Assembly (NCBI GenBank): GCA_031292625.1 | Contig: JARLGU010000019.1 | Span: 124,001-188,000 of the forward strand | Reading direction: 5' to 3' | DNA length: 64,000 bases | Source: Capsulimonadaceae bacterium | Lineage (GTDB): Bacteria > Armatimonadota > Armatimonadia > Armatimonadales > Capsulimonadaceae | Part shown: one piece after another, positions 1-64,000 of the stretch | Layout: each line of letters opens with the position of its first letter | Position numbering within the stretch: position 1 is the stretch's first letter | Translations under genes and position numbers: made by a program | Notes under the pieces: model-generated | Told to the model about the DNA's origin: nothing | Databases searched by the model: none | What the model saw: the letters and a program-made list of their open reading frames with translations, nothing else

Positions 1-47
1 TCGGTCCGATCGTCCGGCATTTGAAGGGAGCGGCAACCAGATGTGCG

Positions 48-85
48 GAGGCGCGGCCATTCCGCTCCGGGAAAGGCCGCGCCTC
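48..85 (-). terminator. hairpin after the chemotaxis receptor gene
   Basis: Perfect 11-bp inverted repeat (GAGGCGCGGCC at 48-58 and GGCCGCGCCTC at 75-85) with a 16-nt loop, just past the stop of the minus-strand receptor gene. No U-tract follows on the minus strand, so it may be a weak terminator or an mRNA 3'-end stabiliser. Confidence 0.45.
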
Positions 86-101
86 TGCATTGGATGCGAC
101 G

Positions 102-1901
102 CTAAAAATCTTCCGTCTCGTCGCGATGTTTGTGGTTTTCGACGATCGTCAGGTTCGGCTTGTTCGACGCCAAGCGGGAGCCAGCGGAAGCGCCATACGT
201 CCCGGTTGCGCGCTCGACATGCACCGAAGCGCCTGTAGAATCAACCAGACTGTCATCGAGTTTGAACTTGCGGACAAGATCCCGTAGCGTGCGAGCCTGC
301 TGCGACGTTTGCTCGCTCGACGCAGCGGCTTCCTCGACGAGCGCGGCGTTCTTCTGTGTAATGTCGTCCATCTGCACGACGGCCTTATTCACTTGTTCGA
401 TTCCAGAGGATTGTTCCTGCGCGGCGGCGTTGATCGTGGCGACGATCTCGGCGACCGTGACGCTTGATTCAACAATCTGCTTGAGCAAATCGCCGCTCTC
501 GTTGACGCGCTTCGTGCCATCGACGACCCCATTGGCCGCGACGCCGACAAGAGACTTGATCTCCTTAGCGGCTGTCGCGGATCGACCCGCAAGACTGCGC
601 ACTTCGGCTGCAACCACCGCAAAACCCCGGCCCTGCTCGCCGACGCGCGCGGCTTCGACAGCGGCGTTGAGCGCAAGCAGATTTGTCTGGAACGCAATCT
701 CATCGATGACGGAGATAATATCGACGACCTTGCTAGCGGCCACGTTAACCGATGCCATAGCTTCGACCGCGTCCTGTACCGCCTTGCCGCCAGCTACTGC
801 CAGGCTCTTGGAATCGGCTGCCACTTGGCTGGCGTGAGACGCATTTTCGGCGCTCTGCTTAACGACGCTCGTCATCTCCTCCATGCTCGCCGCTGTCTCT
901 TCGAGGCTGGATGCCTGCTCTGATGTGCGGCTGGCGAGATCGCCGTTGCCCGCGGCAAGCTCATCGGAACTGGCCGCGATCTGTTCCGAAGCGTTCAGGG
1001 CCTGCGAAACGAGATTGTTCAGGGAGATCCGAGCCGCGTCCAATCCCTCGACCGAGTGCTTTGCCTGCAAGAGCATTGCGTCAAACGAAGTCCCCATCTC
1101 GCCGAACTCGTCCTTGCGAGTCCAGTTCAGCAGTTCGGTGCGCCGAAACGTTTTCGGGGACAGATCGCCATCGCCGATCGCCTTGGTGGCGGCGGCTACA
1201 TCCGTGAAGCCGAGAACAAGATGAGCTGTCCGGTCTATGACGACGGCGAGAGCTGATACGATCGTCTTGATGATAACTCCCGCGAGGATAAGGCCGACTG
1301 CTAGCGCGGCGACAAGCAATCCGGTCATAAGGTTTCGTCCGTCGTGATACGCATTAGCCGCGTTTCGGATATATTTCGGGCTACGATGTGAGTTCCAGTC
1401 TACTAACGCGAAGCACTCATCGCGAGTTGCGCCAACTACGGGAAACTGGGCGACCATTATGCTGTCGTACTTCGCCTTGTCGTTTGCGACGGATGCCGCC
1501 TGCGCTTGTGCTCCATAGGAAGTCAGAGTGAGCCAATCCGCATTGAGCTTCTTGACGAGGCTGATTTCCTCGGGGTCTTTAGCCGCATTCTCGTATTTCG
1601 CGAGCTCATCATCGCCCTTCTGCTTGAATTCGGGCAGAACCTGCAAAAACGCATGTCGAGCGCTGGCTGGTCCAGTCGGATTGATGTTCAACTCTGCGAT
1701 GAAGTACTCCATAATCATACGCTGAATCGACTGGGACGAGGTGCTGCCCGCCATCGCTTCATTGACGATAGCGTTGGTATTGGCGTCCATTACCGACATT
1801 CGATCCAATGCGACCGCTCCAGCGAGGAGCGAAAATAGCAAACAGATGCCAAATCCAAGAGCGATCTTGTGAGCAATCTTGATGTTGTCTAATATCTGCA
1901 T
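102..1901 (-). CDS. methyl-accepting chemotaxis protein
   Basis: Inner-membrane chemoreceptor that should relay a ligand signal to CheA/CheW. The 599-residue protein has a first membrane helix at about residues 12-32 ([19 protein letters not shown]) and a roughly 155-residue extracytoplasmic four-helix-bundle sensor region. A second membrane helix lies near residues 192-215, followed by a HAMP-like linker. The C-terminal half is a cytoplasmic coiled-coil signalling domain. It has a methylation helix ([17 protein letters not shown]) and the highly conserved hairpin tip ([20 protein letters not shown]). The C-terminus ends ETEDF, only loosely like a CheR-docking pentapeptide. No other che genes are nearby, so it is an orphan receptor. 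The ATG has a GGAG about 10 nt upstream. The family call is secure; the ligand is unknown. Confidence 0.97.
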
Positions 1902-2526
1902 AATGATCTAAATCTCCAGCCGCGCATGGCGACAGCCTATTCTTTGTTATCGAAGCTCCGGACGTCGAGGATTGTCCAAGTGACAACAGTGTCCTCTCAT
2001 TGAAAGCGAGAAATTGGGCGGCGCATGCGATGGCCCTGCTCCTCCAAAGGTCGGTGCGAAAATGGAGCGACGCGACGCATGCCGGGTGGAAAACTCCGCA
2101 GGTAAATGCAGGCCTACGAATCGCTGCAACTCCCGAATTGCAGACTGTACGACTACTAGCCATTGTCGGCCCATATAGGAAATACTTGAGAGGAAAAGCA
2201 CGACAATAATCGTTATCACATACGGAAACTCACATTATTACGATTGCTCAGCATGTGCGAAAAGCAATAAATGGCAAGCAATATCGATGTCTATGAGCAT
2301 GGCTGCTTCGCACCGTGCTGCAAGGACGGAAATTGACGGGGCAAAGGACCGGGGCTCGTCGAGAGCCGTCGTCGATTTTCGTTGCGCCTCCGCGTTCGGT
2401 CTGTCATATACTGCGCGCCGGATACGTCGCGGCCATAACGGCGTTGTCGTGACATGATGGCCGCAAGACAACTGCTAACGACGCCGCCCAATCGCAATGA
2501 CGGCACTCCTCGCGAGGGCTTCAAGC
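1902..2526. other. intergenic region, no gene seen
   Basis: About 625 bases between the chemoreceptor start and the end of the AraC-type gene. Short open frames here have no family resemblance, no convincing ribosome site and unlikely composition. The 2150-2290 part is relatively AT-rich and may carry the receptor promoter, but I could not identify convincing -35/-10 elements. Confidence 0.5.
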
Positions 2527-3345
2527 TTACTGGCGAATCGGTGCGGTTCCCGGCGCAAAATCGCCGCCTGCCCGGATCGCGCGCGGGGAAATCCCGGCGA
2601 CGCGGCGAATCATCTTATTGAACAGCTGCAAATCGGCGATACCCACCTGTTCCGCAATCGCGTGGATCGGGATGTTCGTGTGCCGCAAGAGGTTCAGTGC
2701 GATTTCCAAGCGGCGGCGGTTGATGTACCGAATGGGGGGCAGTCCCATTTCCGCGCGAAACAGACGCGCAAGATGGCTGTGCGATAAGCCGCAATCGGAC
2801 GCGAGATCCTCCAGCGCGATCGTACCGCCGATCCTTTGCTCGATAAGCCGCATCGCATGGCTAACCGCGGGATGCAGCCCCGTATTCTGCATTCCCGGGC
2901 GCGCTGTCTCGGCTGCTCGGAGCAATAGATCCCACAGCTTCACCTCCGCGCGCAGAGGATTGGTTGCTCCCAAGACGATCATTTCTTGGAAATCGGCGCG
3001 AACGCGATCAAACGAATCGCCGAGCGGCTGGATCGCCGGCACCGGTGAAGGCTGCGTGTCCGAGGCGACATTGAAGAGTGCGTAGAGGTGCTCGCTGCGG
3101 CCGGTCAAGTGGTACTCCAGCGTGCACTCCGGCGGCGCGACCGCCAGGGAACCTGGACGGATTACGTGGCGCTCGTCGCCAATGCGAAGCTCCGCGGAGT
3201 AGAGATAAAGGTGTAAGCTCCATAATCCCGTCTCCTGGTAGTAGCGCGTCAATTGCCGATCTCCGCCATGGACGCCAACATGCGCAATGATCAGCGAGGG
3301 CCGTTCGCCAAGAGGAAGCGCTCGCATAACTTGTGAATCCGCCAT
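2527..3345 (-). CDS. AraC-family transcriptional regulator
   Basis: About 272 residues starting at MADSQVMRAL. The N-terminal half is a cupin-like effector domain with a WSLHLYLYSAELRIG strand-rich segment and a VIRPGSLAVAPPE turn. The C-terminal 100 residues carry two helix-turn-helix motifs typical of AraC/XylS proteins (IALEDLASDCGLSHSHLARLFRAEMG and the second motif around AIAEQVGIADLQLFNKMIRRVAG). An upstream in-frame start at 3411 would extend the protein 22 residues across the promoter of the divergent gene, so I prefer 3345. It is transcribed away from the URO-D-like gene at 3440, a usual arrangement when a regulator controls its neighbour. Sugar-responsive members of this family are common; the ligand is not known. 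Confidence 0.93.
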   Translation of the reverse strand: MADSQVMRALPLGERPSLIIAHVGVHGGDRQLTRYYQETGLWSLHLYLYSAELRIGDERHVIRPGSLAVAPPECTLEYHLTGRSEHLYALFNVASDTQPSPVPAIQPLGDSFDRVRADFQEMIVLGATNPLRAEVKLWDLLLRAAETARPGMQNTGLHPAVSHAMRLIEQRIGGTIALEDLASDCGLSHSHLARLFRAEMGLPPIRYINRRRLEIALNLLRHTNIPIHAIAEQVGIADLQLFNKMIRRVAGISPRAIRAGGDFAPGTAPIRQ

Positions 3346-3377
3346 GATCGATTTGTACCACAAAAATGATCGTGACG

Positions 3378-3387
3378 GGCAATTGCC
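3378..3387. promoter_or_regulatory. palindrome in the araC-type/URO-D divergent promoter region
   Basis: GGCAATTGCC is a perfect 10-bp palindrome in the 94-bp gap between two divergent genes. The hexamer GTACCA also occurs twice in the gap, about 54 bp apart. Either could be a regulator site. No strong -35/-10 pair was found. Confidence 0.3.
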
Positions 3388-3439
3388 ATGCACATTAGCG
3401 CGTAGTACCATGGTCTTGCGGAGGGTTCCTAAAAAGACA

Positions 3440-4477
3440 ATGACCTACTCACCAATTGCGAACCAACGTTTCCTCACAGCGCTCTTCGGAGGCGAGTTTC
3501 CCGGTCACGCGCTGATTATGGCGATGCCAGGCGCTTCTCCAATTCCGGGAGACTTTACCGTCAACGATGAGCCAATCGGCTGCCGGGTCAACCTCATTGA
3601 ACGCGAGTACGAGCGCGAATGCCGCTTCCACGAAGCGGTCGGCGACGATTCGGTTCCGTTCGCGAACCTTCACACCGGCACCGGCATCTTCGCGGCCGCG
3701 TTTGGCTGTCCGATTGTCGAGTTCGAGGGATCGAACCCCGCATCGCAGCCAATCGTCCACACCGCCGCCGAGGCGGACGCTCTCTCCGAGCCGGATCCGT
3801 GGTCGTCGCCGCTCGGCCGGCACCTCGAACTCGTAGCGGCGGTTCGCGATCGTCTAGGCGCGGACATCCCGGTCAGCGGTCCGGACATGCAGAGCCCGCT
3901 GGGACTGGCGGCGCAGATTTGGGAGAAGGCTGAGTTTATGAGCGCGCTTATTGAGGAACCCGAGATTGCTCGCGAGATCATACGCAAGTGCCACAACCTT
4001 GTCAAAAACTACCTCATCGAACTACGCAAGATCGCACCGAACATGAACGCCATCCACTGCCCCAGAATATGGGGACCGGCGGAACTCGGGGCGTCGGTTT
4101 CCGAGGACGAGGTCGGCGCGATCTCGCGCGCGATGTACGAGGAGTTCGGTCTGCGGTGTTTGATTGACCTGAGCGAGACGTTCGGGGGGCTTTATATGCA
4201 CTGCTGCGCGTCCGCCGACCATCAGTATCCGGCGTTCCAGAAGATTCCAAATCTGCGCGGGCTAAACCGCGTCTATCAATCGCCCGGCGCGAAACCGGCG
4301 CTCGACGCGTTCGGCGGCCGCACGGTGCACATGGAATGGGGAACCCTGGAGACGTTTCGCAGCCTGCTCGACTTTGACGCCCCTGGCGTACGGTTCGCAT
4401 TTTGCTACAGCCCAACGTCGATCGATGACGCCAAGAGGACGCTGGAAGTCTTGCGAAAGTGGTGTCCGCGCACATGA
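3440..4477 (+). CDS. uroporphyrinogen decarboxylase-fold (URO-D family) protein
   Basis: 345 residues from MTYSPIANQRF. Sequence features fit the URO-D/methyltransferase superfamily, a TIM barrel used both in haem synthesis and in corrinoid methyl transfer: the PVSGPDMQSPLGLAAQIW segment, the LIEEPEIAREIIRKC helix and a late MHCC motif. The MHCC motif, followed by a barrel strand ending in FCYSPTS, resembles the zinc-thiol site of the methyltransferase branch more than true HemE. Proteins of this branch are frequent next to sugar regulators and often have no assigned substrate. The 3440 start is preceded at some distance by GGAGGG. Upstream in-frame starts at 3410 or earlier overlap the divergent regulator. 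The exact reaction is unknown. Confidence 0.85.
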   Translation: MTYSPIANQRFLTALFGGEFPGHALIMAMPGASPIPGDFTVNDEPIGCRVNLIEREYERECRFHEAVGDDSVPFANLHTGTGIFAAAFGCPIVEFEGSNPASQPIVHTAAEADALSEPDPWSSPLGRHLELVAAVRDRLGADIPVSGPDMQSPLGLAAQIWEKAEFMSALIEEPEIAREIIRKCHNLVKNYLIELRKIAPNMNAIHCPRIWGPAELGASVSEDEVGAISRAMYEEFGLRCLIDLSETFGGLYMHCCASADHQYPAFQKIPNLRGLNRVYQSPGAKPALDAFGGRTVHMEWGTLETFRSLLDFDAPGVRFAFCYSPTSIDDAKRTLEVLRKWCPRT

Positions 4478-4535
4478 GGCCCGGCAAGCGCTTACGGGCG
4501 TGTTGCCTGTCCGCCCTTCTGCTACAATAGACGTG

Positions 4536-5315
4536 ATGCCTCCCGTATTTATAATCGGCGCGTGCGCCGTCGTTGTCGCAATCTCGTGGTATTCGTTCGC
4601 CAGGTCCCTGCTAACCGGCTCGGGCGCCATCGCCGCGACGCTCGTCGGCGTTATCGTCGTGATCTTGGGCTCTTTGCCGGCCGCCATCGTCTTGCTCGCC
4701 TTCTTCACAACCTCCACACTGCTCAGCCGGTGGCGGAGATCGCGCAAGAGCGGCATGGATTTTGAGAAAGGGGGCGCACGAGATGCTGGTCAGGTGCTCG
4801 CCAATGGCGGCACAGCCTGCCTCGTCCTGCTTGCCGGGGCGCTGTTTCACAGGACAGGAAGCGCGCTGGTTCAAGCCGCGTTTGCGGCGGCCATCGCGGA
4901 AGCGAACGCCGATACGTGGGCGACCGAAATCGGTTCGGCAAGCGCCGCTATCGCGTACCTGATTACGACCGGAAAGGTCGTCGCCGCAGGCCGATCCGGA
5001 GGCGTCTCGCCCGCAGGCACTCTTGCGGCGCTGACAGGCGCGGCACTCGTCGCAGCTCTTGGCGGAATTCTTTGGCGCTGGCCGCTTTCACGCGTGATGC
5101 TTGTCGCCTTATGCGGTTTAGGCGGTTCGCTGATCGATAGTCTGCTTGGGGCAACGCTGCAGCGGCGCTACACGCGTCCGGACGGCTGCATCACCGAACG
5201 CAACGAGCCGGGCTCGCTCCCCGCGGGCGGCTTAGGGTGGATGGGCAACGATGCCGTCAACTTCCTCGGAACCCTGACGGCGGCTCTCGCGGCAGTGCTA
5301 ATCGGGCTCCACTAG
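4536..5315 (+). CDS. DUF92 family integral membrane protein
   Basis: 259 residues from MPPVFIIGACA with about six hydrophobic segments. Diagnostic DUF92 features are the FEKGGARDAGQVLANGG loop (about residues 74-90), the AEANADTWATEIG motif and the C-terminal NDAVNFLGTLTAALAA segment. DUF92 includes the plant/cyanobacterial phytyl-phosphate kinase VTE6, so a CTP-type kinase acting on an isoprenoid alcohol phosphate is plausible, but bacterial members outside phototrophs are mostly uncharacterised. The open frame extends upstream into the URO-D gene. The start at 4536 avoids that overlap and gives a natural membrane N-terminus. It is probably read independently or with the upstream gene (58-bp gap). 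Confidence 0.88.
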   Translation: MPPVFIIGACAVVVAISWYSFARSLLTGSGAIAATLVGVIVVILGSLPAAIVLLAFFTTSTLLSRWRRSRKSGMDFEKGGARDAGQVLANGGTACLVLLAGALFHRTGSALVQAAFAAAIAEANADTWATEIGSASAAIAYLITTGKVVAAGRSGGVSPAGTLAALTGAALVAALGGILWRWPLSRVMLVALCGLGGSLIDSLLGATLQRRYTRPDGCITERNEPGSLPAGGLGWMGNDAVNFLGTLTAALAAVLIGLH

Positions 5316-5448
5316 GAGCGTTTTACCCTGCAGATTCTTGGCTATTATGCCGACTATTTGAAGTAACGGAGCTTAACGGTTCCTTCAATTGGACGCGCTG
5401 GAAGGCATTCCTTTTAAGCGCGAATCTCTTGGAAGCCATCTCAAACCG

Positions 5449-6987
5449 ATGCATAGCTTGTCGGACCAACAGCACAAAGAAGCCAAAGTTCATCGCCGTG
5501 GCGACCTCCTTGCTCTCGCCTTCAGCGGAATTACCGATCCCGTCATGGTTCTCGACACGGACCTCCGCGTTATCGACTGTAACGATGCAGTCATCGAGTG
5601 CTTTGCGGATAATCCTGACCGCGTCATCGGATCGCTTTGGACATCGCTCTTTCCACAACCCGAACAGGACCCGCGGGATCAGGATTTACGGATGGTTCTG
5701 AACGAAGGGATCGAGTGGCATGCGCGCATCCCCGTAATCGATGTCTCGACCGGCGACTCGCTGCTCTTCGATGTCAAAAGCTACCCTGTTAGAACCGGCC
5801 GGCGAGACACCGACCCAATCAGTCATATCGTCGTCTGCATGCACGAAGTCACGGATGAGGTCCGCACTTACCTGGAGTTGGTCGATCGGAACCGGGAACT
5901 GCAGCTCATCAAGGAAGTCCTTGAAGAGAAGGCGCAGAAGCTCGACAACGAAGTGCGCACCCTTTCCAACAACAATACCGAACTCAAGGCCGAAACATCT
6001 CGCCTTAACGAGATGGCGCTGGTCGACGTCATGACCGGCCTGCCCAACTTCCGGGCGTTCAATGACCGGCTTCACGCGGAAATCAAGCACGCCATCATCA
6101 CGGGCCGCCCGCTATCGCTGCTGTTGTTCGATGTCGACAACTTCAAGCAATACAACGACCAGTTCGGTCACCCGCAAGGCGACGACCTCCTTCGCGAGAT
6201 GGCCATGATCGCCCGCGACAGCGTGCGGTCAACAGACTTTCCCGCCCGCTACGGCGGAGAAGAGTTCGCGGTGCTGCTGCCCAAAACCGACAAGTTCGGC
6301 GCGGTCGTAGTCGCCGAGCGCCTCCGGCTGCGCATTCAGGATCACCCGATGCCGAACCGCCGCACCACGATCAGCATCGGGATCGCGGAGTTCCCGTCGG
6401 ATACCCAGGGAGTCGACGATCTCATCCAGCAAGCCGACAAGGCGATGTATGTCGCGAAGTCCTATGGGAAGAACACGAGCTGCCTCTGGTCGCGAGACCG
6501 CCATGCACAAACGAGGCGATTGGGAGCTGCGCCCGACACGCTTAAGGATGCCGACTGCGTTCCCGTACTCGGCTCAAATCCGAGCCGGCCAGCCAGTACA
6601 GCACAACGGATCCTGTTGGTAGACAAGGACGAGCTCTTACTTGCCAGCCTGCGCGATGAATTGCAGGAGTACGGCATATCGGTTTCGACCGCCGGATCGG
6701 GACGAACCGCGCTGAGCAAGCTTGCCGAATCGGCAGGCGCATTTGACGCCATGTTCACGGAGCTCGTTCTCACGGACCGGACCGGTTTCGAGCTGAGGGA
6801 GCAGGCCCTCGCCCTCCAACCCAGCCTTGCCATAATCTTCATGTCCGCGCTCGAGGCCAATGTCCGCACGCGAAACGTGTTCGATGAAAAAATCGAACAT
6901 TTGACCAAGCCTATCCACATCGCGGACGTTCTCGCCCTGCTGAACCGCGTTCACAGCGCCAGTATCTACACCCCAGCGGCGGCATAG
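5449..6987 (+). CDS. PAS-GGDEF diguanylate cyclase with C-terminal pseudo-receiver
   Basis: 512 residues. A PAS fold spans about residues 18-140. It is followed by a coiled coil (about 140-190) and a GGDEF domain whose active site reads RYGGEEFAVLLP (GGEEF at 269-273). An RSTD inhibitory I-site lies exactly five residues upstream, so both cyclase activity and product inhibition are expected. After a linker comes a response-regulator receiver fold (about 387-505) with the acidic pair VDKDE and the conserved Lys in LTKPI. The phosphoacceptor position reads FTELVL, with Glu (about residue 438) instead of Asp. A receiver placed after GGDEF, with a Glu that could mimic phosphorylation, is unusual. 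A TTG at 5389 would add 20 residues; the ATG at 5449 is preferred. The enzyme makes c-di-GMP in the cytoplasm. Confidence 0.93.
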   Translation: MHSLSDQQHKEAKVHRRGDLLALAFSGITDPVMVLDTDLRVIDCNDAVIECFADNPDRVIGSLWTSLFPQPEQDPRDQDLRMVLNEGIEWHARIPVIDVSTGDSLLFDVKSYPVRTGRRDTDPISHIVVCMHEVTDEVRTYLELVDRNRELQLIKEVLEEKAQKLDNEVRTLSNNNTELKAETSRLNEMALVDVMTGLPNFRAFNDRLHAEIKHAIITGRPLSLLLFDVDNFKQYNDQFGHPQGDDLLREMAMIARDSVRSTDFPARYGGEEFAVLLPKTDKFGAVVVAERLRLRIQDHPMPNRRTTISIGIAEFPSDTQGVDDLIQQADKAMYVAKSYGKNTSCLWSRDRHAQTRRLGAAPDTLKDADCVPVLGSNPSRPASTAQRILLVDKDELLLASLRDELQEYGISVSTAGSGRTALSKLAESAGAFDAMFTELVLTDRTGFELREQALALQPSLAIIFMSALEANVRTRNVFDEKIEHLTKPIHIADVLALLNRVHSASIYTPAAA

Positions 6988-7002
6988 CCCGGAAGAGATC
7001 GC

Positions 7003-7080
7003 ATTTTCGTCCCCTACCGGAAACCGCGAGGGGGCTACCGCTGGTTTGTGAGCCGCTTTACCAAATCCGCAGCCGGCGAC
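7003..7080 (+). pseudogene. remnant of a PAS_3 domain
   Basis: A stretch of about 26 codons reads YRKPRGGYRWFVSR and onward, matching the DGVYRWFVSR core of the PAS domains in the two sensors at 46.2 and 48.2 kb. Nothing before or after it is recognisable, so it is a degraded piece of a paralogous sensor. The following 7100-7340 bases are markedly AT-rich and hold no gene. Confidence 0.5.
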
Positions 7081-7341
7081 GGCATCTGCATGAGCTTCGC
7101 GGCTGCTCCGCCCTCCGCCCGATATCGACGTCCATCGATCGCCTCATTTCAGCCTTCGCCCGAACGACCCCTTTGTTCTCAGTGATTCGAGCCATTCTGG
7201 GTTTCGTGACGTTCGCTTATTCATAATTGATAGTTTTAATGATATGTATCCAGATTAGTAGTAATTATATGTAATAATCAACTGTGTTCATACTGCTTGT
7301 GATCAGGCGTAGTGCACGCTGTAAAATCGAGGATGTTCGTC

Positions 7342-8037
7342 ATGTATTGTTGCAATTGCCCCGGCGTCGAAGCGCGATTCACTTGCATACAATGTGGTCG
7401 CCCTCTCTGCGGGGCTTGTGCGGATTTTGTCGCTTCCGTAACGGCCTGCGAAGACTGTGCAGACTTCGTTCGCGCCGCCGCCGAAAGGAGCCCGACTCTC
7501 GTGACGGCATTTGGGCCGGTATCCGGAGTGTCGGACAGCGACGGAGCGCGAAATCGCCGGAAGGTGTATTTGTTGTCGGCCTGTGGCTTATGCGCCGTAT
7601 TTGCAATTGGCGTTTTAGGGGCAATGGGGGTTCTGAGATCGTTGTCGCCCGGACACATCGGAGCAGCCGCCGCCTATATAGGATGGGGTTGCGCGATCGG
7701 CTTCGCGACCCGATGCGCGGTTAGGCGAGTAGACCCGGTGCTTGCTTTGCTAATCACGCTGATATTTGCTCTCGGACTGGTCGCCGGACACCTCGAAAGC
7801 GCTCACCGTTTGCTACGTCCGGCGCGTTCCGCCGCGAGCGGCCAATGGCCGGCGAACGCCGCGATTTTGAAGCGGGAGTGGTTTATGCCCGGATACGCCT
7901 TGTGTCTTTCCGCGGGCCTATTACTCTGCTACGCGATCCCCCGTACAGCGCCCCGTGCCTCTCACCGCCTGCCGGCATCGCCGAGCCGGCAGGAGCAGGC
8001 GGCACGATCGCCCGAACGAGCGCCGCACTCAGGCTAA
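7342..8037 (+). CDS. small zinc-finger membrane protein, unknown function
   Basis: About 231 residues starting MYCCNCPGVEARF. The first 45 residues hold a cysteine-rich segment (CCNCPG, CIQCGRPLCGACADF, CEDC) resembling a B-box-type or treble-clef zinc-binding module. About four hydrophobic segments follow (YLLSACGLCAVFAIGVLGAMG, AAAYIGWGCAIGFATRCA, ALLITLIFALGLVAG, YALCLSAGLLLCYAI). GAGG at 7329-7332 sits 9 nt before ATG 7342 but is adjacent to the alternative ATG 7333, which decides the start. B-box-plus-membrane proteins are widespread and uncharacterised in soil bacteria. Surroundings give no functional clue. Confidence 0.7.
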   Translation: MYCCNCPGVEARFTCIQCGRPLCGACADFVASVTACEDCADFVRAAAERSPTLVTAFGPVSGVSDSDGARNRRKVYLLSACGLCAVFAIGVLGAMGVLRSLSPGHIGAAAAYIGWGCAIGFATRCAVRRVDPVLALLITLIFALGLVAGHLESAHRLLRPARSAASGQWPANAAILKREWFMPGYALCLSAGLLLCYAIPRTAPRASHRLPASPSRQEQAARSPERAPHSG

Positions 8038-8597
8038 ATGCCGCCATCGCTTCAATGATCCGCGCCGCCGCACCAGCCACGATGGGGCATAACAAGGCGA
8101 TCTGTTGAGGCGCGTAGCGTGAAGGCACGCGGGATCTGCTGCGACCTCTCGATAATCGCCAACAATGCACTTGACGCGAACTCGGAAATAGGTTCGGCAG
8201 GCGTCGCGTCGGCGTCCGTTTGAACCGTTCCAACTTCACCGTTCCAACTTTTGCGCGTCGACCGGCGGCTACCCCTTCGCAATGAACTCGTACCAGACGC
8301 ACGAGACCGTCGCATTCGGAAAGTCGTACGCGTCGGCGACATCCGCAATCCCCGGACCTGACAAAAGCGCCTTCTCCACCATCCGCAGGCTATCGTCTAT
8401 TCTCTTGCCCCGCGCAATCGTTCAGCCTTCCTGATTGCTGCTTGCCTTGAGGTCGGCAGGTTTTCAGGCATCCCGACCAATTATTGTTCTATTTCTATAA
8501 AAATATTTTGCGCCTGCTGTTTTTGGCGTTTTTCTAATTATTAGATAGACTACCGAATCTTTACCAAACAATGAAATCTCATTATCTCGCATTTTTG
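8038..8597. other. intergenic region with possible gene debris
   Basis: No intact gene. On the minus strand a frame ending at 8269 reads VADAYDFPNATVSCVWYEFIAKG before its stop, which looks like the tail of a protein, but the frame is closed about 50 codons upstream. From about 8480 the composition becomes AT-rich, leading into the promoter and island genes downstream. Confidence 0.4.
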
Positions 8598-8626
8598 TTG
8601 ACGTTTGAATTTTATAGTGAGATAAT
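8598..8626 (+). promoter_or_regulatory. sigma-70-type promoter for the membrane-protein island
   Basis: TTGACG (8598-8603), 17-bp spacer, GATAAT (8621-8626), in an AT-rich stretch about 60 bp before the first island gene. Each hexamer differs from consensus at one position. Confidence 0.6.
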
Positions 8627-8686
8627 ACGATCACACACACAGGTTTTCCGAGGCGTCTTCTGCCTAAAGGCGACGAATAAGCGCTG

Positions 8687-9469
8687 GTGCCGGATCCGCT
8701 GGGATCTGGTGAGTGGCAGGATATAGAGACGCTTACCGGAAGATCCCAAACAGCCGGTGCGCCCATCATCGTAGCGATCAGGCACTCATACCCGACATTT
8801 GCGCGGATCGTACGGCCCGACTACGCTATCCGCGCATCTGTCCGAATCCGAACGCTTGCCGGCGCGTGTTTGATTGCGCTTACCATAATCGAGTGCAACT
8901 GGCTCGGAGAATTCTATAGCTGGAAGGAATGGCTAGAGTCCAAATGGGCATTTTGCGGACAACGTAATTCGTTCATTCTTCATTACTTGGTCCACATGAC
9001 ATTTCTAAGCCGGAGACTGTTCAACAGAATCGTCTATTACAGCGGGGCGCACCTGGTTGGCTACTACACCAAGACGCACATGCGTTTTCTGGACGACATG
9101 TTCTTTGCGTCCGTCTGCGCCCCATGCACCCTCGGATTACGCCATAAAATTAAGCATCCTGACGGGGTCAAGCCCCGAGGAATTGACATCCCTGCTAGAT
9201 TAAAAACGCCAAAGGGATGGCGCATTTTTGCCGCAATTACAACAGCCGATCGGCTTCGCAACGTCTACGTAGCCGCGCTCTTTATCACGGTCATTTTCGT
9301 CATGAGCTCTGTGTTCCCGGTCCCTACAAACCACAACCTGATTGAATGGCGTCAAATCAGCCTGTTCGCTATTTCGGCTATTGCCAGCATCTGGATCGTG
9401 AAGACATTGCGCGCGGCCTACTGCACGATAGCCTTTTCAATCTCGCGACCTGTAAGAACCAGCATTTAA
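8687..9469 (+). CDS. hypothetical membrane protein
   Basis: Up to 260 residues from a GTG at 8687; a later start is possible. Hydrophobic segments include LAGACLIALTIIECNWLG, VYVAALFITVIFVMSSVFPV and ISLFAISAIASIWIVKTL, with a basic middle loop. I recognise no family. Its stop codon overlaps the ribosome site (AAGGAG) of the next gene, which argues that the frame is real and co-transcribed with it. Composition drifts from the GC-rich background toward the AT-rich neighbour. It may be a lineage-specific partner of the downstream GT-C-like protein. Confidence 0.55.
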   Translation: MPDPLGSGEWQDIETLTGRSQTAGAPIIVAIRHSYPTFARIVRPDYAIRASVRIRTLAGACLIALTIIECNWLGEFYSWKEWLESKWAFCGQRNSFILHYLVHMTFLSRRLFNRIVYYSGAHLVGYYTKTHMRFLDDMFFASVCAPCTLGLRHKIKHPDGVKPRGIDIPARLKTPKGWRIFAAITTADRLRNVYVAALFITVIFVMSSVFPVPTNHNLIEWRQISLFAISAIASIWIVKTLRAAYCTIAFSISRPVRTSI

Positions 9470-9481
9470 GGAGAAATGCAT

Positions 9482-10903
9482 ATGAGCGCACGTACACAAG
9501 CGCCTTGCATAAATTCGGAAGCGGGTATTACTACACTTTCGAAGATCACACGGCCTTTCTGCGCCGTTTTAGTCCTACTTTATGTCGGATTCTTAGTGTA
9601 TCAAGCACCGATCAATATGATTACACGATCGGACGCTTCTCAGTTTTGGGCGAATCAAGTATGGAATGATGACTCTCATGATTCAATTCACATTTTGCAC
9701 ATGGTTCAAAATATTCATTCGTTCGAAGAGGCGCAGAGTTTCTGGGATTGCACCAATTATGCCGGAACACAATATTGGCGTCCTCTAACAGAAATAACCT
9801 ATTGGACTCAATGGGATCTATACGGATTTCATTTTGAACGCTATGGCGCTGTATCAGTAATTCTATACTACTTATGCACAATTGCCCTGGGATGGACGAT
9901 TTGGTCAATGAGCCGACGATTTGACATTACTCTTTTGACTTTGTTTCTTTTTGCAGGATTTCGACCATTTTTCAATTTATTGTATCCGACATTTGACACA
10001 CCTACAAGCATACCAGCGCTTAGCGTAATGAACTGGAAGGATCAACCTGATCTTTGGACAGATATCTTTGTTTTTTTGTCAATTGGATTTGCATTTCAAA
10101 AACACTGGACATTTAGTTTAATATCAGCGATTGTTGCCGTTTGCTTTAAAGAAACAGGCTGGTTTGCCTTTATGCTTATTCCTGGTTTCTACTACTCATT
10201 AGGAAAATGGAATGAAATTCCTAAATATATAAAACGGCGAGCAATTTGTTCAACCGTACTGCTCATATTAATAAGAATTCATGCTCATTACTGGGGAAAC
10301 GGGTTTCACGGAACTGAATTTTATGAAGGACATGCAAATCCGACAGGATTTCTGAGATATATAATCAATTCTGGAGGAATAATTATCAACAATCTCTTTT
10401 TAAGACCAGGGGCTGTTGTCCTTGCTCTAGGTTTGATATATTCGTTTTGGAATCAAAAACAAACAAAAAAAATTTATCCATTCATTTGGAAAATAGCTTT
10501 AACTATTCTGGCAACTATAGCAACTCAAATGATATATTTTGAGTTATCATTTCTAGTCGCTTTAGCGAGTCTATTTGATTGGAGCACGCTGGGAGCTTAT
10601 ACGATGGGTTGTTTACTGTTTTTTCTTTCGTTTGCATGTCTCTGTCGAAACGAAAAACTTCATAAGATGGGATTTCTTGCAATAGGAACAGCACTTTTCT
10701 GTGCAATACCTTACGGCCTCCGTCCCTGGAATGAATTACATCTTTTACATCAAGCTTATGCTTGGCAGGCATTCTTTGTCTCGCTCCTGATCGTCGCTCT
10801 TATTGAGCGTGTTAGCAATGCTAAATCTGGAGATCGCGAATCACGCCTGCAGGACCAGAAGGCGCGCGCCGACCAAGGCACTCGTCTCTTTACATCGTGC
10901 TGA
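9482..10903 (+). CDS. polytopic membrane protein, GT-C glycosyltransferase-like
   Basis: About 473 residues with ten or more membrane segments. An early extracytoplasmic loop holds NYAGTQYWRPLTEITYW, resembling the YRPL-type motif near the start of GT-C enzymes such as protein O-mannosyltransferase relatives, followed by alternating helices. This would fit a lipid-linked sugar transferase, but no acidic GT-C motif was pinned down. AAGGAG at 9468-9473 lies 8 nt before ATG 9482 and only 2 nt before ATG 9476, so 9482 is the better start. Codon use is strongly AT-rich (many aaa, att, ttt codons) compared with flanking genes, suggesting recent transfer. The 3' end overlaps the convergent pseudopilin gene by 14 bp. 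Confidence 0.7.
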   Translation: MSARTQAPCINSEAGITTLSKITRPFCAVLVLLYVGFLVYQAPINMITRSDASQFWANQVWNDDSHDSIHILHMVQNIHSFEEAQSFWDCTNYAGTQYWRPLTEITYWTQWDLYGFHFERYGAVSVILYYLCTIALGWTIWSMSRRFDITLLTLFLFAGFRPFFNLLYPTFDTPTSIPALSVMNWKDQPDLWTDIFVFLSIGFAFQKHWTFSLISAIVAVCFKETGWFAFMLIPGFYYSLGKWNEIPKYIKRRAICSTVLLILIRIHAHYWGNGFHGTEFYEGHANPTGFLRYIINSGGIIINNLFLRPGAVVLALGLIYSFWNQKQTKKIYPFIWKIALTILATIATQMIYFELSFLVALASLFDWSTLGAYTMGCLLFFLSFACLCRNEKLHKMGFLAIGTALFCAIPYGLRPWNELHLLHQAYAWQAFFVSLLIVALIERVSNAKSGDRESRLQDQKARADQGTRLFTSC

Positions 10904-11834
10904 ATGTTAGCGTCACCGGAGTAATGCCATCCGATTGAGTCATCGCTTGAGTCCCGGCGGCATTCCACCAGGCCGGATACACGCACTGCGGAACAGGGGG
11001 CGTCCCTCCGGTAACGGCCCGGCACGTTGACAATTTCGCTTTCGGTCCGGGACTGACCTTGGCGGGAGGCAGGAAGACGACATGCCCGTCGGCGGCGAGC
11101 CAGTTGTTGCCGCCTTCATGGCGAGGATCGCCCTCCTTCGGGGTTCCGTCGGGATACTTCCACGTAATGCCGCCAATGCCCTGGTTCACGCCGATCGACG
11201 GAGGCGTCGAACCGCCGCTGCCGTCTACATTGACGCCGTTGTCGTAGCTTCCGGTCCCAGCTCCCGAAATGCCGTCGAACGTGCTCGGATCGGCTCCGCC
11301 GCCATACTGATCGGTGCGTAGACCGGCTTCCCAAACGGAGACCGTCAGGTTCGGCGCTGCCAGGTTCTTCCGCTTTTCGCCGACGAGGTTGTAGTTGATT
11401 GCGTACGACTGCTGCGGATGGTTGTTATAGAAATTCGTCTTATCATCCGGGCACCGGTACGTCGCTGCGTTCTTCACGTACGGATAAAGCTGCTGTCCCC
11501 AACTACAGCCGTTGCCAATATCGTCCTTTTCGTTGGTAATCGGATCGGTCCAGCCGTTCTTCTTGAAGCTCGCCAACTGTTTGCCGGAGTTCGAGTCGGG
11601 ACCTCCGGCGACAAATCCCGCAGGATAGGCATCGTCATAATCCTGGCAGTACCGCGAGAGAGATTGGCCTAGCTGCTTGAGGTTGCTTGCGCAAGTCGTC
11701 TCGCCGCCGCGCTCTCGCGCCGTGACGAAGGCCGGGAACATCACGGCGGCAATAATTGCGGTGATCGATATGACGATAAGCAGTTCCGTGAGCGAAAATG
11801 CTCCGGCTGTGATTTTGGCGTTGATGCGCCGCAT
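10890..11834 (-). CDS. DUF1559 pseudopilin (module 1, second copy)
   Basis: 314 residues. The N-terminus has a type II/IV pilin class III leader and hydrophobic helix (AFSLTELLIVISITAIIAAVMFPAF). The conserved [24 protein letters not shown] segment follows, and near the end the H-X9-DG box ([13 protein letters not shown]). The helix is less canonical than its paralogues (SLTELL rather than TLIELL). A GGAGGA ribosome site precedes the start, which lies 18 bp after the preceding pseudopilin gene, so the two are in one operon behind the LacI repressor. Such proteins are processed by a prepilin peptidase and anchored or assembled at the envelope; their specific function is unknown. Probable ligand- or substrate-linked component of the carbohydrate module. 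Confidence 0.93.
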   Translation of the reverse strand: MRRINAKITAGAFSLTELLIVISITAIIAAVMFPAFVTARERGGETTCASNLKQLGQSLSRYCQDYDDAYPAGFVAGGPDSNSGKQLASFKKNGWTDPITNEKDDIGNGCSWGQQLYPYVKNAATYRCPDDKTNFYNNHPQQSYAINYNLVGEKRKNLAAPNLTVSVWEAGLRTDQYGGGADPSTFDGISGAGTGSYDNGVNVDGSGGSTPPSIGVNQGIGGITWKYPDGTPKEGDPRHEGGNNWLAADGHVVFLPPAKVSPGPKAKLSTCRAVTGGTPPVPQCVYPAWWNAAGTQAMTQSDGITPVTLTFSTM

Positions 11835-11852
11835 CGATGCAATCCTCCAGGT

Positions 11853-12788
11853 CTATAAGTTGCTAAACGTTAGCGTGGCCGGCGTCGCGCCGTCGTTTAA
11901 ATACATGGCGCTCGTTCCCGCCGAGTTCCACCAGCACGGATTGAGGCACGAAGAATCGGTCTGAAATCCCGCCGTCTGTTGATGGCAGGTCGACTTCTTA
12001 GGCCGAGGACCCGGGCTCACCTTCGTCGAGACGAGATACTTCACATGCCCATCGGCGGCAAGCCAGTTGTTGCCGGGATCGTGCCGAGGCGTCCCCTCCA
12101 GGTCGCTGCCGGTCCATGTGACGCCGCCGAGCCCCTGATTGACGCCGATACTGTCCCCGGAGCTGTCTCCGGTCCCATCCGTGTTGTAGCTGTTCGAATA
12201 CGTTCCGACGCCAGTGCCGGATACCGAGTTGAACGTGCTCGGATCGGTCCCCGCGGTCGTAAGCCGCAGTCCGGCCTCGTAGATAGCAACCGTTACGCTG
12301 GCCGCGGTTAGCGACGACATTTGCTGCCCGACGATATTGAAGTTGATCGCGTACGACTGCTGCGGCGTCTGCGTCCACCAATTCGTGCGGTCGTCCTGAC
12401 ACATGTAGACATTCTTTGTCTTGACATAAGAGTAAAGCTGCTGCGCCCAGCTCGACCCGCTCCAGGCTGCCATATCCGTCGTGCTGTTCGTGATCGTGTC
12501 GTACCAGGAGGTCGACGCAAGGGTTACCGACGCGGAGCCTGCTGCGCCCTGCACCAGACCGCTAGGAAATGTCTCGTCGTAGTCCTGGACGTATTGCGTG
12601 AGGGCAAGCCCCAGCTGCTTGAGGTTGCTCGCACAGGTGGTCTGGCGAGCCTTTTCGCGCGCCTTGGCGAAAACAGGGAATAAAATTGCTGCTAATATGG
12701 CAATAATAGCGATAACGACGAGCAACTCAATGAGAGTAAACCCGCGCGCTGCAAAGATTGAGTCTTGTTTCGTAGCTTTAGTTACCAT
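11853..12788 (-). CDS. DUF1559 pseudopilin (module 1, first copy)
   Basis: 311 residues from [12 protein letters not shown]. It shows the classic prepilin leader [21 protein letters not shown] with Glu at +5, then [24 protein letters not shown], a variable Ser/Thr-rich body and the H-X9-DG box [13 protein letters not shown]. The start is fixed by GAGGAGG just upstream; the longer frame overlaps the repressor gene. It is 22 bp downstream of the lacI-type gene and 18 bp upstream of a second pseudopilin, so lacI-pilin-pilin should form one transcript. Close in sequence to the other four DUF1559 copies in the window but divergent in the central body, as expected if that part determines specificity. 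Confidence 0.95.
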
Positions 12789-12810
12789 GTTCGCCTCCTC
12801 GTAATTGACT

Positions 12811-13806
12811 TCACTGCGATACTCGCGCGGTCGTTTCGCGCACAAGCAGGGTCAACGCGCAATCGTAGTGGGTTTCCACCGGCACGGCCCTGAGCTGCTT
12901 GATGAGTTGCCAGGCCGCTTCCTGCCCGACCTGGCGCGTCGGTTGACGCATTGCGGTAATAGGCGGATCGACATTCGACAGCTCGTCGCCGTCCTCGAAC
13001 CCAAGAATGGACACTTCGCCAGGAACGCCGACGCCCATGCGCCGGCATCCGCGGACAAACCCCATGGCGAGGGTCGAATTCGTTACGACGATCGCCGTCG
13101 GCCGGTCGATGACGCTCATGAGCTCCGCAGCTGCCGATACGCCAGTTTCAGAATCGAACTCTTCAAAGGCTCGGTGGACAATCCGGACATCGCCGATTTC
13201 CTCGGCCGCATCCCGAACTCCCTGCAGGCGAAGGCTTTGCCCACGGTCCCTCGCGGAGGCCGTCACGACGCCGATATGGCGGTGTCCGAGCAGCGCCAGA
13301 TAGCGCATCGCCTGCAGTCCGCCCGCGCGGTCATCCACGCTCACGTGGTTCTTGGCGCCGAAAATGCCCGCATTTCCGATAATGACATGCGGAATATCGC
13401 TTTCGTCAACCAGATCCGACAGGTCGTTGGTATAGTGAAAATTGAGAATGACGACACCCTGCAATTGATGGCTCATTGCCATCTTTCGAAGGTCCCCAAG
13501 AGTCTGGTGAGTGCCGATGCACGGGATAAGATGAACCGTGTACCCTTCCGCGAAAAGGGTCTCGCACAGGGCCGATATGGCATTCGCGTTGTAGACGTCC
13601 GCCAAGCAGTTGGAATAGGGTGCGATGACCAATCCGATGACGTTCTCGGGCGCCGCTTTCCAGCGGGGGCGAAACCGCGCCTCGTCCAGCGCCTGCTCGA
13701 TCTTGGCTACTGTCTGTTTGTTGACGCCCCGCCGCTTATTGATTACCCGTGAAACCGTTGCGGTGCTTACGCCAACTTGCGCCGCAATCTCATAAATAGT
13801 GCTCAT
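12811..13806 (-). CDS. LacI-family transcriptional repressor (module 1)
   Basis: 331 residues. The N-terminal helix-turn-helix and hinge read [34 protein letters not shown] (residues 3-37), typical of LacI/GalR DNA-binding domains. The remainder is a periplasmic-binding-protein-like sugar sensor ([70 protein letters not shown]). Its own promoter is an exact consensus followed by the palindrome TGCAACAGTTGCA. The same operator type occurs at the promoter of the 1473-residue hydrolase upstream, so autoregulation plus control of the hydrolase is the simple reading. It leads the operon with two DUF1559 pseudopilins. The effector is presumably a sugar released by that enzyme. Confidence 0.96.
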
Positions 13807-13829
13807 CGATTTCCTTTATCGAACGGCGA

Positions 13830-13842
13830 TGCAACAGTTGCA
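13830..13842. promoter_or_regulatory. operator of the module 1 repressor, lacI site
   Basis: TGCAAC-A-GTTGCA, a perfect 6-1-6 palindrome lying 13 bp downstream of the -10 hexamer. Near-identical sites occur at 18414-18426 and 18555-18567, each at the same distance from an equally perfect promoter. Confidence 0.75.
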
Positions 13843-13855
13843 ATATGTTGATACA

Positions 13856-13884
13856 ATTATAAGCCTCGCCTGCCGTTCTGTCAA
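13856..13884 (-). promoter_or_regulatory. consensus sigma-70 promoter of the lacI-pilin-pilin operon
   Basis: On the minus strand TTGACA (13884-13879), 17-bp spacer, TATAAT (13861-13856): an exact consensus. The expected start of transcription is near 13849, so the 13830-13842 palindrome would lie within the first 20 transcribed bases, a blocking position for a repressor. Confidence 0.88.
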
Positions 13885-13928
13885 GTACTCGCTCGGGCCG
13901 CAATTTCGGACACGGGCCAGCGCGATCT

Positions 13929-16900
13929 TCAGCGGCGGCGGATTAGCTCGCCCATCTTCGCAGGGTCGCGATCGGGCAAGATCCCCTCGCCCAGTTCGAT
14001 CTTTTGCGTCTCGCTGGATTTCGACTTGTTGACGAACGCGATCGATAAACCGGCATTCCCGCTCGATGGCAGTGGGAAAAGTTTATCCAGCGGGATCACG
14101 ACATCGTAATAGATATACTGTGCATCCCGCTCGAGAGCGCGGATTCCTTCCGGAAAGTTTGACGCCGCTTCGAGGCCGTTCTTTCCATTCCACGAGTATG
14201 CCGTCGGTCCATGCGGGCCCATCGCGAACCCGTACTCGCAATAGCCATCGCCGAACTTGATGGGCCGCGCTCCGGTGTCGGCATCGACGGCGACAATCAG
14301 GCAGTCGCCGCCTGTCTTCAGGAACCCGGCTTGGCCCTCCTGAACGGGCGACTCATCGTGCACCCGGGCAACGATGCGCAGTCCCTGCTCCGTCCAGCTC
14401 AGGCGGTACTCGGCCTGGAAAGGCTCCGACCCCGGCTGTTCGGGGACGGCCGAGCACGGCAAGTGCGTCATTTCGACCGGAGTATCGTCCTGCGGCGAGA
14501 ACAGAATCGACTTGCCATCGGCCGTAAGAGGCTCATTTGCGCCGCTGACATTCAACTGGTATGTCTGCGGCGAGTTGTAGGGCACGTTCTCGGGCTTCTG
14601 CGTGACGTGCAGCGGTTCGGCTGCGCCTGCCCCTGCGTCGAGCGAGAACCGAATCATGCCGGGGTCGAAGAACATGAACTGCTTCTCGCACGTCACGGCA
14701 AATTTCGCCGCGGACGACGAGTTATTCCGTGCGACGACAGCGCGGGTGTAGCCGGAAACAACGATCGCCGGGGCCGTCTTCACCGAATACACGATCGGCA
14801 ACAGCTTTAGCTTGCCGTCCACATTACCGCCAATGCGCAGAGAGCTCAGAGACACATCCGTTGACGCCAAGAGGCTTACGCGCACCAAAACCGTCTCTCG
14901 CGGCGCGAGATGAAAGCTGCTTTTGCCCGACTCGAAGGTCGCAGTCATCTTGGGCGGCGCGTCGGCGGTCAGGTTTGCCAAATGCGGCGAATCGCTGGCG
15001 TTGCGCAGGCTGAAAGTGATGGTCGACGCGTGACCGGCTTCAACCTGCCTATCGAGCGCACGGGTTACATAGGGAAGAGAAAGATAGACGTCCTGCACGG
15101 CATCCACGTCGCGCGCCGGAGTGACGGCTTTAGACTTGAACGCAGCCGCAAAGGTCGACGATGTTTTGAGTGCGCCGAGGTCGACGCCGTTGATGTACCT
15201 AACCCAGCTGTCGCCGAGGGCGATGTGGGCGCGCGCTTTGGCGCCGGCCGACTCCACGTTGCCGAACATGTCGTAGACGGTTCCAGGGCCGCCGAGTGGA
15301 ACATCGGCCTGCACGTCATCGTGCGAGGCGTTCCAGAGCACGGCAGCGCCTTGGCCATCGGCTCGCCTGAAGAGATAGACATGCACCTTTCCGCCAGCAA
15401 TCGTCACGCGTCCTACGGGGGTCGTGTCAAGGAAGAATCGGTTCTCGAACGCCTCCATCGGCAGAAGGGGCGTCGAGTCTCCCAGGGGAAACAGCGTTTC
15501 GCTTTCCCAGTAGAGGTAGCTTCGCGTGTAGCCCGCGCACCGGAACAGCGGCTCGATTTTCGATTTGAGATCGAGAATGCTGCGGATGCTATGGTTAACC
15601 ATCCCGGATTCCGTATCCCAGCAATCCCACCCCGGGTGAATATCATCGATATCGCGCCGCTTTTCGATCAAATTGTTGAAGGCTCCATCTTCATTCGGCT
15701 CAATCCCGTAGAGATGGACGCCGACAACTCCGTCGGCAAAGCTGTTTCCGTTCTGCTGCGCGGCGGACTTCATGTAATCGATCGGCAAGGAGTTCAGTGC
15801 GCCGATGATCGGCTTTGTCGAGGGAGCATAGCGCTTCACGGCATTGTAGAAGCCCCGATGCGATATCGCCCACTCGCGGCTGTCCCACCACAGATTCGGC
15901 TCGTTTGCGAAGCCTAAGATATCGAAGCAGCCACGCGTTAGTTTCAGGGATTTCTCGTAGTAGTCATCCAGTTCATCGGGTTGCCAAGGCCGCTTGATAT
16001 CGTGAGCCCCGGACCGCTGCAACAGGCCCGCGACCTCAAATCCCGCCAGCTTGAGCGCTTTCAGATACTGGATGGTGCACGCCGCATCGTCGTTGCCGCG
16101 GCTATCGAACAAGTTAAGATCGGCGAACAGAACCCGGTTGATTCCGATGTTGTGCAGCATCGCCGTCAACTCGGGGTATTCGCGCGGGGCCGGCAGATCG
16201 ATTGCACTGCCGAACCACTGACAGCAAAATTGACTGTGCCTCGTGTTCTTGATGCCCTTGCTGATATAGAGCTCGCGATCCGCGAGAAATCCGCCATCGG
16301 CGCCGCGCACCTTTAGGACAACGTTGAAAAAGCCGTTCGGCAGCGAAGAAACATCCCAATCCAGATGATTCGCGCCGGAAGCGAAGCTGCGGGACCACTC
16401 TTTCGACGCGAGCGCCTTACCCGTGAAAAAGTCGTCAACCTCCGCGGAAACTTTAGCCGAGACCGGGACGTCTGACGCGAAGTCGAACAGGACCGTATTC
16501 CTTTCGCCGTTCCAAAAATGCGAGTATAGGCCTGGGGTGCTGATCTTCGCATCGAAGTCCACGGGCGTCCTGTGGGTTAGTCGAAGATCCCGAATCTCGA
16601 TCACCCGTCCGGGCTGGACGCCAAAATTGATCAGGAGACGCCCGTTGCGCAGGTTGTCGACGCACTTGTCGGTGAGTTTCAACGTCCCGATGTAATGGCT
16701 CCATTGCGGAGTGATATTGGGCGCGGTAAAATTGCCCCCAATACCGACCCAGTTTTCCTGCGAAAGGTAGAGGATCTCGGGCAGGTTGGCGCGAGCGCCG
16801 GAAACGACGCGCGCATCCAGATCAAAGGTCAGCGTCTCGCCCCGCAGCACGTTGAACGGCGACGTGGCGATGAAGCCCCTGGGCTGATCCGGATAGTTCT

Positions 16901-18350
16901 TGAACGTGAAGCGGACGACGTTGTGACCATCCTCCTTGTACGCCTTGACCGGAACGTCCGGCCGTTCCCAACAGGTAAAATTCTCCGGCGAAGCCTCGCT
17001 GCGGATCAGGTTGAACCGGCCAGCGAACTTTGGCTCAACATTGTAGACGCCCTTTTCGCTGCCCAGCCAGAGCGGGGAATAGTCGCGCGCTTCTTCGGTC
17101 GCGAAGACGAGGGGCGCGTACAAATCCGGTTTGCACCAGGACTCGTTCACCTGATCCTTTTTCGAAAAGCTGAGCCAGTGCTCCTGCGGAATCGAGTTCG
17201 CATCCTGGTAGACGGCGTTGAAAGTGAGGCTCAGACCATTAAACGGCGTGATGCGACGATCTTCCGTACGTAGAGGGATCTCGATAATCGCATCCCAGCC
17301 GTCGTCCGTCAGCCGTGTAAGCGCCGGCAAGTTGGCACTCATGTTGCCGGCCCGGACGCTCGTGTTGCCCGTCCTGTCGCGAGAGACCGTGTACTGCTCC
17401 TTGAACTTCATATCGTCGCCCTCGGAGCCGAGGTGTCCAGTCGTCTCAAGGAAGAACTCGAAGCAGTCCCGTAAGAAAATGCTATCGGCCTTAAAATTGA
17501 GGATGTGGTCATGGGCATGATAGCGGACAAATAGAGCATCATTTGTCCAAAGCATGCGGAAGTTGGCCGCCACATCTCCGGGCGGCGTCTTGTTGCACGA
17601 AGTTGCCGGAATATCGTACGAGGTTGCCTTTGACCAGGCAGGCGAATCGAACGAAAACGGGTTCGCCTCCGTGTATTGTGCGACCCCGCTGTTCTCGCCG
17701 AGCGGCGGCGCGGACGCATTTCCGCCGGGAACCTTAAGCCACGGCAACGCAATCGCGCGATCCGCGAGCGTAGAGAGATCGACGCCGCTCATGGTCAGAT
17801 CGTACGCGCCAATTTCCAGACTTCCGCCGCCCTTTGCGGCGGACGAGAGATCGCAACGCGCGACACTTGCGCCTTTCGGCACGACGATCTCGTCCGTAAC
17901 CTCTCTCCACTCGCGGTCGAACGCGATCGGCTTGCTGGCGCTCAAGTTCATGTCTTTGTGATCGGTGTCCTCGAAGCCCATCCAGATGCCGCCGCTTGGC
18001 GAGTTGGCCGTATCTCCAACCCAGCGATATTTCAGGTGGAGAATGAACTTGGCGCCCTCGATACGACCGATTGGCAGCTTGAAGATAAGCGCGCTCCACT
18101 TCGCCGGATTGTATTCGACAACGCCGTTTCGACCTTCCGCGGGCGAGTCGAATTTGCAATCGTAAGGCGTCAATTCCCCTACCCTTGTGTAGTTGGCCGT
18201 ATCGAACACCCGGTACGTTGCGTCAGCGTGAGCAAGCGCGCAGGCGCTGATAGTGAGCAGCGCCAGCGCGGTGCGGACCGCCCATGTCCTGGGAAAAGAC
18301 GCGGCGAATCCAAGAAGATGTTGGAACTGACGAACCATTGACCCGTTCAT
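13929..18350 (-). CDS. giant secreted multidomain glycoside hydrolase (clan GH-A-like)
   Basis: 1473 residues. A signal peptide ends near ACALAHA (about residue 42). Residues about 45-200 look like a carbohydrate-binding beta-sandwich. About 215-430 is a CBM9-like sugar-binding domain (FRMLWTNDALFVRYHAHD, DCFEFFLET, GWDAIIEIPL). Another beta-sandwich follows, then a TIM-barrel-like region at about 700-1010. There ILGFANEPNLWW supplies the likely acid/base Glu (about 816) and WDTESG the likely nucleophile (about 912), as in GH5/GH39-type retaining enzymes. The C-terminus (about 1290-1460) is a second CBM9-like domain. AGGAGTG precedes the start. The substrate is probably a plant or microbial polysaccharide. 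Controlled by a perfect promoter with a module 1 operator. The exact GH family is not assigned. Confidence 0.85.
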   Translation of the reverse strand: MNGSMVRQFQHLLGFAASFPRTWAVRTALALLTISACALAHADATYRVFDTANYTRVGELTPYDCKFDSPAEGRNGVVEYNPAKWSALIFKLPIGRIEGAKFILHLKYRWVGDTANSPSGGIWMGFEDTDHKDMNLSASKPIAFDREWREVTDEIVVPKGASVARCDLSSAAKGGGSLEIGAYDLTMSGVDLSTLADRAIALPWLKVPGGNASAPPLGENSGVAQYTEANPFSFDSPAWSKATSYDIPATSCNKTPPGDVAANFRMLWTNDALFVRYHAHDHILNFKADSIFLRDCFEFFLETTGHLGSEGDDMKFKEQYTVSRDRTGNTSVRAGNMSANLPALTRLTDDGWDAIIEIPLRTEDRRITPFNGLSLTFNAVYQDANSIPQEHWLSFSKKDQVNESWCKPDLYAPLVFATEEARDYSPLWLGSEKGVYNVEPKFAGRFNLIRSEASPENFTCWERPDVPVKAYKEDGHNVVRFTFKNYPDQPRGFIATSPFNVLRGETLTFDLDARVVSGARANLPEILYLSQENWVGIGGNFTAPNITPQWSHYIGTLKLTDKCVDNLRNGRLLINFGVQPGRVIEIRDLRLTHRTPVDFDAKISTPGLYSHFWNGERNTVLFDFASDVPVSAKVSAEVDDFFTGKALASKEWSRSFASGANHLDWDVSSLPNGFFNVVLKVRGADGGFLADRELYISKGIKNTRHSQFCCQWFGSAIDLPAPREYPELTAMLHNIGINRVLFADLNLFDSRGNDDAACTIQYLKALKLAGFEVAGLLQRSGAHDIKRPWQPDELDDYYEKSLKLTRGCFDILGFANEPNLWWDSREWAISHRGFYNAVKRYAPSTKPIIGALNSLPIDYMKSAAQQNGNSFADGVVGVHLYGIEPNEDGAFNNLIEKRRDIDDIHPGWDCWDTESGMVNHSIRSILDLKSKIEPLFRCAGYTRSYLYWESETLFPLGDSTPLLPMEAFENRFFLDTTPVGRVTIAGGKVHVYLFRRADGQGAAVLWNASHDDVQADVPLGGPGTVYDMFGNVESAGAKARAHIALGDSWVRYINGVDLGALKTSSTFAAAFKSKAVTPARDVDAVQDVYLSLPYVTRALDRQVEAGHASTITFSLRNASDSPHLANLTADAPPKMTATFESGKSSFHLAPRETVLVRVSLLASTDVSLSSLRIGGNVDGKLKLLPIVYSVKTAPAIVVSGYTRAVVARNNSSSAAKFAVTCEKQFMFFDPGMIRFSLDAGAGAAEPLHVTQKPENVPYNSPQTYQLNVSGANEPLTADGKSILFSPQDDTPVEMTHLPCSAVPEQPGSEPFQAEYRLSWTEQGLRIVARVHDESPVQEGQAGFLKTGGDCLIVAVDADTGARPIKFGDGYCEYGFAMGPHGPTAYSWNGKNGLEAASNFPEGIRALERDAQYIYYDVVIPLDKLFPLPSSGNAGLSIAFVNKSKSSETQKIELGEGILPDRDPAKMGELIRRR

Positions 18351-18411
18351 TGGTCACTCCTGTGTCCGGCGGACAGTGAAGAGGCTGGCGCTGCCCCTCA
18401 TTCGGGAACAT

Positions 18412-18428
18412 TGCGAAACTGTTTCACA
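18412..18428. promoter_or_regulatory. module 1 operator at the giant hydrolase promoter
   Basis: TGCGAAACTGTTTCACA, an odd-centred palindrome (core GAAAC-T-GTTTC) with one mismatched pair, starting about 11-12 bp downstream of the -10 box. It follows the TGNNAAC-type half-site pattern of the lacI operator and shares AACTGTTTCACA exactly with a site at 57892-57903. Confidence 0.7.
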
Positions 18429-18438
18429 TTTGGACACG

Positions 18439-18467
18439 ATTATAAAACACCATGACAATTCTGTCAA
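18439..18467 (-). promoter_or_regulatory. consensus sigma-70 promoter of the giant hydrolase
   Basis: Minus strand TTGACA (18467-18462), exactly 17 bp, TATAAT (18444-18439). The leader to the ATG is about 80 nt and contains the palindromic operator. Confidence 0.88.
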
Positions 18468-18513
18468 TCCCCTTTACGGCACGCCGCACGGCTTCACGCT
18501 TGCCGCAAAATGC

Positions 18514-18542
18514 TTGACAGTCTTCACTCGCCGGTTTATAAT
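18514..18542 (+). promoter_or_regulatory. consensus sigma-70 promoter with no obvious gene
   Basis: Plus strand TTGACA (18514-18519), 17-bp spacer, TATAAT (18537-18542): exact consensus, divergent from the hydrolase promoter. The nearest recognisable plus-strand gene is almost 5 kb away, so the transcript is probably a short RNA or a small peptide message. Confidence 0.82.
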
Positions 18543-18554
18543 GCAAGAACGTTA

Positions 18555-18567
18555 TGAAACAGTTGCA
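18555..18567. promoter_or_regulatory. third module 1 operator
   Basis: TGAAAC-A-GTTGCA, differing from the perfect lacI-site palindrome by one base, placed 12 bp after the -10 hexamer of the plus-strand promoter. The constant spacing at three sites supports a common repressor. Confidence 0.7.
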
Positions 18568-19139
18568 TTACAATTGAGATGAGCGCAATGCGCGGCTCGA
18601 TCATATCATTTCCACGTCTTCGGAAAGACCAGACCGGAGTTCGCATCTCGATTGCGCTTAAGCGCTCGTGACGCCTCTGGATGAGTGGCGGGGATGCGCC
18701 CAATTCGCCCCCCCGCATTCACGGACGCCGAGGTTCTGAATAGGCGTTGTGGCTCCAGGCCGGACTGCGCCAAATCCTGCGATCCACGCTCAAGAAATGA
18801 GGAACCGCTTGTAGCACCAAACCAAAATCAACGTGAGGAAAAGGCTGGCAATCGTCATCGACGACCCGAAGTGGCTTCCCCGTACGTGCTGCCTCGCCGG
18901 CCGCGAAGGCGCACGTTCCAGCGAGCGGGAAGTGGGGCAAGCGGCGAGCCGCGGCAACCGCGGGGACATCCGCCGCTGAGAACACCCTGGCTTACTGATC
19001 TCAGCACATTCGCGGCAGCGGAAGCACGACGCGAATCAAGCCCACATGGACGGGCGCTTTTCCCGGCGAGGAGCGTCTCCCGTGGAGGAACCAGAGGACG
19101 TCTCCCTGCCAAACTCCATCCAGCGTTCACTCCGCGCCG
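18568..19139. other. region downstream of an orphan regulated promoter
   Basis: About 570 bases with no recognisable protein gene. A 30-codon frame begins ATG at 18579 (MSAMRGSIISFPRLRKD) but lacks a ribosome site. A nested hairpin lies at about 18941-18975 (outer GCGGCG/CGCCGC, inner CCGCGG-CAA-CCGCGG). Candidate for a small regulated RNA, or the relic of a lost gene. Confidence 0.4.
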
Positions 19140-19994
19140 TCACCGTTCCTCGAACGGCACCGACGGGACATCCATGATTCGCAGATGTTTGCCCATCATG
19201 TTCCCGCGATTCAACGGGCTGAGCAGCGTCGCGGCGTACGGGTGCTTGCCGCACCAGACCCAGCGGCGAAAGTCGGGCGTCCAATCTTTGTCCTTGGAGT
19301 GGCTCCAGGTCTTGAACTTATTCAGCAGGTGATCCTCGTCGCGCGTCCAGGAGAAATGATAAATCCCATCTTCGGGGGCGACGACCTCGTGAATGGGACG
19401 ATCATCGAGCAGCTTGCTGCCGGTGTTCGTCGAGCGGAAATCGACCCGGTACGATTCGGAGTCGCACTGGCGGCCGTTGAGGACCTTGACGCCGGGAGCG
19501 ACGGCGACGGGACCGGGGTAGCCCGCCGAGATCGTCCAGAAGCGGTTACACCATTCCAGGTACCGGCCGCCGCCGAGCTGGCGGTACAGCCAGCGCGCCG
19601 GATAATCGACGGCCTTGAAGCCGGCATCGCGAGCCTTCTCCAAACACGCCCGAAACGCCTGCGGGTTTCCAAGCACCTCGTCGGTATCGAGTTGCAGGAT
19701 CCAGTCGACGCCCTCGCCGGCAATGTCGAGCGTACACTGCCGTTGGTACGTCTCGTTCTCCATCGGCGTAAAGCCGGGGCGCGCATAATTGCCGCCGACA
19801 AAAACCATCTTATTTTCGGGGTCGATATCGCGCAGCTTCGCCAGGCATTCCTGGACACGAATCGGGTAACCGCCGTATCCAATGCTGTTTTCATCGTATG
19901 AGACGAAGATCTTTTCGACGATGCCGTAGTAGGAGAGAGCGCTAAAGGCGGCGTAGTCAGGTTCTCCGCCAAGAACATAGGCATTGATTTTCAT
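19140..19994 (-). CDS. glycosyltransferase-like protein (GT-A fold)
   Basis: 284 residues from MKINAYVLGGEPDYAAF. The N-terminal Rossmann-like segment is followed by GVDWILQLDTDEVL, whose DTD is the metal/nucleotide-sugar binding motif of GT-A enzymes. Aromatic acceptor-side motifs follow (YPARWLYRQLGGGRYLEWCNRFW, HEVVAPEDGIYHFSWTRDEDHLLNKFKTWSHS). The family resembles GT2/GT92-type proteins that act on cell-surface glycans. A GTG at 20078 would add 28 low-complexity residues and has AAGGTGG overlapping it; I prefer the ATG at 19994, with only moderate confidence. No signal peptide, so cytoplasmic. The downstream neighbour is the giant hydrolase region, but the two are separated by a long non-coding stretch. 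Confidence 0.78.
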   Translation of the reverse strand: MKINAYVLGGEPDYAAFSALSYYGIVEKIFVSYDENSIGYGGYPIRVQECLAKLRDIDPENKMVFVGGNYARPGFTPMENETYQRQCTLDIAGEGVDWILQLDTDEVLGNPQAFRACLEKARDAGFKAVDYPARWLYRQLGGGRYLEWCNRFWTISAGYPGPVAVAPGVKVLNGRQCDSESYRVDFRSTNTGSKLLDDRPIHEVVAPEDGIYHFSWTRDEDHLLNKFKTWSHSKDKDWTPDFRRWVWCGKHPYAATLLSPLNRGNMMGKHLRIMDVPSVPFEER

Positions 19995-20079
19995 ATCTGT
20001 GCGATTTTTACCGTGCTTGTCCTTCCCGTGGTCGTTACCGCCGGTGTCGTTTGAAGTGCTCGTTCGACATATACCCACC

Positions 20080-20112
20080 TTTTACGTAATGTTGCGCTTG
20101 AGGACGTAAAAA
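20080..20112 (-). terminator. possible hairpin after the ferritin-VIT1 gene
   Basis: 8-bp inverted repeat TTTTACGT/ACGTAAAA just past the stop of the ferritin-VIT1 gene and before the glycosyltransferase gene. It is AT-rich with a 17-nt loop, so a weak terminator or regulatory stem. Confidence 0.3.
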
Positions 20113-20113
20113 T

Positions 20114-21334
20114 CTACATTACTCCGCCGCCAATGTGCGCCAGACCGAGGCCAATGACGTAGGTCGCAATGCCTTCCGCGACGCCGACGGCGGTCATTTC
20201 CAGGCCGCTCGCCCACCATGGGCGCACCGTAATCCACGTTTTTGCAGCGCCGACCAGGAAATGCGCCAGAATCGATATGACAGCGGCGGCGATGATTGCG
20301 GGCAGACCGGTCATAAAGAAGAAGGGGATCACGGGGATGAACGCGCCGATCGCCGTGGAGACGGCTCCGGAAATCGCCGAGAGCGCGGGGTTGCTGAGGG
20401 CTTCCTCGCTAACATTAAGCTCCTCGGCGGCCACGGTGCGCAGAAACTGCTCCGGGTCGTTTGCCAGATGGTCGACCATACGATCCGCATCCTCTTCCGG
20501 CAGCCCCTTAATCTGGTAAACAAGCGAAAGCTCGTGTTTGGCAAGTTCCGGCTCATTCATGATCTCTTCGCGCTTGCGATAGATCGCGGCATCGTAAATC
20601 TCACGCTCGCTCTTCGACGCCAAATAGGCTCCCGCCCCCATCGAAAGGGCGCTCGCGACGCCGCCCGCGATACCGGCGAGCAGGACATACTTGGCGTCCC
20701 CCATTGTCGCGCCGGAGACGCCGGAGACGATCCCGAAGATCGCTCCGAGGCCATCGTTAACGCCGTAAATCGCATCCCCAATCCAACCTGCCGGACTATG
20801 ACTGCTCCTGCGTTTGCGCAACTCTTCAAGCTCAGATTGCGGATCGCGCGGCTTGCCAGGCTGCAAGACGGGCGGATAGTAGCTGGCTCCCGCCCCGGTA
20901 ATCTTGCGAAGAAGGCGGGCATGGTCCTGCTCATCGCGAATCACTTCGTTCAGAATGTGTATACTGGGCTGGTCGCCAATCTCCTTGAGCTGCCTCGCGT
21001 AACGCGCGATGTCGTGCGCCTCGTCGAGCTCAATGCGGCGCAAAGCGGAATCTGGACCGCCAATCCGGTTTGCCAGGCGGTGCGCGCGCCCTGTCGTCGG
21101 TCCCTTATAGACCGGCGATGGCGAGCCAAGCTGCTCGATCCGGCTCGCCCACTTCGAGGCGTGCGCGCTCTCATCGCTTGCAAGTTCGAGCAAGATCTCC
21201 TTGCGGCCTGGGTCCGCTTCGGACTCCGCAAGGGTTTGATAAGTGGCGGCTCCCTCCATCTCGACGTTCCAGTTCAGCGTCAGGATGCGAATTAGCTGCT
21301 GATAGTTGTTGTCTTTGGTAATTAGCTCAGGCAT
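20114..21334 (-). CDS. ferritin-like/VIT1 fusion iron-manganese transporter
   Basis: 406 residues from MPELITKDNNY. Residues about 10-145 form a rubrerythrin/ferritin-like four-helix domain with two metal-binding helices (EMEGAATYQTLAE and DESAHASKW, then DEQDHARLLRK). Residues about 165-405 are a VIT1/CCC1-type metal transporter with about five membrane segments (GWIGDAIYGVNDGLGAIFGIVSGVSGAT, IPVIPFFFMTGLPAIIAAAVISILAHFLVGA). The cytosolic loop carries the Glu-rich metal-binding region typical of the family. The known role of the family is Fe2+/Mn2+ sequestration or export. GAGGGG precedes ATG 21334; the longer frame has no such site. The gene stands alone. Confidence 0.93.
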   Translation of the reverse strand: MPELITKDNNYQQLIRILTLNWNVEMEGAATYQTLAESEADPGRKEILLELASDESAHASKWASRIEQLGSPSPVYKGPTTGRAHRLANRIGGPDSALRRIELDEAHDIARYARQLKEIGDQPSIHILNEVIRDEQDHARLLRKITGAGASYYPPVLQPGKPRDPQSELEELRKRRSSHSPAGWIGDAIYGVNDGLGAIFGIVSGVSGATMGDAKYVLLAGIAGGVASALSMGAGAYLASKSEREIYDAAIYRKREEIMNEPELAKHELSLVYQIKGLPEEDADRMVDHLANDPEQFLRTVAAEELNVSEEALSNPALSAISGAVSTAIGAFIPVIPFFFMTGLPAIIAAAVISILAHFLVGAAKTWITVRPWWASGLEMTAVGVAEGIATYVIGLGLAHIGGGVM

Positions 21335-21504
21335 ATACCCCTCGGAACACGCGGGAAGGCGTAACACGGCAAGATGCAAATGGACATGCGCGCGCCAACA
21401 ATTGTCGCAGCCTGCACGCCTCGCTGCCGCTATAAAATGAATACGACAAGACGCACTCAAGTTCCTTCCAGCAAGGAGAATAAGGCCAAACGGACGCAAA
21501 AAAA

Positions 21505-21532
21505 CGTCCACGGCGATCCCCCGCCGTGGACG
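21505..21532 (-). terminator. rho-independent terminator
   Basis: Perfect 10-bp stem (CGTCCACGGC / GCCGTGGACG) with an 8-nt loop, followed on the minus strand by a run of seven T. It ends the transcript of the small secreted-peptide gene just upstream (stop at 21589). A second small hairpin (GCGCCCA/TGGGCGC) lies at about 21553-21570. Confidence 0.85.
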
Positions 21533-21588
21533 ACTATCGAGATGAGAATGCCGCGCCCATCTTTGGGCGCTTGCTTAATAATAACTGT

Positions 21589-21744
21589 TTACCGGAGCCC
21601 GGATGCCGCCAATTGAAGCACCAGCGCCGAACTCGGGGCGTTAGAGGACGCAACAGCGGCGCCAATCGGCACGCGCGCCGACGCGAACGCTAGCGAGACG
21701 GCAAGCAGAGCCACAACCGTACACTGTATCACAAAATCTCGCAA
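21589..21744 (-). CDS. small secreted peptide (51 aa), TTG start
   Basis: A 51-codon gene starting with TTG at 21744, preceded by AAGGAG at good spacing and followed by a strong terminator. The product begins with a short N-region, then a hydrophobic core and signal-peptidase-like site (FVIQCTVVALLAVSLAFASA), leaving a mature peptide of about 28 residues rich in Ala, Ser and Leu with a C-terminal Arg. No family recognised. The complete unit (ribosome site, signal peptide, stop, terminator) supports a real short gene despite the TTG start. Confidence 0.6.
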   Translation of the reverse strand: MRDFVIQCTVVALLAVSLAFASARVPIGAAVASSNAPSSALVLQLAASGLR

Positions 21745-22049
21745 TGCCTTGTCTCCTTACATGCATATTGGTTCGATTGAGCGCGGACCGACATGCACTC
21801 CCAGCATGGGGTCCTGGATTTTCGGCGTCTTCTCGTTTCGGGCGGAGCGAAGGCCTTCAACATTAAACCGAATATCCTCTATCTCATTTTTGCGGATTCA
21901 TAACCTCACGAGATCCGCATTTCTACTGGTTTCACCGGTGATGGGGAACTCGCGAGAGGAGATCGGAGTTAAGGCGGCAAAAATGTCCGCCGCTTGCCGT
22001 CACGGCAGGCGTTCGCGGAGAATCATGAGCGGCGTTAGGCAACCGCCCT
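21745..22049. other. intergenic region, no gene seen
   Basis: About 305 bases between the small-peptide gene and the serine hydrolase. A plus-strand frame here lacks a ribosome site and has an unnatural basic tail. It should contain the promoter of the small-peptide gene, but no clear hexamers are visible. Confidence 0.4.
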
Positions 22050-23102
22050 CTACGACGTTGCGGCAGCGGCGACCGCGTTGAGCCAGTTCCGGCGCAGTCT
22101 GAGGAACGGTACGCCGTCAACGGAAGTGTTCAGCACCCGGTTGCTCAGCAATACAGCGGAGACATCGTACGCAGGGTCGATCAGGAGCAGGCATCCCGTA
22201 AAACCCGAATGACCGAACGCCACATCGCTGAACAAGTCACCGGACGGCAAAAAGTCGTTGCCGGCGCAAAACCAGCCGTACGACATCGCTCCCACTCCCG
22301 GAGCGCATTGAGACCGGCTCATGCGCGCGACCGAAGCGCGGGAGAGAATCGGTGCGCCGCCCGTGCGGATCGCTTCCACGTAACGCAGCAGATCCGGCGC
22401 GGTGCTGAACAAACCGGCGTGTCCCGACGCCCCTCCGAGCGCTCTCGCTCGAGGATCGTGCACGACCCCGGCCGGAACCGCCGCGTCGGTGCGAACGATA
22501 TCCGAGCCGTTTGGAAGGAACTCCGACGAGTGCATTCCTAAAGGACGAAGTATTTCGCGACGGGCAAACTCCATGGGCGATATGCCGGTAACCAGCTCGA
22601 TGATTTCCCAAAGCAAGATATAGCCGACATCGGAATACGTGTAGCCGACGCCCGGATCGCGCAGCAACGGGGTCGTCAGCGCAGCCTCTAGGACGCGGCT
22701 GAGATCGCTGGGCTCGTCTTGGTCCGCCGGTGGATCGATCTTGCGGGGTATCGGCGGCAGACCGGATGTATGCGTAAGCAATTGGCGCACCTCGACGACA
22801 TCGAGGTGCGCGAGACTGCCGAAGCGCGGTTCAAGAATCTTGCCAACGGACTGGGTCAGCGAAAGCAATCCTCGTTCGACCAAGATCATAATCGACGTTG
22901 CCGTTATCGCAGGCTTGCCGACCGACGCGACATCGAACAGCGTGTCCGATTTGACCGGCATCGCCCCTGGCTCAAAGTCCACCCGGCCCGCGGCGCCCGA
23001 TAGAAGCAACTCGCCCCGGCGGGCAACCGCGTACGACGCCGCGGAGAATAGTCCTGCTTTCAGACCGTCATCGATGATACGTGCGGGAATGTTTGCGGCC
23101 AT
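22050..23102 (-). CDS. class C beta-lactamase-fold serine hydrolase
   Basis: 350 residues. The catalytic SxxK motif is SVGK in TLFDVASVGKPAITATSIMI (about residue 60). The second motif region reads YTYSDVGYILLWEIIE (YSD in place of YxN). A C-terminal HSGFTGCLLLIDP supplies the KTG-equivalent region (HSGFTG). This pattern matches the Pfam beta-lactamase family containing esterases, D-aminopeptidases and PBP4*-like enzymes rather than resistance enzymes. There is no clear signal peptide, so it is probably cytoplasmic. GGAGC lies upstream of the ATG. No functional link to neighbours is evident. Confidence 0.92.
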   Translation of the reverse strand: MAANIPARIIDDGLKAGLFSAASYAVARRGELLLSGAAGRVDFEPGAMPVKSDTLFDVASVGKPAITATSIMILVERGLLSLTQSVGKILEPRFGSLAHLDVVEVRQLLTHTSGLPPIPRKIDPPADQDEPSDLSRVLEAALTTPLLRDPGVGYTYSDVGYILLWEIIELVTGISPMEFARREILRPLGMHSSEFLPNGSDIVRTDAAVPAGVVHDPRARALGGASGHAGLFSTAPDLLRYVEAIRTGGAPILSRASVARMSRSQCAPGVGAMSYGWFCAGNDFLPSGDLFSDVAFGHSGFTGCLLLIDPAYDVSAVLLSNRVLNTSVDGVPFLRLRRNWLNAVAAAATS

Positions 23103-23449
23103 GTCCGTGCTGCTCCATGATCAACAGATTCGTGTAAGCTCCGGCTAAATTCAGTTAGAAGCATAATACCGCATCAAACCATTCCAAGGCGCAGGAGGCG
23201 CAGTCCACTCGTCGAATTGCCCTTCCGTTCGTTCAAGGTACGAGAGACCTGACTATGCCGCGCGCCGCGTTTGCGGTTCTTCATGGTTCGCGTCTACGTT
23301 TGCGCGAATCGACACACCGGCACAGTTTGCTAAAGTCCATGGGGCAGCTCGGCTAATCTCCCTTACTCATCCGTCAAAGGAATTGCCGCCTGGCTTGTCG
23401 TAAAAGGCAAGCAGCGCCGACGTCTTCCCGTATCTCTGGAGGCTTTTCC
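23103..23449. other. divergent intergenic region
   Basis: About 347 bases between divergent genes. A short hairpin (GCTTG/CAAGC) lies about 50 bp before the downstream start, and TGGAGG precedes the ATG at 23450. No gene or clear promoter hexamers were identified. Confidence 0.4.
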
Positions 23450-25381
23450 ATGCCACGCATCGTTCTTGCATTCGTTCTTTGTGTCCTGCTCACCGGCTTT
23501 CAACCGGCAGCCCTTGCGAAGCCGTCCGCCGTGGACGCCCAGGCCCAATCGCTGCTGGCCTCGCTAGCCATCGCTGCGAAGCAAGTGCGCACTCTCCAGG
23601 CGCACGTCATCGCGCAAAGCGTGGATCGCGGCGTCTCGCGAGCCTGGGAAGGCCGCTTGATTGAGGAGAAACCCGGAAATCTGCGCGAAGACCTCTGGGA
23701 GGGCACGGAAGCCGGGTCGAAACTGAGCGGCCGCATGGATCTGCCGCATCGCGTCGTTATCGCCAATGACGCGCAGGTTTGGGAGTTCGATGGCAAGGAC
23801 ACGCTCATTAAGCAGCCCTCTATTCCCGAAGCGTTTCATATAGCGCTCGGCCTCGACATCAACGCGCTGGTCTCCCAGCAACTCGACGTCGTTCGCCGCG
23901 GCCGAGACTTTCGATATGCCGGGGATGAAACGCTGCGCGGAGCGACATACCAGGTCGTCGAGTTCGACGACACGCTTCCTCGCGAGGCGGGAAGCGATTC
24001 CGTGGCCACCGGAAGAGCCTACATTGGGGCCGACCACTTGATCCATCGCCTCATCGTAACGTGGCCGTTCGGCAGCCTGGATTGCTCGCTTACGAATGTC
24101 GTCGTTAACGCGCCGGTCGATCGCACCCTGTTTGCACTCAAGAATCCCGGCTTTCTTGGTAAGAGCGCCACGGCATCGTCGGTGCAAATGGACGCAGACT
24201 CTGTTCGCATATTGGCGAACGTGGATACGCGATACGCTACCCTTACGGCGCTGACGGCGCAATTTACGCACTCGCTCAAACTGCGCGGAGACCAGATCCC
24301 GGTCAAGATGTCGAACGTCGCCTGGCACGGAACTCTCGAGCTGCAAAAGAATGATTTCGCTCGCGTTAAGACGATCGCGGACACGGACGCGGCCAAAGAG
24401 CTACCGGGCCTCATCGGAGACGCGGTCAGCGACGGAAAATACGAATGGAAACTTTGGGACCCCGTGAATAAGTTTTACACCAAGGCGCATATGCACGAGT
24501 TTCCCGTCTTAACGATGCTCGCGTGCCCGGACGAGGCCATATTTTTCTCCGCCGGCTCCATGCAAGAGATGTACTATCCGGCCGGTGCGAAGGCCAACAT
24601 GCGTTACGCAGGCAAGGCCGTATTCCATGGGCAAACCTGTCGCATCATCCAATGCGACGCAAGCGTACCGACGCCAACGGGCGCACTGCATCAAACCGTC
24701 CGCTTGTTCGTCAACGAGCAGAACTTGTTTTCGCGCGTCGATTCTCATGCAAGCGCCGGGACAACCGTGTTCGATCAATCGCTGCAACTGGCCAAGATTG
24801 CAACTCCCGTCTCGCTTCCCGCCTCCGAGTTTACATTCAACCTTCCGGCCGGCGCAATCAGAAAGAAGCCCCGTTCAGCCGCGGACCTCAACGCGGAATC
24901 GAAAATGCTCGCGATCGGAACCGTCGCGCCTGATTTCACGGCTTTCGATCCGGCCGGCAAGGCGGTCAAGCTCAGCGACTATGCCGGCAAGGTTGTCGTC
25001 ATAGACTTCTGGGCAACCTGGTGCGGCCCGTGCCAGGCCTCGTTGCCGTCCACGAACGAACTGGCTCGCCGCTACCACTCCAAAGGCGTCGTCTTCCTTG
25101 GCGTCAACGTTTCGGATGAAGACAGCGCCTTCAGCGCTTGGCTGCCGAAGCACAAAGATCTCACATCGATTCAATTCGTTATCGATCGCGGCGGGGATCA
25201 CCACGACGCACTGATGACGCTCTACGGCGTCCTCGGCATCCCCGCTCAGTTCGTGATCGGCGCGGACGGCAAGATCGCTTGGTCGAACACGGGCTACGAC
25301 GGCGACGAAGAGTTGCTCGACGATAGCATCGCGGATGCGGTAGCCGCGGCGTCTACTGGTATTGCGCAAGCGCCGCGATAG
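23450..25381 (+). CDS. secreted two-domain protein with C-terminal TlpA-like thioredoxin
   Basis: 643 residues with a signal peptide (MPRIVLAFVLCVLLTGFQPAALA). Two successive beta-rich segments resemble the LolA/DUF2092-type outer-membrane-lipoprotein-carrier fold: about 25-235 (SLLASLAIAAKQVRTLQAHV) and about 245-480, which restarts with RYATLTALTAQFTHSLKLRG. The C-terminal 150 residues are a TlpA/ResA-type thioredoxin (VAPDFTAFDPAGKAVKLSDYAGKVVVIDFWATWCGPC). The catalytic pair WCGPC has Cys at about 525 and 528, and the cis-Pro loop GIPAQFVIG follows. It should act as an extracytoplasmic thiol-disulfide reductase, perhaps with a lipid or carrier-binding front. The next gene is a diverged duplicate. 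Confidence 0.9.
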   Translation: MPRIVLAFVLCVLLTGFQPAALAKPSAVDAQAQSLLASLAIAAKQVRTLQAHVIAQSVDRGVSRAWEGRLIEEKPGNLREDLWEGTEAGSKLSGRMDLPHRVVIANDAQVWEFDGKDTLIKQPSIPEAFHIALGLDINALVSQQLDVVRRGRDFRYAGDETLRGATYQVVEFDDTLPREAGSDSVATGRAYIGADHLIHRLIVTWPFGSLDCSLTNVVVNAPVDRTLFALKNPGFLGKSATASSVQMDADSVRILANVDTRYATLTALTAQFTHSLKLRGDQIPVKMSNVAWHGTLELQKNDFARVKTIADTDAAKELPGLIGDAVSDGKYEWKLWDPVNKFYTKAHMHEFPVLTMLACPDEAIFFSAGSMQEMYYPAGAKANMRYAGKAVFHGQTCRIIQCDASVPTPTGALHQTVRLFVNEQNLFSRVDSHASAGTTVFDQSLQLAKIATPVSLPASEFTFNLPAGAIRKKPRSAADLNAESKMLAIGTVAPDFTAFDPAGKAVKLSDYAGKVVVIDFWATWCGPCQASLPSTNELARRYHSKGVVFLGVNVSDEDSAFSAWLPKHKDLTSIQFVIDRGGDHHDALMTLYGVLGIPAQFVIGADGKIAWSNTGYDGDEELLDDSIADAVAAASTGIAQAPR

Positions 25382-25537
25382 AGAGATCGGGCGGCAAGGC
25401 GCACGTCATCAATTCACACGCGTTCATACGCGGGCGAAATTCGCTGTGTTACAAAGCGAATAAATGGGCTCGCGAGGCGGAGCCGCGATACCGATACTTG
25501 GAATCGGTTGTTCATTGCACCCCGGGGAGTCCTGTCC

Positions 25538-27514
25538 ATGCCACGAATCGCTCTTTTGACATTCGCTTGCGTCCTTCTTGCGTGCGCCCGCCTGCCAGTC
25601 GCCACGGCTTCGACGGCCGCCGACGCTAAATCTCAGGCGCTCTTGAATTCCTTTCTTGCCGCCTCAAAAAACGTCCGTACGCTACAGGCGCATGTCGTGC
25701 TGACGACGGTCATTAATGGAGTTACCAGGGTTCAAGAAGGCCGCATCGTGCTGAGCCGGAAGGAAGGCGTCCGGCAAGACCTTTGGAGCGACGACAGTGC
25801 AACGCCCGCGAACCGGTCACTCGAAAGCGTGCCGCACTCCGTCGTCATTTCCAACCGTGTACGCGTCATTACGGTTGAAGGCGCCAAGCGCGTAACGCGT
25901 CAACCGTTCTCCGAAGCGGCGCTTAGCGACGGCGAGGTCTGCGATCTGAACAGTGTCTTTTCCCGGACGTTCGGACTGTTCGACCATGTTAAGGCGACGC
26001 GCTACGCCGGAGAGGTCATCGACAACGACACATCCTATCAGACAATCAATCAGGACCTCACTTCGTCCGTTCCGGGCGACTCGAGCGTCGACGGTCACGG
26101 CACGGTTTACTTCGGCGCGGACCATCTCGTCCATCGCATAACGTACAGCGCGTTCGATAATACCCTGGACTGCGCGCTATCGAACATTATCGTCAACGCC
26201 CCCGTGGATCCGAGGATCTTCGTTCCGGCCCTGCCGCCCTTCGCGGCCAACAGCCGCCGAATCACTACGATGGATGTGGACGCCGAGGCGGCAAAACTCA
26301 TCAGCCTGGTTGACGAGCGTTACAAGACGCTCAAAGCTCTTACGATTACCTTCAAATCCTCGCAAACGAAGAGGACGCAAACCGCGCACGACACGACAAG
26401 CATCCTGCACCTGGCGTGGCACGGAACCGCCGCACTCGAAAAACCGAATCTCGCCCACGTCCATACGTACTCCGACATCGTCGAATCGCAGGCGATGCAG
26501 GGAACGTACGGCGATGCGTATTGCGACGGCCACAGCGAATGGTATGTTTGGGATACCAGGAACTGGTTCTATACGTTCAGCGCCGGAGCACAGAGCCTGC
26601 CGGCGCGAACACTCGACCAGTGCAGCAATCTTAGCGGTTTCTTTTCTTCGACATCGACGCAAGGACTGCCCGACGTAGACTGCCAGGTACACGCGTCCGG
26701 CCCGGTAACCTGGCGCGGCAAACCGTATCGCGTGGTGACGTTCACGGTCGCGAAGTCCGCTCCTGGCGACCAGCGCGTTGCGCTTTTGATGCACCTCTAT
26801 GTCGGTCCGACCTATCTTGTCGAGAAGACCGATCTCCATTTCCTTGTCAAAACGGAACGACTCGATACGGTGATCGATACCTCTTTCGAGATGTCGGACA
26901 TCAAAACCCCAGGCGATATACCGCTATCCGAGTTCACGTTCGTCCCCCCGCCTGGAGCGAAAGAGAGAGCGCCATACTCGGTTACGCCGCTCCGCCGCAC
27001 GTCCTCGCTGCTCGGACCCGGCGATGCCGCGCCTGGCTTTACCGCATACACCGCTGCCGGTAAGCGCGTCAAGCTCTCCGATTACGCCGGAAAAGTCGTC
27101 GTGCTGGTTTTCTGGGCGACATGGTATCCGCCCTGCGAGCAGGCGCTGCCGGCCGCCAACGAGATTGCGTGGCGCTATAAGGACAAGGGCGTCGTCTTCC
27201 TCGCCGTAGACACCGGCGATCGCCCGGACGCGTTTAAGTCCTGGCTCCCGCAGCACCACATCCTCGATTCGATGACATTCCTGCTCGACGGTTCGCGAAA
27301 GCGAGCGAACACCGCCGCAACGTTGTATGGAGCCAGGCTGATCCCCACGGAGATCGTGATCGGCGCCGATGGACGAATTGCGTGGTCGAGCGCCAATATC
27401 GTCGCCAACCAGCAGGCGCTTGCCGACGCGATCGCGGCGGCCCTGGCCAACGCCGCCGACACGCCCCCACCCGCGCATCCCGCTCCGGCCGTTCCCGACG
27501 ACGGCTCGGCGTAA
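25538..27514 (+). CDS. paralogous secreted TlpA-like protein with altered active site
   Basis: 658 residues. Same architecture as the preceding gene: signal peptide with a possible lipobox (VLLACARLP), two DUF2092/LolA-like segments (LLNSFLAASKNVRTLQAHV and ERYKTLKALTITFKSSQ), then a thioredoxin fold (AAPGFTAYTAAGKRVKLSDYAGKVVVLVFWATWYPPC). Here the first catalytic Cys is Tyr (about residue 530) and only the second Cys remains, so a normal dithiol exchange is impossible; a mixed-disulfide or chaperone role is possible. GGGGAGT precedes ATG 25538. The two genes clearly arose by tandem duplication with divergence of the second copy. Confidence 0.88.
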   Translation: MPRIALLTFACVLLACARLPVATASTAADAKSQALLNSFLAASKNVRTLQAHVVLTTVINGVTRVQEGRIVLSRKEGVRQDLWSDDSATPANRSLESVPHSVVISNRVRVITVEGAKRVTRQPFSEAALSDGEVCDLNSVFSRTFGLFDHVKATRYAGEVIDNDTSYQTINQDLTSSVPGDSSVDGHGTVYFGADHLVHRITYSAFDNTLDCALSNIIVNAPVDPRIFVPALPPFAANSRRITTMDVDAEAAKLISLVDERYKTLKALTITFKSSQTKRTQTAHDTTSILHLAWHGTAALEKPNLAHVHTYSDIVESQAMQGTYGDAYCDGHSEWYVWDTRNWFYTFSAGAQSLPARTLDQCSNLSGFFSSTSTQGLPDVDCQVHASGPVTWRGKPYRVVTFTVAKSAPGDQRVALLMHLYVGPTYLVEKTDLHFLVKTERLDTVIDTSFEMSDIKTPGDIPLSEFTFVPPPGAKERAPYSVTPLRRTSSLLGPGDAAPGFTAYTAAGKRVKLSDYAGKVVVLVFWATWYPPCEQALPAANEIAWRYKDKGVVFLAVDTGDRPDAFKSWLPQHHILDSMTFLLDGSRKRANTAATLYGARLIPTEIVIGADGRIAWSSANIVANQQALADAIAAALANAADTPPPAHPAPAVPDDGSA

Positions 27515-27798
27515 GGCGGTGAGAAAAGCGCGGAAACCACGAAGGAATCGCCGCACGTGTTAGTGAAGTGGATTCGAGTATTCGGGTGATGAGGGATGAT
27601 TGGAGAGTGTTAGCGCTGAAGGGCCGCCAACATCTGTTTTTTGGATTCGTACGGCAATTTCCAGTAACTTATCAATATCACATCCATCTATGTGTCGACC
27701 GCAGAGCCGTTTTAACTTATCTGAAGAAGCAGGAATCCTTGCAGCGCCGGTCATTGCCTCAAGAATCCCACGGCTATCTGCGGAAGGAAGGACAAGTT

Positions 27799-28089
27799 AT
27801 GCCAGCCTCAAATTTTTCGAATGCCAATCTCCCAGAGGGCAATTTCGCAGGCGCCGATCTCACAGGTGCAAACTTTTTCAACGTCAACATGCAGAACGCC
27901 AACTTTAGCGGGGCCGATCTTACCGGAGCGAACTTCTCCAACGTAAACCTGCAAGGCGCAAACCTAAGCGGAGCCGATCTTACCGGAGCGAACTTTTCCG
28001 GCGCAAACCTATCGGACGCCGACCTCACAGACGCCGATCTCACAGGCGCCAACTTCACAGGCGCAGAGGTGGGCAAAGCGAAGGAATAG
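27799..28089 (+). CDS. pentapeptide-repeat protein
   Basis: 96 residues made almost entirely of A(D/N)LXX/A(N)FXX pentapeptides (ANLPEGNFAGADLTGANFFNV onward), predicting a short right-handed quadrilateral beta-helix. GGAAGGA lies upstream of ATG 27799, which is preferred over the longer frame from 27568, whose first 77 codons lack repeats. Pentapeptide proteins of this size can protect targets from toxins or gyrase poisons, but no target can be inferred. Its stop overlaps the start of the 56-bp RHS-derived direct repeat, so it sits exactly at the edge of the decayed RHS zone. The 284 bases before it hold no other gene. Confidence 0.85.
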   Translation: MPASNFSNANLPEGNFAGADLTGANFFNVNMQNANFSGADLTGANFSNVNLQGANLSGADLTGANFSGANLSDADLTDADLTGANFTGAEVGKAKE

Positions 28090-28143
28090 CAGCCCGTCGC
28101 GGCATTCGATAGCGCCGCCGGACCAGGTGTTCGGCGAGTCGCC
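28088..28143 (+). repeat. 56-bp direct repeat, copy 1 (RHS core fragment)
   Basis: Exact 56-bp match to 31995-32050. In frame it encodes the RHS core segment SPSRHSIAPPDQVFGES. The two copies bracket about 3.85 kb of pentapeptide tail, membrane, ankyrin, secreted and insertion-sequence DNA. Confidence 0.9.
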
Positions 28144-28477
28144 AACCTTCGAGGAGCGCAGCGCATCCGCCGCCGCTAGCGCCGCGCTATACGGTCAGCA
28201 GTACGGCAACCAGGCCGATGCGGCGGCGAGCGACACCAACCGGCTCTACGTCCGCGCGCGGCACTACGACACGCTAACGGGGCGCTGGATGAGCCGCGAT
28301 CCGCTCGGCGATGTCGACGGGCCGAACGTGTACGCGTACTGCGGCAACGATGGCGTGCCTGCTCGCGGTCATTGCGAGAAGCCATCCGTACCTGTGGGGA
28401 TTTGCGCCGCTTGCTATATTTTTGGTATATGGCTTTGTCACTGTGGGAATTCTGCACATGCATCCGGACTACCTTAG
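28088..28477 (+). pseudogene. RHS repeat-associated core fragment with broken C-terminus
   Basis: Frame-consistent remnant carrying the conserved end of an RHS shell protein: LYVRARHYDTLTGRWMSRDPLGDVDGPNVYAYCGND. In intact RHS proteins this motif immediately precedes the variable toxin tail. Here the frame has no start and no upstream RHS body. After CGND it runs into a short Cys-rich tail that ends without a recognisable toxin. It looks like an orphan C-terminal module or the stump of a displaced RHS gene. Confidence 0.75.
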
Positions 28478-28637
28478 CGAAAACGAGTTCGGCTGGGACT
28501 TGCAGATTCTTTTTGGCGTCATCATATGCGGTGCGGCTTCGAGTGTGGGCTTTGCCATTCGTTGGTTGCGGGACATTCTCGAAATAAATGCCGCACAAGC
28601 CGACGAGTCCGATACTTCGCCGTCAGAGCCAAAGTAG
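28350..28637 (+). CDS. small two-helix membrane protein in the RHS zone
   Basis: About 95 residues from ATG 28350, in a different frame from the overlapping RHS stump. Two membrane helices (YLWGFAPLAIFLVYGFVTVGIL and LQILFGVIICGAASSVGFAI) enclose a short acidic loop, and the C-terminus is hydrophilic and acidic. No family recognised. Position directly after an RHS core end suggests a displaced toxin or immunity gene. Membrane-type immunity proteins are known in contact-dependent systems, but this is inference. Confidence 0.5.
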   Translation: MACLLAVIARSHPYLWGFAPLAIFLVYGFVTVGILHMHPDYLSENEFGWDLQILFGVIICGAASSVGFAIRWLRDILEINAAQADESDTSPSEPK

Positions 28638-28647
28638 GTTAATAGAA

Positions 28648-28707
28648 TGGCATCCTCAAAATCACCCCGGCATCATAGCCATCCTAAAGGCGGCTGGGGC
28701 GAAGTAG
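28648..28707 (+). pseudogene. ankyrin-protein tail fragment
   Basis: Twenty codons read WHPQNHPGIIAILKAAGAK then stop, nearly identical to the C-terminus of the intact ankyrin protein downstream (HPATIAILKAAGAK then stop at 29626). It is the last piece of a second, lost ankyrin gene. Confidence 0.7.
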
Positions 28708-28747
28708 CAGATGGAGTGGCGTCACTTACCTACTCGCAAGCAAAACC

Positions 28748-29626
28748 ATGGAAATCCGAAAAATACCTTGCACGCGGAAGCGGATAATCGTTTTCACGGC
28801 TCTACTGATCGCTGCCGTTATAGCGAGCACGATTCTCTACCGCAACTGGAAAAACGCTCCGATATTAAATGCGGCTGCCGGACTTTTCAGGGTTGACGAC
28901 GTAAATGCGGCGCTCGCCACGGGAGCAGATGTGGATGCCACGAACAGTATTGGAGACACCATACTTCTCGCGGCTGCGAGAAACGGCGACATCGAAAGTG
29001 TGAAGTACATCGTGTCCAGGGGGGCGAATGTTAACGTGAAAAACAATAACCACTGGACACCGCTCAAAGCAGCGGCGCAGAACGGTCATTTAGAGTGCGT
29101 AAAGGCTCTCGTAATAAATGGCGCAAATGTGAACGATGTGGATCGGACGGGATTTACACCACTGATGGCTGCTACGCAGTCTGGCGACATCGATTGCGTC
29201 AAATATCTTGTATCGAAAGGCGCAGACATCCACGCCCGTTCGCAGTGGGGTTCGACGGTTCTTGATGTCGCTGCTGGATACGGCAGCCTTGAGTGCGTTA
29301 AGTTTCTCGTCTCGAAAGGACTGGATGTAAACGCCCAATTTGATGGCTACGGCACGGCTCTCTCCTCCGCCACTGGCAATCGCGTTGATACAAGGCAGGT
29401 GATTACTTATTTGCTTTCCAAAGGTGCCGACATAAACTTGAAAGACAACCATGGCATGACGGCGCTTATGTACGCGTGCAAAGCAGGAAAGTCGGACTGT
29501 ATCACGCTCTTGATTTCCAAAGGTGCGGACATTGGCGCAAGGGACAACACTGGCAAGTCTGCTCTTACGTGGGCGAAGGGGCATCCTGCGACGATTGCGA
29601 TCCTGAAGGCGGCAGGAGCGAAATAA
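28748..29626 (+). CDS. membrane-anchored ankyrin-repeat protein
   Basis: 292 residues. An N-terminal membrane helix (IIVFTALLIAAVIASTILY) follows a basic start. About seven ankyrin repeats then run to the end (for example GDTILLAAARNGDIESVKYIVSRGANVNVKN, then TPLKAAAQNGHLECVKALVINGANVND). Ankyrin proteins are common immunity or adaptor proteins in polymorphic-toxin loci. Here the gene lies between RHS fragments and next to a decayed copy of its own tail, consistent with an immunity role, but no toxin is intact nearby. No good ribosome site precedes the start. Confidence 0.9.
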   Translation: MEIRKIPCTRKRIIVFTALLIAAVIASTILYRNWKNAPILNAAAGLFRVDDVNAALATGADVDATNSIGDTILLAAARNGDIESVKYIVSRGANVNVKNNNHWTPLKAAAQNGHLECVKALVINGANVNDVDRTGFTPLMAATQSGDIDCVKYLVSKGADIHARSQWGSTVLDVAAGYGSLECVKFLVSKGLDVNAQFDGYGTALSSATGNRVDTRQVITYLLSKGADINLKDNHGMTALMYACKAGKSDCITLLISKGADIGARDNTGKSALTWAKGHPATIAILKAAGAK

Positions 29627-29674
29627 TCGAGACACCGTTGCCTGTCCGTACGAGCAGGTTGAGGATAAACATTC

Positions 29675-30124
29675 ATGAATATCAAGGCAATACTGACACT
29701 GGCAGTCGCTATGACCGCAATCGTTATCGGATTTTTCGCTCACCATTCCGCTAATGCTCAACAACCAGCGTCCGCCCCAATTACATTCACGGACAAACCC
29801 GCTGAACATCGCAACGGAGATTTTCGGATCACCGCCGCTCGTTTTGCCGACACACCAAGGGGACGCATCTATGACGGTCGCGTAACCATTGAGACTTTCC
29901 ACTCGAAGCCAGTTCTTATGGTCACAGCGACGAAGGACGGTCTCAAGTTCAGCGAAATCGGCAAAATAGGAACGCCGTCCTCATTGATGCCTTTTGCGAC
30001 GATGCAATTCGATAAGGATAGCATGACCGTGGAGTTGAAGAGCGGCGTCACAACATTTCGCGACGGCAAAGGGCGAAGCGCCGCGATTTATGGATTTGGT
30101 GCCAAGCCAGAACGACCACAGTGA
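29675..30124 (+). CDS. small secreted protein, unknown function
   Basis: 149 residues with a clear signal peptide (MNIKAILTLAVAMTAIVIGFFAHHSANAQ) and a beta-rich mature part (FRITAARFADTPRGRIYDGRVTIETF). GAGGAT lies upstream of the start. Starts 49 bp after the ankyrin gene and could be co-transcribed with it. No family recognised. Confidence 0.7.
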   Translation: MNIKAILTLAVAMTAIVIGFFAHHSANAQQPASAPITFTDKPAEHRNGDFRITAARFADTPRGRIYDGRVTIETFHSKPVLMVTATKDGLKFSEIGKIGTPSSLMPFATMQFDKDSMTVELKSGVTTFRDGKGRSAAIYGFGAKPERPQ

Positions 30125-30143
30125 ATCGTATGTCTTTGGGACT

Positions 30144-30279
30144 CCCCCTACTGCCAATTTTTCCCAGGATCGGTGGTGGGGGTACTTTCGTTTGGTTCCA
30201 TAAAAGGAATAGCGAGTTCCACCGCGCCAGTTGGAAGCCCTAATGAGGTTCCGTCTGTTCGCGCGCGGGCAGTAGGGGG
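30144..30279. repeat. 136-bp element with 12-bp inverted ends
   Basis: CCCCCTACTGCC (30144-30155) and its exact inverse GGCAGTAGGGGG (30268-30279) bound a short non-coding segment directly left of the insertion sequence. Could be a REP/MITE-like element. Confidence 0.5.
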
Positions 30280-30289
30280 CGGGGATCAA

Positions 30290-31484
30290 TCTGGACTTTG
30301 GCCATTTTAGGGCTATGAACTGGATCGATGAGGGAACATGCGTTTCCGTGTCGAATTTTATGTGACCAAACAACAAAACCGTTCGGAGGTCGCATGTTCA
30401 CCCCATCTGCTGAGATTGTTCGACTGCTGCGCCGATTTTCCTGCTGTTTCACTGCTCCTGCATTCCGCAAAGCTTCGCTGCTTGTGTGCGGTTCAATCCT
30501 TACGCCTGGTCGGCACACCGTGACATCGGCACTTCGTGCGGTCGGTCTGCAATCGGAGAAGACGTTCGGCAGCTATCACCGCGTCCTGTCGCGGGATCGT
30601 TGGTCGGCGCTCAGACTAAGTTCAATATTGTTGTCTTTGCTGTTAAAGATTCTTATTCCGCAAAATCAGCCTCTCGATCTCGTTGTTGATGAGACGCTTG
30701 AGCGGCGGCGCGGCAGGAAGATCGCCTACAAAGGCTGGTTTCGCGATGCGGTCCGCTCGACGCAATCCTGCGTGGTGACCACGTTGGGTGTCCGCTGGCT
30801 TTGTGTGTGCGTACTCGCGCCCGTTCCATGGAGCAATAGGCGCTGGGCGCTCCCCTTCCTGACGTTGCCGTCGCTCTCCGAAAAGATATGCGCCAAACTG
30901 GGCCGCGCCTATCGCGGAACGGCAGGGCTAACAATCGATGCGCTGGTTAAGATTAGGCAGTGGATAGGCGACAAGCGCCTCATGAGGCTCATCGCCGACG
31001 GTGGGTTCAGCCATATCGAGCTGCTTCATTTCGCTAAATCGCTGGATGTCACGCATATCGGCAGGCTGCAAGTCAACGCGGGACTGTACGATGAGCCAGC
31101 CGAGCAGACCGTCAAGAAGTCAGAGCCTGCCTGGGCTTCGAGACGCAGAGGGGATGGACAAACCGAACGATGGGCCGAACAACGCCGTGCCTCTTTGGCA
31201 CCTTCAGCCTTGTCGTCCTGCTTGCAGCGCGCCTGTATCCCAATGGATTGCCAGTTCGACAATCGGCATGGTATACCAAAGAGCAGGCGACCTTCAGAGA
31301 TGTCCTGTGCGCCGTCCGAGAACATCTTTGGGCCAACGGCTTCACCATCTCAGAACCGAAACAGGTCGGGGAGAATACAGACGGGGCATCATTCCGACAA
31401 TACTATCGCCTAATTCCAGCCTATCTCTTCGAAGCCATGCAGGACATGGCATGCTACGCCGCCTGATTTTGGCCAAAGTCCAGA
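30290..31484. mobile_element. insertion sequence with 15-bp terminal inverted repeats
   Basis: TCTGGACTTTGGCCA at 30290-30304 and its exact inverse at 31470-31484 bound a 1195-bp element holding one transposase-like gene. The encoded DDE protein resembles the DDE_5/IS701-IS4 group. No target-site duplication is obvious. The transposase is disrupted, so the element is probably immobile by itself. Confidence 0.8.
30394..31466 (+). pseudogene. disrupted DDE transposase (DDE_5/IS701-like)
   Basis: The start MFTPSAEIVRLLRRF follows GGAGGT. The first catalytic Asp region reads VVDETLERRRGRK, followed by WALPFLTLPSLSE and the second Asp region LIADGGFSHIELL. Around 31100-31170 the coding frame changes. 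The C-terminal part continues in another frame (RQSAWYTKEQATFRDVLCAVREH to the stop at 31466), and the segment expected to carry the last catalytic Glu seems shortened. Frameshift and probable internal deletion mark it as non-functional. Confidence 0.8.
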
Positions 31485-31485
31485 C

Positions 31486-31764
31486 AGACTAGAGGCAGTC
31501 GCTTATTCTTTTATCCTAATAGGACAGCGGATTAAGGCCGACGCGGCACTACAAGCCCTCCTCGAAAAAGCTAACGCCCATTTGGCTATGGAAAGAGCTC
31601 AAAGTTTTGAACCTGGTGTTATAGAGCAGCGTACAAAGTATCAGCTTGAATTTATTGACCGGGTTTCCAAGATGATGTCTCTCGTGAGATCTGATGTAAC
31701 CGCAGCACAAGCACAACTTGAAGAATACAAAGACAATTCGTTAAGAGACCTTGGTCTTTTATAA
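31486..31764 (+). pseudogene. C-terminal coding remnant after the insertion sequence
   Basis: An open frame runs from the insertion-sequence edge to a stop at 31764 (LEAVAYSFILIGQRIKADAAL, then a helical, charged tail ending LRDLGLL). There is no start codon with a ribosome site before 31582. Probably the 3' end of a gene cut by the insertion, with coiled-coil-like composition. Function unknown. Confidence 0.45.
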
Positions 31765-31841
31765 TAGCTATTCCAAATCAGCCCATAGTAGTTACGAAAT
31801 GTTGCATTTACAAGAGTTCATTGTCGTGTCAGGCTCGCTGA

Positions 31842-32057
31842 AGCCGCAAGTCTATCACAAGCGTTGGTAACGGCGCGGTCGTCAGCCACATCTACGACCC
31901 GTCAAACCGGACGCGGTACGTGCTCGACGCGGACGGCGAGATTATCGCGGCGTTCGTCGGCAGCGCGTTTGGGCAGGTGGTGCTCGGAGGCTCCAGCAGC
32001 CCGTCGCGGCATTCGATAGCGCCGCCGGACCAGGTGTTCGGCGAGTCGCCGTCGGCT
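31842..32057 (+). pseudogene. second RHS core fragment
   Basis: Reads SHIYDPSNRTRYVLDADGE and onward to SPSRHSIAPPDQVFGESPS, the part of an RHS core just before the region preserved at 28.1 kb. The shared 56-bp repeat lets the two fragments be joined on paper into one continuous RHS core end, in reversed order on the chromosome. It stops making sense after the repeat and runs into the antisense of the MgtC gene. Confidence 0.7.
31995..32050 (+). repeat. 56-bp direct repeat, copy 2
   Basis: Exact copy of 28088-28143, located 3907 bp downstream in the same orientation. Homologous recombination between the copies would delete the cassette between them. Confidence 0.9.
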
Positions 32058-32115
32058 ACTCGTAAAACGAGACGCGAAGCGCAAGAAAAGTGGGCTAGCG
32101 CCCATAGAGCGACTC

Positions 32116-33033
32116 TCAACTTTTCGTCTTCTCATCGGACTGCGGTATCAATGGCGAGACGCCGACGTCGGCAGCGTTCGCGCCATCCTCGCCGTTCGGC
32201 GTTTCCTCTTGCGGAACGTCGTATTCTACGACGTCCACGGCGTCCGCGTCGGTCTCGGATTCTTCGTCTTCCGTGTTCAGGTTCAGGTCGGTTGTATCCA
32301 CGCGCGTCACATACTTGAGTGCAATCAGCTTCTCGACCAATGGCGGCACTTGTTCCGGCCGCATTGCGCGAACCAGATCCACCCTGAGGACCGCCGTGTC
32401 GCCCGCGCCCGGCGTCACCGTGGCTCGCTGAACCAACACGCCCAGTCGTCCGAGCGCCGTAAGCGTTTTGCCGACTGCCTCCCGCTCATCGACCAGGTGG
32501 ATCGCCAGATCGCCCGCATCGAGCTTGGACCTAAGGCGCGCCTCCCACCGCTTAAGCGGGACAAGCGTGAACAGCACCAGCACCACCGTCGCGATCGCCA
32601 TCGCGCCAAGACCAGCGCCGACGGCGATCCCGACGCCTGCTGAGCCCCAGAGTGTCGCCGCCGTGGTCAGGCCGCGGATGCTTGTGCCATGCCGGAGAAT
32701 TGCGCCCGCTCCGAGGAAGCCGATGCCGGACACGACGTAAGTTGCGAGCACCATTGGGTTTCGGTCCTGCCACATCCCGGCAAAGCCGTACGCACCGGCC
32801 ATTGTGATCAAACAGGCGCCAAGGCCAACCAGGATATGTGTCCGCAGGCCGCTGGCGCGCTCGTGATTGGAGCGCTCCAGGCCGACCGCTCCGCACAAGA
32901 TGAACGTCAAGACCAGGCGGACGAGAACCTGCGCGTCAAAATGCCCCAGTGCGCCGGTGAGCGCGTAGCCGATTGTATGCCAGAACGAATGGAAGCCCAA
33001 TGCTGCCGCCTTTCTCAAAGTGTTTGCAGGCAA
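32116..33033 (-). CDS. MgtC/SapB family membrane protein
   Basis: About 305 residues with an unusual TTG as the first in-frame start; the true start is uncertain. The MgtC N-terminal domain is clear: VRLVLTFILCGAVGLERSNHERASGLRTHILVGLGACLITMAGAYGF, then TYVVSGIGFLGAGAILRHGTSIRGLTTAATLWGSAGVGIAVGAG. A soluble C-terminal ACT-like domain follows (about residues 170-250). The tail is very acidic (TEDEESETDADAVDVVEYD). The family is linked to magnesium homeostasis and intracellular survival in pathogens and is of unknown role in soil bacteria. No ribosome site was found before the TTG. Confidence 0.93.
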   Translation of the reverse strand: MPANTLRKAAALGFHSFWHTIGYALTGALGHFDAQVLVRLVLTFILCGAVGLERSNHERASGLRTHILVGLGACLITMAGAYGFAGMWQDRNPMVLATYVVSGIGFLGAGAILRHGTSIRGLTTAATLWGSAGVGIAVGAGLGAMAIATVVLVLFTLVPLKRWEARLRSKLDAGDLAIHLVDEREAVGKTLTALGRLGVLVQRATVTPGAGDTAVLRVDLVRAMRPEQVPPLVEKLIALKYVTRVDTTDLNLNTEDEESETDADAVDVVEYDVPQEETPNGEDGANAADVGVSPLIPQSDEKTKS

Positions 33034-33471
33034 AGAAGCCTACCCTGCCAGGCGCTATATCCCGGCAGCAGGGAGCGATCAGACGAGACATCTGATGGAG
33101 GTTGCCGGCTCAAACAGGACCGCCGTCACCGCCTCGGTTTCGCATGACCTCACGACACAGCATCGCGGGGAAGCAAGAGAAGCGACAGCAGGGAAGAGAT
33201 TACGGAGAGAGCTGCCGGCAACTCGGATCGCCGCGAAGCGATCGAATCTTATTGAGTTATCTCGATGGCGCATTTCCGTACTCGGATGCGCCTTATGAAT
33301 ACCTACGGACGCGCGGCACGGCAATGCTCATTCACATAGATTACAAGACTACCCTCTCTGCAACCCGCAGGATATCGAGAACCTGATGAACGAACACCGG
33401 AATCAATTACGGGGAATGTACCCTATGCAACTCCAATCCCTCTTCGCCGAGAAACGGGGGAGGACGCTACT
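33034..33471. other. intergenic region, no gene seen
   Basis: About 440 bases upstream of the MgtC gene and downstream of the module 2 regulator. I looked for a magnesium-sensing leader (M-box) on the minus strand and did not see its conserved elements. No promoter or gene can be supported. Confidence 0.4.
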
Positions 33472-34557
33472 TCACCGGCTCGGCGTCGAAACGCTCTTGC
33501 GCTCGACCACGCGGGGCGTAATCAACCGGAGCCGCTTCTCAGGCGTCAAGGCGCCAGCCAAAGCCGCTTCCACCAGTTCAAACGCGGCCTTGACATGACC
33601 TTCCAGATCAACATCGATCACCGTTACCGGCGGCGACGCATATTCCATTAACGTACTATCGCCGCAGCAAATGAGCGACATCCCGTCGGGGACTGGACAG
33701 CCGCATTCCCGGCACGCCGCCAGCGCCCCGAGGGCAATCTCATCTTGCAGGCAAATGAGCGCCGTAAACTTGCGATCCGGCGACATTAGCGCCTGACGAA
33801 CAGCCTCATAAGAAGGCGCGATTCGATCACCGAAGTCTTCCCAATCCGCGTAAATAAAAGCAGATTCCGCCGCGTCGCCTCCGAGCGCGGCAAGGCTGGA
33901 TCGCCACGTCTCCACTTGAATATGTGTTACCGGATGCGCCGGATTGGTCGAAACCATTGCGATATTCCGGTGCCCTGCCTTCACCAGCATCTCGCACGCC
34001 AACCGGATGCCTACTCGGTCATCCCCCACTACCGAAGGCACTCCCTGGTCGGCTAACTGATTGGCGACTAGAACAACGCGTCCCTCCGCCGCCCGAAGCG
34101 TATCGTTCAGCAGCGTCCACTCCCGCATCGTATCAAGCAACAGAAGCGCCGGGTCGCCTTCGAGAATCGCGCGCACGGTAGGACGCTCGTAGCCATTGTG
34201 CATACGAGTGATCCGCGAGTTCCATCCGCGCAACTCGGCCTGCTGCACGCCAAATCGCAGGAAGGCCTTCGATATGGAGCCCTCCGCCGGGGTCGCAATC
34301 AGATTGATCGTCGTCGCCGACAAGCGCTCCGCACTGCGGCTTCGCAAATAGATCCCCGAGCCCGGCCGGCGTTCCAGCAGTTCCGCTTCGACAAGGTCGC
34401 TGACGGCGCGACGAGCCGTCATATAGCTCACGCCAAAGCGGCTCGCGAGTTCACGTTCGCCGGGCAGACGCTGTCCGGCGCAATATTCTCCTGCCTGGAT
34501 CGCGTTGGTGATCGATTCGCGAAGGCTCTGATATTTTGTGTCCGATGCCGTGCCCAT
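33472..34557 (-). CDS. GntR-HTH/LacI-sensor repressor (module 2)
   Basis: About 361 residues from MGTASDTKYQSLRES. The N-terminal winged helix is GntR type (ITNAIQAGEYCAGQRLPGERELASRFGVSYMTARRAVSDLVEAELLERRPGSG). It is joined to a LacI-type sugar-binding sensor (HRNIAMVSTNPAHPV, CLQDEIALGALAACRECGCPVPDGMSLICCGDS). This AraR-like architecture is typical of arabinose- or oligosaccharide-responsive repressors. GGGAAG precedes the chosen start. Divergent from the pseudopilin-hydrolase pair, with a back-to-back promoter and a palindrome between them, so it probably represses both directions. Confidence 0.95.
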   Translation of the reverse strand: MGTASDTKYQSLRESITNAIQAGEYCAGQRLPGERELASRFGVSYMTARRAVSDLVEAELLERRPGSGIYLRSRSAERLSATTINLIATPAEGSISKAFLRFGVQQAELRGWNSRITRMHNGYERPTVRAILEGDPALLLLDTMREWTLLNDTLRAAEGRVVLVANQLADQGVPSVVGDDRVGIRLACEMLVKAGHRNIAMVSTNPAHPVTHIQVETWRSSLAALGGDAAESAFIYADWEDFGDRIAPSYEAVRQALMSPDRKFTALICLQDEIALGALAACRECGCPVPDGMSLICCGDSTLMEYASPPVTVIDVDLEGHVKAAFELVEAALAGALTPEKRLRLITPRVVERKSVSTPSR

Positions 34558-34639
34558 TGCTTCCCGGATGCCCCCTAAACAAATCGTAGAGACGCGGCGA
34601 GTGCTAATCAAGAAGCCAGTAAAAACCACAATGGACCTA

Positions 34640-34668
34640 TTGACACGCCGCCGAGCAGGTGATATAAT
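34640..34668 (+). promoter_or_regulatory. consensus sigma-70 promoter of pseudopilin-hydrolase module 2
   Basis: TTGACA (34640-34645), 17-bp spacer, TATAAT (34663-34668): exact consensus. The leader to ATG 34792 is about 115 nt. Confidence 0.88.
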
Positions 34669-34693
34669 ACCATCACGAACCGCTATATAGCAA
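34664..34693 (-). promoter_or_regulatory. probable promoter of the module 2 repressor
   Basis: Minus strand TTGCTA (34693-34688), 18-bp spacer, TATTAT (34669-34664). Its -10 shares bases with the -10 of the divergent promoter, so the two promoters overlap almost completely. Confidence 0.5.
34682..34691. promoter_or_regulatory. putative module 2 operator
   Basis: GCTATATAGC, a perfect 10-bp palindrome 13 bp after the plus-strand -10 hexamer (same geometry as the module 1 operators) and overlapping the -35 of the minus-strand promoter. One bound repressor could block both. Confidence 0.6.
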
Positions 34694-34791
34694 TTTATAA
34701 AGCGAACTTATTTTCAACTGAGCGAGTCGTCTGCATGTTTGCATGCGTTCGCTTGAAGCGCGCAAAGCGTATTTCTAAGGAGAATCAGATC

Positions 34792-35607
34792 ATGTCGCCA
34801 TGGAAGCTTCGTGGATTCACATTAATTGAGCTGTTAGTAGTTATTGCAATAATTGCGATACTCGCGGCGATTCTATTTCCGGTGTTCGCGACCGCCCGAG
34901 AAAAGGCGCGGCAGACAACGTGCGCGAGCAACTTGAAGCAACTTGGATTGGGGTTCGTACAGTATATCCAGGATTTTGATGAAGCCTATCCCGCCGGAAA
35001 TAACCGGGATATGACTAACGTCATAAACGGCAGCGCATGGGGTGTCCAGATTTACCCCTATTTGAAAGTTAACAATGTCTTCGTGTGCCCTGACGACAAG
35101 ATTCAGTGTAGGCGAACAACCGTAGCGGGACCATCGATTTCCTACGCTTACAATTCGAACCTGGTTGGCGCGACACAGGCAAAATCGATCGCCCCGGCGA
35201 GCACGGTGGCGGTCTTCGAGCAAAACGACAACGGATGGGCCTATCCTCCCGGCGCCGACCTGGTCAACATCTACGGAGACGAGCCCGTATGCCTCCTGGC
35301 GTATGGATGTCAAAACGGCGACAATACAGCACAGGCGACCGGGCAACTCGGCGGACGAGGAACCGTCGGGCGCCCCTCGCGGCATGCCGACGAAGGCGCC
35401 AATTACCTCGCCGCCGATGGTCACGTCAAATTCCTGCCCCCAACGAAAGTCAGCGATGGCAATATCCCGTCGACGTCAGCGTGCCCACAAGATGGCGGCT
35501 CCGCTTGCGGCTACACCAGCACTCACTTAACGGCAGCAAGCACGGACTGCTTATTTATCGGCTCGGCGAGCGGTCCCTCGCTAACTCTCACTTTCAGTCC
35601 CCTATAG
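34792..35607 (+). CDS. DUF1559 pseudopilin (module 2)
   Basis: 271 residues from [18 protein letters not shown]. It has the canonical prepilin leader and hydrophobic helix, then [39 protein letters not shown], and the C-terminal box [18 protein letters not shown] (H-X10-DG here, one residue longer than usual). AAGGAG lies 9 nt upstream of the start, which excludes the longer frame from 34735. Followed after 26 bp by the hydrolase gene, so the two are co-transcribed from the exact-consensus promoter. Processed by prepilin peptidase and envelope-associated; specific role unknown. Confidence 0.95.
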
Positions 35608-35633
35608 CTCTTCGCCCGATTGGTAACCATTCA

Positions 35634-37751
35634 ATGCAAAACCACCAAGCAAGTATCCCAAAAGCTCTGACCGATTTCGGGCGCAGTATCATTTTCGCGC
35701 TCCTGATTGGAGGCGGGAGCATCGTCCCCGTGAACGCTCAGAGCGCGCCGTCTGCGCCGTCCCCTACCCCGGCAACAATCTGGATCGAGGCGGAGGACGC
35801 TGCGGCAACCAATTTTTCACCCGGGATCTGCGCAATGGTCAAGCCGGACGGGACCGGAGCGTCAGGCGGTATGTATCTCGCCTTGCGCACGCACTCAACG
35901 CCGCCCGCCGCGGCCAAGCCGCGCTATTTCGCTCAATATGCGTTCACGACTCCACGCGCTGGGAATTACGCTCTATGGCTAGCCGCGTCACCGCAAAGCC
36001 AGAGATGGTGCTCGCCGCTGTCGTGGCAAATTGATGGCGCTTCCGCCAACGACTTGAGCGGGGCAAAGCCGCAGAGCGCATCCTGGGGCGAGGGCGATTT
36101 CTGCTGGACGCGCGGCGGGACGATCGAGCTCCCTGCCGGACCGCACACCCTTCGGCTGGAAGTGGCGCAACCGCGAGAGAGCGATAAGCTGTGGGCGACA
36201 TTTCTCGACGCGATATTGTTGACAACGGACAAGGGATTTATCCCTCACGACAACCATCGGTCGCTTTCTCCGCACACTGTCTGGCCGGAAGCGCTGGGAA
36301 ATGGCGCGTTTGACGCTTACCGGCAACGCATAGAGGACGAGGTCTACCGAAAGCGGCTTGCGCTGACGCAGGAGAATGTTAGCGCCCAAACCAGCGCCCG
36401 TGTGGAACAGCTGATCGATGCAAGACCATTGCCCAATCCCAATGCGCCGCGCTCCGATAATCAGGTATTTGGCGTCCACGGAATGGAGATGCCCTTCGTA
36501 AGCGCCGGGAAGGACAGCGACAAGGTACGCCGCGCCTACGAACTGCTTGCCCGCGTTGGCGTCGACTCGTTCCGGACGGCGGAGGGCTGCTGGCACCGCT
36601 TAGGCGCGCATTATGATAACTTCACGCAACTCGATTTTCAGTTTGAGAACGCCCGGCGCTACGGAATGACATTGGGCCTCACCGTGGGATATCCTCCCGA
36701 TCCCTACCGGGTCGGCCCGGGCCTCTCCGCCGTAAAGCCTGAATATGAAGCGATGTACCGGGATTACTTACATACGTTGATCTCTCGCTACAGAGACCAG
36801 GGAATCCAATATCTCGAACTCGGCAACGAAGTCGATGCAACGGATACGTGGTGGCGCGGCGCTTCGACACCCGAGATGTATGTCCATGAAGCTCAAATGC
36901 TCCGCGAAGAGGCAGATAAAGTCAATCCGCGCCTCAAAACCGTCGCGTTCGCCGCGACCTATTCGCGCAACGACGCCAACGGCGGTCCGACGGGCGGAAG
37001 GCGCTTCGTGCGCCGTTGCGTCGAATTGGGGATTGGGAAATATGCCGACGAATACTCGCTGCATTACACATGGCCGACGAGCGAGCGTAGCTTTGTCAGC
37101 TTTTTCGAGGATGTTGCCGGAAGCGGTCCAACCGCCAAGCCATTAATCACGAGCGAAGAGTCGGCGCATGGCGCACCCTGGGACATCCTCAAGATGTTCG
37201 CTCGCGACTTTTACCTCTGCAACATGAAGCGGGTGGACTATTTTCTCGCGCAGGATTTCTACGAGGCAGGACGACCGATCTTCCTGGGCCTATTCGACCG
37301 CGACTGGAACCCCAAAGAGCGCCTGCTTCCCTATGCTCTTTCGGTGGACGCAATGAAAGGGCGCTCGCTCGTCGGCATCGCCGCACCGGCCAAGGGCGTT
37401 GAGGCGTATGTTTTGCGGGCTTCGGATAAGAACGCAAGGGCGCGCTATTCCATCGTGATGTGGACCAATCCGTTGGACGGCCGCGACGACGCATCGCCTG
37501 TCGAACCGCTAAGCAGCCGTCCGGCGCCAGGCATTGCGGTCGCGGGAGTGCGCATCCCCACGGCGGCCTACCGCTGGAACCTCGAAACGATCCCCGTTAC
37601 GTCAACGACCACGTCGTTCACGATTAGCGCAGAGCCAACCGTGGTCTTCGCAAACGCACTGCCGTCGTGGAAGCTGATGTCGCCCAAAGAGTGGCTTGCA
37701 CTGCCGCCGGAGACCAGCGCCGCGCAGTCAATGCGGCCTCCAGGACTGTAA
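35634..37751 (+). CDS. secreted glycoside hydrolase, clan GH-A-like (module 2)
   Basis: 705 residues from MQNHQASIPKAL. A signal peptide ends near VNAQ. Residues about 40-210 form a CBM6/35-like beta-sandwich (WIEAEDAAATNFSP, PRYFAQYAFTTPRAGNYALWL). From about 280 a TIM-barrel-like domain follows (VFGVHGMEMPFVSAGK, RVGVDSFRTAEGCWHRLG). The probable acid/base is Glu about 399 in LELGNEVDA and the probable nucleophile is Glu about 508 in LITSEES, the retaining pattern of GH-A enzymes. A C-terminal beta-domain is seen at about 590-690. Exact family not assigned. Ends 20 bp from the convergent module 3 hydrolase. Confidence 0.87.
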   Translation: MQNHQASIPKALTDFGRSIIFALLIGGGSIVPVNAQSAPSAPSPTPATIWIEAEDAAATNFSPGICAMVKPDGTGASGGMYLALRTHSTPPAAAKPRYFAQYAFTTPRAGNYALWLAASPQSQRWCSPLSWQIDGASANDLSGAKPQSASWGEGDFCWTRGGTIELPAGPHTLRLEVAQPRESDKLWATFLDAILLTTDKGFIPHDNHRSLSPHTVWPEALGNGAFDAYRQRIEDEVYRKRLALTQENVSAQTSARVEQLIDARPLPNPNAPRSDNQVFGVHGMEMPFVSAGKDSDKVRRAYELLARVGVDSFRTAEGCWHRLGAHYDNFTQLDFQFENARRYGMTLGLTVGYPPDPYRVGPGLSAVKPEYEAMYRDYLHTLISRYRDQGIQYLELGNEVDATDTWWRGASTPEMYVHEAQMLREEADKVNPRLKTVAFAATYSRNDANGGPTGGRRFVRRCVELGIGKYADEYSLHYTWPTSERSFVSFFEDVAGSGPTAKPLITSEESAHGAPWDILKMFARDFYLCNMKRVDYFLAQDFYEAGRPIFLGLFDRDWNPKERLLPYALSVDAMKGRSLVGIAAPAKGVEAYVLRASDKNARARYSIVMWTNPLDGRDDASPVEPLSSRPAPGIAVAGVRIPTAAYRWNLETIPVTSTTTSFTISAEPTVVFANALPSWKLMSPKEWLALPPETSAAQSMRPPGL

Positions 37752-37771
37752 TGACGGCGGCAGACGTCTCG

Positions 37772-40219
37772 TCATGGCGATGTAGGCAGAACGGCATACA
37801 CGTCGGACACCTCCATCGTCACCCGTCCCACTGGGTTCGAGCATCCGAGCTGAATTTGGGTTATTTGCTGGGATCGCAACTGCCCGTCCGGGTCCGATGG
37901 ATGGCCGACAAGCGGCGTGGCATCTTCGAATCGAAGATACCGCGTGTGCCACTCTCCATCGGGCGGGACGATGTCGAGAAGCACATAGATGCTTCCGTTT
38001 CCCTTGTCGAGCAGCAGATGAGCGCGTCCCTTGCCATCCTGCCTGGCCCGGATCAAAAGACCGGTGGCTTTGCCCAATGGCGATGCGGGAGCGAACGTGT
38101 AGTGCGGAAAAAACCACGATGCCCCCGCAGTGAAATGAGCGTCGATCATGAGGTGCGCATCGGGCAATATGGAGATCTCCATGTTGCCGTTGCCGGAGAT
38201 ATTCCGATCCCATCGCGACAGGTCGGTCACATCAATACGCTGACTCGCGGGGTAGTTGCGCAGATAATCGGAGAGTTCTCGCTGGCGCCGGAAGGTGACC
38301 ACGAGAGGGACGACTGCGGGGCCGTGCGTCCCGTGGCCGGAGATGCGGACCGCAACAGTGTCAAGCTTCGTAAAGCAACTAGTCAGATCGATTACCCACG
38401 AAGCCGTGGCAGTCGATTCGGCTGGTACATCGATCGTCTTCGATGCATCCGATGCACCTTCGCATGTCAATTTTAGCGCAGCCCGATTGTCCGTGCTTGA
38501 CAGGTTGCTGAGCCTAACTGTAAGAGGTACCCTTTGAACTGCGCTAGCCGCAATATCGTAACCGGTTGCGCTCGGGGTTACAACGCTTCGATCGATCAGG
38601 TACTGAAGGACCAGAGGCGAAGGAGCGTTTTTTCGCGCCGAAGACGCGCGCACGGCGGCTGCGGCAAGACGAGCTGCAACCGTGTCTGTGATCAAAAGCT
38701 TCTTGGCCTGATTGACGTCGACCCACGCGTACGCCATACCGTCCTGCATGGATACGGAGCCATCCGCACGCGCCGCAAGCACGCGTCCATCGATTCCTTC
38801 GATGCGGTTTGTGCGAACCCCAATGTTGGCTGCGGCATCGGTGCTTAGAGCACCGCCATAAAGGATTACAATCGTTTCCGCGCCGCCGGAAAACACGCGG
38901 GCACGCTTAATCAGCGGGTCGCAGCAACGCAGGTCACCGGCATATGCTTTTCCCGACAACGTCCTGATTGCCTGCGCGTACGCAGCCATTGCCGCCAAAG
39001 GAGTTGCCTCGCGGCCCATCATCCCGAAGTTGCGCCCAGGTTCGACATAAGACGTGTAAACGAAGGGAAAGAAGCGAGCGATACCGCATGCGCGTGCCTC
39101 GACGGATTTCATGGCGATCTGAAGCGCGCTCTGCCTATCCTGATCCGCGGGAGGACGCGCCGGACCGCTCGTCCAGGGCCAGCCGCACTCTGTAATCCAC
39201 AGCGGCAAAGTCTCATCGCCGCCATGCTTCATAAGCAAGCGATAGGCGGAGATTTCATTTTGCAGGAACGTGACTTCCGAGTAATCGTGGAAGCTCAGGA
39301 AGCCAGCTCCCTCAAGCATCCCGTTATCGATAGCCTGAGCAACAAAGTCGCGATTGAACTCTCCAAACGTGCCTACGCCCATGGTAGTCGAAAGACGGCG
39401 GGAAGCCAGAGCCCAATCGATCGCCTTGACTGTTGGCACGTACTGGTCGGCGGGCACTACGGCTCCCTGGTTGGGCTCATTCCATACTTCCAACGCATTC
39501 CAATAGGGGTTCCATTTTTCAGCAAGCCGCTGGACGGCGGCGCTCACGACGGGCAGATTGCCGGGATACGGGTTCGGCGGTTCAGGCTCGGTCCATTTGG
39601 GCGCGTCCGATAACAGATCCAGGATCTGTATACCATGACGCACGTAAATTTGCCGTAGATCGTCGTAACCGCGCGGCGTTTGGAGGTCGAACGTGTCCGA
39701 TGTGGGCATAACGTCCTTCCACGAAAACCGTTCACGCACCATCGACACCCCCGTGCGTTGGAGGATCGACACAAGGGGCTCACGAAGCGAACGGCGCAGT
39801 TCTAACCATGACATTGCCGTATCCAGACAGAAAAACGGATCTGCCTTACCTGAATGGGGAGGAATTGATACGATTCCAAACGATTGATTGGTTTTCAAAA
39901 ACGTAATCTGGTAATACCCGGCGGGAAGCTTGATAGTTATGGCGATAGGTCCAGACGGCGGCGTCAGAAAGCCGTCACTAGCGACTGTCGCGCCTTCGTA
40001 ATTCGTGATCGCGTAAGACAAAGGCGTGCCAGCCGGTATACCGGACGCGTTCCACTGGATTGTAGCCAGTGCGCCCGGAGCCACGAAAAACTGAGAAATA
40101 TCGACGGGAGACAGCGCCGGTGCAGTATCAGAGAACGCTGGGACAGCCGTCAGGCCGCAAATCGCAAGCAGACAGAAGGCTGCAATCGTAATCGAGGTTG
40201 ATCGCGGTAAAGTAAGCAT
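37772..40219 (-). CDS. secreted glycoside hydrolase, clan GH-A-like (module 3)
   Basis: 815 residues. Signal peptide MLTLPRSTSITIAAFCLLAICGL and onward. After a short beta-domain, a TIM barrel spans about residues 120-425. Glu about 248 in LEVWNEPNQG is the likely acid/base and Glu about 344 in LWITECGWPW the likely nucleophile, a GH39/GH5-type layout. A long C-terminal half holds beta-sandwich domains. The last is probably carbohydrate-binding (WFFPHYTFAPASPLGKATGLLIRARQ). Start 24 bp after the pseudopilin stop, so gntR-pilin-hydrolase is a single transcript. Weak AAGGAA ribosome site. Confidence 0.88.
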   Translation of the reverse strand: MLTLPRSTSITIAAFCLLAICGLTAVPAFSDTAPALSPVDISQFFVAPGALATIQWNASGIPAGTPLSYAITNYEGATVASDGFLTPPSGPIAITIKLPAGYYQITFLKTNQSFGIVSIPPHSGKADPFFCLDTAMSWLELRRSLREPLVSILQRTGVSMVRERFSWKDVMPTSDTFDLQTPRGYDDLRQIYVRHGIQILDLLSDAPKWTEPEPPNPYPGNLPVVSAAVQRLAEKWNPYWNALEVWNEPNQGAVVPADQYVPTVKAIDWALASRRLSTTMGVGTFGEFNRDFVAQAIDNGMLEGAGFLSFHDYSEVTFLQNEISAYRLLMKHGGDETLPLWITECGWPWTSGPARPPADQDRQSALQIAMKSVEARACGIARFFPFVYTSYVEPGRNFGMMGREATPLAAMAAYAQAIRTLSGKAYAGDLRCCDPLIKRARVFSGGAETIVILYGGALSTDAAANIGVRTNRIEGIDGRVLAARADGSVSMQDGMAYAWVDVNQAKKLLITDTVAARLAAAAVRASSARKNAPSPLVLQYLIDRSVVTPSATGYDIAASAVQRVPLTVRLSNLSSTDNRAALKLTCEGASDASKTIDVPAESTATASWVIDLTSCFTKLDTVAVRISGHGTHGPAVVPLVVTFRRQRELSDYLRNYPASQRIDVTDLSRWDRNISGNGNMEISILPDAHLMIDAHFTAGASWFFPHYTFAPASPLGKATGLLIRARQDGKGRAHLLLDKGNGSIYVLLDIVPPDGEWHTRYLRFEDATPLVGHPSDPDGQLRSQQITQIQLGCSNPVGRVTMEVSDVYAVLPTSP

Positions 40220-40243
40220 CACTTATATTTCAGTTCCTTGGAG

Positions 40244-41041
40244 TCAGTAGTATATCGCCGTCGTTCCGAGAGCATTGTCGTCGGGAAAGTAGTTCACGCC
40301 ATCCGATGGCGGTCCCTGAGTGGTATATCCTTGAGCCGAACAGTTGAGGCTCTGAGCAAATCCCTGGCCGATAATAGACGGTCCGCGCCACTTTATATGT
40401 CCGTCAACGAACGCGTAGTTGGCGCCGCCTGAATGTCGCGTAGACGCAACGCCTGCATCACAGACAGGATATCCTGTTTGATTCCCGTTGCCCACCAGAT
40501 ATCGTGCCGTTTCCGTACCATTGCCCGTCGACGTGCCGGTGGTGCTTGCGTTGACGTTAAAAATGAGGCAATCATCGGTGACTTTCGTAATGCTCGTAAT
40601 CGTTGTGCCGCCAATCGCATCGGCAAACATGACAGTGCTCGATGGGTATGGAATCGCGGAGATCGAGCGGCACGGGTAACCGGTAAGTCCCGAATCGAAT
40701 CCGACGTTCCAATTATATGTGTAATCGAGAACGCTTCCTGCCACAGCTTGACTCGGGCAGGTGAATACGGCTGTGCTCTTGACGTACGGATAGATCGCGC
40801 AGCACCAATTCCATGTAACGACATTCGCGCTTCCGAGGCGGCTAGGAATGGCCATCTCGTCGAAATCCTGGCAGTACTGCACGGCCGCGAGGCCTAATTG
40901 TTTCAGGTTGCTCGCGCATGTCGATTGACGGGCTTTCTCCCGCGCCGTAGCGAAAACCGGAAACAATATTGCTGACAATATTGCAATAATAGCTATAACG
41001 ACTAACAATTCGATCAACGTGAAACCTGATTGCCTGTTCAT
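40244..41041 (-). CDS. DUF1559 pseudopilin (module 3)
   Basis: 265 residues from [18 protein letters not shown]. Standard prepilin leader and helix, [37 protein letters not shown], and H-X9-DG box [23 protein letters not shown] lies upstream of ATG 41041, 10 bp after the stop of the repressor gene, so the two are translationally close. The longer upstream frame is an artefact of overlap with the repressor. The variable middle (about 80-200) is Thr/Ser-rich and differs from the other copies. Confidence 0.95.
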
Positions 41042-41051
41042 TGTGGTCTCC

Positions 41052-42323
41052 TCAACGTAGAATGACTTCAAGTTTGCCGAACATACTTTCTTGGGGCGGC
41101 AGTGGACACATAGTGCTTGCTCTTGCAACGAGTTGAGAGCGAAGCCTGACTTGCATGCCGCACGAATCGCCATTCTCCAGGCGAGTTAGGAGCATGGCGG
41201 CTTCTTTGCCGATCTCTTCGAGCGGAGGACGAAATGTCGTCAGTCCATCCTGGATCGAGCGGCGTTCATCGTCGAAGCCGACGATCGCATAGTCGATGCC
41301 TTGCTTGAGGTCAAACTCGTGCGATGCGTCGATAAGTCCGTGAGCCGTGTAGTCGTTCGCGGCGATGATACAGCGGGGATATTCGTCGTCACAAAAGAGG
41401 GCTCTACCGAATTCGAGAGCGGCGTCATGTTGCTCCTCGCCGGCATTCTTTCCAACCGTGTCTTTGGCCCCGAACAGGGAAATTACCGAATCGGGCCTCA
41501 AGCCCTTGGCGATTGCCGTTTCTCTCGCCTTGTTGAAGCGATTGACGGACCACGGGAAACAATAGGGTGACACGTAGGCAAAAGAGTGAAAACCTTTGCT
41601 GATACAATAGTTGACCGCTTGACAGCCCAAATAGGAGCTATCGTAGAACACATGAGGAATGGCCGCTTCGCATTCCGAGTTGGATATGTATACGACGAGT
41701 ACCGAGTATTTTGCGATAAGCTCCGGAAGCAGGAGGATCTCCTCCTCTCTCATGCTGCCGTTCAAGTCAACGATTGCGACTGTTGAAACATCTTGCTCGA
41801 TTAACTCAGAAATGGCGGTTTCCATTGGCCGCCGCGGCGCTTCGACATCACTCTTTAGCGACGCGAACCGCAACACTCCGTTGCCTTGCAGATATGAGCG
41901 CTCTAGAAAAATGGATGTCTGATAAAGCCAACCTTCGAGTTTATCGGCAGGCTCATCCGCTGATGACGGCACGTACGAAATAACGCCAAGGCTGTTCGGT
42001 AACGACGGTACAGATGACGCGCAATGTGGACGAAGGGGCGTTGTCTCGCGGTGGTTGACTGAGTCCAGCTCGCTTTGCGGCAACCGCGCCACGGCCGTAT
42101 ATTGACGCCTCACAGCTTTGAGAGTTCCATCGGCTAACAATACGGAAACCGCTCGCTCCAATGTGGCCAAACCTACCCCGTAATGCTTGGCCAGCAATGC
42201 CCGCGAGGGAAGAATGACTCCCTCGCGCAAAGAGCCCGAGGCGACCTGGCTCCGCAGATCCTCTTCAATCAGTTTGTAAACTGGCTTTGAAAGCTGCCCT
42301 TGCAATTGTTTTCGACTGACCAT
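41052..42323 (-). CDS. GntR-HTH/LacI-sensor repressor (module 3)
   Basis: 423 residues. N-terminal GntR winged helix ([53 protein letters not shown]). After a 45-residue linker comes the LacI-type sensor ([91 protein letters not shown]). Leads the gntR-pilin-hydrolase operon. Its promoter (TTGACA-N17-TATAGT) overlaps a 16-bp palindrome, so autoregulation is likely. The sensor is longer than those of modules 2 and 4 in the linker region. Confidence 0.95.
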
Positions 42324-42355
42324 CCGTAATCCCTACAGTTGAATATACCGTAAAC

Positions 42356-42371
42356 TAGTATAGATATACTA
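42356..42371. promoter_or_regulatory. putative module 3 operator
   Basis: TAGTATAGATATACTA: 7-bp arms around a 2-bp centre, overlapping the -10 hexamer of the gntR promoter. Such symmetric AT-rich sites are typical of AraR/GntR repressors. Confidence 0.6.
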
Positions 42372-42396
42372 TAACACGCAACAAGCAGCATGTCAA
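42368..42396 (-). promoter_or_regulatory. promoter of the module 3 operon
   Basis: Minus strand TTGACA (42396-42391), 17-bp spacer, TATAGT (42373-42368), one mismatch from full consensus. Leader of about 45 nt to the ATG. Confidence 0.8.
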
Positions 42397-42424
42397 GCAC
42401 TGTTTTTACAGCACTGTTTTTACA
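42397..42424. repeat. tandem 14-bp direct repeat at the module 3 promoter
   Basis: GCACTGTTTTTACA occurs twice in immediate succession, ending at the base next to the -35 box. The position suits an activator or accessory-protein site. Confidence 0.65.
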
Positions 42425-42662
42425 TTGGAGGCCAGAATGGCGCTACCAGCCGCAGGTGATCATGGACGATAAGGAGGCTAGCCAGTCTACGAAGTTAACC
42501 TACGTAAGACCCTCCAAAAGCTCCTGTCAACGATACGGTTATTTGGCCTCATTCGAGCACATACCCTAAAGATCTCGTACTAGCGAACAATAATTATCCC
42601 GACTGCACAAAAGAGTCTTGCAGCGTGCCATGAGTGTAGACCTTGTCGAGAAGGGTAAACGA
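42425..42662. other. intergenic region before the pilin-like operon
   Basis: No gene seen. It should hold the promoter of the plus-strand pilin-like operon starting at 42663, but no convincing hexamers were found. Confidence 0.35.
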
Positions 42663-43196
42663 ATGCGGCGAACCGGCAATCGCGGATTTACATTGGTAGA
42701 GGTGGCGCTTTCCCTAGTCGTCCTACTCATGATCGTCCTCGTCTTCGCGGCAACCTTTCCGCTTGCTTTGCGTGCGGCGTCGATGGGCAACAACTACAAC
42801 CAAGCCGCGTTCCTCGCCCAACACAAAATCGACCAGCTCCGCGCCCTCGGATGGGGCACGATCATCAACAGTTCCCTCCTGAGCGGCGCAAGCTCAACTA
42901 CGGACATCGCCAACGGGGCAAATCTGGATGGAACCGATCCACAGATTATCGATAACAACCAAACCACGGCACCTTGGAGTTTCACGACTACGGACAATTT
43001 GACCAGCTTCTTCCCAACCGGCAGCACGGGCACGCTCACGATAACGCCGGATACCAATTCGCCGAACTGCTCGCCAACCGTCACGTCAAGTTGCGACGTC
43101 GCCAATGTCACCGTCACGATTACCTGGAGCGGCGGAGGACTGGCAAGCGGAAGCTACAAAACTACGGCCAAGATTATAAAGATGTTGCACCGATGA
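42663..43196 (+). CDS. pilin-like protein (PilV/GspI-type minor pilin)
   Basis: 177 residues from MRRTGNRGFTLVEVALSLVVLLMIVLVF: class III prepilin leader with Glu at +5 and the hydrophobic helix, then a short beta-rich domain ending KIIKMLHR. The family resembles PilV/GspI minor pseudopilins that prime pilus or type II secretion assembly. Its stop overlaps the next start (ATGA), so the two are translationally coupled. An alternative start at 42630 would add 11 residues. Confidence 0.85.
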   Translation: MRRTGNRGFTLVEVALSLVVLLMIVLVFAATFPLALRAASMGNNYNQAAFLAQHKIDQLRALGWGTIINSSLLSGASSTTDIANGANLDGTDPQIIDNNQTTAPWSFTTTDNLTSFFPTGSTGTLTITPDTNSPNCSPTVTSSCDVANVTVTITWSGGGLASGSYKTTAKIIKMLHR

Positions 43197-43963
43197 CAAG
43201 AAGACGCGCACAACAGAGGCAGGGCGGCTTTACGCTGGCAGAAGCATCGATCGCCATCGGACTGATGGGCGTCATTTTTATCGTGACGATTGCGGTCTTT
43301 ATCACGATGAGCCAGGGGGCAATCCGGACGCAGGCGCAAGTAAGCGCAAGCATGGACGCAAGTGTTGCGACGCAGGCGATCAACGCGGACGCGCGCGAAG
43401 CCGTCGCGATGGCGCTGCCAAACGAAACAGGCTTCGTGTCGCCGACTGGCTATTCCGCGGCAAACTTCGAGACAACCTACAGCGGCGCGAACGTGTACAC
43501 CGCCGTCTGTATTACGAAACCTGGAACCGGAAGCCCTTCCACCGGAACCACGATTACGTTTGCAGGATGCACGAATCCTGTCACCGTCTACAACAGAAGC
43601 GCTACGGGGATCAGTCTCGTCTACTACCGGAGCGACGCAAACGGAGTACCGGATGCGTCGGCGGGAAGTTACGTCTGGGAGTGGTCAAGCGACGGTTCGA
43701 TCAGCAAGGCGATCATCAAGAGCGTCTCCGCATCCGCCCCCAACTCCGTGCAGTTCGAACGCCCGGCGAGCAGCATCGCGTCCACGGAAGTTTCGGTTAA
43801 GATAGTGAGCGGCTACTACAGTCCGATCAATACGGACACAAATGAAGCGACAAACGGCCACTATACAACCACATTGACGGGGACGTGCGTGCGTATGCGC
43901 GATTATTCCACGACGCCGCCGTCCACGCCGCCCGTCACGGGAGAAGCGTGGGCCGGGTACTAG
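43193..43963 (+). CDS. pilin-like protein (PilW/GspJ-type minor pilin)
   Basis: 256 residues from MTRRRAQQRQGGFTLAEASIAIGLMGVIFIVTIAVF. Prepilin leader with a Gly before Phe and Glu at +5, then a helix with QAQVSASMDASVATQAINADAREAVAMAL and a long Ser/Thr-rich beta domain with paired cysteines. Overlaps the previous gene by four bases. Resembles PilW/GspJ-type minor components. A longer frame upstream is the other frame of the preceding gene. Confidence 0.85.
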   Translation: MTRRRAQQRQGGFTLAEASIAIGLMGVIFIVTIAVFITMSQGAIRTQAQVSASMDASVATQAINADAREAVAMALPNETGFVSPTGYSAANFETTYSGANVYTAVCITKPGTGSPSTGTTITFAGCTNPVTVYNRSATGISLVYYRSDANGVPDASAGSYVWEWSSDGSISKAIIKSVSASAPNSVQFERPASSIASTEVSVKIVSGYYSPINTDTNEATNGHYTTTLTGTCVRMRDYSTTPPSTPPVTGEAWAGY

Positions 43964-43978
43964 CAAGGGATGTAGGCA

Positions 43979-45799
43979 ATGCGACAGAAATCCAGCCTGA
44001 ACCGATCGTTTCTCCCTTCCCTTCCTCGCCGCGGCAACAACCGCCGGAGAGGGATGGCGCTCGTCACTACGATGCTCATATTGTTCGCCGCGATTACCGT
44101 TCTCATGCTTGGTCTGGTTTCGACAGGCGGTCCCGGAAACTCGGGCATCATGAGCATGACCAACGGCGGCATTTCGATGGCCAGCGCGCGCACGAATTCG
44201 ACCATCGCGTTCGACAACGCGGAGTCCGGAGTTGAGCTCACCTTGCAATGGCTGCACGACCAATCGAGCCCGCCCGCCAATACGACCGCCTTTGCGCTCA
44301 CTGGCTGGGGCTTTGACAATTCAACCGTCACGGGACACTCTAAGGTGACGATTGGTTCCGGTTGCTGCACGATCATCGTCTATCCCGATCCCGGCAACAA
44401 CGGCGCCATCATACAGCGATACATGATCGAGTCTGCTGGATTCAGCGGCGCGATTGGCGCGTCGGGAACGATGGAGTCCGTCGTCCACGCCTACGTGCAG
44501 CAGAACAGCTTCGGCAAATATGCCTTCTTCATCGATTCGGCGCCAAGCAACATCTGGTACGTTGGCGGCGTCACGCAGTTCGATGGTCCGGTGCACAGCA
44601 ACAACGACAATGGCTCGGGCGTGGCCTCCAAATCGTACGAAGACAATATCCTATGGTACGACAATGCGGGAACGACGAAGCAAACGTTCCTCTATACCGG
44701 CAACGACGCCTACTCGTGCTCAGCGCCCGGCGCGAACTGGGCCGATGACAACACGGGAAACCTCGTCGCTCCGTCAACATCCGCCAACTGGTATTCAATC
44801 GCTGCGGGCGGACAATCGACTGTTCAGTACGGCACCGATTTCATTCCAATGCCGACGAACAGCAATCTGCAATCGACGGCTGCGTTGGGCACGGCGACCG
44901 CTCCCTCCACGACCGGCGTCCTCGTACCAAACAGCGGCGGCGCGACGACGAACGGGATCTACATCAAGGGCAACGTCTCGAACATGACGCTTAGCGTCAA
45001 CAGCTCCTATCCGACAAACCAGATCATTACGATCGCCCAGACGGATAGTTCCGGCAAAGCGCTGACAACGGTCGTAACACTTAATGCCGTAGCCAACGGA
45101 ACGAGCGGCGCCGCGGCGAACACCACGACCGTCGCGGTCACATCGGCCGCCACGGGCAGGACGACGACGACAACCTACTCGGGCCTGACCAATGGCTGTA
45201 TCTACTGCACGGGCAGCATCGGGTCGGATGGCAACAATCCCGGCCAAGGCTTGTCCGGCGTGATCGCCAACAACGTCGTTTCCGGCACAACGGTCAGTCA
45301 TTACAATGCGCTCACCATCGCCACGGATAAGAGTACAAGCGGCAACCAGGCAATCTGCTTGAACGGCAGTCTCACGTGCTATACGCCGGCTATGACCGGA
45401 ACGACGTATAACACGGCAAGCTCCTCGTTCCAGCTCAATGCCGGGATCCTGGGACTCGCCTCGTACAACATCGATTTGCAGAAGTACACAAGCACCGGGG
45501 CGATTAACAGGAACGTCGAAATCGATGCGGCGACGCTGGCGACCGGGACGACGAGTGCGGACGGATGGTCCGACAGCAGCATCATGGGCACCTTTTACCA
45601 GATTGGCTCGTACATTGCGGGAACACGCGGCGCATTTGGCGGAATCGATTCTAATGGCAATCTGGTCTCTGGATATACCCACTACCATCATTACGACCAG
45701 CGCCTCGCGAATACACCGCCTCCGTACTTCGATACGACCGGAAACCAGTACGACATTGTCTCCTGGCAAGTAGGCGGCCCGAGTTCTATTATGTCGTAA
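43979..45799 (+). CDS. PilX-like pilus assembly protein
   Basis: 606 residues. A basic N-terminus (FLPSLPRRGNNRRRGMALVTTMLILFAAITVLMLGLVST) has the R-G-x-A-L-V-T pattern and single membrane helix typical of PilX-type minor pilus proteins, without a classic GFTLIE leader. The following region (NSTIAFDNAESGVELTLQWL) fits the family. The remaining 500 residues are a Thr/Ser/Asn-rich extracellular beta domain, far longer than usual PilX, suggesting an adhesin-like tip. Starts 15 bp after the previous gene; last of the operon. Confidence 0.82.
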   Translation: MRQKSSLNRSFLPSLPRRGNNRRRGMALVTTMLILFAAITVLMLGLVSTGGPGNSGIMSMTNGGISMASARTNSTIAFDNAESGVELTLQWLHDQSSPPANTTAFALTGWGFDNSTVTGHSKVTIGSGCCTIIVYPDPGNNGAIIQRYMIESAGFSGAIGASGTMESVVHAYVQQNSFGKYAFFIDSAPSNIWYVGGVTQFDGPVHSNNDNGSGVASKSYEDNILWYDNAGTTKQTFLYTGNDAYSCSAPGANWADDNTGNLVAPSTSANWYSIAAGGQSTVQYGTDFIPMPTNSNLQSTAALGTATAPSTTGVLVPNSGGATTNGIYIKGNVSNMTLSVNSSYPTNQIITIAQTDSSGKALTTVVTLNAVANGTSGAAANTTTVAVTSAATGRTTTTTYSGLTNGCIYCTGSIGSDGNNPGQGLSGVIANNVVSGTTVSHYNALTIATDKSTSGNQAICLNGSLTCYTPAMTGTTYNTASSSFQLNAGILGLASYNIDLQKYTSTGAINRNVEIDAATLATGTTSADGWSDSSIMGTFYQIGSYIAGTRGAFGGIDSNGNLVSGYTHYHHYDQRLANTPPPYFDTTGNQYDIVSWQVGGPSSIMS

Positions 45800-45834
45800 G
45801 CGCACCCTCCCCGAAAATATCTGCGGGCGATCCA

Positions 45835-45879
45835 AAGCAGGACGAGTTCGATCCGAAAGGATCCGGCGACGTCCTGCTT
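45835..45879 (+). terminator. large hairpin at the end of the pilin-like operon
   Basis: 10-bp perfect stem AAGCAGGACG/CGTCCTGCTT enclosing a second small stem-loop (GATCC-GAAA-GGATC). Followed by few Ts, so a moderate terminator or RNA-stabilising element. The next 300 bases up to 46177 contain no gene. Confidence 0.6.
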
Positions 45880-46177
45880 GTCCCTTGAACAACGCCTAAC
45901 CATCAATCGCAATCGATGGCGACGCGCTTATAGGTCCGCGCGCATAACCTTCTGCAAAACGCAGCTGCGCAGGCACAAAGTGCGCGTTTCAAAGCTAAAA
46001 CGGTTATATTCCAACCGGCTTGTCGCACACCAAATTAATTTTCGTTTGATTCGCCAATCGCGCGTTTTCGAGGTGCTGAATTCGGCAAAATGTCTGCGAT
46101 AATACAAGTGTAAATGTAATGCGCGTCACTCCCCACGAAGCGCAATGCCCCAACGATAAAAAGAGCAGGTCCATTGT

Positions 46178-47974
46178 ATGACCGGAGAGCGCGAGAATGA
46201 ATCGCAGGCATCCGTTAATGCTGCGAACCGGAACACGCCGAGAAGTTCCACGCCCGCTTGTGCGTCTTACGTATTCGTCGTCGACCGAACCCTTCGGCTT
46301 GTCCATTCCACACTTCCGGCGTACTTCTCGCACGCGACTCCCGACGTCCACCTCTCGCAAGTATTGCAGAGAGTCTATGGCCCCGATCTGGCCTGCGCCG
46401 TCGAGGCCGCGGTGGGCGTCCATATGGCCGGTCCCCCATCGATCGAGCAAAACGGCGTCGTTCATGGCTACCGCTTCACGGTGAGATCGACTCCGTCGAC
46501 GAGCGGCGCCGCAAGCGTGATTGTCATCGCCATAACCGACCCGCCTGCGAACAACGCTCAATCTATTGGAGCGAGTTGCCTCCAGCCGTTTTACGTTCTC
46601 GCGGACCAAATGCCTCAGCTCGTTTGGATTGCGGATGCGAACTCCCGTTTAACCTACCTCAATGAGAAGTGCGCGGAGTTTACAGGCTGTTCGACGGAAG
46701 AGATCATGCGTCGAGAATGGAGTCTGCACGCCTTCTCGGAAGACTCGCCGCGCATCGTGAACGTGCGTAAAGAGCATGTCGAGCGCCGGGAAGCGTACGA
46801 ACTGGAGTTCCGCCTACGCCGCCGCGATGGCGTGTACCGCTGGTTTGTCAGCCGCGCGCAACCGATGTACGAACCAAGCGGCGCGTTCGTAGGCTGGATC
46901 GGCACGTGCACCGACATCGACGACAGCAAGCGGATGAAGGAGGCGCAGCGGTTTCTCTGGGAGCTCAGCGATAAGCTTCGCCATACGAGCGACGAAGCGG
47001 AACTCCAGCAAGATGTCGTATCCGCGCTTGGCCATTTTCTGGAAGCGGCGCGTTGCGGCTACTGCGCCATAGAGATCGAAAACGACCGGACGATCGTCTT
47101 GCGCGACTACTGCAACGGCGTGGCCAGCATGCGCGGAGCGCACGTCCGGCACGAGTTTGGCACGTTTGTCGACGAACTTGCCGCTGGTCGAACAGTGGTA
47201 CTCGAAGACTGCGAAACCGATCCTCGAACCCGAGTCTATTATCATAAAGTTCATGGACCGCTCGGAATCAACGCGGCGATATACGTTCCCATTATGCGGG
47301 AAGGCAAGCACGTCGCGTCTCTCTTTGTGCACCATGCGCACGGCCCCCGAAAATGGGCATCCAGCGAAATCGACCTGGTCAGCACCGTAGCAGAGCGAAC
47401 GTGGCTGACATTCGAGAATGCCCGGCTGCATAAACAGACCAAGGAAATGGAAGCCCGTCAGCGCCTGTTCATGGTGGAAGTCATGCGATCGGTGACCGGA
47501 GGAAAGCTAACGGTATGCCTAACCGGCAATGAGCTTCCTCAGCCGTCCTCTGAGCCTGTTGCGGTGCAAACCGTAGACCGCTCTACGGGACTTAAGGACC
47601 TACGAGATCTATCGCGCTCGCTGGCTCGTAAAATGCTTTTCCCAACGCCGCGTGTTCACGATCTGGTAACGGGCGTTGCCGAAGCGGCGATGAATGCCAT
47701 CGTTCACGCTGGAGCGGGGCTCGTTACGGTCCACGCCTGGGAATCGACAATTCAAGTGCGAATCGAAGACACAGGCGCTGGAATATCCGACGATCTTCTG
47801 CCTCGCGCGACCCTCGAAAGGGGCTACACGACAGCGGCGTCGCTCGGCCATGGATTCAAGATGATGTTGGAGACGATCGATAGGATCTGGTTGCTCACCG
47901 GACCGATGGGAACAACGGTTGTGCTGGAACAATATGCTCTCAGCCCTACCTCCGCCATGATTAGTTTGCTCTAA
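46178..47974 (+). CDS. PAS-GAF sensor with anti-sigma-type HATPase domain (first copy)
   Basis: 598 residues, soluble. Residues about 30-120 are a weak PAS-like fold. Residues about 137-255 are a clear PAS_3 domain (MPQLVWIADANSRLTYLNEKC, RRDGVYRWFVSRAQP, WIGTCTDIDDSKR). About 265-430 is a GAF domain (GTFVDELAAGRTVVLEDCETDPRTR). About 480-590 is an RsbW/SpoIIAB-like HATPase_c domain with N-box (VAEAAMNAIVHA), G1 (IEDTGAGI) and lid (TTAASLGHGFKMMLETI). There is no HisKA helix with a phosphoacceptor His, so it is more likely an anti-sigma serine kinase than a two-component kinase. Tandem duplicate with the next gene. Confidence 0.9.
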   Translation: MTGERENESQASVNAANRNTPRSSTPACASYVFVVDRTLRLVHSTLPAYFSHATPDVHLSQVLQRVYGPDLACAVEAAVGVHMAGPPSIEQNGVVHGYRFTVRSTPSTSGAASVIVIAITDPPANNAQSIGASCLQPFYVLADQMPQLVWIADANSRLTYLNEKCAEFTGCSTEEIMRREWSLHAFSEDSPRIVNVRKEHVERREAYELEFRLRRRDGVYRWFVSRAQPMYEPSGAFVGWIGTCTDIDDSKRMKEAQRFLWELSDKLRHTSDEAELQQDVVSALGHFLEAARCGYCAIEIENDRTIVLRDYCNGVASMRGAHVRHEFGTFVDELAAGRTVVLEDCETDPRTRVYYHKVHGPLGINAAIYVPIMREGKHVASLFVHHAHGPRKWASSEIDLVSTVAERTWLTFENARLHKQTKEMEARQRLFMVEVMRSVTGGKLTVCLTGNELPQPSSEPVAVQTVDRSTGLKDLRDLSRSLARKMLFPTPRVHDLVTGVAEAAMNAIVHAGAGLVTVHAWESTIQVRIEDTGAGISDDLLPRATLERGYTTAASLGHGFKMMLETIDRIWLLTGPMGTTVVLEQYALSPTSAMISLL

Positions 47975-48127
47975 CGATCGCTCTCACAAAGGTCGGCCAG
48001 CGTTGTTCGGCGCGCACGCATCCATCAGACTGCCCGTTTCTAACATACATGGAACTGATCGTCGTTCAATATTCGCGGAACCGATGCCCGTGTCAAAAGA
48101 ATGCGGCGCGCGAGAACCCTCAACCAG

Positions 48128-48137
48128 CGGGTAGACT
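48128..48137 (+). promoter_or_regulatory. possible -10 element with CGGG extension
   Basis: CGGGTAGACT about 21 bp before the second sensor gene. Part of a set with CGGGTAGAAT (50095-50104), CGGGTATTCT (51113-51122) and CGGGTATACT (58001-58010), each just upstream of a gene, mostly without a good -35. Confidence 0.35.
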
Positions 48138-48158
48138 GGCAAAAGGTAAACGCATGCA

Positions 48159-49946
48159 ATGACTCGGGAAACCAGGCAACGATCGAAGCCAATCAACACC
48201 GATGCTGAAGTTGCTGGCAAAGGTCATGATCCGCTGAACGGCGAGACGCACACTGTCGTCGTGGATTCGTCTGGCGCTGTCATGTATTCTACATTGACGG
48301 CAACGACGGCGCACGCCACGCTTGTGGATCTCCTGGACGATACGCTTGGTCGCGACTTCAGCGCACGCCTCGATAAAGACATGTCCCAAATCCCGACCCA
48401 CTCGGGCGGAAAGGTCGTCTCCGGCGCGGCCGACGGATACGCCTACTCAATTGCAGCCGTGCGCCCCAAGGCGGAAGCGCCAAGCCTCTACGTTATCACC
48501 CTGACCGGCAGCGCTACATCCCTTCATGGACGATCGATTGCGAACAGCCACATTTCGCCGTTTCGCATGCTCGCCGATATCATTCCCCAGCTCTTATGGA
48601 TCGCGGACGAAAAGCACGTGATGACGTACCTAAACCAACGGTGCGCCGAGTACATCGGATGCCCAGTCGAGGAAATCCTCGAGCGCGGGTGGACCGTGTT
48701 CGCCGCCGCGCAGGATGTTCCCCGGATTCTCGAAAGACGGCGCTACAATATTGAGCACCAATGCCCGTACGAGCTGGAGTTCCAATTCAGGCGCTACGAT
48801 GGCGTCTATCGCTGGTTTGTCAGCCGGGCGCAAACCATATTCGATGCAGCGGGGCGGTTCGCCGGCTGGATCGGCACATGCACCGATATCGATGACAGCA
48901 AGCGAGCGGAGCTAAACCAGCGCTTCCTGTCCGATTTAGGCGAACGACTGAGAGGCCACTCGAACCCGGAAATACTCCTAAACGAGGCCGTAACGTCTCT
49001 GGGCCAGTACCTCGAGGTAAATCGCTGCGGATACAGTGAAATTGACTTGGACCGCGACCAAATTCACGTACAGACCGACTACGTCAACGGTGTGCCGAGC
49101 GTAACGGGTTCGCATGTCCGGCATACGATGGGAACGTTTGTGGATGAGATGGCGCGAGGCGAAACCGCGGTAATTAATGACTGCGAGACGGATCCACGAA
49201 CGAGAGGCTCTTACGAAAACGTCCTTCGCCCTCACGAAATTCGCGCCATGATAAACGTGCCAATCCTACGGGATGGAAGACAGGTTGCAACGCTATTCGT
49301 TCACGATTCGCGAGGCAAACGAAAATGGACGCCCCATGAGATTACCCTGATCGAGACGCTCGCGGAGCGCATCTGGCTGACTTTTGAAAATGCGATTCTC
49401 TCCAGGAAGGCAAAGGAACTGGAAGCCAGACAACGCCAGCTGTTGGCGGAAGTGATGCGCTCCGTAACTGGAGGAAAGCTGACCGTGTGCCTCTCAGGCG
49501 ATGAGCTTCCCCCGCCCCCTTCGCCCCCTATCGCAACGATGAACGTGGATCGAACGACGGGTCTCAAGGAGTTGCGCGATCTCGCACGTTCCCTCGCTCG
49601 CAAGCTTTTGTTTCCAACCCCGCGCGTTCACGATCTCGTCACCGGCGTGGCAGAGGCGGCAATGAATGCAATCGTCCATGCCGGATCCGGAACCGTAAGC
49701 ATTTACGCGTCGAATCGAACTATACACGTGCGCATCGAAGACTCCGGCAAGGGAATACTGGACGAGCTCATCCCACGGGCGACGATCGAGCGCGGCGATA
49801 CGACGGCTGCGTCCTTGGGCCACGGGTTCAAGATGATGCTTGAGACGATAGACCGCGTTTGGTTGCTCACCAGTTCCAAGGGAACGACGGTGATTCTCCA
49901 ACATCAGGCCGATGCCGCATTGTCTGACTGGGCGACCCTGCTCTAG
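48159..49946 (+). CDS. PAS-GAF sensor with anti-sigma-type HATPase domain (second copy)
   Basis: 595 residues, same layout as the preceding gene: N-terminal degenerate PAS, PAS_3 (IIPQLLWIADEKHVMTYLNQR, RYDGVYRWFVSRAQT, WIGTCTDIDDSKR), GAF (GTFVDEMARGETAVINDCETDPRTR) and RsbW-like HATPase (VAEAAMNAIVHAGSGTVSI, IEDSGKGI, TTAASLGHGFKMMLETI). The acidic and Asn ATP-binding residues are kept and a phosphoacceptor His is absent. Sequence differences are concentrated in the first 130 residues, so the two copies may sense different signals while sharing an output. No sigma factor or STAS antagonist is adjacent. Confidence 0.9.
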   Translation: MTRETRQRSKPINTDAEVAGKGHDPLNGETHTVVVDSSGAVMYSTLTATTAHATLVDLLDDTLGRDFSARLDKDMSQIPTHSGGKVVSGAADGYAYSIAAVRPKAEAPSLYVITLTGSATSLHGRSIANSHISPFRMLADIIPQLLWIADEKHVMTYLNQRCAEYIGCPVEEILERGWTVFAAAQDVPRILERRRYNIEHQCPYELEFQFRRYDGVYRWFVSRAQTIFDAAGRFAGWIGTCTDIDDSKRAELNQRFLSDLGERLRGHSNPEILLNEAVTSLGQYLEVNRCGYSEIDLDRDQIHVQTDYVNGVPSVTGSHVRHTMGTFVDEMARGETAVINDCETDPRTRGSYENVLRPHEIRAMINVPILRDGRQVATLFVHDSRGKRKWTPHEITLIETLAERIWLTFENAILSRKAKELEARQRQLLAEVMRSVTGGKLTVCLSGDELPPPPSPPIATMNVDRTTGLKELRDLARSLARKLLFPTPRVHDLVTGVAEAAMNAIVHAGSGTVSIYASNRTIHVRIEDSGKGILDELIPRATIERGDTTAASLGHGFKMMLETIDRVWLLTSSKGTTVILQHQADAALSDWATLL

Positions 49947-50184
49947 CGCGATCAGCGGCCGGCTTCGCGAATCGCATGCGTCAAACAGGCGCGTTCTCCA
50001 CGCCAAAAATGCTCGTTCGGCGTCTTTCCGGCGAATTTTGCCCCTGCCATGCGTGCGATCCATTTAGCGAGCCCATCCAGACACTGCTATTGAGCGGGTA
50101 GAATGATGAATAGCGCGAGCAGACGGCAAGATATGTCAAATGCGTCCCCGCTGGAACTGGATTAAGGTCAGGCATGGTGAGACG

Positions 50185-51075
50185 ATGACAGACGATCCCA
50201 TCGAGCAACGCCCATCACGACCGGTGGCGGGCCTGAATATGCGCGCTCGCGCGCACGCCGATCGTTTCTCCTTCGCCGTCCTCCCAGACCGTTCCGGCAA
50301 CGTACGCAAGGGCGTATTTCACAGGATCTCCGAGCAAGTCGAATTGCTTTCTCCGCATTTCGCGGTGTTCATCGGCGACGCAATCGAGATCTGCGATGCC
50401 GACGCGGAAGACGCCGAAGCGCATGTCGTCGAAGAGTGGGACGAGTTTCAGGCCGAGCTCTCTCCAATTACCCGCCCCGTCTATTTCGTTCCCGGCTGGC
50501 ACGATTACAAGTCCCCAATCCATGCCCGCGTCTTTCAAGAACGTTTTGGTCCCGGCTACTACTCATGGGACTATCACGGATGCCACTTCATCGTCCTCAA
50601 TTGCTATGAAGCCTTCTTGCATGGCGAGACGGACCGGGATGCCGTCTGGAAGCTAGGCGCGCAGCAGCTCGACTGGCTCGCGTTGAACCTCAGCATGAGC
50701 CGCTCGGCAGCGCACACGTTCGTCTTTGTCCACGCCTTCTATGAATCAGTCGAACGGCGCGAGATCGCCGACTTGCTGCGAGATCGCCCGTGCACCGTGA
50801 TCTCGGGAAGCACGCATTGCTACCGCAAACAGGAGTTCGCCGGGCTCGTCTACTACCAACTCGGGACTGCCGGAGGCTACTCGACGCTCGATGGGATTGG
50901 AAACGGAACCGTCGACCACTTCACCTGGGTTACGGTAGACAACGGCCAGGTCAAGCTCGCGAACGTCTTGATCGACGGCGTGCTGCCGGATGATTTTTGC
51001 ACGGAGGAAACCGCCGCCGAGTTCGTCGCGGGAGAAGTCATCATCAGCGGCCGGATGAGCATCTGGGAAGACTGA
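50185..51075 (+). CDS. calcineurin-like metallophosphoesterase with altered motif
   Basis: 296 residues from MTDDPIEQRP; an ATG at 50140 would add 15. The family motifs are visible but modified: LPDRSG (D35) for the first, FIGDAIE (GD at 64-65), and PGWHDYKS where PGNHD is expected, so the metal-binding Asn is Trp (about 105). HAFYES and SGSTHCY stand for the later His motifs. The DRSG-type start and WDEF spacing match a DRTGG-type phosphoesterase subgroup. Loss of the Asn suggests weak or altered catalysis. Cytoplasmic, no signal peptide. Upstream context is the sensor pair. Confidence 0.82.
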   Translation: MTDDPIEQRPSRPVAGLNMRARAHADRFSFAVLPDRSGNVRKGVFHRISEQVELLSPHFAVFIGDAIEICDADAEDAEAHVVEEWDEFQAELSPITRPVYFVPGWHDYKSPIHARVFQERFGPGYYSWDYHGCHFIVLNCYEAFLHGETDRDAVWKLGAQQLDWLALNLSMSRSAAHTFVFVHAFYESVERREIADLLRDRPCTVISGSTHCYRKQEFAGLVYYQLGTAGGYSTLDGIGNGTVDHFTWVTVDNGQVKLANVLIDGVLPDDFCTEETAAEFVAGEVIISGRMSIWED

Positions 51076-51138
51076 GTTCCGGCTCAACCAGAAACGTGCA
51101 AATCGTCGCACTCGGGTATTCTATGGCCGGGAGGCGTC

Positions 51139-51939
51139 ATGATACCGCTGTACGATAACAACCCTACCAGGTCGTTTCCGCTCGTCACCATACTCATCAT
51201 CCTGATCAACATCGGCGTCTTCTGCTGGCAAAACTCCGGCGGAGCGCAGCACGATGCCGAAGTGACGGGTTCGTACGGATTCGTCCCCTATAATCTCTCC
51301 CACAACACAAACGTCACCGGCTACCTCGCTTTCAACAGCGACGGAGAGCCGCAATTGTTGGACCATCCTCGACACAAAGAGGGGCGCAGCACGGTCAATG
51401 AGATACCGATCGGACCTTCGCCCGACCCAGTCTGGATTACCGTTCTTACGGCGATGTTTCTGCACGGAAGCCTTGTCCACATCGGCTTCAACATGCTGTT
51501 CCTCTGGATCTTCGGCAACAATGTCGAGGATGCGCTCGGCAAGGGACGGTACCTGGTCTTTTACCTCATCTGCGGCATCGCGGCCGCCTTCGCGCAGACT
51601 TTGTCGGCCCCTGATAGCTACGTTCCCAATATCGGCGCATCCGGAGCGATCGCCGGCATCATGGGAGCATACATTGTCATGTGGCCGAATGCGCGCGTAA
51701 CAACCCTCATATCGCTCGGGTTCTTTTGGCTCCTCAGAGAGATCTCCGCATTCTGGGTCCTGGGAATCTGGATATTGATCCAGGTCGTCACCGCGCACTA
51801 CCAGATGGGAGGCGAGGCAACGGGCGGAGTCGCGTATTTCGCTCACGTCGGGGGCTTCGTGACGGGGCTGGTCGGCATCCTGCTCCTCGGCGGCACGTCC
51901 CTCGGCCGCCGCCAGCGCCGCTACGCGAAGCGGCGCTGA
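51139..51939 (+). CDS. rhomboid-family intramembrane serine protease
   Basis: 266 residues with about six membrane helices. The catalytic Ser is in NIGASGAIAGIMGAY (S169) and the His in AYFAHVGGF (H236); oxyanion-type residues HIGFNML (H114, N118) are present. The segment between helix 1 and the catalytic core contains a roughly 60-residue soluble loop (GSYGFVPYNLSHN, EGRSTVNEIPIGPSPD), common in bacterial rhomboids of this branch. Located in the cytoplasmic membrane; it cleaves transmembrane substrates of unknown identity. Confidence 0.95.
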   Translation: MIPLYDNNPTRSFPLVTILIILINIGVFCWQNSGGAQHDAEVTGSYGFVPYNLSHNTNVTGYLAFNSDGEPQLLDHPRHKEGRSTVNEIPIGPSPDPVWITVLTAMFLHGSLVHIGFNMLFLWIFGNNVEDALGKGRYLVFYLICGIAAAFAQTLSAPDSYVPNIGASGAIAGIMGAYIVMWPNARVTTLISLGFFWLLREISAFWVLGIWILIQVVTAHYQMGGEATGGVAYFAHVGGFVTGLVGILLLGGTSLGRRQRRYAKRR

Positions 51940-51963
51940 ACGGTTAGCGCTGGCGGCCCGATC

Positions 51964-54057
51964 TCACGAAGCCGGCATGCCGTTCGTGAGATCCGCCGTA
52001 ACCGGCGGCCGCTGCCAGGCGAGCGCTGCCTTGTCCAGATCACCAGGCTTCGCCCCAGCATAGAACCGGAATCGGAACGTGTGCACGCCCTGATCGGAAA
52101 TCACCGCACGCGGAAATGTGCTGGACGTTGGATCGTGATGCGCCATCGCCGGACTGCGCAGCAGCGTCATCCGCAGTCGAACGCGATCCGCGTCCATGCC
52201 GTATACATCCGGGCAAACGATTCCCAGGTCAGGCATACTCGTAAAATCACGAAGCGAGCACTCCTTCCCATCGTTCTCCCTGCTCAGGTCTCCGCCAGCC
52301 ACTCCGTCGACGCGCGAACTTGCGGCCTGAGGCAAAGGCACGGTAAGCTTCAATATGCGATGCTTCTCCAGCCAATGAACCGTAAGCAAGAGCGTAACAT
52401 CCGGCCGGTCGGCATAGACGCGCCACTCGGCCTTCAGACGGCTGTCGCCAATCGTTCCCGTTTGGATGAGCGACGCCATGATCGGACCACGATCGATTAA
52501 CGATGGCGCTTCCCAGTGCGCGGACAGGCCCGGCCCGGCTGCGTATCGATCGATGCCGTGCGACCAAGTATCGGTCGCATCGTCCAGCAGTTCCAGCCGC
52601 GGAGCGAGCGCAACGCCGGATGCAAAGCGGCATGTCGCGACAGGCGCGAATCCCGCGCACTGAGTCCCGGTCTCGTTGCCAATCTCGTCGGCGGTCACGC
52701 TAACTCTGGACGCGTGGTCGATTTTGTCCGCGACAACGCGTAAAGTGGCCAATTCGTTCGGCGCGAGCGCCATTCGCAATGTCACCCGCACGGGACCGAT
52801 CGACGCATCCCGAGCAACCGTCTGGTGCGGCACTACGCGACCGTCATCGGCGATAAGATGAAAATCGTGGTTCCAAATATCGGGATCGGTCTCGATGTAA
52901 TCGTCAAAGGCGCTGTCCGAAGCATTCCAAACGACGAGGCGCTGCTTGGGGTCCGGCGGCAGCGTTGTTAAGCGCCTGCGCAGGGCGATGTGCAGCGTTT
53001 CTTCGGCGAAGCTCAGAGCGGCGCCGAGTTGAGCCTCCGCATAACGATAGGCATCGGGGAGCGATGTCCCGCCCAGCGTATCGTGAAATTGATTAAAGCA
53101 GACCTTCTCCCACGCGGCGCGAAACGCCGGGTCTTCGAGCGACTGACCTTGCGCGTACCCGGCCGCGACCTCAGCCTGCCCCAGGAGATGCTCGGCTCTG
53201 CGGACGCGCGTCTTTACGGAGCGCTCCACGGTGTAGCACCCAATCGCGTGCATCTGCAGCTCGCCGGTCACCAGGGGCAGATTGGCGCGCTGATCTTGCA
53301 CGGAATCGAAGAAGTTCTTGAGCGTCGAGAAGACGAGCCGCGCCCCAGGAAAGCTGTCCGCATTCTCCTGCAGCCAGGCGATCTGTTTCTCCGTTGGCCC
53401 GCCGCCATGGTTTCCAAGACCGATAAAGCACATTGTGTGGCGGATGCCTTCAGGCAATTCGGTCAAGGCGCTTTCAATGTGCGCCCGGTTGATCGGCCAA
53501 CGCGTCAAGTAAAGATGCGCGATACGAAAGGTCGTCACCTCCGGACCGCCCTCGCAGCCGCGCCAACGGAACAGCCGGGCAGGAAGCTTCATCTCGTGCT
53601 CCTGGGGACGCATCATGACGTAGCGATCTTGCCCCGCCGCGCGCATTAGGCCGGGCAGGCCTGCCGTGTGGCCAAACGAATCGACGTTATAGCCGATTTT
53701 CGGAAACTGGCCGAACTTCTCCTCGAAGTATTGCTTGCCTAGTCCGATTTGGCGCTCGAAGCCGATGCCGGATGGAAGATTGCAATCCGGCTGAATGTAC
53801 CAACCTCCGGCGATCTCCCAGCGGCCGCTTTCCACATGCTTTCGGATGCGCGCGAATAGCGCCGGATCGGTCTTCTCGACCATGTCGTAGATCCAGGCTT
53901 CCCCTCGCGTAAAGAAAATGTCCGGATGGGCGTCAAGCCGGTCGCATGCGCTCCGGCAGGTTGCGATCGCCGCATCCAATCCGCTCTGCCAGGGCCAGAT
54001 CCAGACTGGATCGATGTGCGCATTCAGAATCAAGTGTACAGTGATCGGTTGTTGCAT
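51964..54057 (-). CDS. GH38 alpha-mannosidase (module 4)
   Basis: 697 residues. Family GH38 signature at the start: LILNAHIDPVWIWPWQSG (zinc ligands His14 and Asp16), then the nucleophile Asp in GYNVDSFGHTAGLP (Asp126) and the HxxxN-type loop near GLGNHGGGP. The C-terminal half is the mannosidase beta-domain. There is no signal peptide, so it acts inside the cell on mannose-containing oligosaccharides imported after extracellular attack. Last gene of the module 4 operon, 53 bp after the GH71-like gene. Confidence 0.95.
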   Translation of the reverse strand: MQQPITVHLILNAHIDPVWIWPWQSGLDAAIATCRSACDRLDAHPDIFFTRGEAWIYDMVEKTDPALFARIRKHVESGRWEIAGGWYIQPDCNLPSGIGFERQIGLGKQYFEEKFGQFPKIGYNVDSFGHTAGLPGLMRAAGQDRYVMMRPQEHEMKLPARLFRWRGCEGGPEVTTFRIAHLYLTRWPINRAHIESALTELPEGIRHTMCFIGLGNHGGGPTEKQIAWLQENADSFPGARLVFSTLKNFFDSVQDQRANLPLVTGELQMHAIGCYTVERSVKTRVRRAEHLLGQAEVAAGYAQGQSLEDPAFRAAWEKVCFNQFHDTLGGTSLPDAYRYAEAQLGAALSFAEETLHIALRRRLTTLPPDPKQRLVVWNASDSAFDDYIETDPDIWNHDFHLIADDGRVVPHQTVARDASIGPVRVTLRMALAPNELATLRVVADKIDHASRVSVTADEIGNETGTQCAGFAPVATCRFASGVALAPRLELLDDATDTWSHGIDRYAAGPGLSAHWEAPSLIDRGPIMASLIQTGTIGDSRLKAEWRVYADRPDVTLLLTVHWLEKHRILKLTVPLPQAASSRVDGVAGGDLSRENDGKECSLRDFTSMPDLGIVCPDVYGMDADRVRLRMTLLRSPAMAHHDPTSSTFPRAVISDQGVHTFRFRFYAGAKPGDLDKAALAWQRPPVTADLTNGMPAS

Positions 54058-54110
54058 AAGAGCAGTCTATCCTCAACAGCCTATTCGCCAGCTTGTAGCG
54101 CGTCCCCTCC

Positions 54111-55646
54111 CTATTTCCCCGGAGCCATATCGCCGATCGTCGACAAGTCTTGCCAGCGCGCCGTATCCAGCAGCGGCATCTTGCTTCTCACACTTAATAC
54201 CGTTGCTCCCTTGCGCATCACGCTGACCTCGGGCGTCGCCGAGGGTATCGCCTCCACGCTCGTCACCGTTCGTTCGGGCGTGGTGACGGGATATGAACTT
54301 CCGTCGGCCCTCGTGTATGCCTCATGCTCTTGCCCCGGCGCGGTCCGCGGCGAAGGCGCATAAACGAGCCACTCGTGCAGTCCACGAGGCGCATCGATTT
54401 GCCATTTGCCGGTTCCGTCGTTCAAGGTGATCTTCGCGGGCCGTTTGAGGATTGTGACTACATTCAGGTAGTCCACTGTTGGCGTCTTTCGCCAGCTCAA
54501 ATTTTCCGCGAGCACGGTTGCCTGGCTTAATGCGGCGCGTGCAAGTTGGCGGCGCCGGAAAAGAAAGACACGCTCCGTCGAAACCGCCGGCGGCTTACCG
54601 TCGTGGTACCAGTCGGCAAAGTACCGATTCAGGATGAGCATGGACCGGCCGCGTAGATTCGTGTCCGTGATCGCGTGGTCCTCGCTGAAGTCGTTCCAGG
54701 TCTGCACCTGAACAAACGGCATTTTGGCCGTGATCGCCCTCCGCCATAGATCGCAGAACGACGTCACTCCGAGGTTCTCGGCCATGGCGTGGCTTTGAGG
54801 ACGGAAGCCATAGTACGTCGTGTGGATCGGCCAGATGACCTGCTTTCCGTACGTCTTCGCGATGTTAGGGAGAATGTAGGCGCCTCTCTGGTCCTGATCG
54901 CCCCACCCGAGATCTCCCGTCCACATGCCAAAGGCGTCGACCGCGTTTCCCCAGCCGCCCTCCAGGAGCGACGGATCTTCAAACCAGATGTTCAGCGTGA
55001 TGTAGAATTTGTTCGTGCCCGCCCAGGGATCGAAGAAATGCCGTGCGTGCGCCCACTCGCCGTATCCCCTCCCGCGCCCCCATCCGAACGCGTTGCCCAT
55101 GTTGATCATCCACTTGCCGTCACGCTTCAGGAATGCGTCCGGGTACGCGTCCATAAAGTCCTTGACGCGCTGTCCGTAATTGCGGATTTGCTCGTCGGAC
55201 ATATTGTCCCAGCCCTTGTATGCCCAAAGATCGGGCATGATCTTAACTCGATCCGTTTGCGCAACCTCCGCGAGACACTTCATGCCCGCAGCGAACTGGC
55301 TGCGCGGCAAGTGATCGGTGCCAACCAGAAGAGCAAAGGCATCCAGCCCCGCGTCGTGCGCCATTTCGAACTCGTGAAGGATGCCGGCCTTGCCCTGATT
55401 GTTAAGCCCAGCGATGCTGCTCGCCCATGCCGTCCGGTTATCCTGTTCATGCGGCGGCCAGTTGTCGACGCTATCGGGATCGGATCCCGCAGGCGCTCCT
55501 TCCGGGGAGAAGCCGAGAAGATAGCAATGCATGGTATGGGCGATTACCAAGGGACGATCGGACGTCGACGATGAGGCGCGAGCGGAGACCGGAATCAGAA
55601 CGGCTAACATTGCCGCGCTCAGCAAGCGAAGAATTGTTGATGTCAT
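54111..55646 (-). CDS. secreted GH71-like glycoside hydrolase (module 4)
   Basis: 511 residues. Signal peptide MTSTILRLLSAAMLAVLIP, cleaved near SARA. Family features: PLVIAHTMHCYLLGF at the start of the barrel, AHDAGLDAFALLVG, and QTWNDFSEDHAI near the C-terminal side of the barrel, the counterpart of the TWNDYGE motif in GH71 mutanases (alpha-1,3-glucanases) and the related GH99 enzymes. A C-terminal beta-domain follows from about 370. Chosen start is ATG 55646; the longer frame overlaps the pseudopilin gene. The pairing with a GH38 suggests an alpha-linked mannan or mixed glycan as target. Confidence 0.85.
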   Translation of the reverse strand: MTSTILRLLSAAMLAVLIPVSARASSSTSDRPLVIAHTMHCYLLGFSPEGAPAGSDPDSVDNWPPHEQDNRTAWASSIAGLNNQGKAGILHEFEMAHDAGLDAFALLVGTDHLPRSQFAAGMKCLAEVAQTDRVKIMPDLWAYKGWDNMSDEQIRNYGQRVKDFMDAYPDAFLKRDGKWMINMGNAFGWGRGRGYGEWAHARHFFDPWAGTNKFYITLNIWFEDPSLLEGGWGNAVDAFGMWTGDLGWGDQDQRGAYILPNIAKTYGKQVIWPIHTTYYGFRPQSHAMAENLGVTSFCDLWRRAITAKMPFVQVQTWNDFSEDHAITDTNLRGRSMLILNRYFADWYHDGKPPAVSTERVFLFRRRQLARAALSQATVLAENLSWRKTPTVDYLNVVTILKRPAKITLNDGTGKWQIDAPRGLHEWLVYAPSPRTAPGQEHEAYTRADGSSYPVTTPERTVTSVEAIPSATPEVSVMRKGATVLSVRSKMPLLDTARWQDLSTIGDMAPGK

Positions 55647-55723
55647 GGTTGTCTTCTTTAACGAAAGTACTTTAATTTGCTCTCCGGGCAGTTGTTCACG
55701 TAAATAAGCCATTGCGGCAAGCG

Positions 55724-56656
55724 TCAAAAGATGCTCCAGGTGGCGGCCCATTTGCCGCCGGAACAACCCGTATTCGCCGCGGATGCCGTGCCGTTGCCGC
55801 AGTCGCCGCCGGTGTTGTTGAGGTATCCGGGAGAAACCTTATTTACAAGCAGCCACTTTACATGCCCGTCTGCCATCAGATAGTTCGAGCCCGTCGAATG
55901 AACACCGGCCGGTCCCGTAAACGTGAGCGTGAACGCATTGCTCGATTGGTACCCGGTGGCATACTTGATCGTAAAGTTCGCGTTGGGGCAACCGCTCGCC
56001 GTCTGCGCTCCGCACGCGACATCGGCGGCGATATTTCCTGGATCGTAGGCGTACGGATCGTTATAGCCCGTCGCGTTGATGCCGCCGTAACCGCCCGGCG
56101 AAAATCCGCAAGCTCCATTCGTGTTGCAGTGCAGGTCGCTAAGCGGATCCGCTGGGTTCAGATCAGACACGTCGTACCCTCCGCTTCCGATTACCTCGGC
56201 GAGCATGACGGTCTGCGCGGCGCTCCCGTATTTCGACATCGGCCACGTTGGGGAAGAGGTAACGCCGTATGTGTAGGTATTGCCGGTCGTCCAATAATTG
56301 TTGAAGTCGATGAAGTTCATATTATAACAATAGGAACAACTCGGACTTTGCGATTGGTCGTCGGGGCATACATAGACGGCTTTCGACTTGACGTAAGGAT
56401 AGATCTGCCCTGCCCAACCGCTCACGGCAGCCGTTCGCGAATTGCCGTTAGGAGGGCAATCGTCGCTGTCTTGCGTGTACTGCACGAGGGCAAGACCAAG
56501 CTGCTTCAAATTGCTCGCGCAGGTAGATTGGCGCGCCTTTTCTCGGGCCGTCGCGAAGACTGGAAACAAAATTGCGGCTAATATTGCTATAATAGCTATA
56601 ACTACTAATAATTCTATAAGCGTAAACCCCAATAGTGCTGACGGTTGTTTCTTCAT
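55724..56656 (-). CDS. DUF1559 pseudopilin (module 4)
   Basis: 310 residues, [22 protein letters not shown] leader, [36 protein letters not shown], variable Gly/Asn/Tyr-rich centre with several cysteines ([31 protein letters not shown]), and H-X9-DG box [17 protein letters not shown]. Starts 26 bp after the repressor gene. The next gene begins 77 bp later. In the same operon as GH71-like and GH38 genes. Confidence 0.95.
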
Positions 56657-56682
56657 TTCTTTGCCTCTTTGTAATGAACGAT

Positions 56683-57888
56683 TTAGCGCGGCCTTAATAG
56701 TCGCGTCGACTTTCGTGCAAGTATGTGTGCCTGAATGCCGAAGTTCGTCGGTCCGTTCTGCGCCGGGGGCGAGAGGGCCTGACGAACCGTCTCCACCGCA
56801 AGCGCTTCGAGCGGAATCACGAACGTGCTCAGGTCGGCCTCGCGCGCCTCGACCATATCGTCCGCTCCGATGATGGCGTAGTCGCGCCCAGCTTCCTGAC
56901 CGATTTCAGCAGCGGCCTTCATCCACCCCAGGGCCGCGAAATCATTCGCGGCGATTACGCCAAGACCATCGCATTCTTTATGTACGAGGCCTCTGGCAAA
57001 GCGGTATGCCGCCTCCGAACGCTCGGCGGGTCGTGGTTCCCAGGGGTTGTCGCCAATGATCTCCTCGAACGAACAAGTCCCGCCGCCAAGAGCTTCGACA
57101 GCGTCTCTGGCTGTTTCGACTCGGCGCGTCATCCATCGTGCGCCATAGTGCGAGAAAAACACAATTCTCTGACACCCTTGCGCGATCAAGTGCGCGGCTG
57201 CTTCGTGTCCAACGGCATCGTTGAGCCAGTAGACGCTTATAAACGGCTGCGGCAGCGGCCGATCACAGACCACGATCACGCGCGCATCCGCCGCCGTCGC
57301 CGTTCGAGACCAGCGAGTAAGAGCCGGCATGCTGTATTCGCTATCAGGAAAAACAAGGATGACCGTCTTTATGTTCTGGTCGAGCAAGATCGACAGAGCA
57401 TCAGCACTATTGGGCCAAACCGGCGGATACTTGTACTGGTTGAAAAAATGCGTCGTGCAGCCGCACGCCATTAGTTCGCGCTCGATTGCCGATACAATGA
57501 CATGGTTCCAAATGTTCGTCTCTGGATTGTTGCGCGGCTTCAGATCGCAAACAATGCCGATGTCTCGCGCGTCCTTCGCCGCGATTGCCGGCTGCGTTGC
57601 CGGCGCCAGGCGGTTTTCGGATGCGGCGGGCACGTTCGCCACTTCGGTTCTCGCGGTACTTCGCACCGTGAGAACCCCCTCGTCGATCAGCGCATTCACC
57701 GCCTCCTGCATCGTTCCCAGCGAGACGCCGAATTCGCGAGCGAGGGCGCGGCGGCTCGGCATCGATGAACCGGGGATGAATTCGCCGCTTGCGATCTTGT
57801 CGCGCAGATCGTCCGCAATCTGTTGACTTATCTTAATCGGACGAAATTCGCGGGAGCGCCGTAAAGTTGTCTCAACTGTACTAATCAT
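56683..57888 (-). CDS. GntR-HTH/LacI-sensor repressor (module 4)
   Basis: 401 residues from [15 protein letters not shown]. GntR winged helix ([53 protein letters not shown]) plus LacI-type sensor ([79 protein letters not shown]). The ATG at 57912 lies upstream of the expected transcription start, so 57888 is preferred even though its leader would be only a few bases and lacks a ribosome site. Heads the operon gntR-pilin-GH71-GH38. Confidence 0.93.
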
Positions 57889-57903
57889 TTGAACTGTTTC
57901 ACA
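57889..57903. promoter_or_regulatory. operator-like site at the module 4 promoter
   Basis: TTGAACTGTTTCACA just downstream of the module 4 promoter. AACTGTTTCACA is identical to the module 1 site at 18417-18428. It could be a shared repressor target or a chance partial match, because the palindrome here is imperfect. Confidence 0.45.
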
Positions 57904-57931
57904 GTCTATCACACGATACTGTTCCTGTCAA
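57903..57931 (-). promoter_or_regulatory. promoter of the module 4 operon
   Basis: Minus strand TTGACA (57931-57926), 17 bp, TAGACT (57908-57903). Perfect -35, weak -10. Predicted transcription start about 57896, very close to the chosen ATG. Confidence 0.6.
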
Positions 57932-57949
57932 TCGGACATATTCATAATT

Positions 57950-57973
57950 ATTGTACTAATTTTATAGTACAAT
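57950..57973. promoter_or_regulatory. inverted repeat between module 4 and coaBC
   Basis: ATTGTACTA, 6-bp spacer, TAGTACAAT: 9-bp perfect arms. A further TGTACTAAT half-site occurs at 57877-57885. A candidate site for the module 4 repressor, upstream of its promoter. Confidence 0.6.
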
Positions 57974-57980
57974 CACTCAA

Positions 57981-58010
57981 TTGTACCGGCAGCGCCGCCA
58001 CGGGTATACT
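57981..58010 (+). promoter_or_regulatory. probable coaBC promoter
   Basis: TTGTAC (57981-57986), 18-bp spacer, TATACT (58005-58010) preceded by CGGG. The leader would be only a few nucleotides before ATG 58020. Confidence 0.5.
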
Positions 58011-58019
58011 CAACCCATT

Positions 58020-59210
58020 ATGGCTTCCATTGTCCTGGGCGTCTCCGCCAGCATTGCCGCTTATAAATCCGCCGACCTCGCCAGCCGCCTCGTCAAGGCG
58101 GGATACGACGTTTATCCGATTATGACGCCGGACGCGACGCGCATTCTCGGACCCGCGACCCTCCATGCGCTCACGGGCCACCCATGCCCGACGGGAGTGT
58201 TCGACGAACCCTACGCCGATAACGTCGCGCACATCCACCTCGCGACCGTCGCCGACATTCTGGTGATCGCCCCCGCGACGATGGACGTCATGGCGCGCAT
58301 CGCGGGCGGACAGACGAACGATATGCTCACCGCTGTCGCCGCGGCGACGCTCGCGCCCATCCTGATGGCGCCGGGAATGAACACGGGAATGTGGAACAGC
58401 GCCGCCAACCAGCGCAATCTGAGCCTTTTGCGCTCGGCGGGCGTCCATTTCGTCGACCCAATCATCGGCCGTCTGGCGTGCAACACGATTGGGGTCGGCA
58501 AGATGGCGGAGCCCGAGACGATTGTCGAGGAAATCGAGGCTCTGCTGGCCCGGAAGAAGGACCTTGAGGGCAAGCGGATTCTCATCACCGCCGGTCCGAC
58601 GCGGGAACCGATTGACGCGGTTCGATACATATCCAACCGCTCGTCAGGCAAAATGGGTTACGCGATCGCTCGCGACGCCGCCCGTCGCGGCGCGAAGGTT
58701 ACGCTGATCAGCGGTCCCGTCGCTCTCGAGTCGCCCGCGCAGGCAGAAATCGTCCATGTGGTCACGGCGGATCAGATGCACCGTGAAGTTCTGGCGCGAT
58801 TCGACGAAGCGGATGTCGTTATTGCCTCGGCCGCGGTCGCCGACTATGCGCCGGATGCGCCGCAGGATCGAAAGACGAAGAAGGGCGACGCCCCGCTTAT
58901 TCTCTCGCTCGCTCCAACGAAGGATATCCTCGCCGATCTCGGCCGCCGCAAACGCTCACGGATACTGGTGGGTTTTGCCGCCGAAACGGATGACGTGCTG
59001 GACAACGCCGCAAAGAAACTGTCCACGAAGAACCTGGACTGGATCGTCGCAAACGATGTGACCGCGGAAGGCGCAGGGTTCGACACGGACACGAATATCG
59101 TCACGATCCTCGGCCGCGACGGCTCGCGCACAGACCTGCCGCTCCTGCCAAAAGCCGAGGTCGCGACGCGCATTCTGAACATAATCGCCGAGCAGCTTGC
59201 CAGAAAATAA
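58020..59210 (+). CDS. coaBC: bifunctional phosphopantothenoylcysteine decarboxylase/phosphopantothenate-cysteine ligase
   Basis: 396 residues; the enzyme of coenzyme A synthesis that joins cysteine to 4'-phosphopantothenate and decarboxylates the product. The N-terminal flavin-dependent CoaC domain starts with VLGVSASIAAYKSADL. It has catalytic His73 in HIHLATVADILVIAPAT, the PxMNxxMW motif (APGMNTGMW), and catalytic Cys154 in RLACNTIGVGKMAEP. The C-terminal CoaB domain begins at about 180 with RILITAGPTREPIDAVRYISNRSSGKMG. Length and motifs are standard. Start chosen at MASIVLG; the longer frame adds 13 residues across the promoter. Essential housekeeping gene. Confidence 0.98.
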   Translation: MASIVLGVSASIAAYKSADLASRLVKAGYDVYPIMTPDATRILGPATLHALTGHPCPTGVFDEPYADNVAHIHLATVADILVIAPATMDVMARIAGGQTNDMLTAVAAATLAPILMAPGMNTGMWNSAANQRNLSLLRSAGVHFVDPIIGRLACNTIGVGKMAEPETIVEEIEALLARKKDLEGKRILITAGPTREPIDAVRYISNRSSGKMGYAIARDAARRGAKVTLISGPVALESPAQAEIVHVVTADQMHREVLARFDEADVVIASAAVADYAPDAPQDRKTKKGDAPLILSLAPTKDILADLGRRKRSRILVGFAAETDDVLDNAAKKLSTKNLDWIVANDVTAEGAGFDTDTNIVTILGRDGSRTDLPLLPKAEVATRILNIIAEQLARK

Positions 59211-59235
59211 GGCCGTCAGCGGGTCGTCATCAATT

Positions 59236-62181
59236 CTAACCTATCGTAACTCGCTCGCCTGCAAGCAGGGAAATCGTGAGGCGTCCTCCAGAGCGAGATG
59301 CCGTCGCGTAGCGGCCGCTGACGCGAGAAGACGGCCCAACGTATGCGCGCATCGCCTCCGGATCCAGGTCGACCAGCGCGTCGCTGTCGGCGGATAAGCA
59401 CGCCCCATTCGCCGTCCTATACAGCGCAACGTCTATCGGATGACCGGTTACCGACCGAAACGACAATCCATCGACGCCCCCTGATTTGCCGCCCAAGAAG
59501 ATGGCATCCTTGGCCCGATAGACGTACCCCACCACCCCATCCGCTTCAACCGTAACGATATCCCCGCCGTGACCGCCGCCATCGAGATAGCCTCGCAGGG
59601 CTCGTAGCGCGTGTGCAATGGGCTTGGCCCGGCCGACCGGGGAGCCGTCGTACGCGTAGATGCCAAAGCCGCCTTCCGCGACGCGACTGCTCGGCGAAAG
59701 CCACGGATCGCTGTCGGCGTATACGGCAACCGGAATATCGTTAAGCATCCATTTCGCGCAGCCGGAATGCCCGTGCGCGAGCGCCGTTAGGTATACGATC
59801 ATCTCGCCCACGGCGCTCGCGTGAATGTCGAGCGGCTTACCGTCGATAAGCGCGCCATTCGTGTAGCCGAACTCGCCAAGCATCATCGGCTGCGCGGGCC
59901 AGACTTTCGCGAGACGATCAAGGGCCGTGCTGTTGATTCTCTGAGCGGCGAGCGACGCCGGCGCTTGGTAAACATGCTGTGAAACGAAATCCAAATTCTT
60001 ATTGCACGGCAGGCATGAATACAACGTGTTGTAACCAACCGTAATGAAGTGGTTTGGGTCGTTCGCTCTGATTGCCGTGCACTGAGAATCGATCCAGAGG
60101 GCAAACGAGGCGTTGATGGCGCTCAACGGCTCCATAAGATCGGCCGGGAACACGAGCGGACCGTCTACTCCCGGCAGCGTGGTCGTCGATGTTCCGTCAG
60201 CCGTGTACGCCTTTGCGAACCGTCCCCAGAGCTGATTGGCCGCGTAGAGATGCTTCGCATCGTCCTCCGTCGCCCACTTGGCAAGCGGCGGCCATTGCTT
60301 GCGATCATGGGCGGCAGAATCGGCGGCCTTCTGATCGATAAGGTTGGCGTACTTGTCGTACGGCTTGAGCCGAAGAACCGGGCTCGGCTGGCCGCCAAAC
60401 TCGATCGCTCCGACATTGGTGATCTCCGGCTCGTTGCATAGATCGTAGCCGACCACCATCGGCTCGTCGCGCCAAACCTTCGCGATCCGCGCGCTGCGTT
60501 CGGCCATTGCGTCGCCGTCGCGCTGCATGCCGCCGACATGGAGCAGCAAATAGATGCCGTATCGCCTGGCGCATTCGCGGATTGCGTCCGTCATAGCGGG
60601 ATTGGGGTCGTCAACTCCAAGCCAAATGCGGAAGAAGTTGATGCCGGCATCATGAGCTCGCTTGAAATCTTCTGCCCGCAGTCTCCAGCTGTAGCCAAGA
60701 TAGTTCGTCCCCGTGAAGAACAGCGGAGCGCCTGCCTGATCGATGAACCGTGCAGCCTCCTTCTCGATGCGCACGAACGATCGCGGAGCCGGCGTCACCA
60801 GTGGAATTGCGGTTTGCTGCTGCGCTAAAGCGGCGCTTCTGGCGCTGGAAAGCAGCGCGCCTGAGCACATAGCCCGAACTGCGCTGACCAATAGATCCGC
60901 GAACTGAGGCGTTTGATAGTAATCAGGCGACTCGATGCCGGCAAGGAACCAATTCGAGCCCTTGTACGATCCGTCATAGTGCGTCGTCACTCCGGCCGCC
61001 CATCCGAGATGCCGGTTGTAGGAGTCACGCCCGCTGAGCAAGGGAACGTAAGTCGATTTCCACAAGAGCGTAAATCCAACGGCCGAAACGCCCTTAAACC
61101 GCCCAGTGCATTCATGTCGCGTCGACGCAAGCTCCTGGCCGGCGCAAGCAACGACAGAACGAATATCGTCCATCAGGACCATCTCGCTCCCCGCTGGCAG
61201 GCTGAACGCAACGGGCGAGTCTGCGGCGGACGGAAACTGGCCCGCATAATGCCCGGCGCTGACATTGCTAATCCAAAAGGTGTGATCGTTCGATGTAAAC
61301 GTTGCGCCCCCAGTGGCAACGCCGAACGAAATCGATACGGCTTTACCGAGTGAAAGCTGTTCTTCGGCCTTGCTGTCGGCATGGAAGTCCGCGAGCGGCA
61401 CAACATGCCGAGTCCATTCGGTCTCAAGCTCGACCGTATGCCGCCAGGTCTCCTGACCGGGCACGTGGATCTCCAGCGAACAGTTGGGCGTCGCGCGGTC
61501 GCCTTTAGCCCAAAAGCTGATCGCGTTGCATTCGGGACTTACGGCAGGCTGAATTGCGGTCGTAAAAAAGTCCCACTTCCACGCGCCAACATCCCGCAGG
61601 TCGAACCGCAGGCTTGGGCGAGCAGGATCGCTGGTATCGCGCGTGACCGCCGAAGCGCTGGTTCGGTTCGCGGCATTGCGCGTCCAGCTTCCAGCTCCTG
61701 CCGACGGCACGGCAAGCACGGTTTGGTCGAACGGAAGCGCCCGCAAGACATCGAGCCACTGCGCGGCGTCTAGCCACTCGCTCCCTACGCGCAGCAATGG
61801 CTCGCTGCACGCAACGCCGCCAAGCAACGCAAGTTGCCCGCCCAGTCCGGCAAATTTCGCCAACACGCCGCCGCATTCGATCGGAAGCCGAGGGGCATCG
61901 GGAACGACGACGACGTCCGTCGATGCGCTGGTTAGACCGTCGCCCTTCAGCAAATCGTCATACGTAATCAACCCGACCGTCACCCCGGCCTTTGTAAGCG
62001 CAGCGCCGAGAAAATCGTCAACCGCCGCAGCTTTGCTGCCGCTCTTCGATCGAACGAGCAACGCGCGCGGCGACGACGTAGGCGCGGCAATACCGAGCGG
62101 GTCGTCGACGGAGGCGACCAACAGCGAGGCTCCGATTGCGCCGATAAACCGGCGGCGCGTGAACGGCTTTGTACTGGTCAT
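59236..62181 (-). CDS. Tat-exported GH5-like glycoside hydrolase
   Basis: 981 residues. N-terminal twin-arginine signal (TRRRFIGAIGASLLVASV). Residues about 40-330 look like beta-rich domains with a glycan-binding segment (LRFDLRDVGAWKWDFFTTAI, NAISFWAKGDRATPN). From about 490 a TIM-barrel-like cellulase-type domain begins (FVRIEKEAARFIDQAGAPLFFTG). Glu about 584 in YDLCNEPEIT is the likely acid/base and Glu about 770 in MLGEFGYTNG the nucleophile, the GH5 pattern. A C-terminal beta-domain follows. Export in folded form is implied by the Tat signal. Starts 13 bp after the esterase gene upstream, so likely an operon. Confidence 0.9.
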   Translation of the reverse strand: MTSTKPFTRRRFIGAIGASLLVASVDDPLGIAAPTSSPRALLVRSKSGSKAAAVDDFLGAALTKAGVTVGLITYDDLLKGDGLTSASTDVVVVPDAPRLPIECGGVLAKFAGLGGQLALLGGVACSEPLLRVGSEWLDAAQWLDVLRALPFDQTVLAVPSAGAGSWTRNAANRTSASAVTRDTSDPARPSLRFDLRDVGAWKWDFFTTAIQPAVSPECNAISFWAKGDRATPNCSLEIHVPGQETWRHTVELETEWTRHVVPLADFHADSKAEEQLSLGKAVSISFGVATGGATFTSNDHTFWISNVSAGHYAGQFPSAADSPVAFSLPAGSEMVLMDDIRSVVACAGQELASTRHECTGRFKGVSAVGFTLLWKSTYVPLLSGRDSYNRHLGWAAGVTTHYDGSYKGSNWFLAGIESPDYYQTPQFADLLVSAVRAMCSGALLSSARSAALAQQQTAIPLVTPAPRSFVRIEKEAARFIDQAGAPLFFTGTNYLGYSWRLRAEDFKRAHDAGINFFRIWLGVDDPNPAMTDAIRECARRYGIYLLLHVGGMQRDGDAMAERSARIAKVWRDEPMVVGYDLCNEPEITNVGAIEFGGQPSPVLRLKPYDKYANLIDQKAADSAAHDRKQWPPLAKWATEDDAKHLYAANQLWGRFAKAYTADGTSTTTLPGVDGPLVFPADLMEPLSAINASFALWIDSQCTAIRANDPNHFITVGYNTLYSCLPCNKNLDFVSQHVYQAPASLAAQRINSTALDRLAKVWPAQPMMLGEFGYTNGALIDGKPLDIHASAVGEMIVYLTALAHGHSGCAKWMLNDIPVAVYADSDPWLSPSSRVAEGGFGIYAYDGSPVGRAKPIAHALRALRGYLDGGGHGGDIVTVEADGVVGYVYRAKDAIFLGGKSGGVDGLSFRSVTGHPIDVALYRTANGACLSADSDALVDLDPEAMRAYVGPSSRVSGRYATASRSGGRLTISLLAGERVTIG

Positions 62182-62194
62182 AACTTACTCCGCC

Positions 62195-64000
62195 TTACTG
62201 GGTAGCGCCAGTCGTGCCGAGACCGAGAATATGAATCTCATGCCCGGTGCTCTGGTCGTCCTTATCCGGAAGGACCTCGATTCGAACATGGTGGACGCCG
62301 GCAGGCAAGTCCTTCGCGATAATGTCCGTGGTCAAATATCCACCCCACGTCTGATCAAACCACGCATCGATTACCGTCGCCGGTCCGTTGTCGACCTGCG
62401 CCTTAACGCGTCCCATTGCCCCGCGTATCCGCCACGACATCAGAGACACGTTGCGCCCCTCCACATCGCACTCGAACACGCTGCCGGGTTCAGTGGCGAC
62501 AAACTGCCCTTTATCGTTGAGCGTCCAGCCGTCGGCCCGCGCCGGTTTGATGTCCTTCGGCTCGTAGAGATGGCAAAACTGGTACGCGTCGGTCGAAAGC
62601 GGAGCTGGCAACGGCGCCGCGCCGAGTTTATCCGCTACGCTTAAGTTCGCATCGACGCCATCCAGGAACGACGTGATAAGCTTCGCCGCCAGAGCATGAC
62701 CGGCATCGTTTGGATGGACTCCATCTGCCATCAGATCCTCCCACTTGCAGTTGCCACCCTGAATGAGCGGCCAGGCGGCATCGCGGTAGCTGATCATCGG
62801 CAAATTGTAAAGCTTACCAAGCGGGACCTCGAAATCCTGCGCGTTCGCGCCGCCCTCATGCATCATGAACATCATGACCACGGCCGGCTGTTGCGGTTGC
62901 GAAAGGATCTGCCGTAACAGTCCTTCGTATCCCGGCTGCGAAACTGCCGACATGGCATCATTCACCGCGAACTCGACGACGACGGCGTCAGGGTGCTTGC
63001 TTAGCAGGTCGCGCTGGGCGCGCAGGGCCGCGTAATTGCTCCCGGTCGCCCCGATCCCGGCGTTGACCACCGTCACGTTCGATTTCGGAAACGCCTTCTT
63101 CCACCACGCACCGACCTGCGAGCAGTAATTGAGTTCCCACTTGGATGCTCTGGCGCCAGCCGTAATCGATCCGCCAATCGCGGCGACTGTGATCGGCTGT
63201 CCAGCGCGCGCCTTAGCCATAACACGTTGCAACCGCGACACATCGCCTTTGCTGACGACCGAACGCGTAAAAACGGATGCATCCATAAGGTCTGAAATAT
63301 CCTGTATTGAAGTTGATTTGAGTAGCTGAGGAGCAAGTGGGCCTTTGCTGAGTTTGACCTTGAAGAAGCAAACCCAGGTTTTCGAAAGGTTGACGCCACC
63401 TAGAACTATCGAGAGTTTACCTGCATCGTGAGAGCCCGTATTGAAAACAAGCGTCCACGTCTTAATCGTGTCGGCCCCCAGCGGGGCAGTTCCGTAATCC
63501 CCAGGCGCAACAGATGCCGGAGACAGCACCCTGTCGCCCGCCTTGAGCTGAATGATCGCTTGATTGAGCACGTCCGGCGTCACGACTGTACCAGCTGGAA
63601 ATCCGACATCTACCGTTACAGTGTAGCCTGCATTCGCCTGGACATCGGTATTCAGAGTGTTGATGGCAGTCCAGTCCCCCGTCCCGAAATGCATATTTGC
63701 CGGGTCGCCGTCGGACAATAGATGAGGAGTGCCGCCGAAATGGCTATCTGCAATCAGCTTTATCCCCCAATCGGGTCCGTCCTGCCGCTGCCAGCCGAGC
63801 ATGTCGACAATCCCCTTAGAACTCGACTTGTCATTGCCAGCATACGTTCCGTCGCTAAACTTCATAACCTTTGCATCGTCCGACCAGCCAAAAACAGGCG
63901 ATGCATCGTTTACTCGCGTCAGGCCGATGGAACTCCATGCCCCTGTAATATTGTGGTCGCCTGGCTTAACGAAAGTGTCAAAAGAGGCGTTGGCGATTGG
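62195..64000 (-). CDS. SGNH-type esterase with N-terminal beta-domain (5' end beyond the window)
   Basis: At least 601 residues; the frame stays open through the window edge (NASFDTFVKPGDHNITGAW and onward), so the true start lies beyond 64000 and the ATG at 63865 is internal. The first part is a beta-sandwich of the secreted-protein type. The catalytic domain begins with ITVAAIGGSITAGARAS (GGSIT is the Ser block of SGNH hydrolases), VVNAGIGATGSN (block II), FAVNDAM (block III Asn), and DGVHPNDAGHALAAKL (the block V Asp-His pair). A C-terminal carbohydrate-binding-like domain follows. Probably removes acyl groups from polysaccharides, working with the adjoining hydrolase. Confidence 0.88.
   Translation of the reverse strand, partial: PIANASFDTFVKPGDHNITGAWSSIGLTRVNDASPVFGWSDDAKVMKFSDGTYAGNDKSSSKGIVDMLGWQRQDGPDWGIKLIADSHFGGTPHLLSDGDPANMHFGTGDWTAINTLNTDVQANAGYTVTVDVGFPAGTVVTPDVLNQAIIQLKAGDRVLSPASVAPGDYGTAPLGADTIKTWTLVFNTGSHDAGKLSIVLGGVNLSKTWVCFFKVKLSKGPLAPQLLKSTSIQDISDLMDASVFTRSVVSKGDVSRLQRVMAKARAGQPITVAAIGGSITAGARASKWELNYCSQVGAWWKKAFPKSNVTVVNAGIGATGSNYAALRAQRDLLSKHPDAVVVEFAVNDAMSAVSQPGYEGLLRQILSQPQQPAVVMMFMMHEGGANAQDFEVPLGKLYNLPMISYRDAAWPLIQGGNCKWEDLMADGVHPNDAGHALAAKLITSFLDGVDANLSVADKLGAAPLPAPLSTDAYQFCHLYEPKDIKPARADGWTLNDKGQFVATEPGSVFECDVEGRNVSLMSWRIRGAMGRVKAQVDNGPATVIDAWFDQTWGGYLTTDIIAKDLPAGVHHVRIEVLPDKDDQSTGHEIHILGLGTTGATQ

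Follow-up and report, generated by a model that had tools for sequence, protein, structure and literature searches.

According to the sections of Jackson et al. (2009, BMC Genomics 10:584, PMC2935791) cited here, rhs genes are followed downstream by a GC-poor region that contains fragmentary core and tip sequences, and a GC peak is used to define these dissociated tips. Orphan toxin fragments can fuse to the main rhs gene by recombination, as described in the cited part of a later study (Koskiniemi et al. 2014, PLoS Genet, PMC3967940), and ankyrins appear as repeats of toxin proteins in the polymorphic toxin cassettes treated in the cited part of Zhang et al. (2012, Biol Direct, PMC3482391). 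No literature joining the Armatimonadetes with the RHS repeat was found.

The zone described here lies within a stretch of 64,000 nucleotides (the window, on contig C46 of its assembly). Like the dissociated tip arrays, as far as the cited sections of PMC2935791 describe them, it combines core fragments of variable length, tips and GC peaks in GC-poor DNA with other genes in between. Unlike them, the window contains no intact upstream RHS gene, the toxin part was lost, and one of the fragments is without a tip instead of without the upstream core. With the orphan rhs-CT/rhsI pairs in the cited part of PMC3967940 it shares a promoterless core fragment beside a candidate immunity gene but lacks a toxin domain, and the main rhs gene was not found; a fusion of the kind described there can hence not arise from the window copy. 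The polymorphic toxin cassettes, as presented in the cited part of PMC3482391, offer a further parallel in cassette arrays that adjoin immunity genes.

Core pieces, repeat and intervening genes

The zone is bounded by a direct repeat of 56 bp (table 1) whose two copies, at a spacing of 3907 bp, are exact, as the sequence-only reading had claimed. A search of the whole genome with each half recovered these two copies and no third, and an identity of 56 bp within 64 kb is not a matter of chance. The piece that begins with copy 1 carries the hyperconserved RHS core end that characterizes dissociated tips (TIGR03696, E 6.7e-13, 48.9 bits against a cut-off of 32.5), and it fits positions 91-154 of a core-end profile, built from 12 core ends of relatives and contig C61, with 62 bits. 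The sequence-only reading had extended this core end from 28088 to 28477; its identity stands, but the homology stops at about 28357, ahead of the DPSG motif with which the toxin part of RHS tips starts, and the frame from 28357 to 28477 matched no family in Pfam or NCBIfam. The upstream RHS shell is missing, as it is from dissociated tips, with the pentapeptide-repeat gene abutting the core end, and the variable C-terminal toxin domain that a dissociated tip module carries behind its core is missing too. With neither upstream core nor toxin domain, the first piece is a decayed relic and not a complete tip module.

The piece ahead of copy 2 fits profile positions 54-93 with 7.1 bits on its own and ranked second in a scan of 912 window segments (4.8 bits, E 1.9). 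Because this match is weak alone, the RHS identity of the second piece leans on the shared 56 bp; the earlier assignment of 31842-32057 as a core piece is thus upheld by the profile positions together with the repeat, over a span of about 31860-32050. On the profile the two pieces abut, and the repeat forms the linker that joins them. In the window the downstream half (91-154) comes first and the upstream half (54-93) second, which confirms the reversed order that had been noticed. Both pieces form GC peaks (0.696 and 0.681, respectively) amid GC-poor DNA, as is used to define dissociated tips, with a GC content of 0.527 for the DNA between them, 0.524 for the pentapeptide stretch, and 0.596 and 0.588 for the flanks.

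Table 1. Features of the zone and its borders (window positions)
Feature	Position	Strand	Evidence and remarks
Pentapeptide-repeat gene	27568..28089	+	Pfam PF00805, E 3e-33; GC-poor
56-bp repeat, copy 1	28088..28143	+	Codes for the linker directly ahead of the RHS core end
RHS core end	28088..28357	+	TIGR03696; profile match
95-aa membrane-like ORF	28350..28637	+	Start inside the RHS remnant, in another frame; possible orphan immunity gene
Decayed 3' tail of another ankyrin gene	about 28663..28707	+	83% DNA match to C16:32549-32601
Ankyrin-repeat protein, 292 aa	28748..29626	+	Intact ORF; Pfam Ank_2, E 3.9e-82; possible immunity gene
149-aa protein	29675..30124	+	Intact ORF; signal-peptide-like N-terminus; weak PCNA_C match below cut-off
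IS701-like insertion sequence	30290..31484	+	Disrupted transposase; NF049999, DDE_5, inverted ends
3' end of coiled-coil-like ORF	31582..31764	+	Possibly broken; adjoins the insertion sequence
Tip-less RHS core stub	31860..32050	+	Ends in repeat copy 2 (31995-32050); profile positions 54-93

The membrane ORF, the ankyrin gene and ankyrin tail, the small secreted-looking protein and the insertion sequence that had been placed between the fragments were all recovered there. At the left border, a T and the first two bases of the 56-bp repeat make up the stop codon of the pentapeptide-repeat gene; since the repeat completes this codon, the gene was probably cut at the junction and belongs to the zone. 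The 95-aa membrane-like ORF matched no family in Pfam or NCBIfam, and among 291 phylum genomes no relative of this protein or of the 149-aa secreted-looking protein occurs outside their own. The ankyrin tail matches the end of an ankyrin gene on contig C16 and, in part, also the end of the neighbouring ankyrin gene, and the intact ankyrin protein is 45% identical to a C16 paralogue. The coiled-coil-like ORF matched no family over its cut-off. In the IS701-like element the transposase reaches 141 bits with NF049999 against a cut-off of 170 (DDE_5, E 4e-22), and the inverted ends are exact over 15 bp (30290-30304 and 31470-31484). No target duplication was seen in the flanks inspected, and a transposase model over its cut-off together with a target duplication, by which membership of the IS701 family was judged, was not found; the element is probably a decayed copy. 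Outside the zone, two thioredoxin-like fusion proteins that are 39% identical lie in tandem (23438-25354 and 25508-27514), and 40 bp beside the right junction (32072-32111) have an 83% match on contig C25 and are possibly an intergenic repeat.

RHS tips in the same genome and in relatives

A total of 14 TIGR03696 matches were found in the window's own genome, and the 11 over the cut-off lie on eight contigs: C45 (L036), C33 (L017), C20 (L037), C61 (L038), C29 (L039), C51 (L018), C46 (the window) and C7 (L040). A search with the 1310-aa RHS protein of a family relative (L051) gave 12 matches, all to residues 731-1237, and no N-terminal RHS shell was detected in the assembly, with no match before residue 731. 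The earlier observation that the window holds no full RHS gene thus extends to the whole assembly as far as this search reaches. PF25023 as a probe for the shell also gave no match, which is a poor test as the same search matched in only one of 14 control genomes. Besides weak tip matches, the genome contains no other copy of either core piece, and no intact upstream rhs gene with the same core was found. RHS pieces sit at the ends of several contigs (C7 end, C24 start, C29 start, C45 start and C51 end), so that the assembly could lack a long RHS gene. The C24 start (L085 1-400) and the C51 end (L018 6500-6901) both carry RHS pieces, and their outermost 16 bases look reverse-complementary; these two contigs may be neighbours.

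The longest RHS remnant, of 611 aa on C61, is open from its 5' side directly behind the stop of another gene. This tip gene (L038 7026-8861) is followed by a tip-less core piece (6235-6666) that is 77% identical to it. On C33, a first tip has a C-terminal domain and is followed by an ORF, and a second tip behind them lacks such a domain; at L017 5830-7341, an orphan tip, whose C-terminal domain ends HIHIGPVNHIW-like, and the 224-aa ORF that follows it are a candidate intact toxin/immunity module.

Among the 41 genomes compared, the window's own (G000) included, 32 contain RHS tips at E <= 0.001 and 28 contain tips over the cut-off. Many tips in relatives form arrays in which they lie 1.2-1.7 kb apart, and the core fragments in these arrays begin anywhere from profile position 1 to 133 (25 loci were compared on the profile, chosen because they held tips). 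A layout like that of the window is present on contig C50 of G008 (L048), with a tip at 3704-3988, a small membrane-like protein at 2771-3163 and a tip-less stub at 2417-2677, and G002 (L049) contains a full RHS ORF followed by an ankyrin ORF and a small membrane-like ORF. An RHS gene with the window linker, which the sequence-only reading had suggested looking for, was found neither in the own genome nor in 30 other genomes (searched with 5.2 kb of DNA) nor in two scans of GTDB species genomes with each half, and the existence of such a gene elsewhere is unsupported. Since no intact parental module with the linker was found, there is no relative from which to tell where the modules begin and end. 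Among the tips that stop early, a conserved breakpoint at the core end was also considered and rejected: their ends differ in place, and several result simply from frameshifts or decay.

Ankyrin proteins can act as immunity proteins, and the positions of ankyrin genes relative to tips were compared in four genomes. Among the matches listed, the ankyrin genes that lie on the same strand within 1.5 kb downstream of a tip are 3 of 7 in G008 (P 1e-6), 1 of 5 in G021 (P 0.014), 1 of 35 in G002 (P 0.024) and 1 of 15 in the own genome (P 0.025), where these P values are rough because they rest on the matches listed and on ankyrin matches of one gene being merged by eye, and where the last is not independent, the window having prompted the test. 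The tips used were the best 19 of 24 (G008), 15 of 18 (G021) and 7 of 9 (G002), and for the own genome 13 entries made from its 14 matches, the two on C55 being merged. Most ankyrin genes among the matches listed are not near tips, and two of the genomes are rich in ankyrins (59 Ank_2 matches in the own genome and 108 in G002). Overall, ankyrin genes exceed expectation directly downstream of tips, and this suggests some of them as immunity partners; the excess fits such a role and is no proof of it. For the membrane and secreted proteins, which are without relatives in the other phylum genomes, no link to toxin loci elsewhere emerges. By the terms of the sequence-only reading itself, this and the failure to find an RHS gene with the linker count partly against it. 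As candidates for an immunity gene directly downstream of the core end, the window offers the membrane ORF and, by neighbourhood only, the ankyrin gene.

Origin of the zone

The zone probably represents the remains of two tandem RHS tip modules that were truncated at their outer sides, the repeat being the overlap of the survivors. What is observed directly is the pieces in their order, together with the repeat, the GC signature and the parallels in relatives, and from these we infer the deletions, the sequence in which they took place and the immunity roles. The starting state would be a tandem array of RHS tip modules, each with a core fragment, a toxin and an immunity gene. Module 1 would have lost everything ahead of the linker, probably through a deletion by which the remainder was joined to the pentapeptide-repeat gene, and its toxin domain as well, leaving the membrane ORF and the ankyrin genes, which may be former immunity genes. 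Module 2 would have lost its tip by a deletion that ended at the MgtC side. The surviving pieces would then overlap by 56 bp and present the repeat in reversed order, and the IS701-like element would have landed between them afterwards. Two remnants that are cut on their outer sides always overlap by some length, and 56 bp needs no special site; because early tip ends stop at different places, no site-specific mechanism is claimed. That this overlap is identical points to a duplication or conversion of fairly recent date. The geometry of a tip followed by a stub recurs on C61 and on C50 of G008.

A circle opened at the repeat would present precisely this order of pieces, linker and tip first and core and linker last, and circular tip intermediates have been proposed (Jackson et al. 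2009, in the cited sections of PMC2935791). An episomal circle of core, linker and tip that was opened at the 56-bp linker and integrated between non-RHS flanks is nevertheless improbable: it needs a 56-bp linker that already stood alone between the MgtC side and the pentapeptide-repeat gene, and no such linker is known; the pentapeptide-repeat gene appears truncated where it meets the repeat; on C61 and on C50 of G008 the tip precedes the stub with no comparable short exact repeat; and no empty site was found, the four MgtC-bearing contigs of relatives examined not being syntenic in their flank genes (MgtC and generic families account for all matches of window ORFs on these contigs). A still bolder form, in which the zone is the footprint of a circle that integrated outside any RHS gene and the dispersed, shell-less tips of the genome would be cassettes able to move with no main rhs gene to serve them, is very doubtful. 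If true, the circle would have left a tangible mark of the intermediate required by the C-terminal displacement model. It is likewise highly unlikely that the order arose from a wrong join of the assembly through the 56-bp repeat. The RHS pieces at several contig ends indicate that RHS repeats did trouble the assembler, but there are no Ns at the junctions, and contig ends overlap by exactly 141 bp, far above 56 (nine pairs among 63 ends compared, 60 contig starts and three contig ends). Such overlaps indicate a de Bruijn assembly whose last word length was 141, in which the surroundings of a 56-bp repeat should be resolved; the comparison of contig ends largely rejects a k-mer artefact, and the repeat is unlikely to be one.

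A different question is whether the zone still works as an orphan immunity locus, its membrane, ankyrin and secreted proteins protecting against the toxins of kin. This is unlikely, if somewhat less so than the circle: the ankyrin and the secreted-looking ORFs are intact and ankyrins adjoin tips in relatives, but the cognate toxin is missing, the membrane ORF starts within the RHS remnant, and two of the three proteins are without relatives in the phylum genomes. A surviving toxin domain is not supported here, and as neither a toxin nor a main rhs gene was found, the copy in the window is probably defunct. As decayed tandem modules, the remnant is now probably without function, although the ankyrin protein may retain some role in immunity.

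The likeness to arrays of orphan tip and immunity modules that had first been suggested is backed by the profile match, the GC signature and the arrays of short tips in relatives. The GC peaks, the core fragments of variable length and the tip arrays in relatives match the zone to the dissociated-tip arrays as characterized in the cited sections of Jackson et al. (2009, PMC2935791). RHS genes code for toxins of bacterial warfare, and their loci are known to collect displaced RHS ends in this manner, so that the find is an ordinary one. Its value lies mostly in annotation: it illustrates the decay of RHS tip modules and shows that dissociated tips, as described in Enterobacteriaceae, are common in the phylum of the window genome as well.
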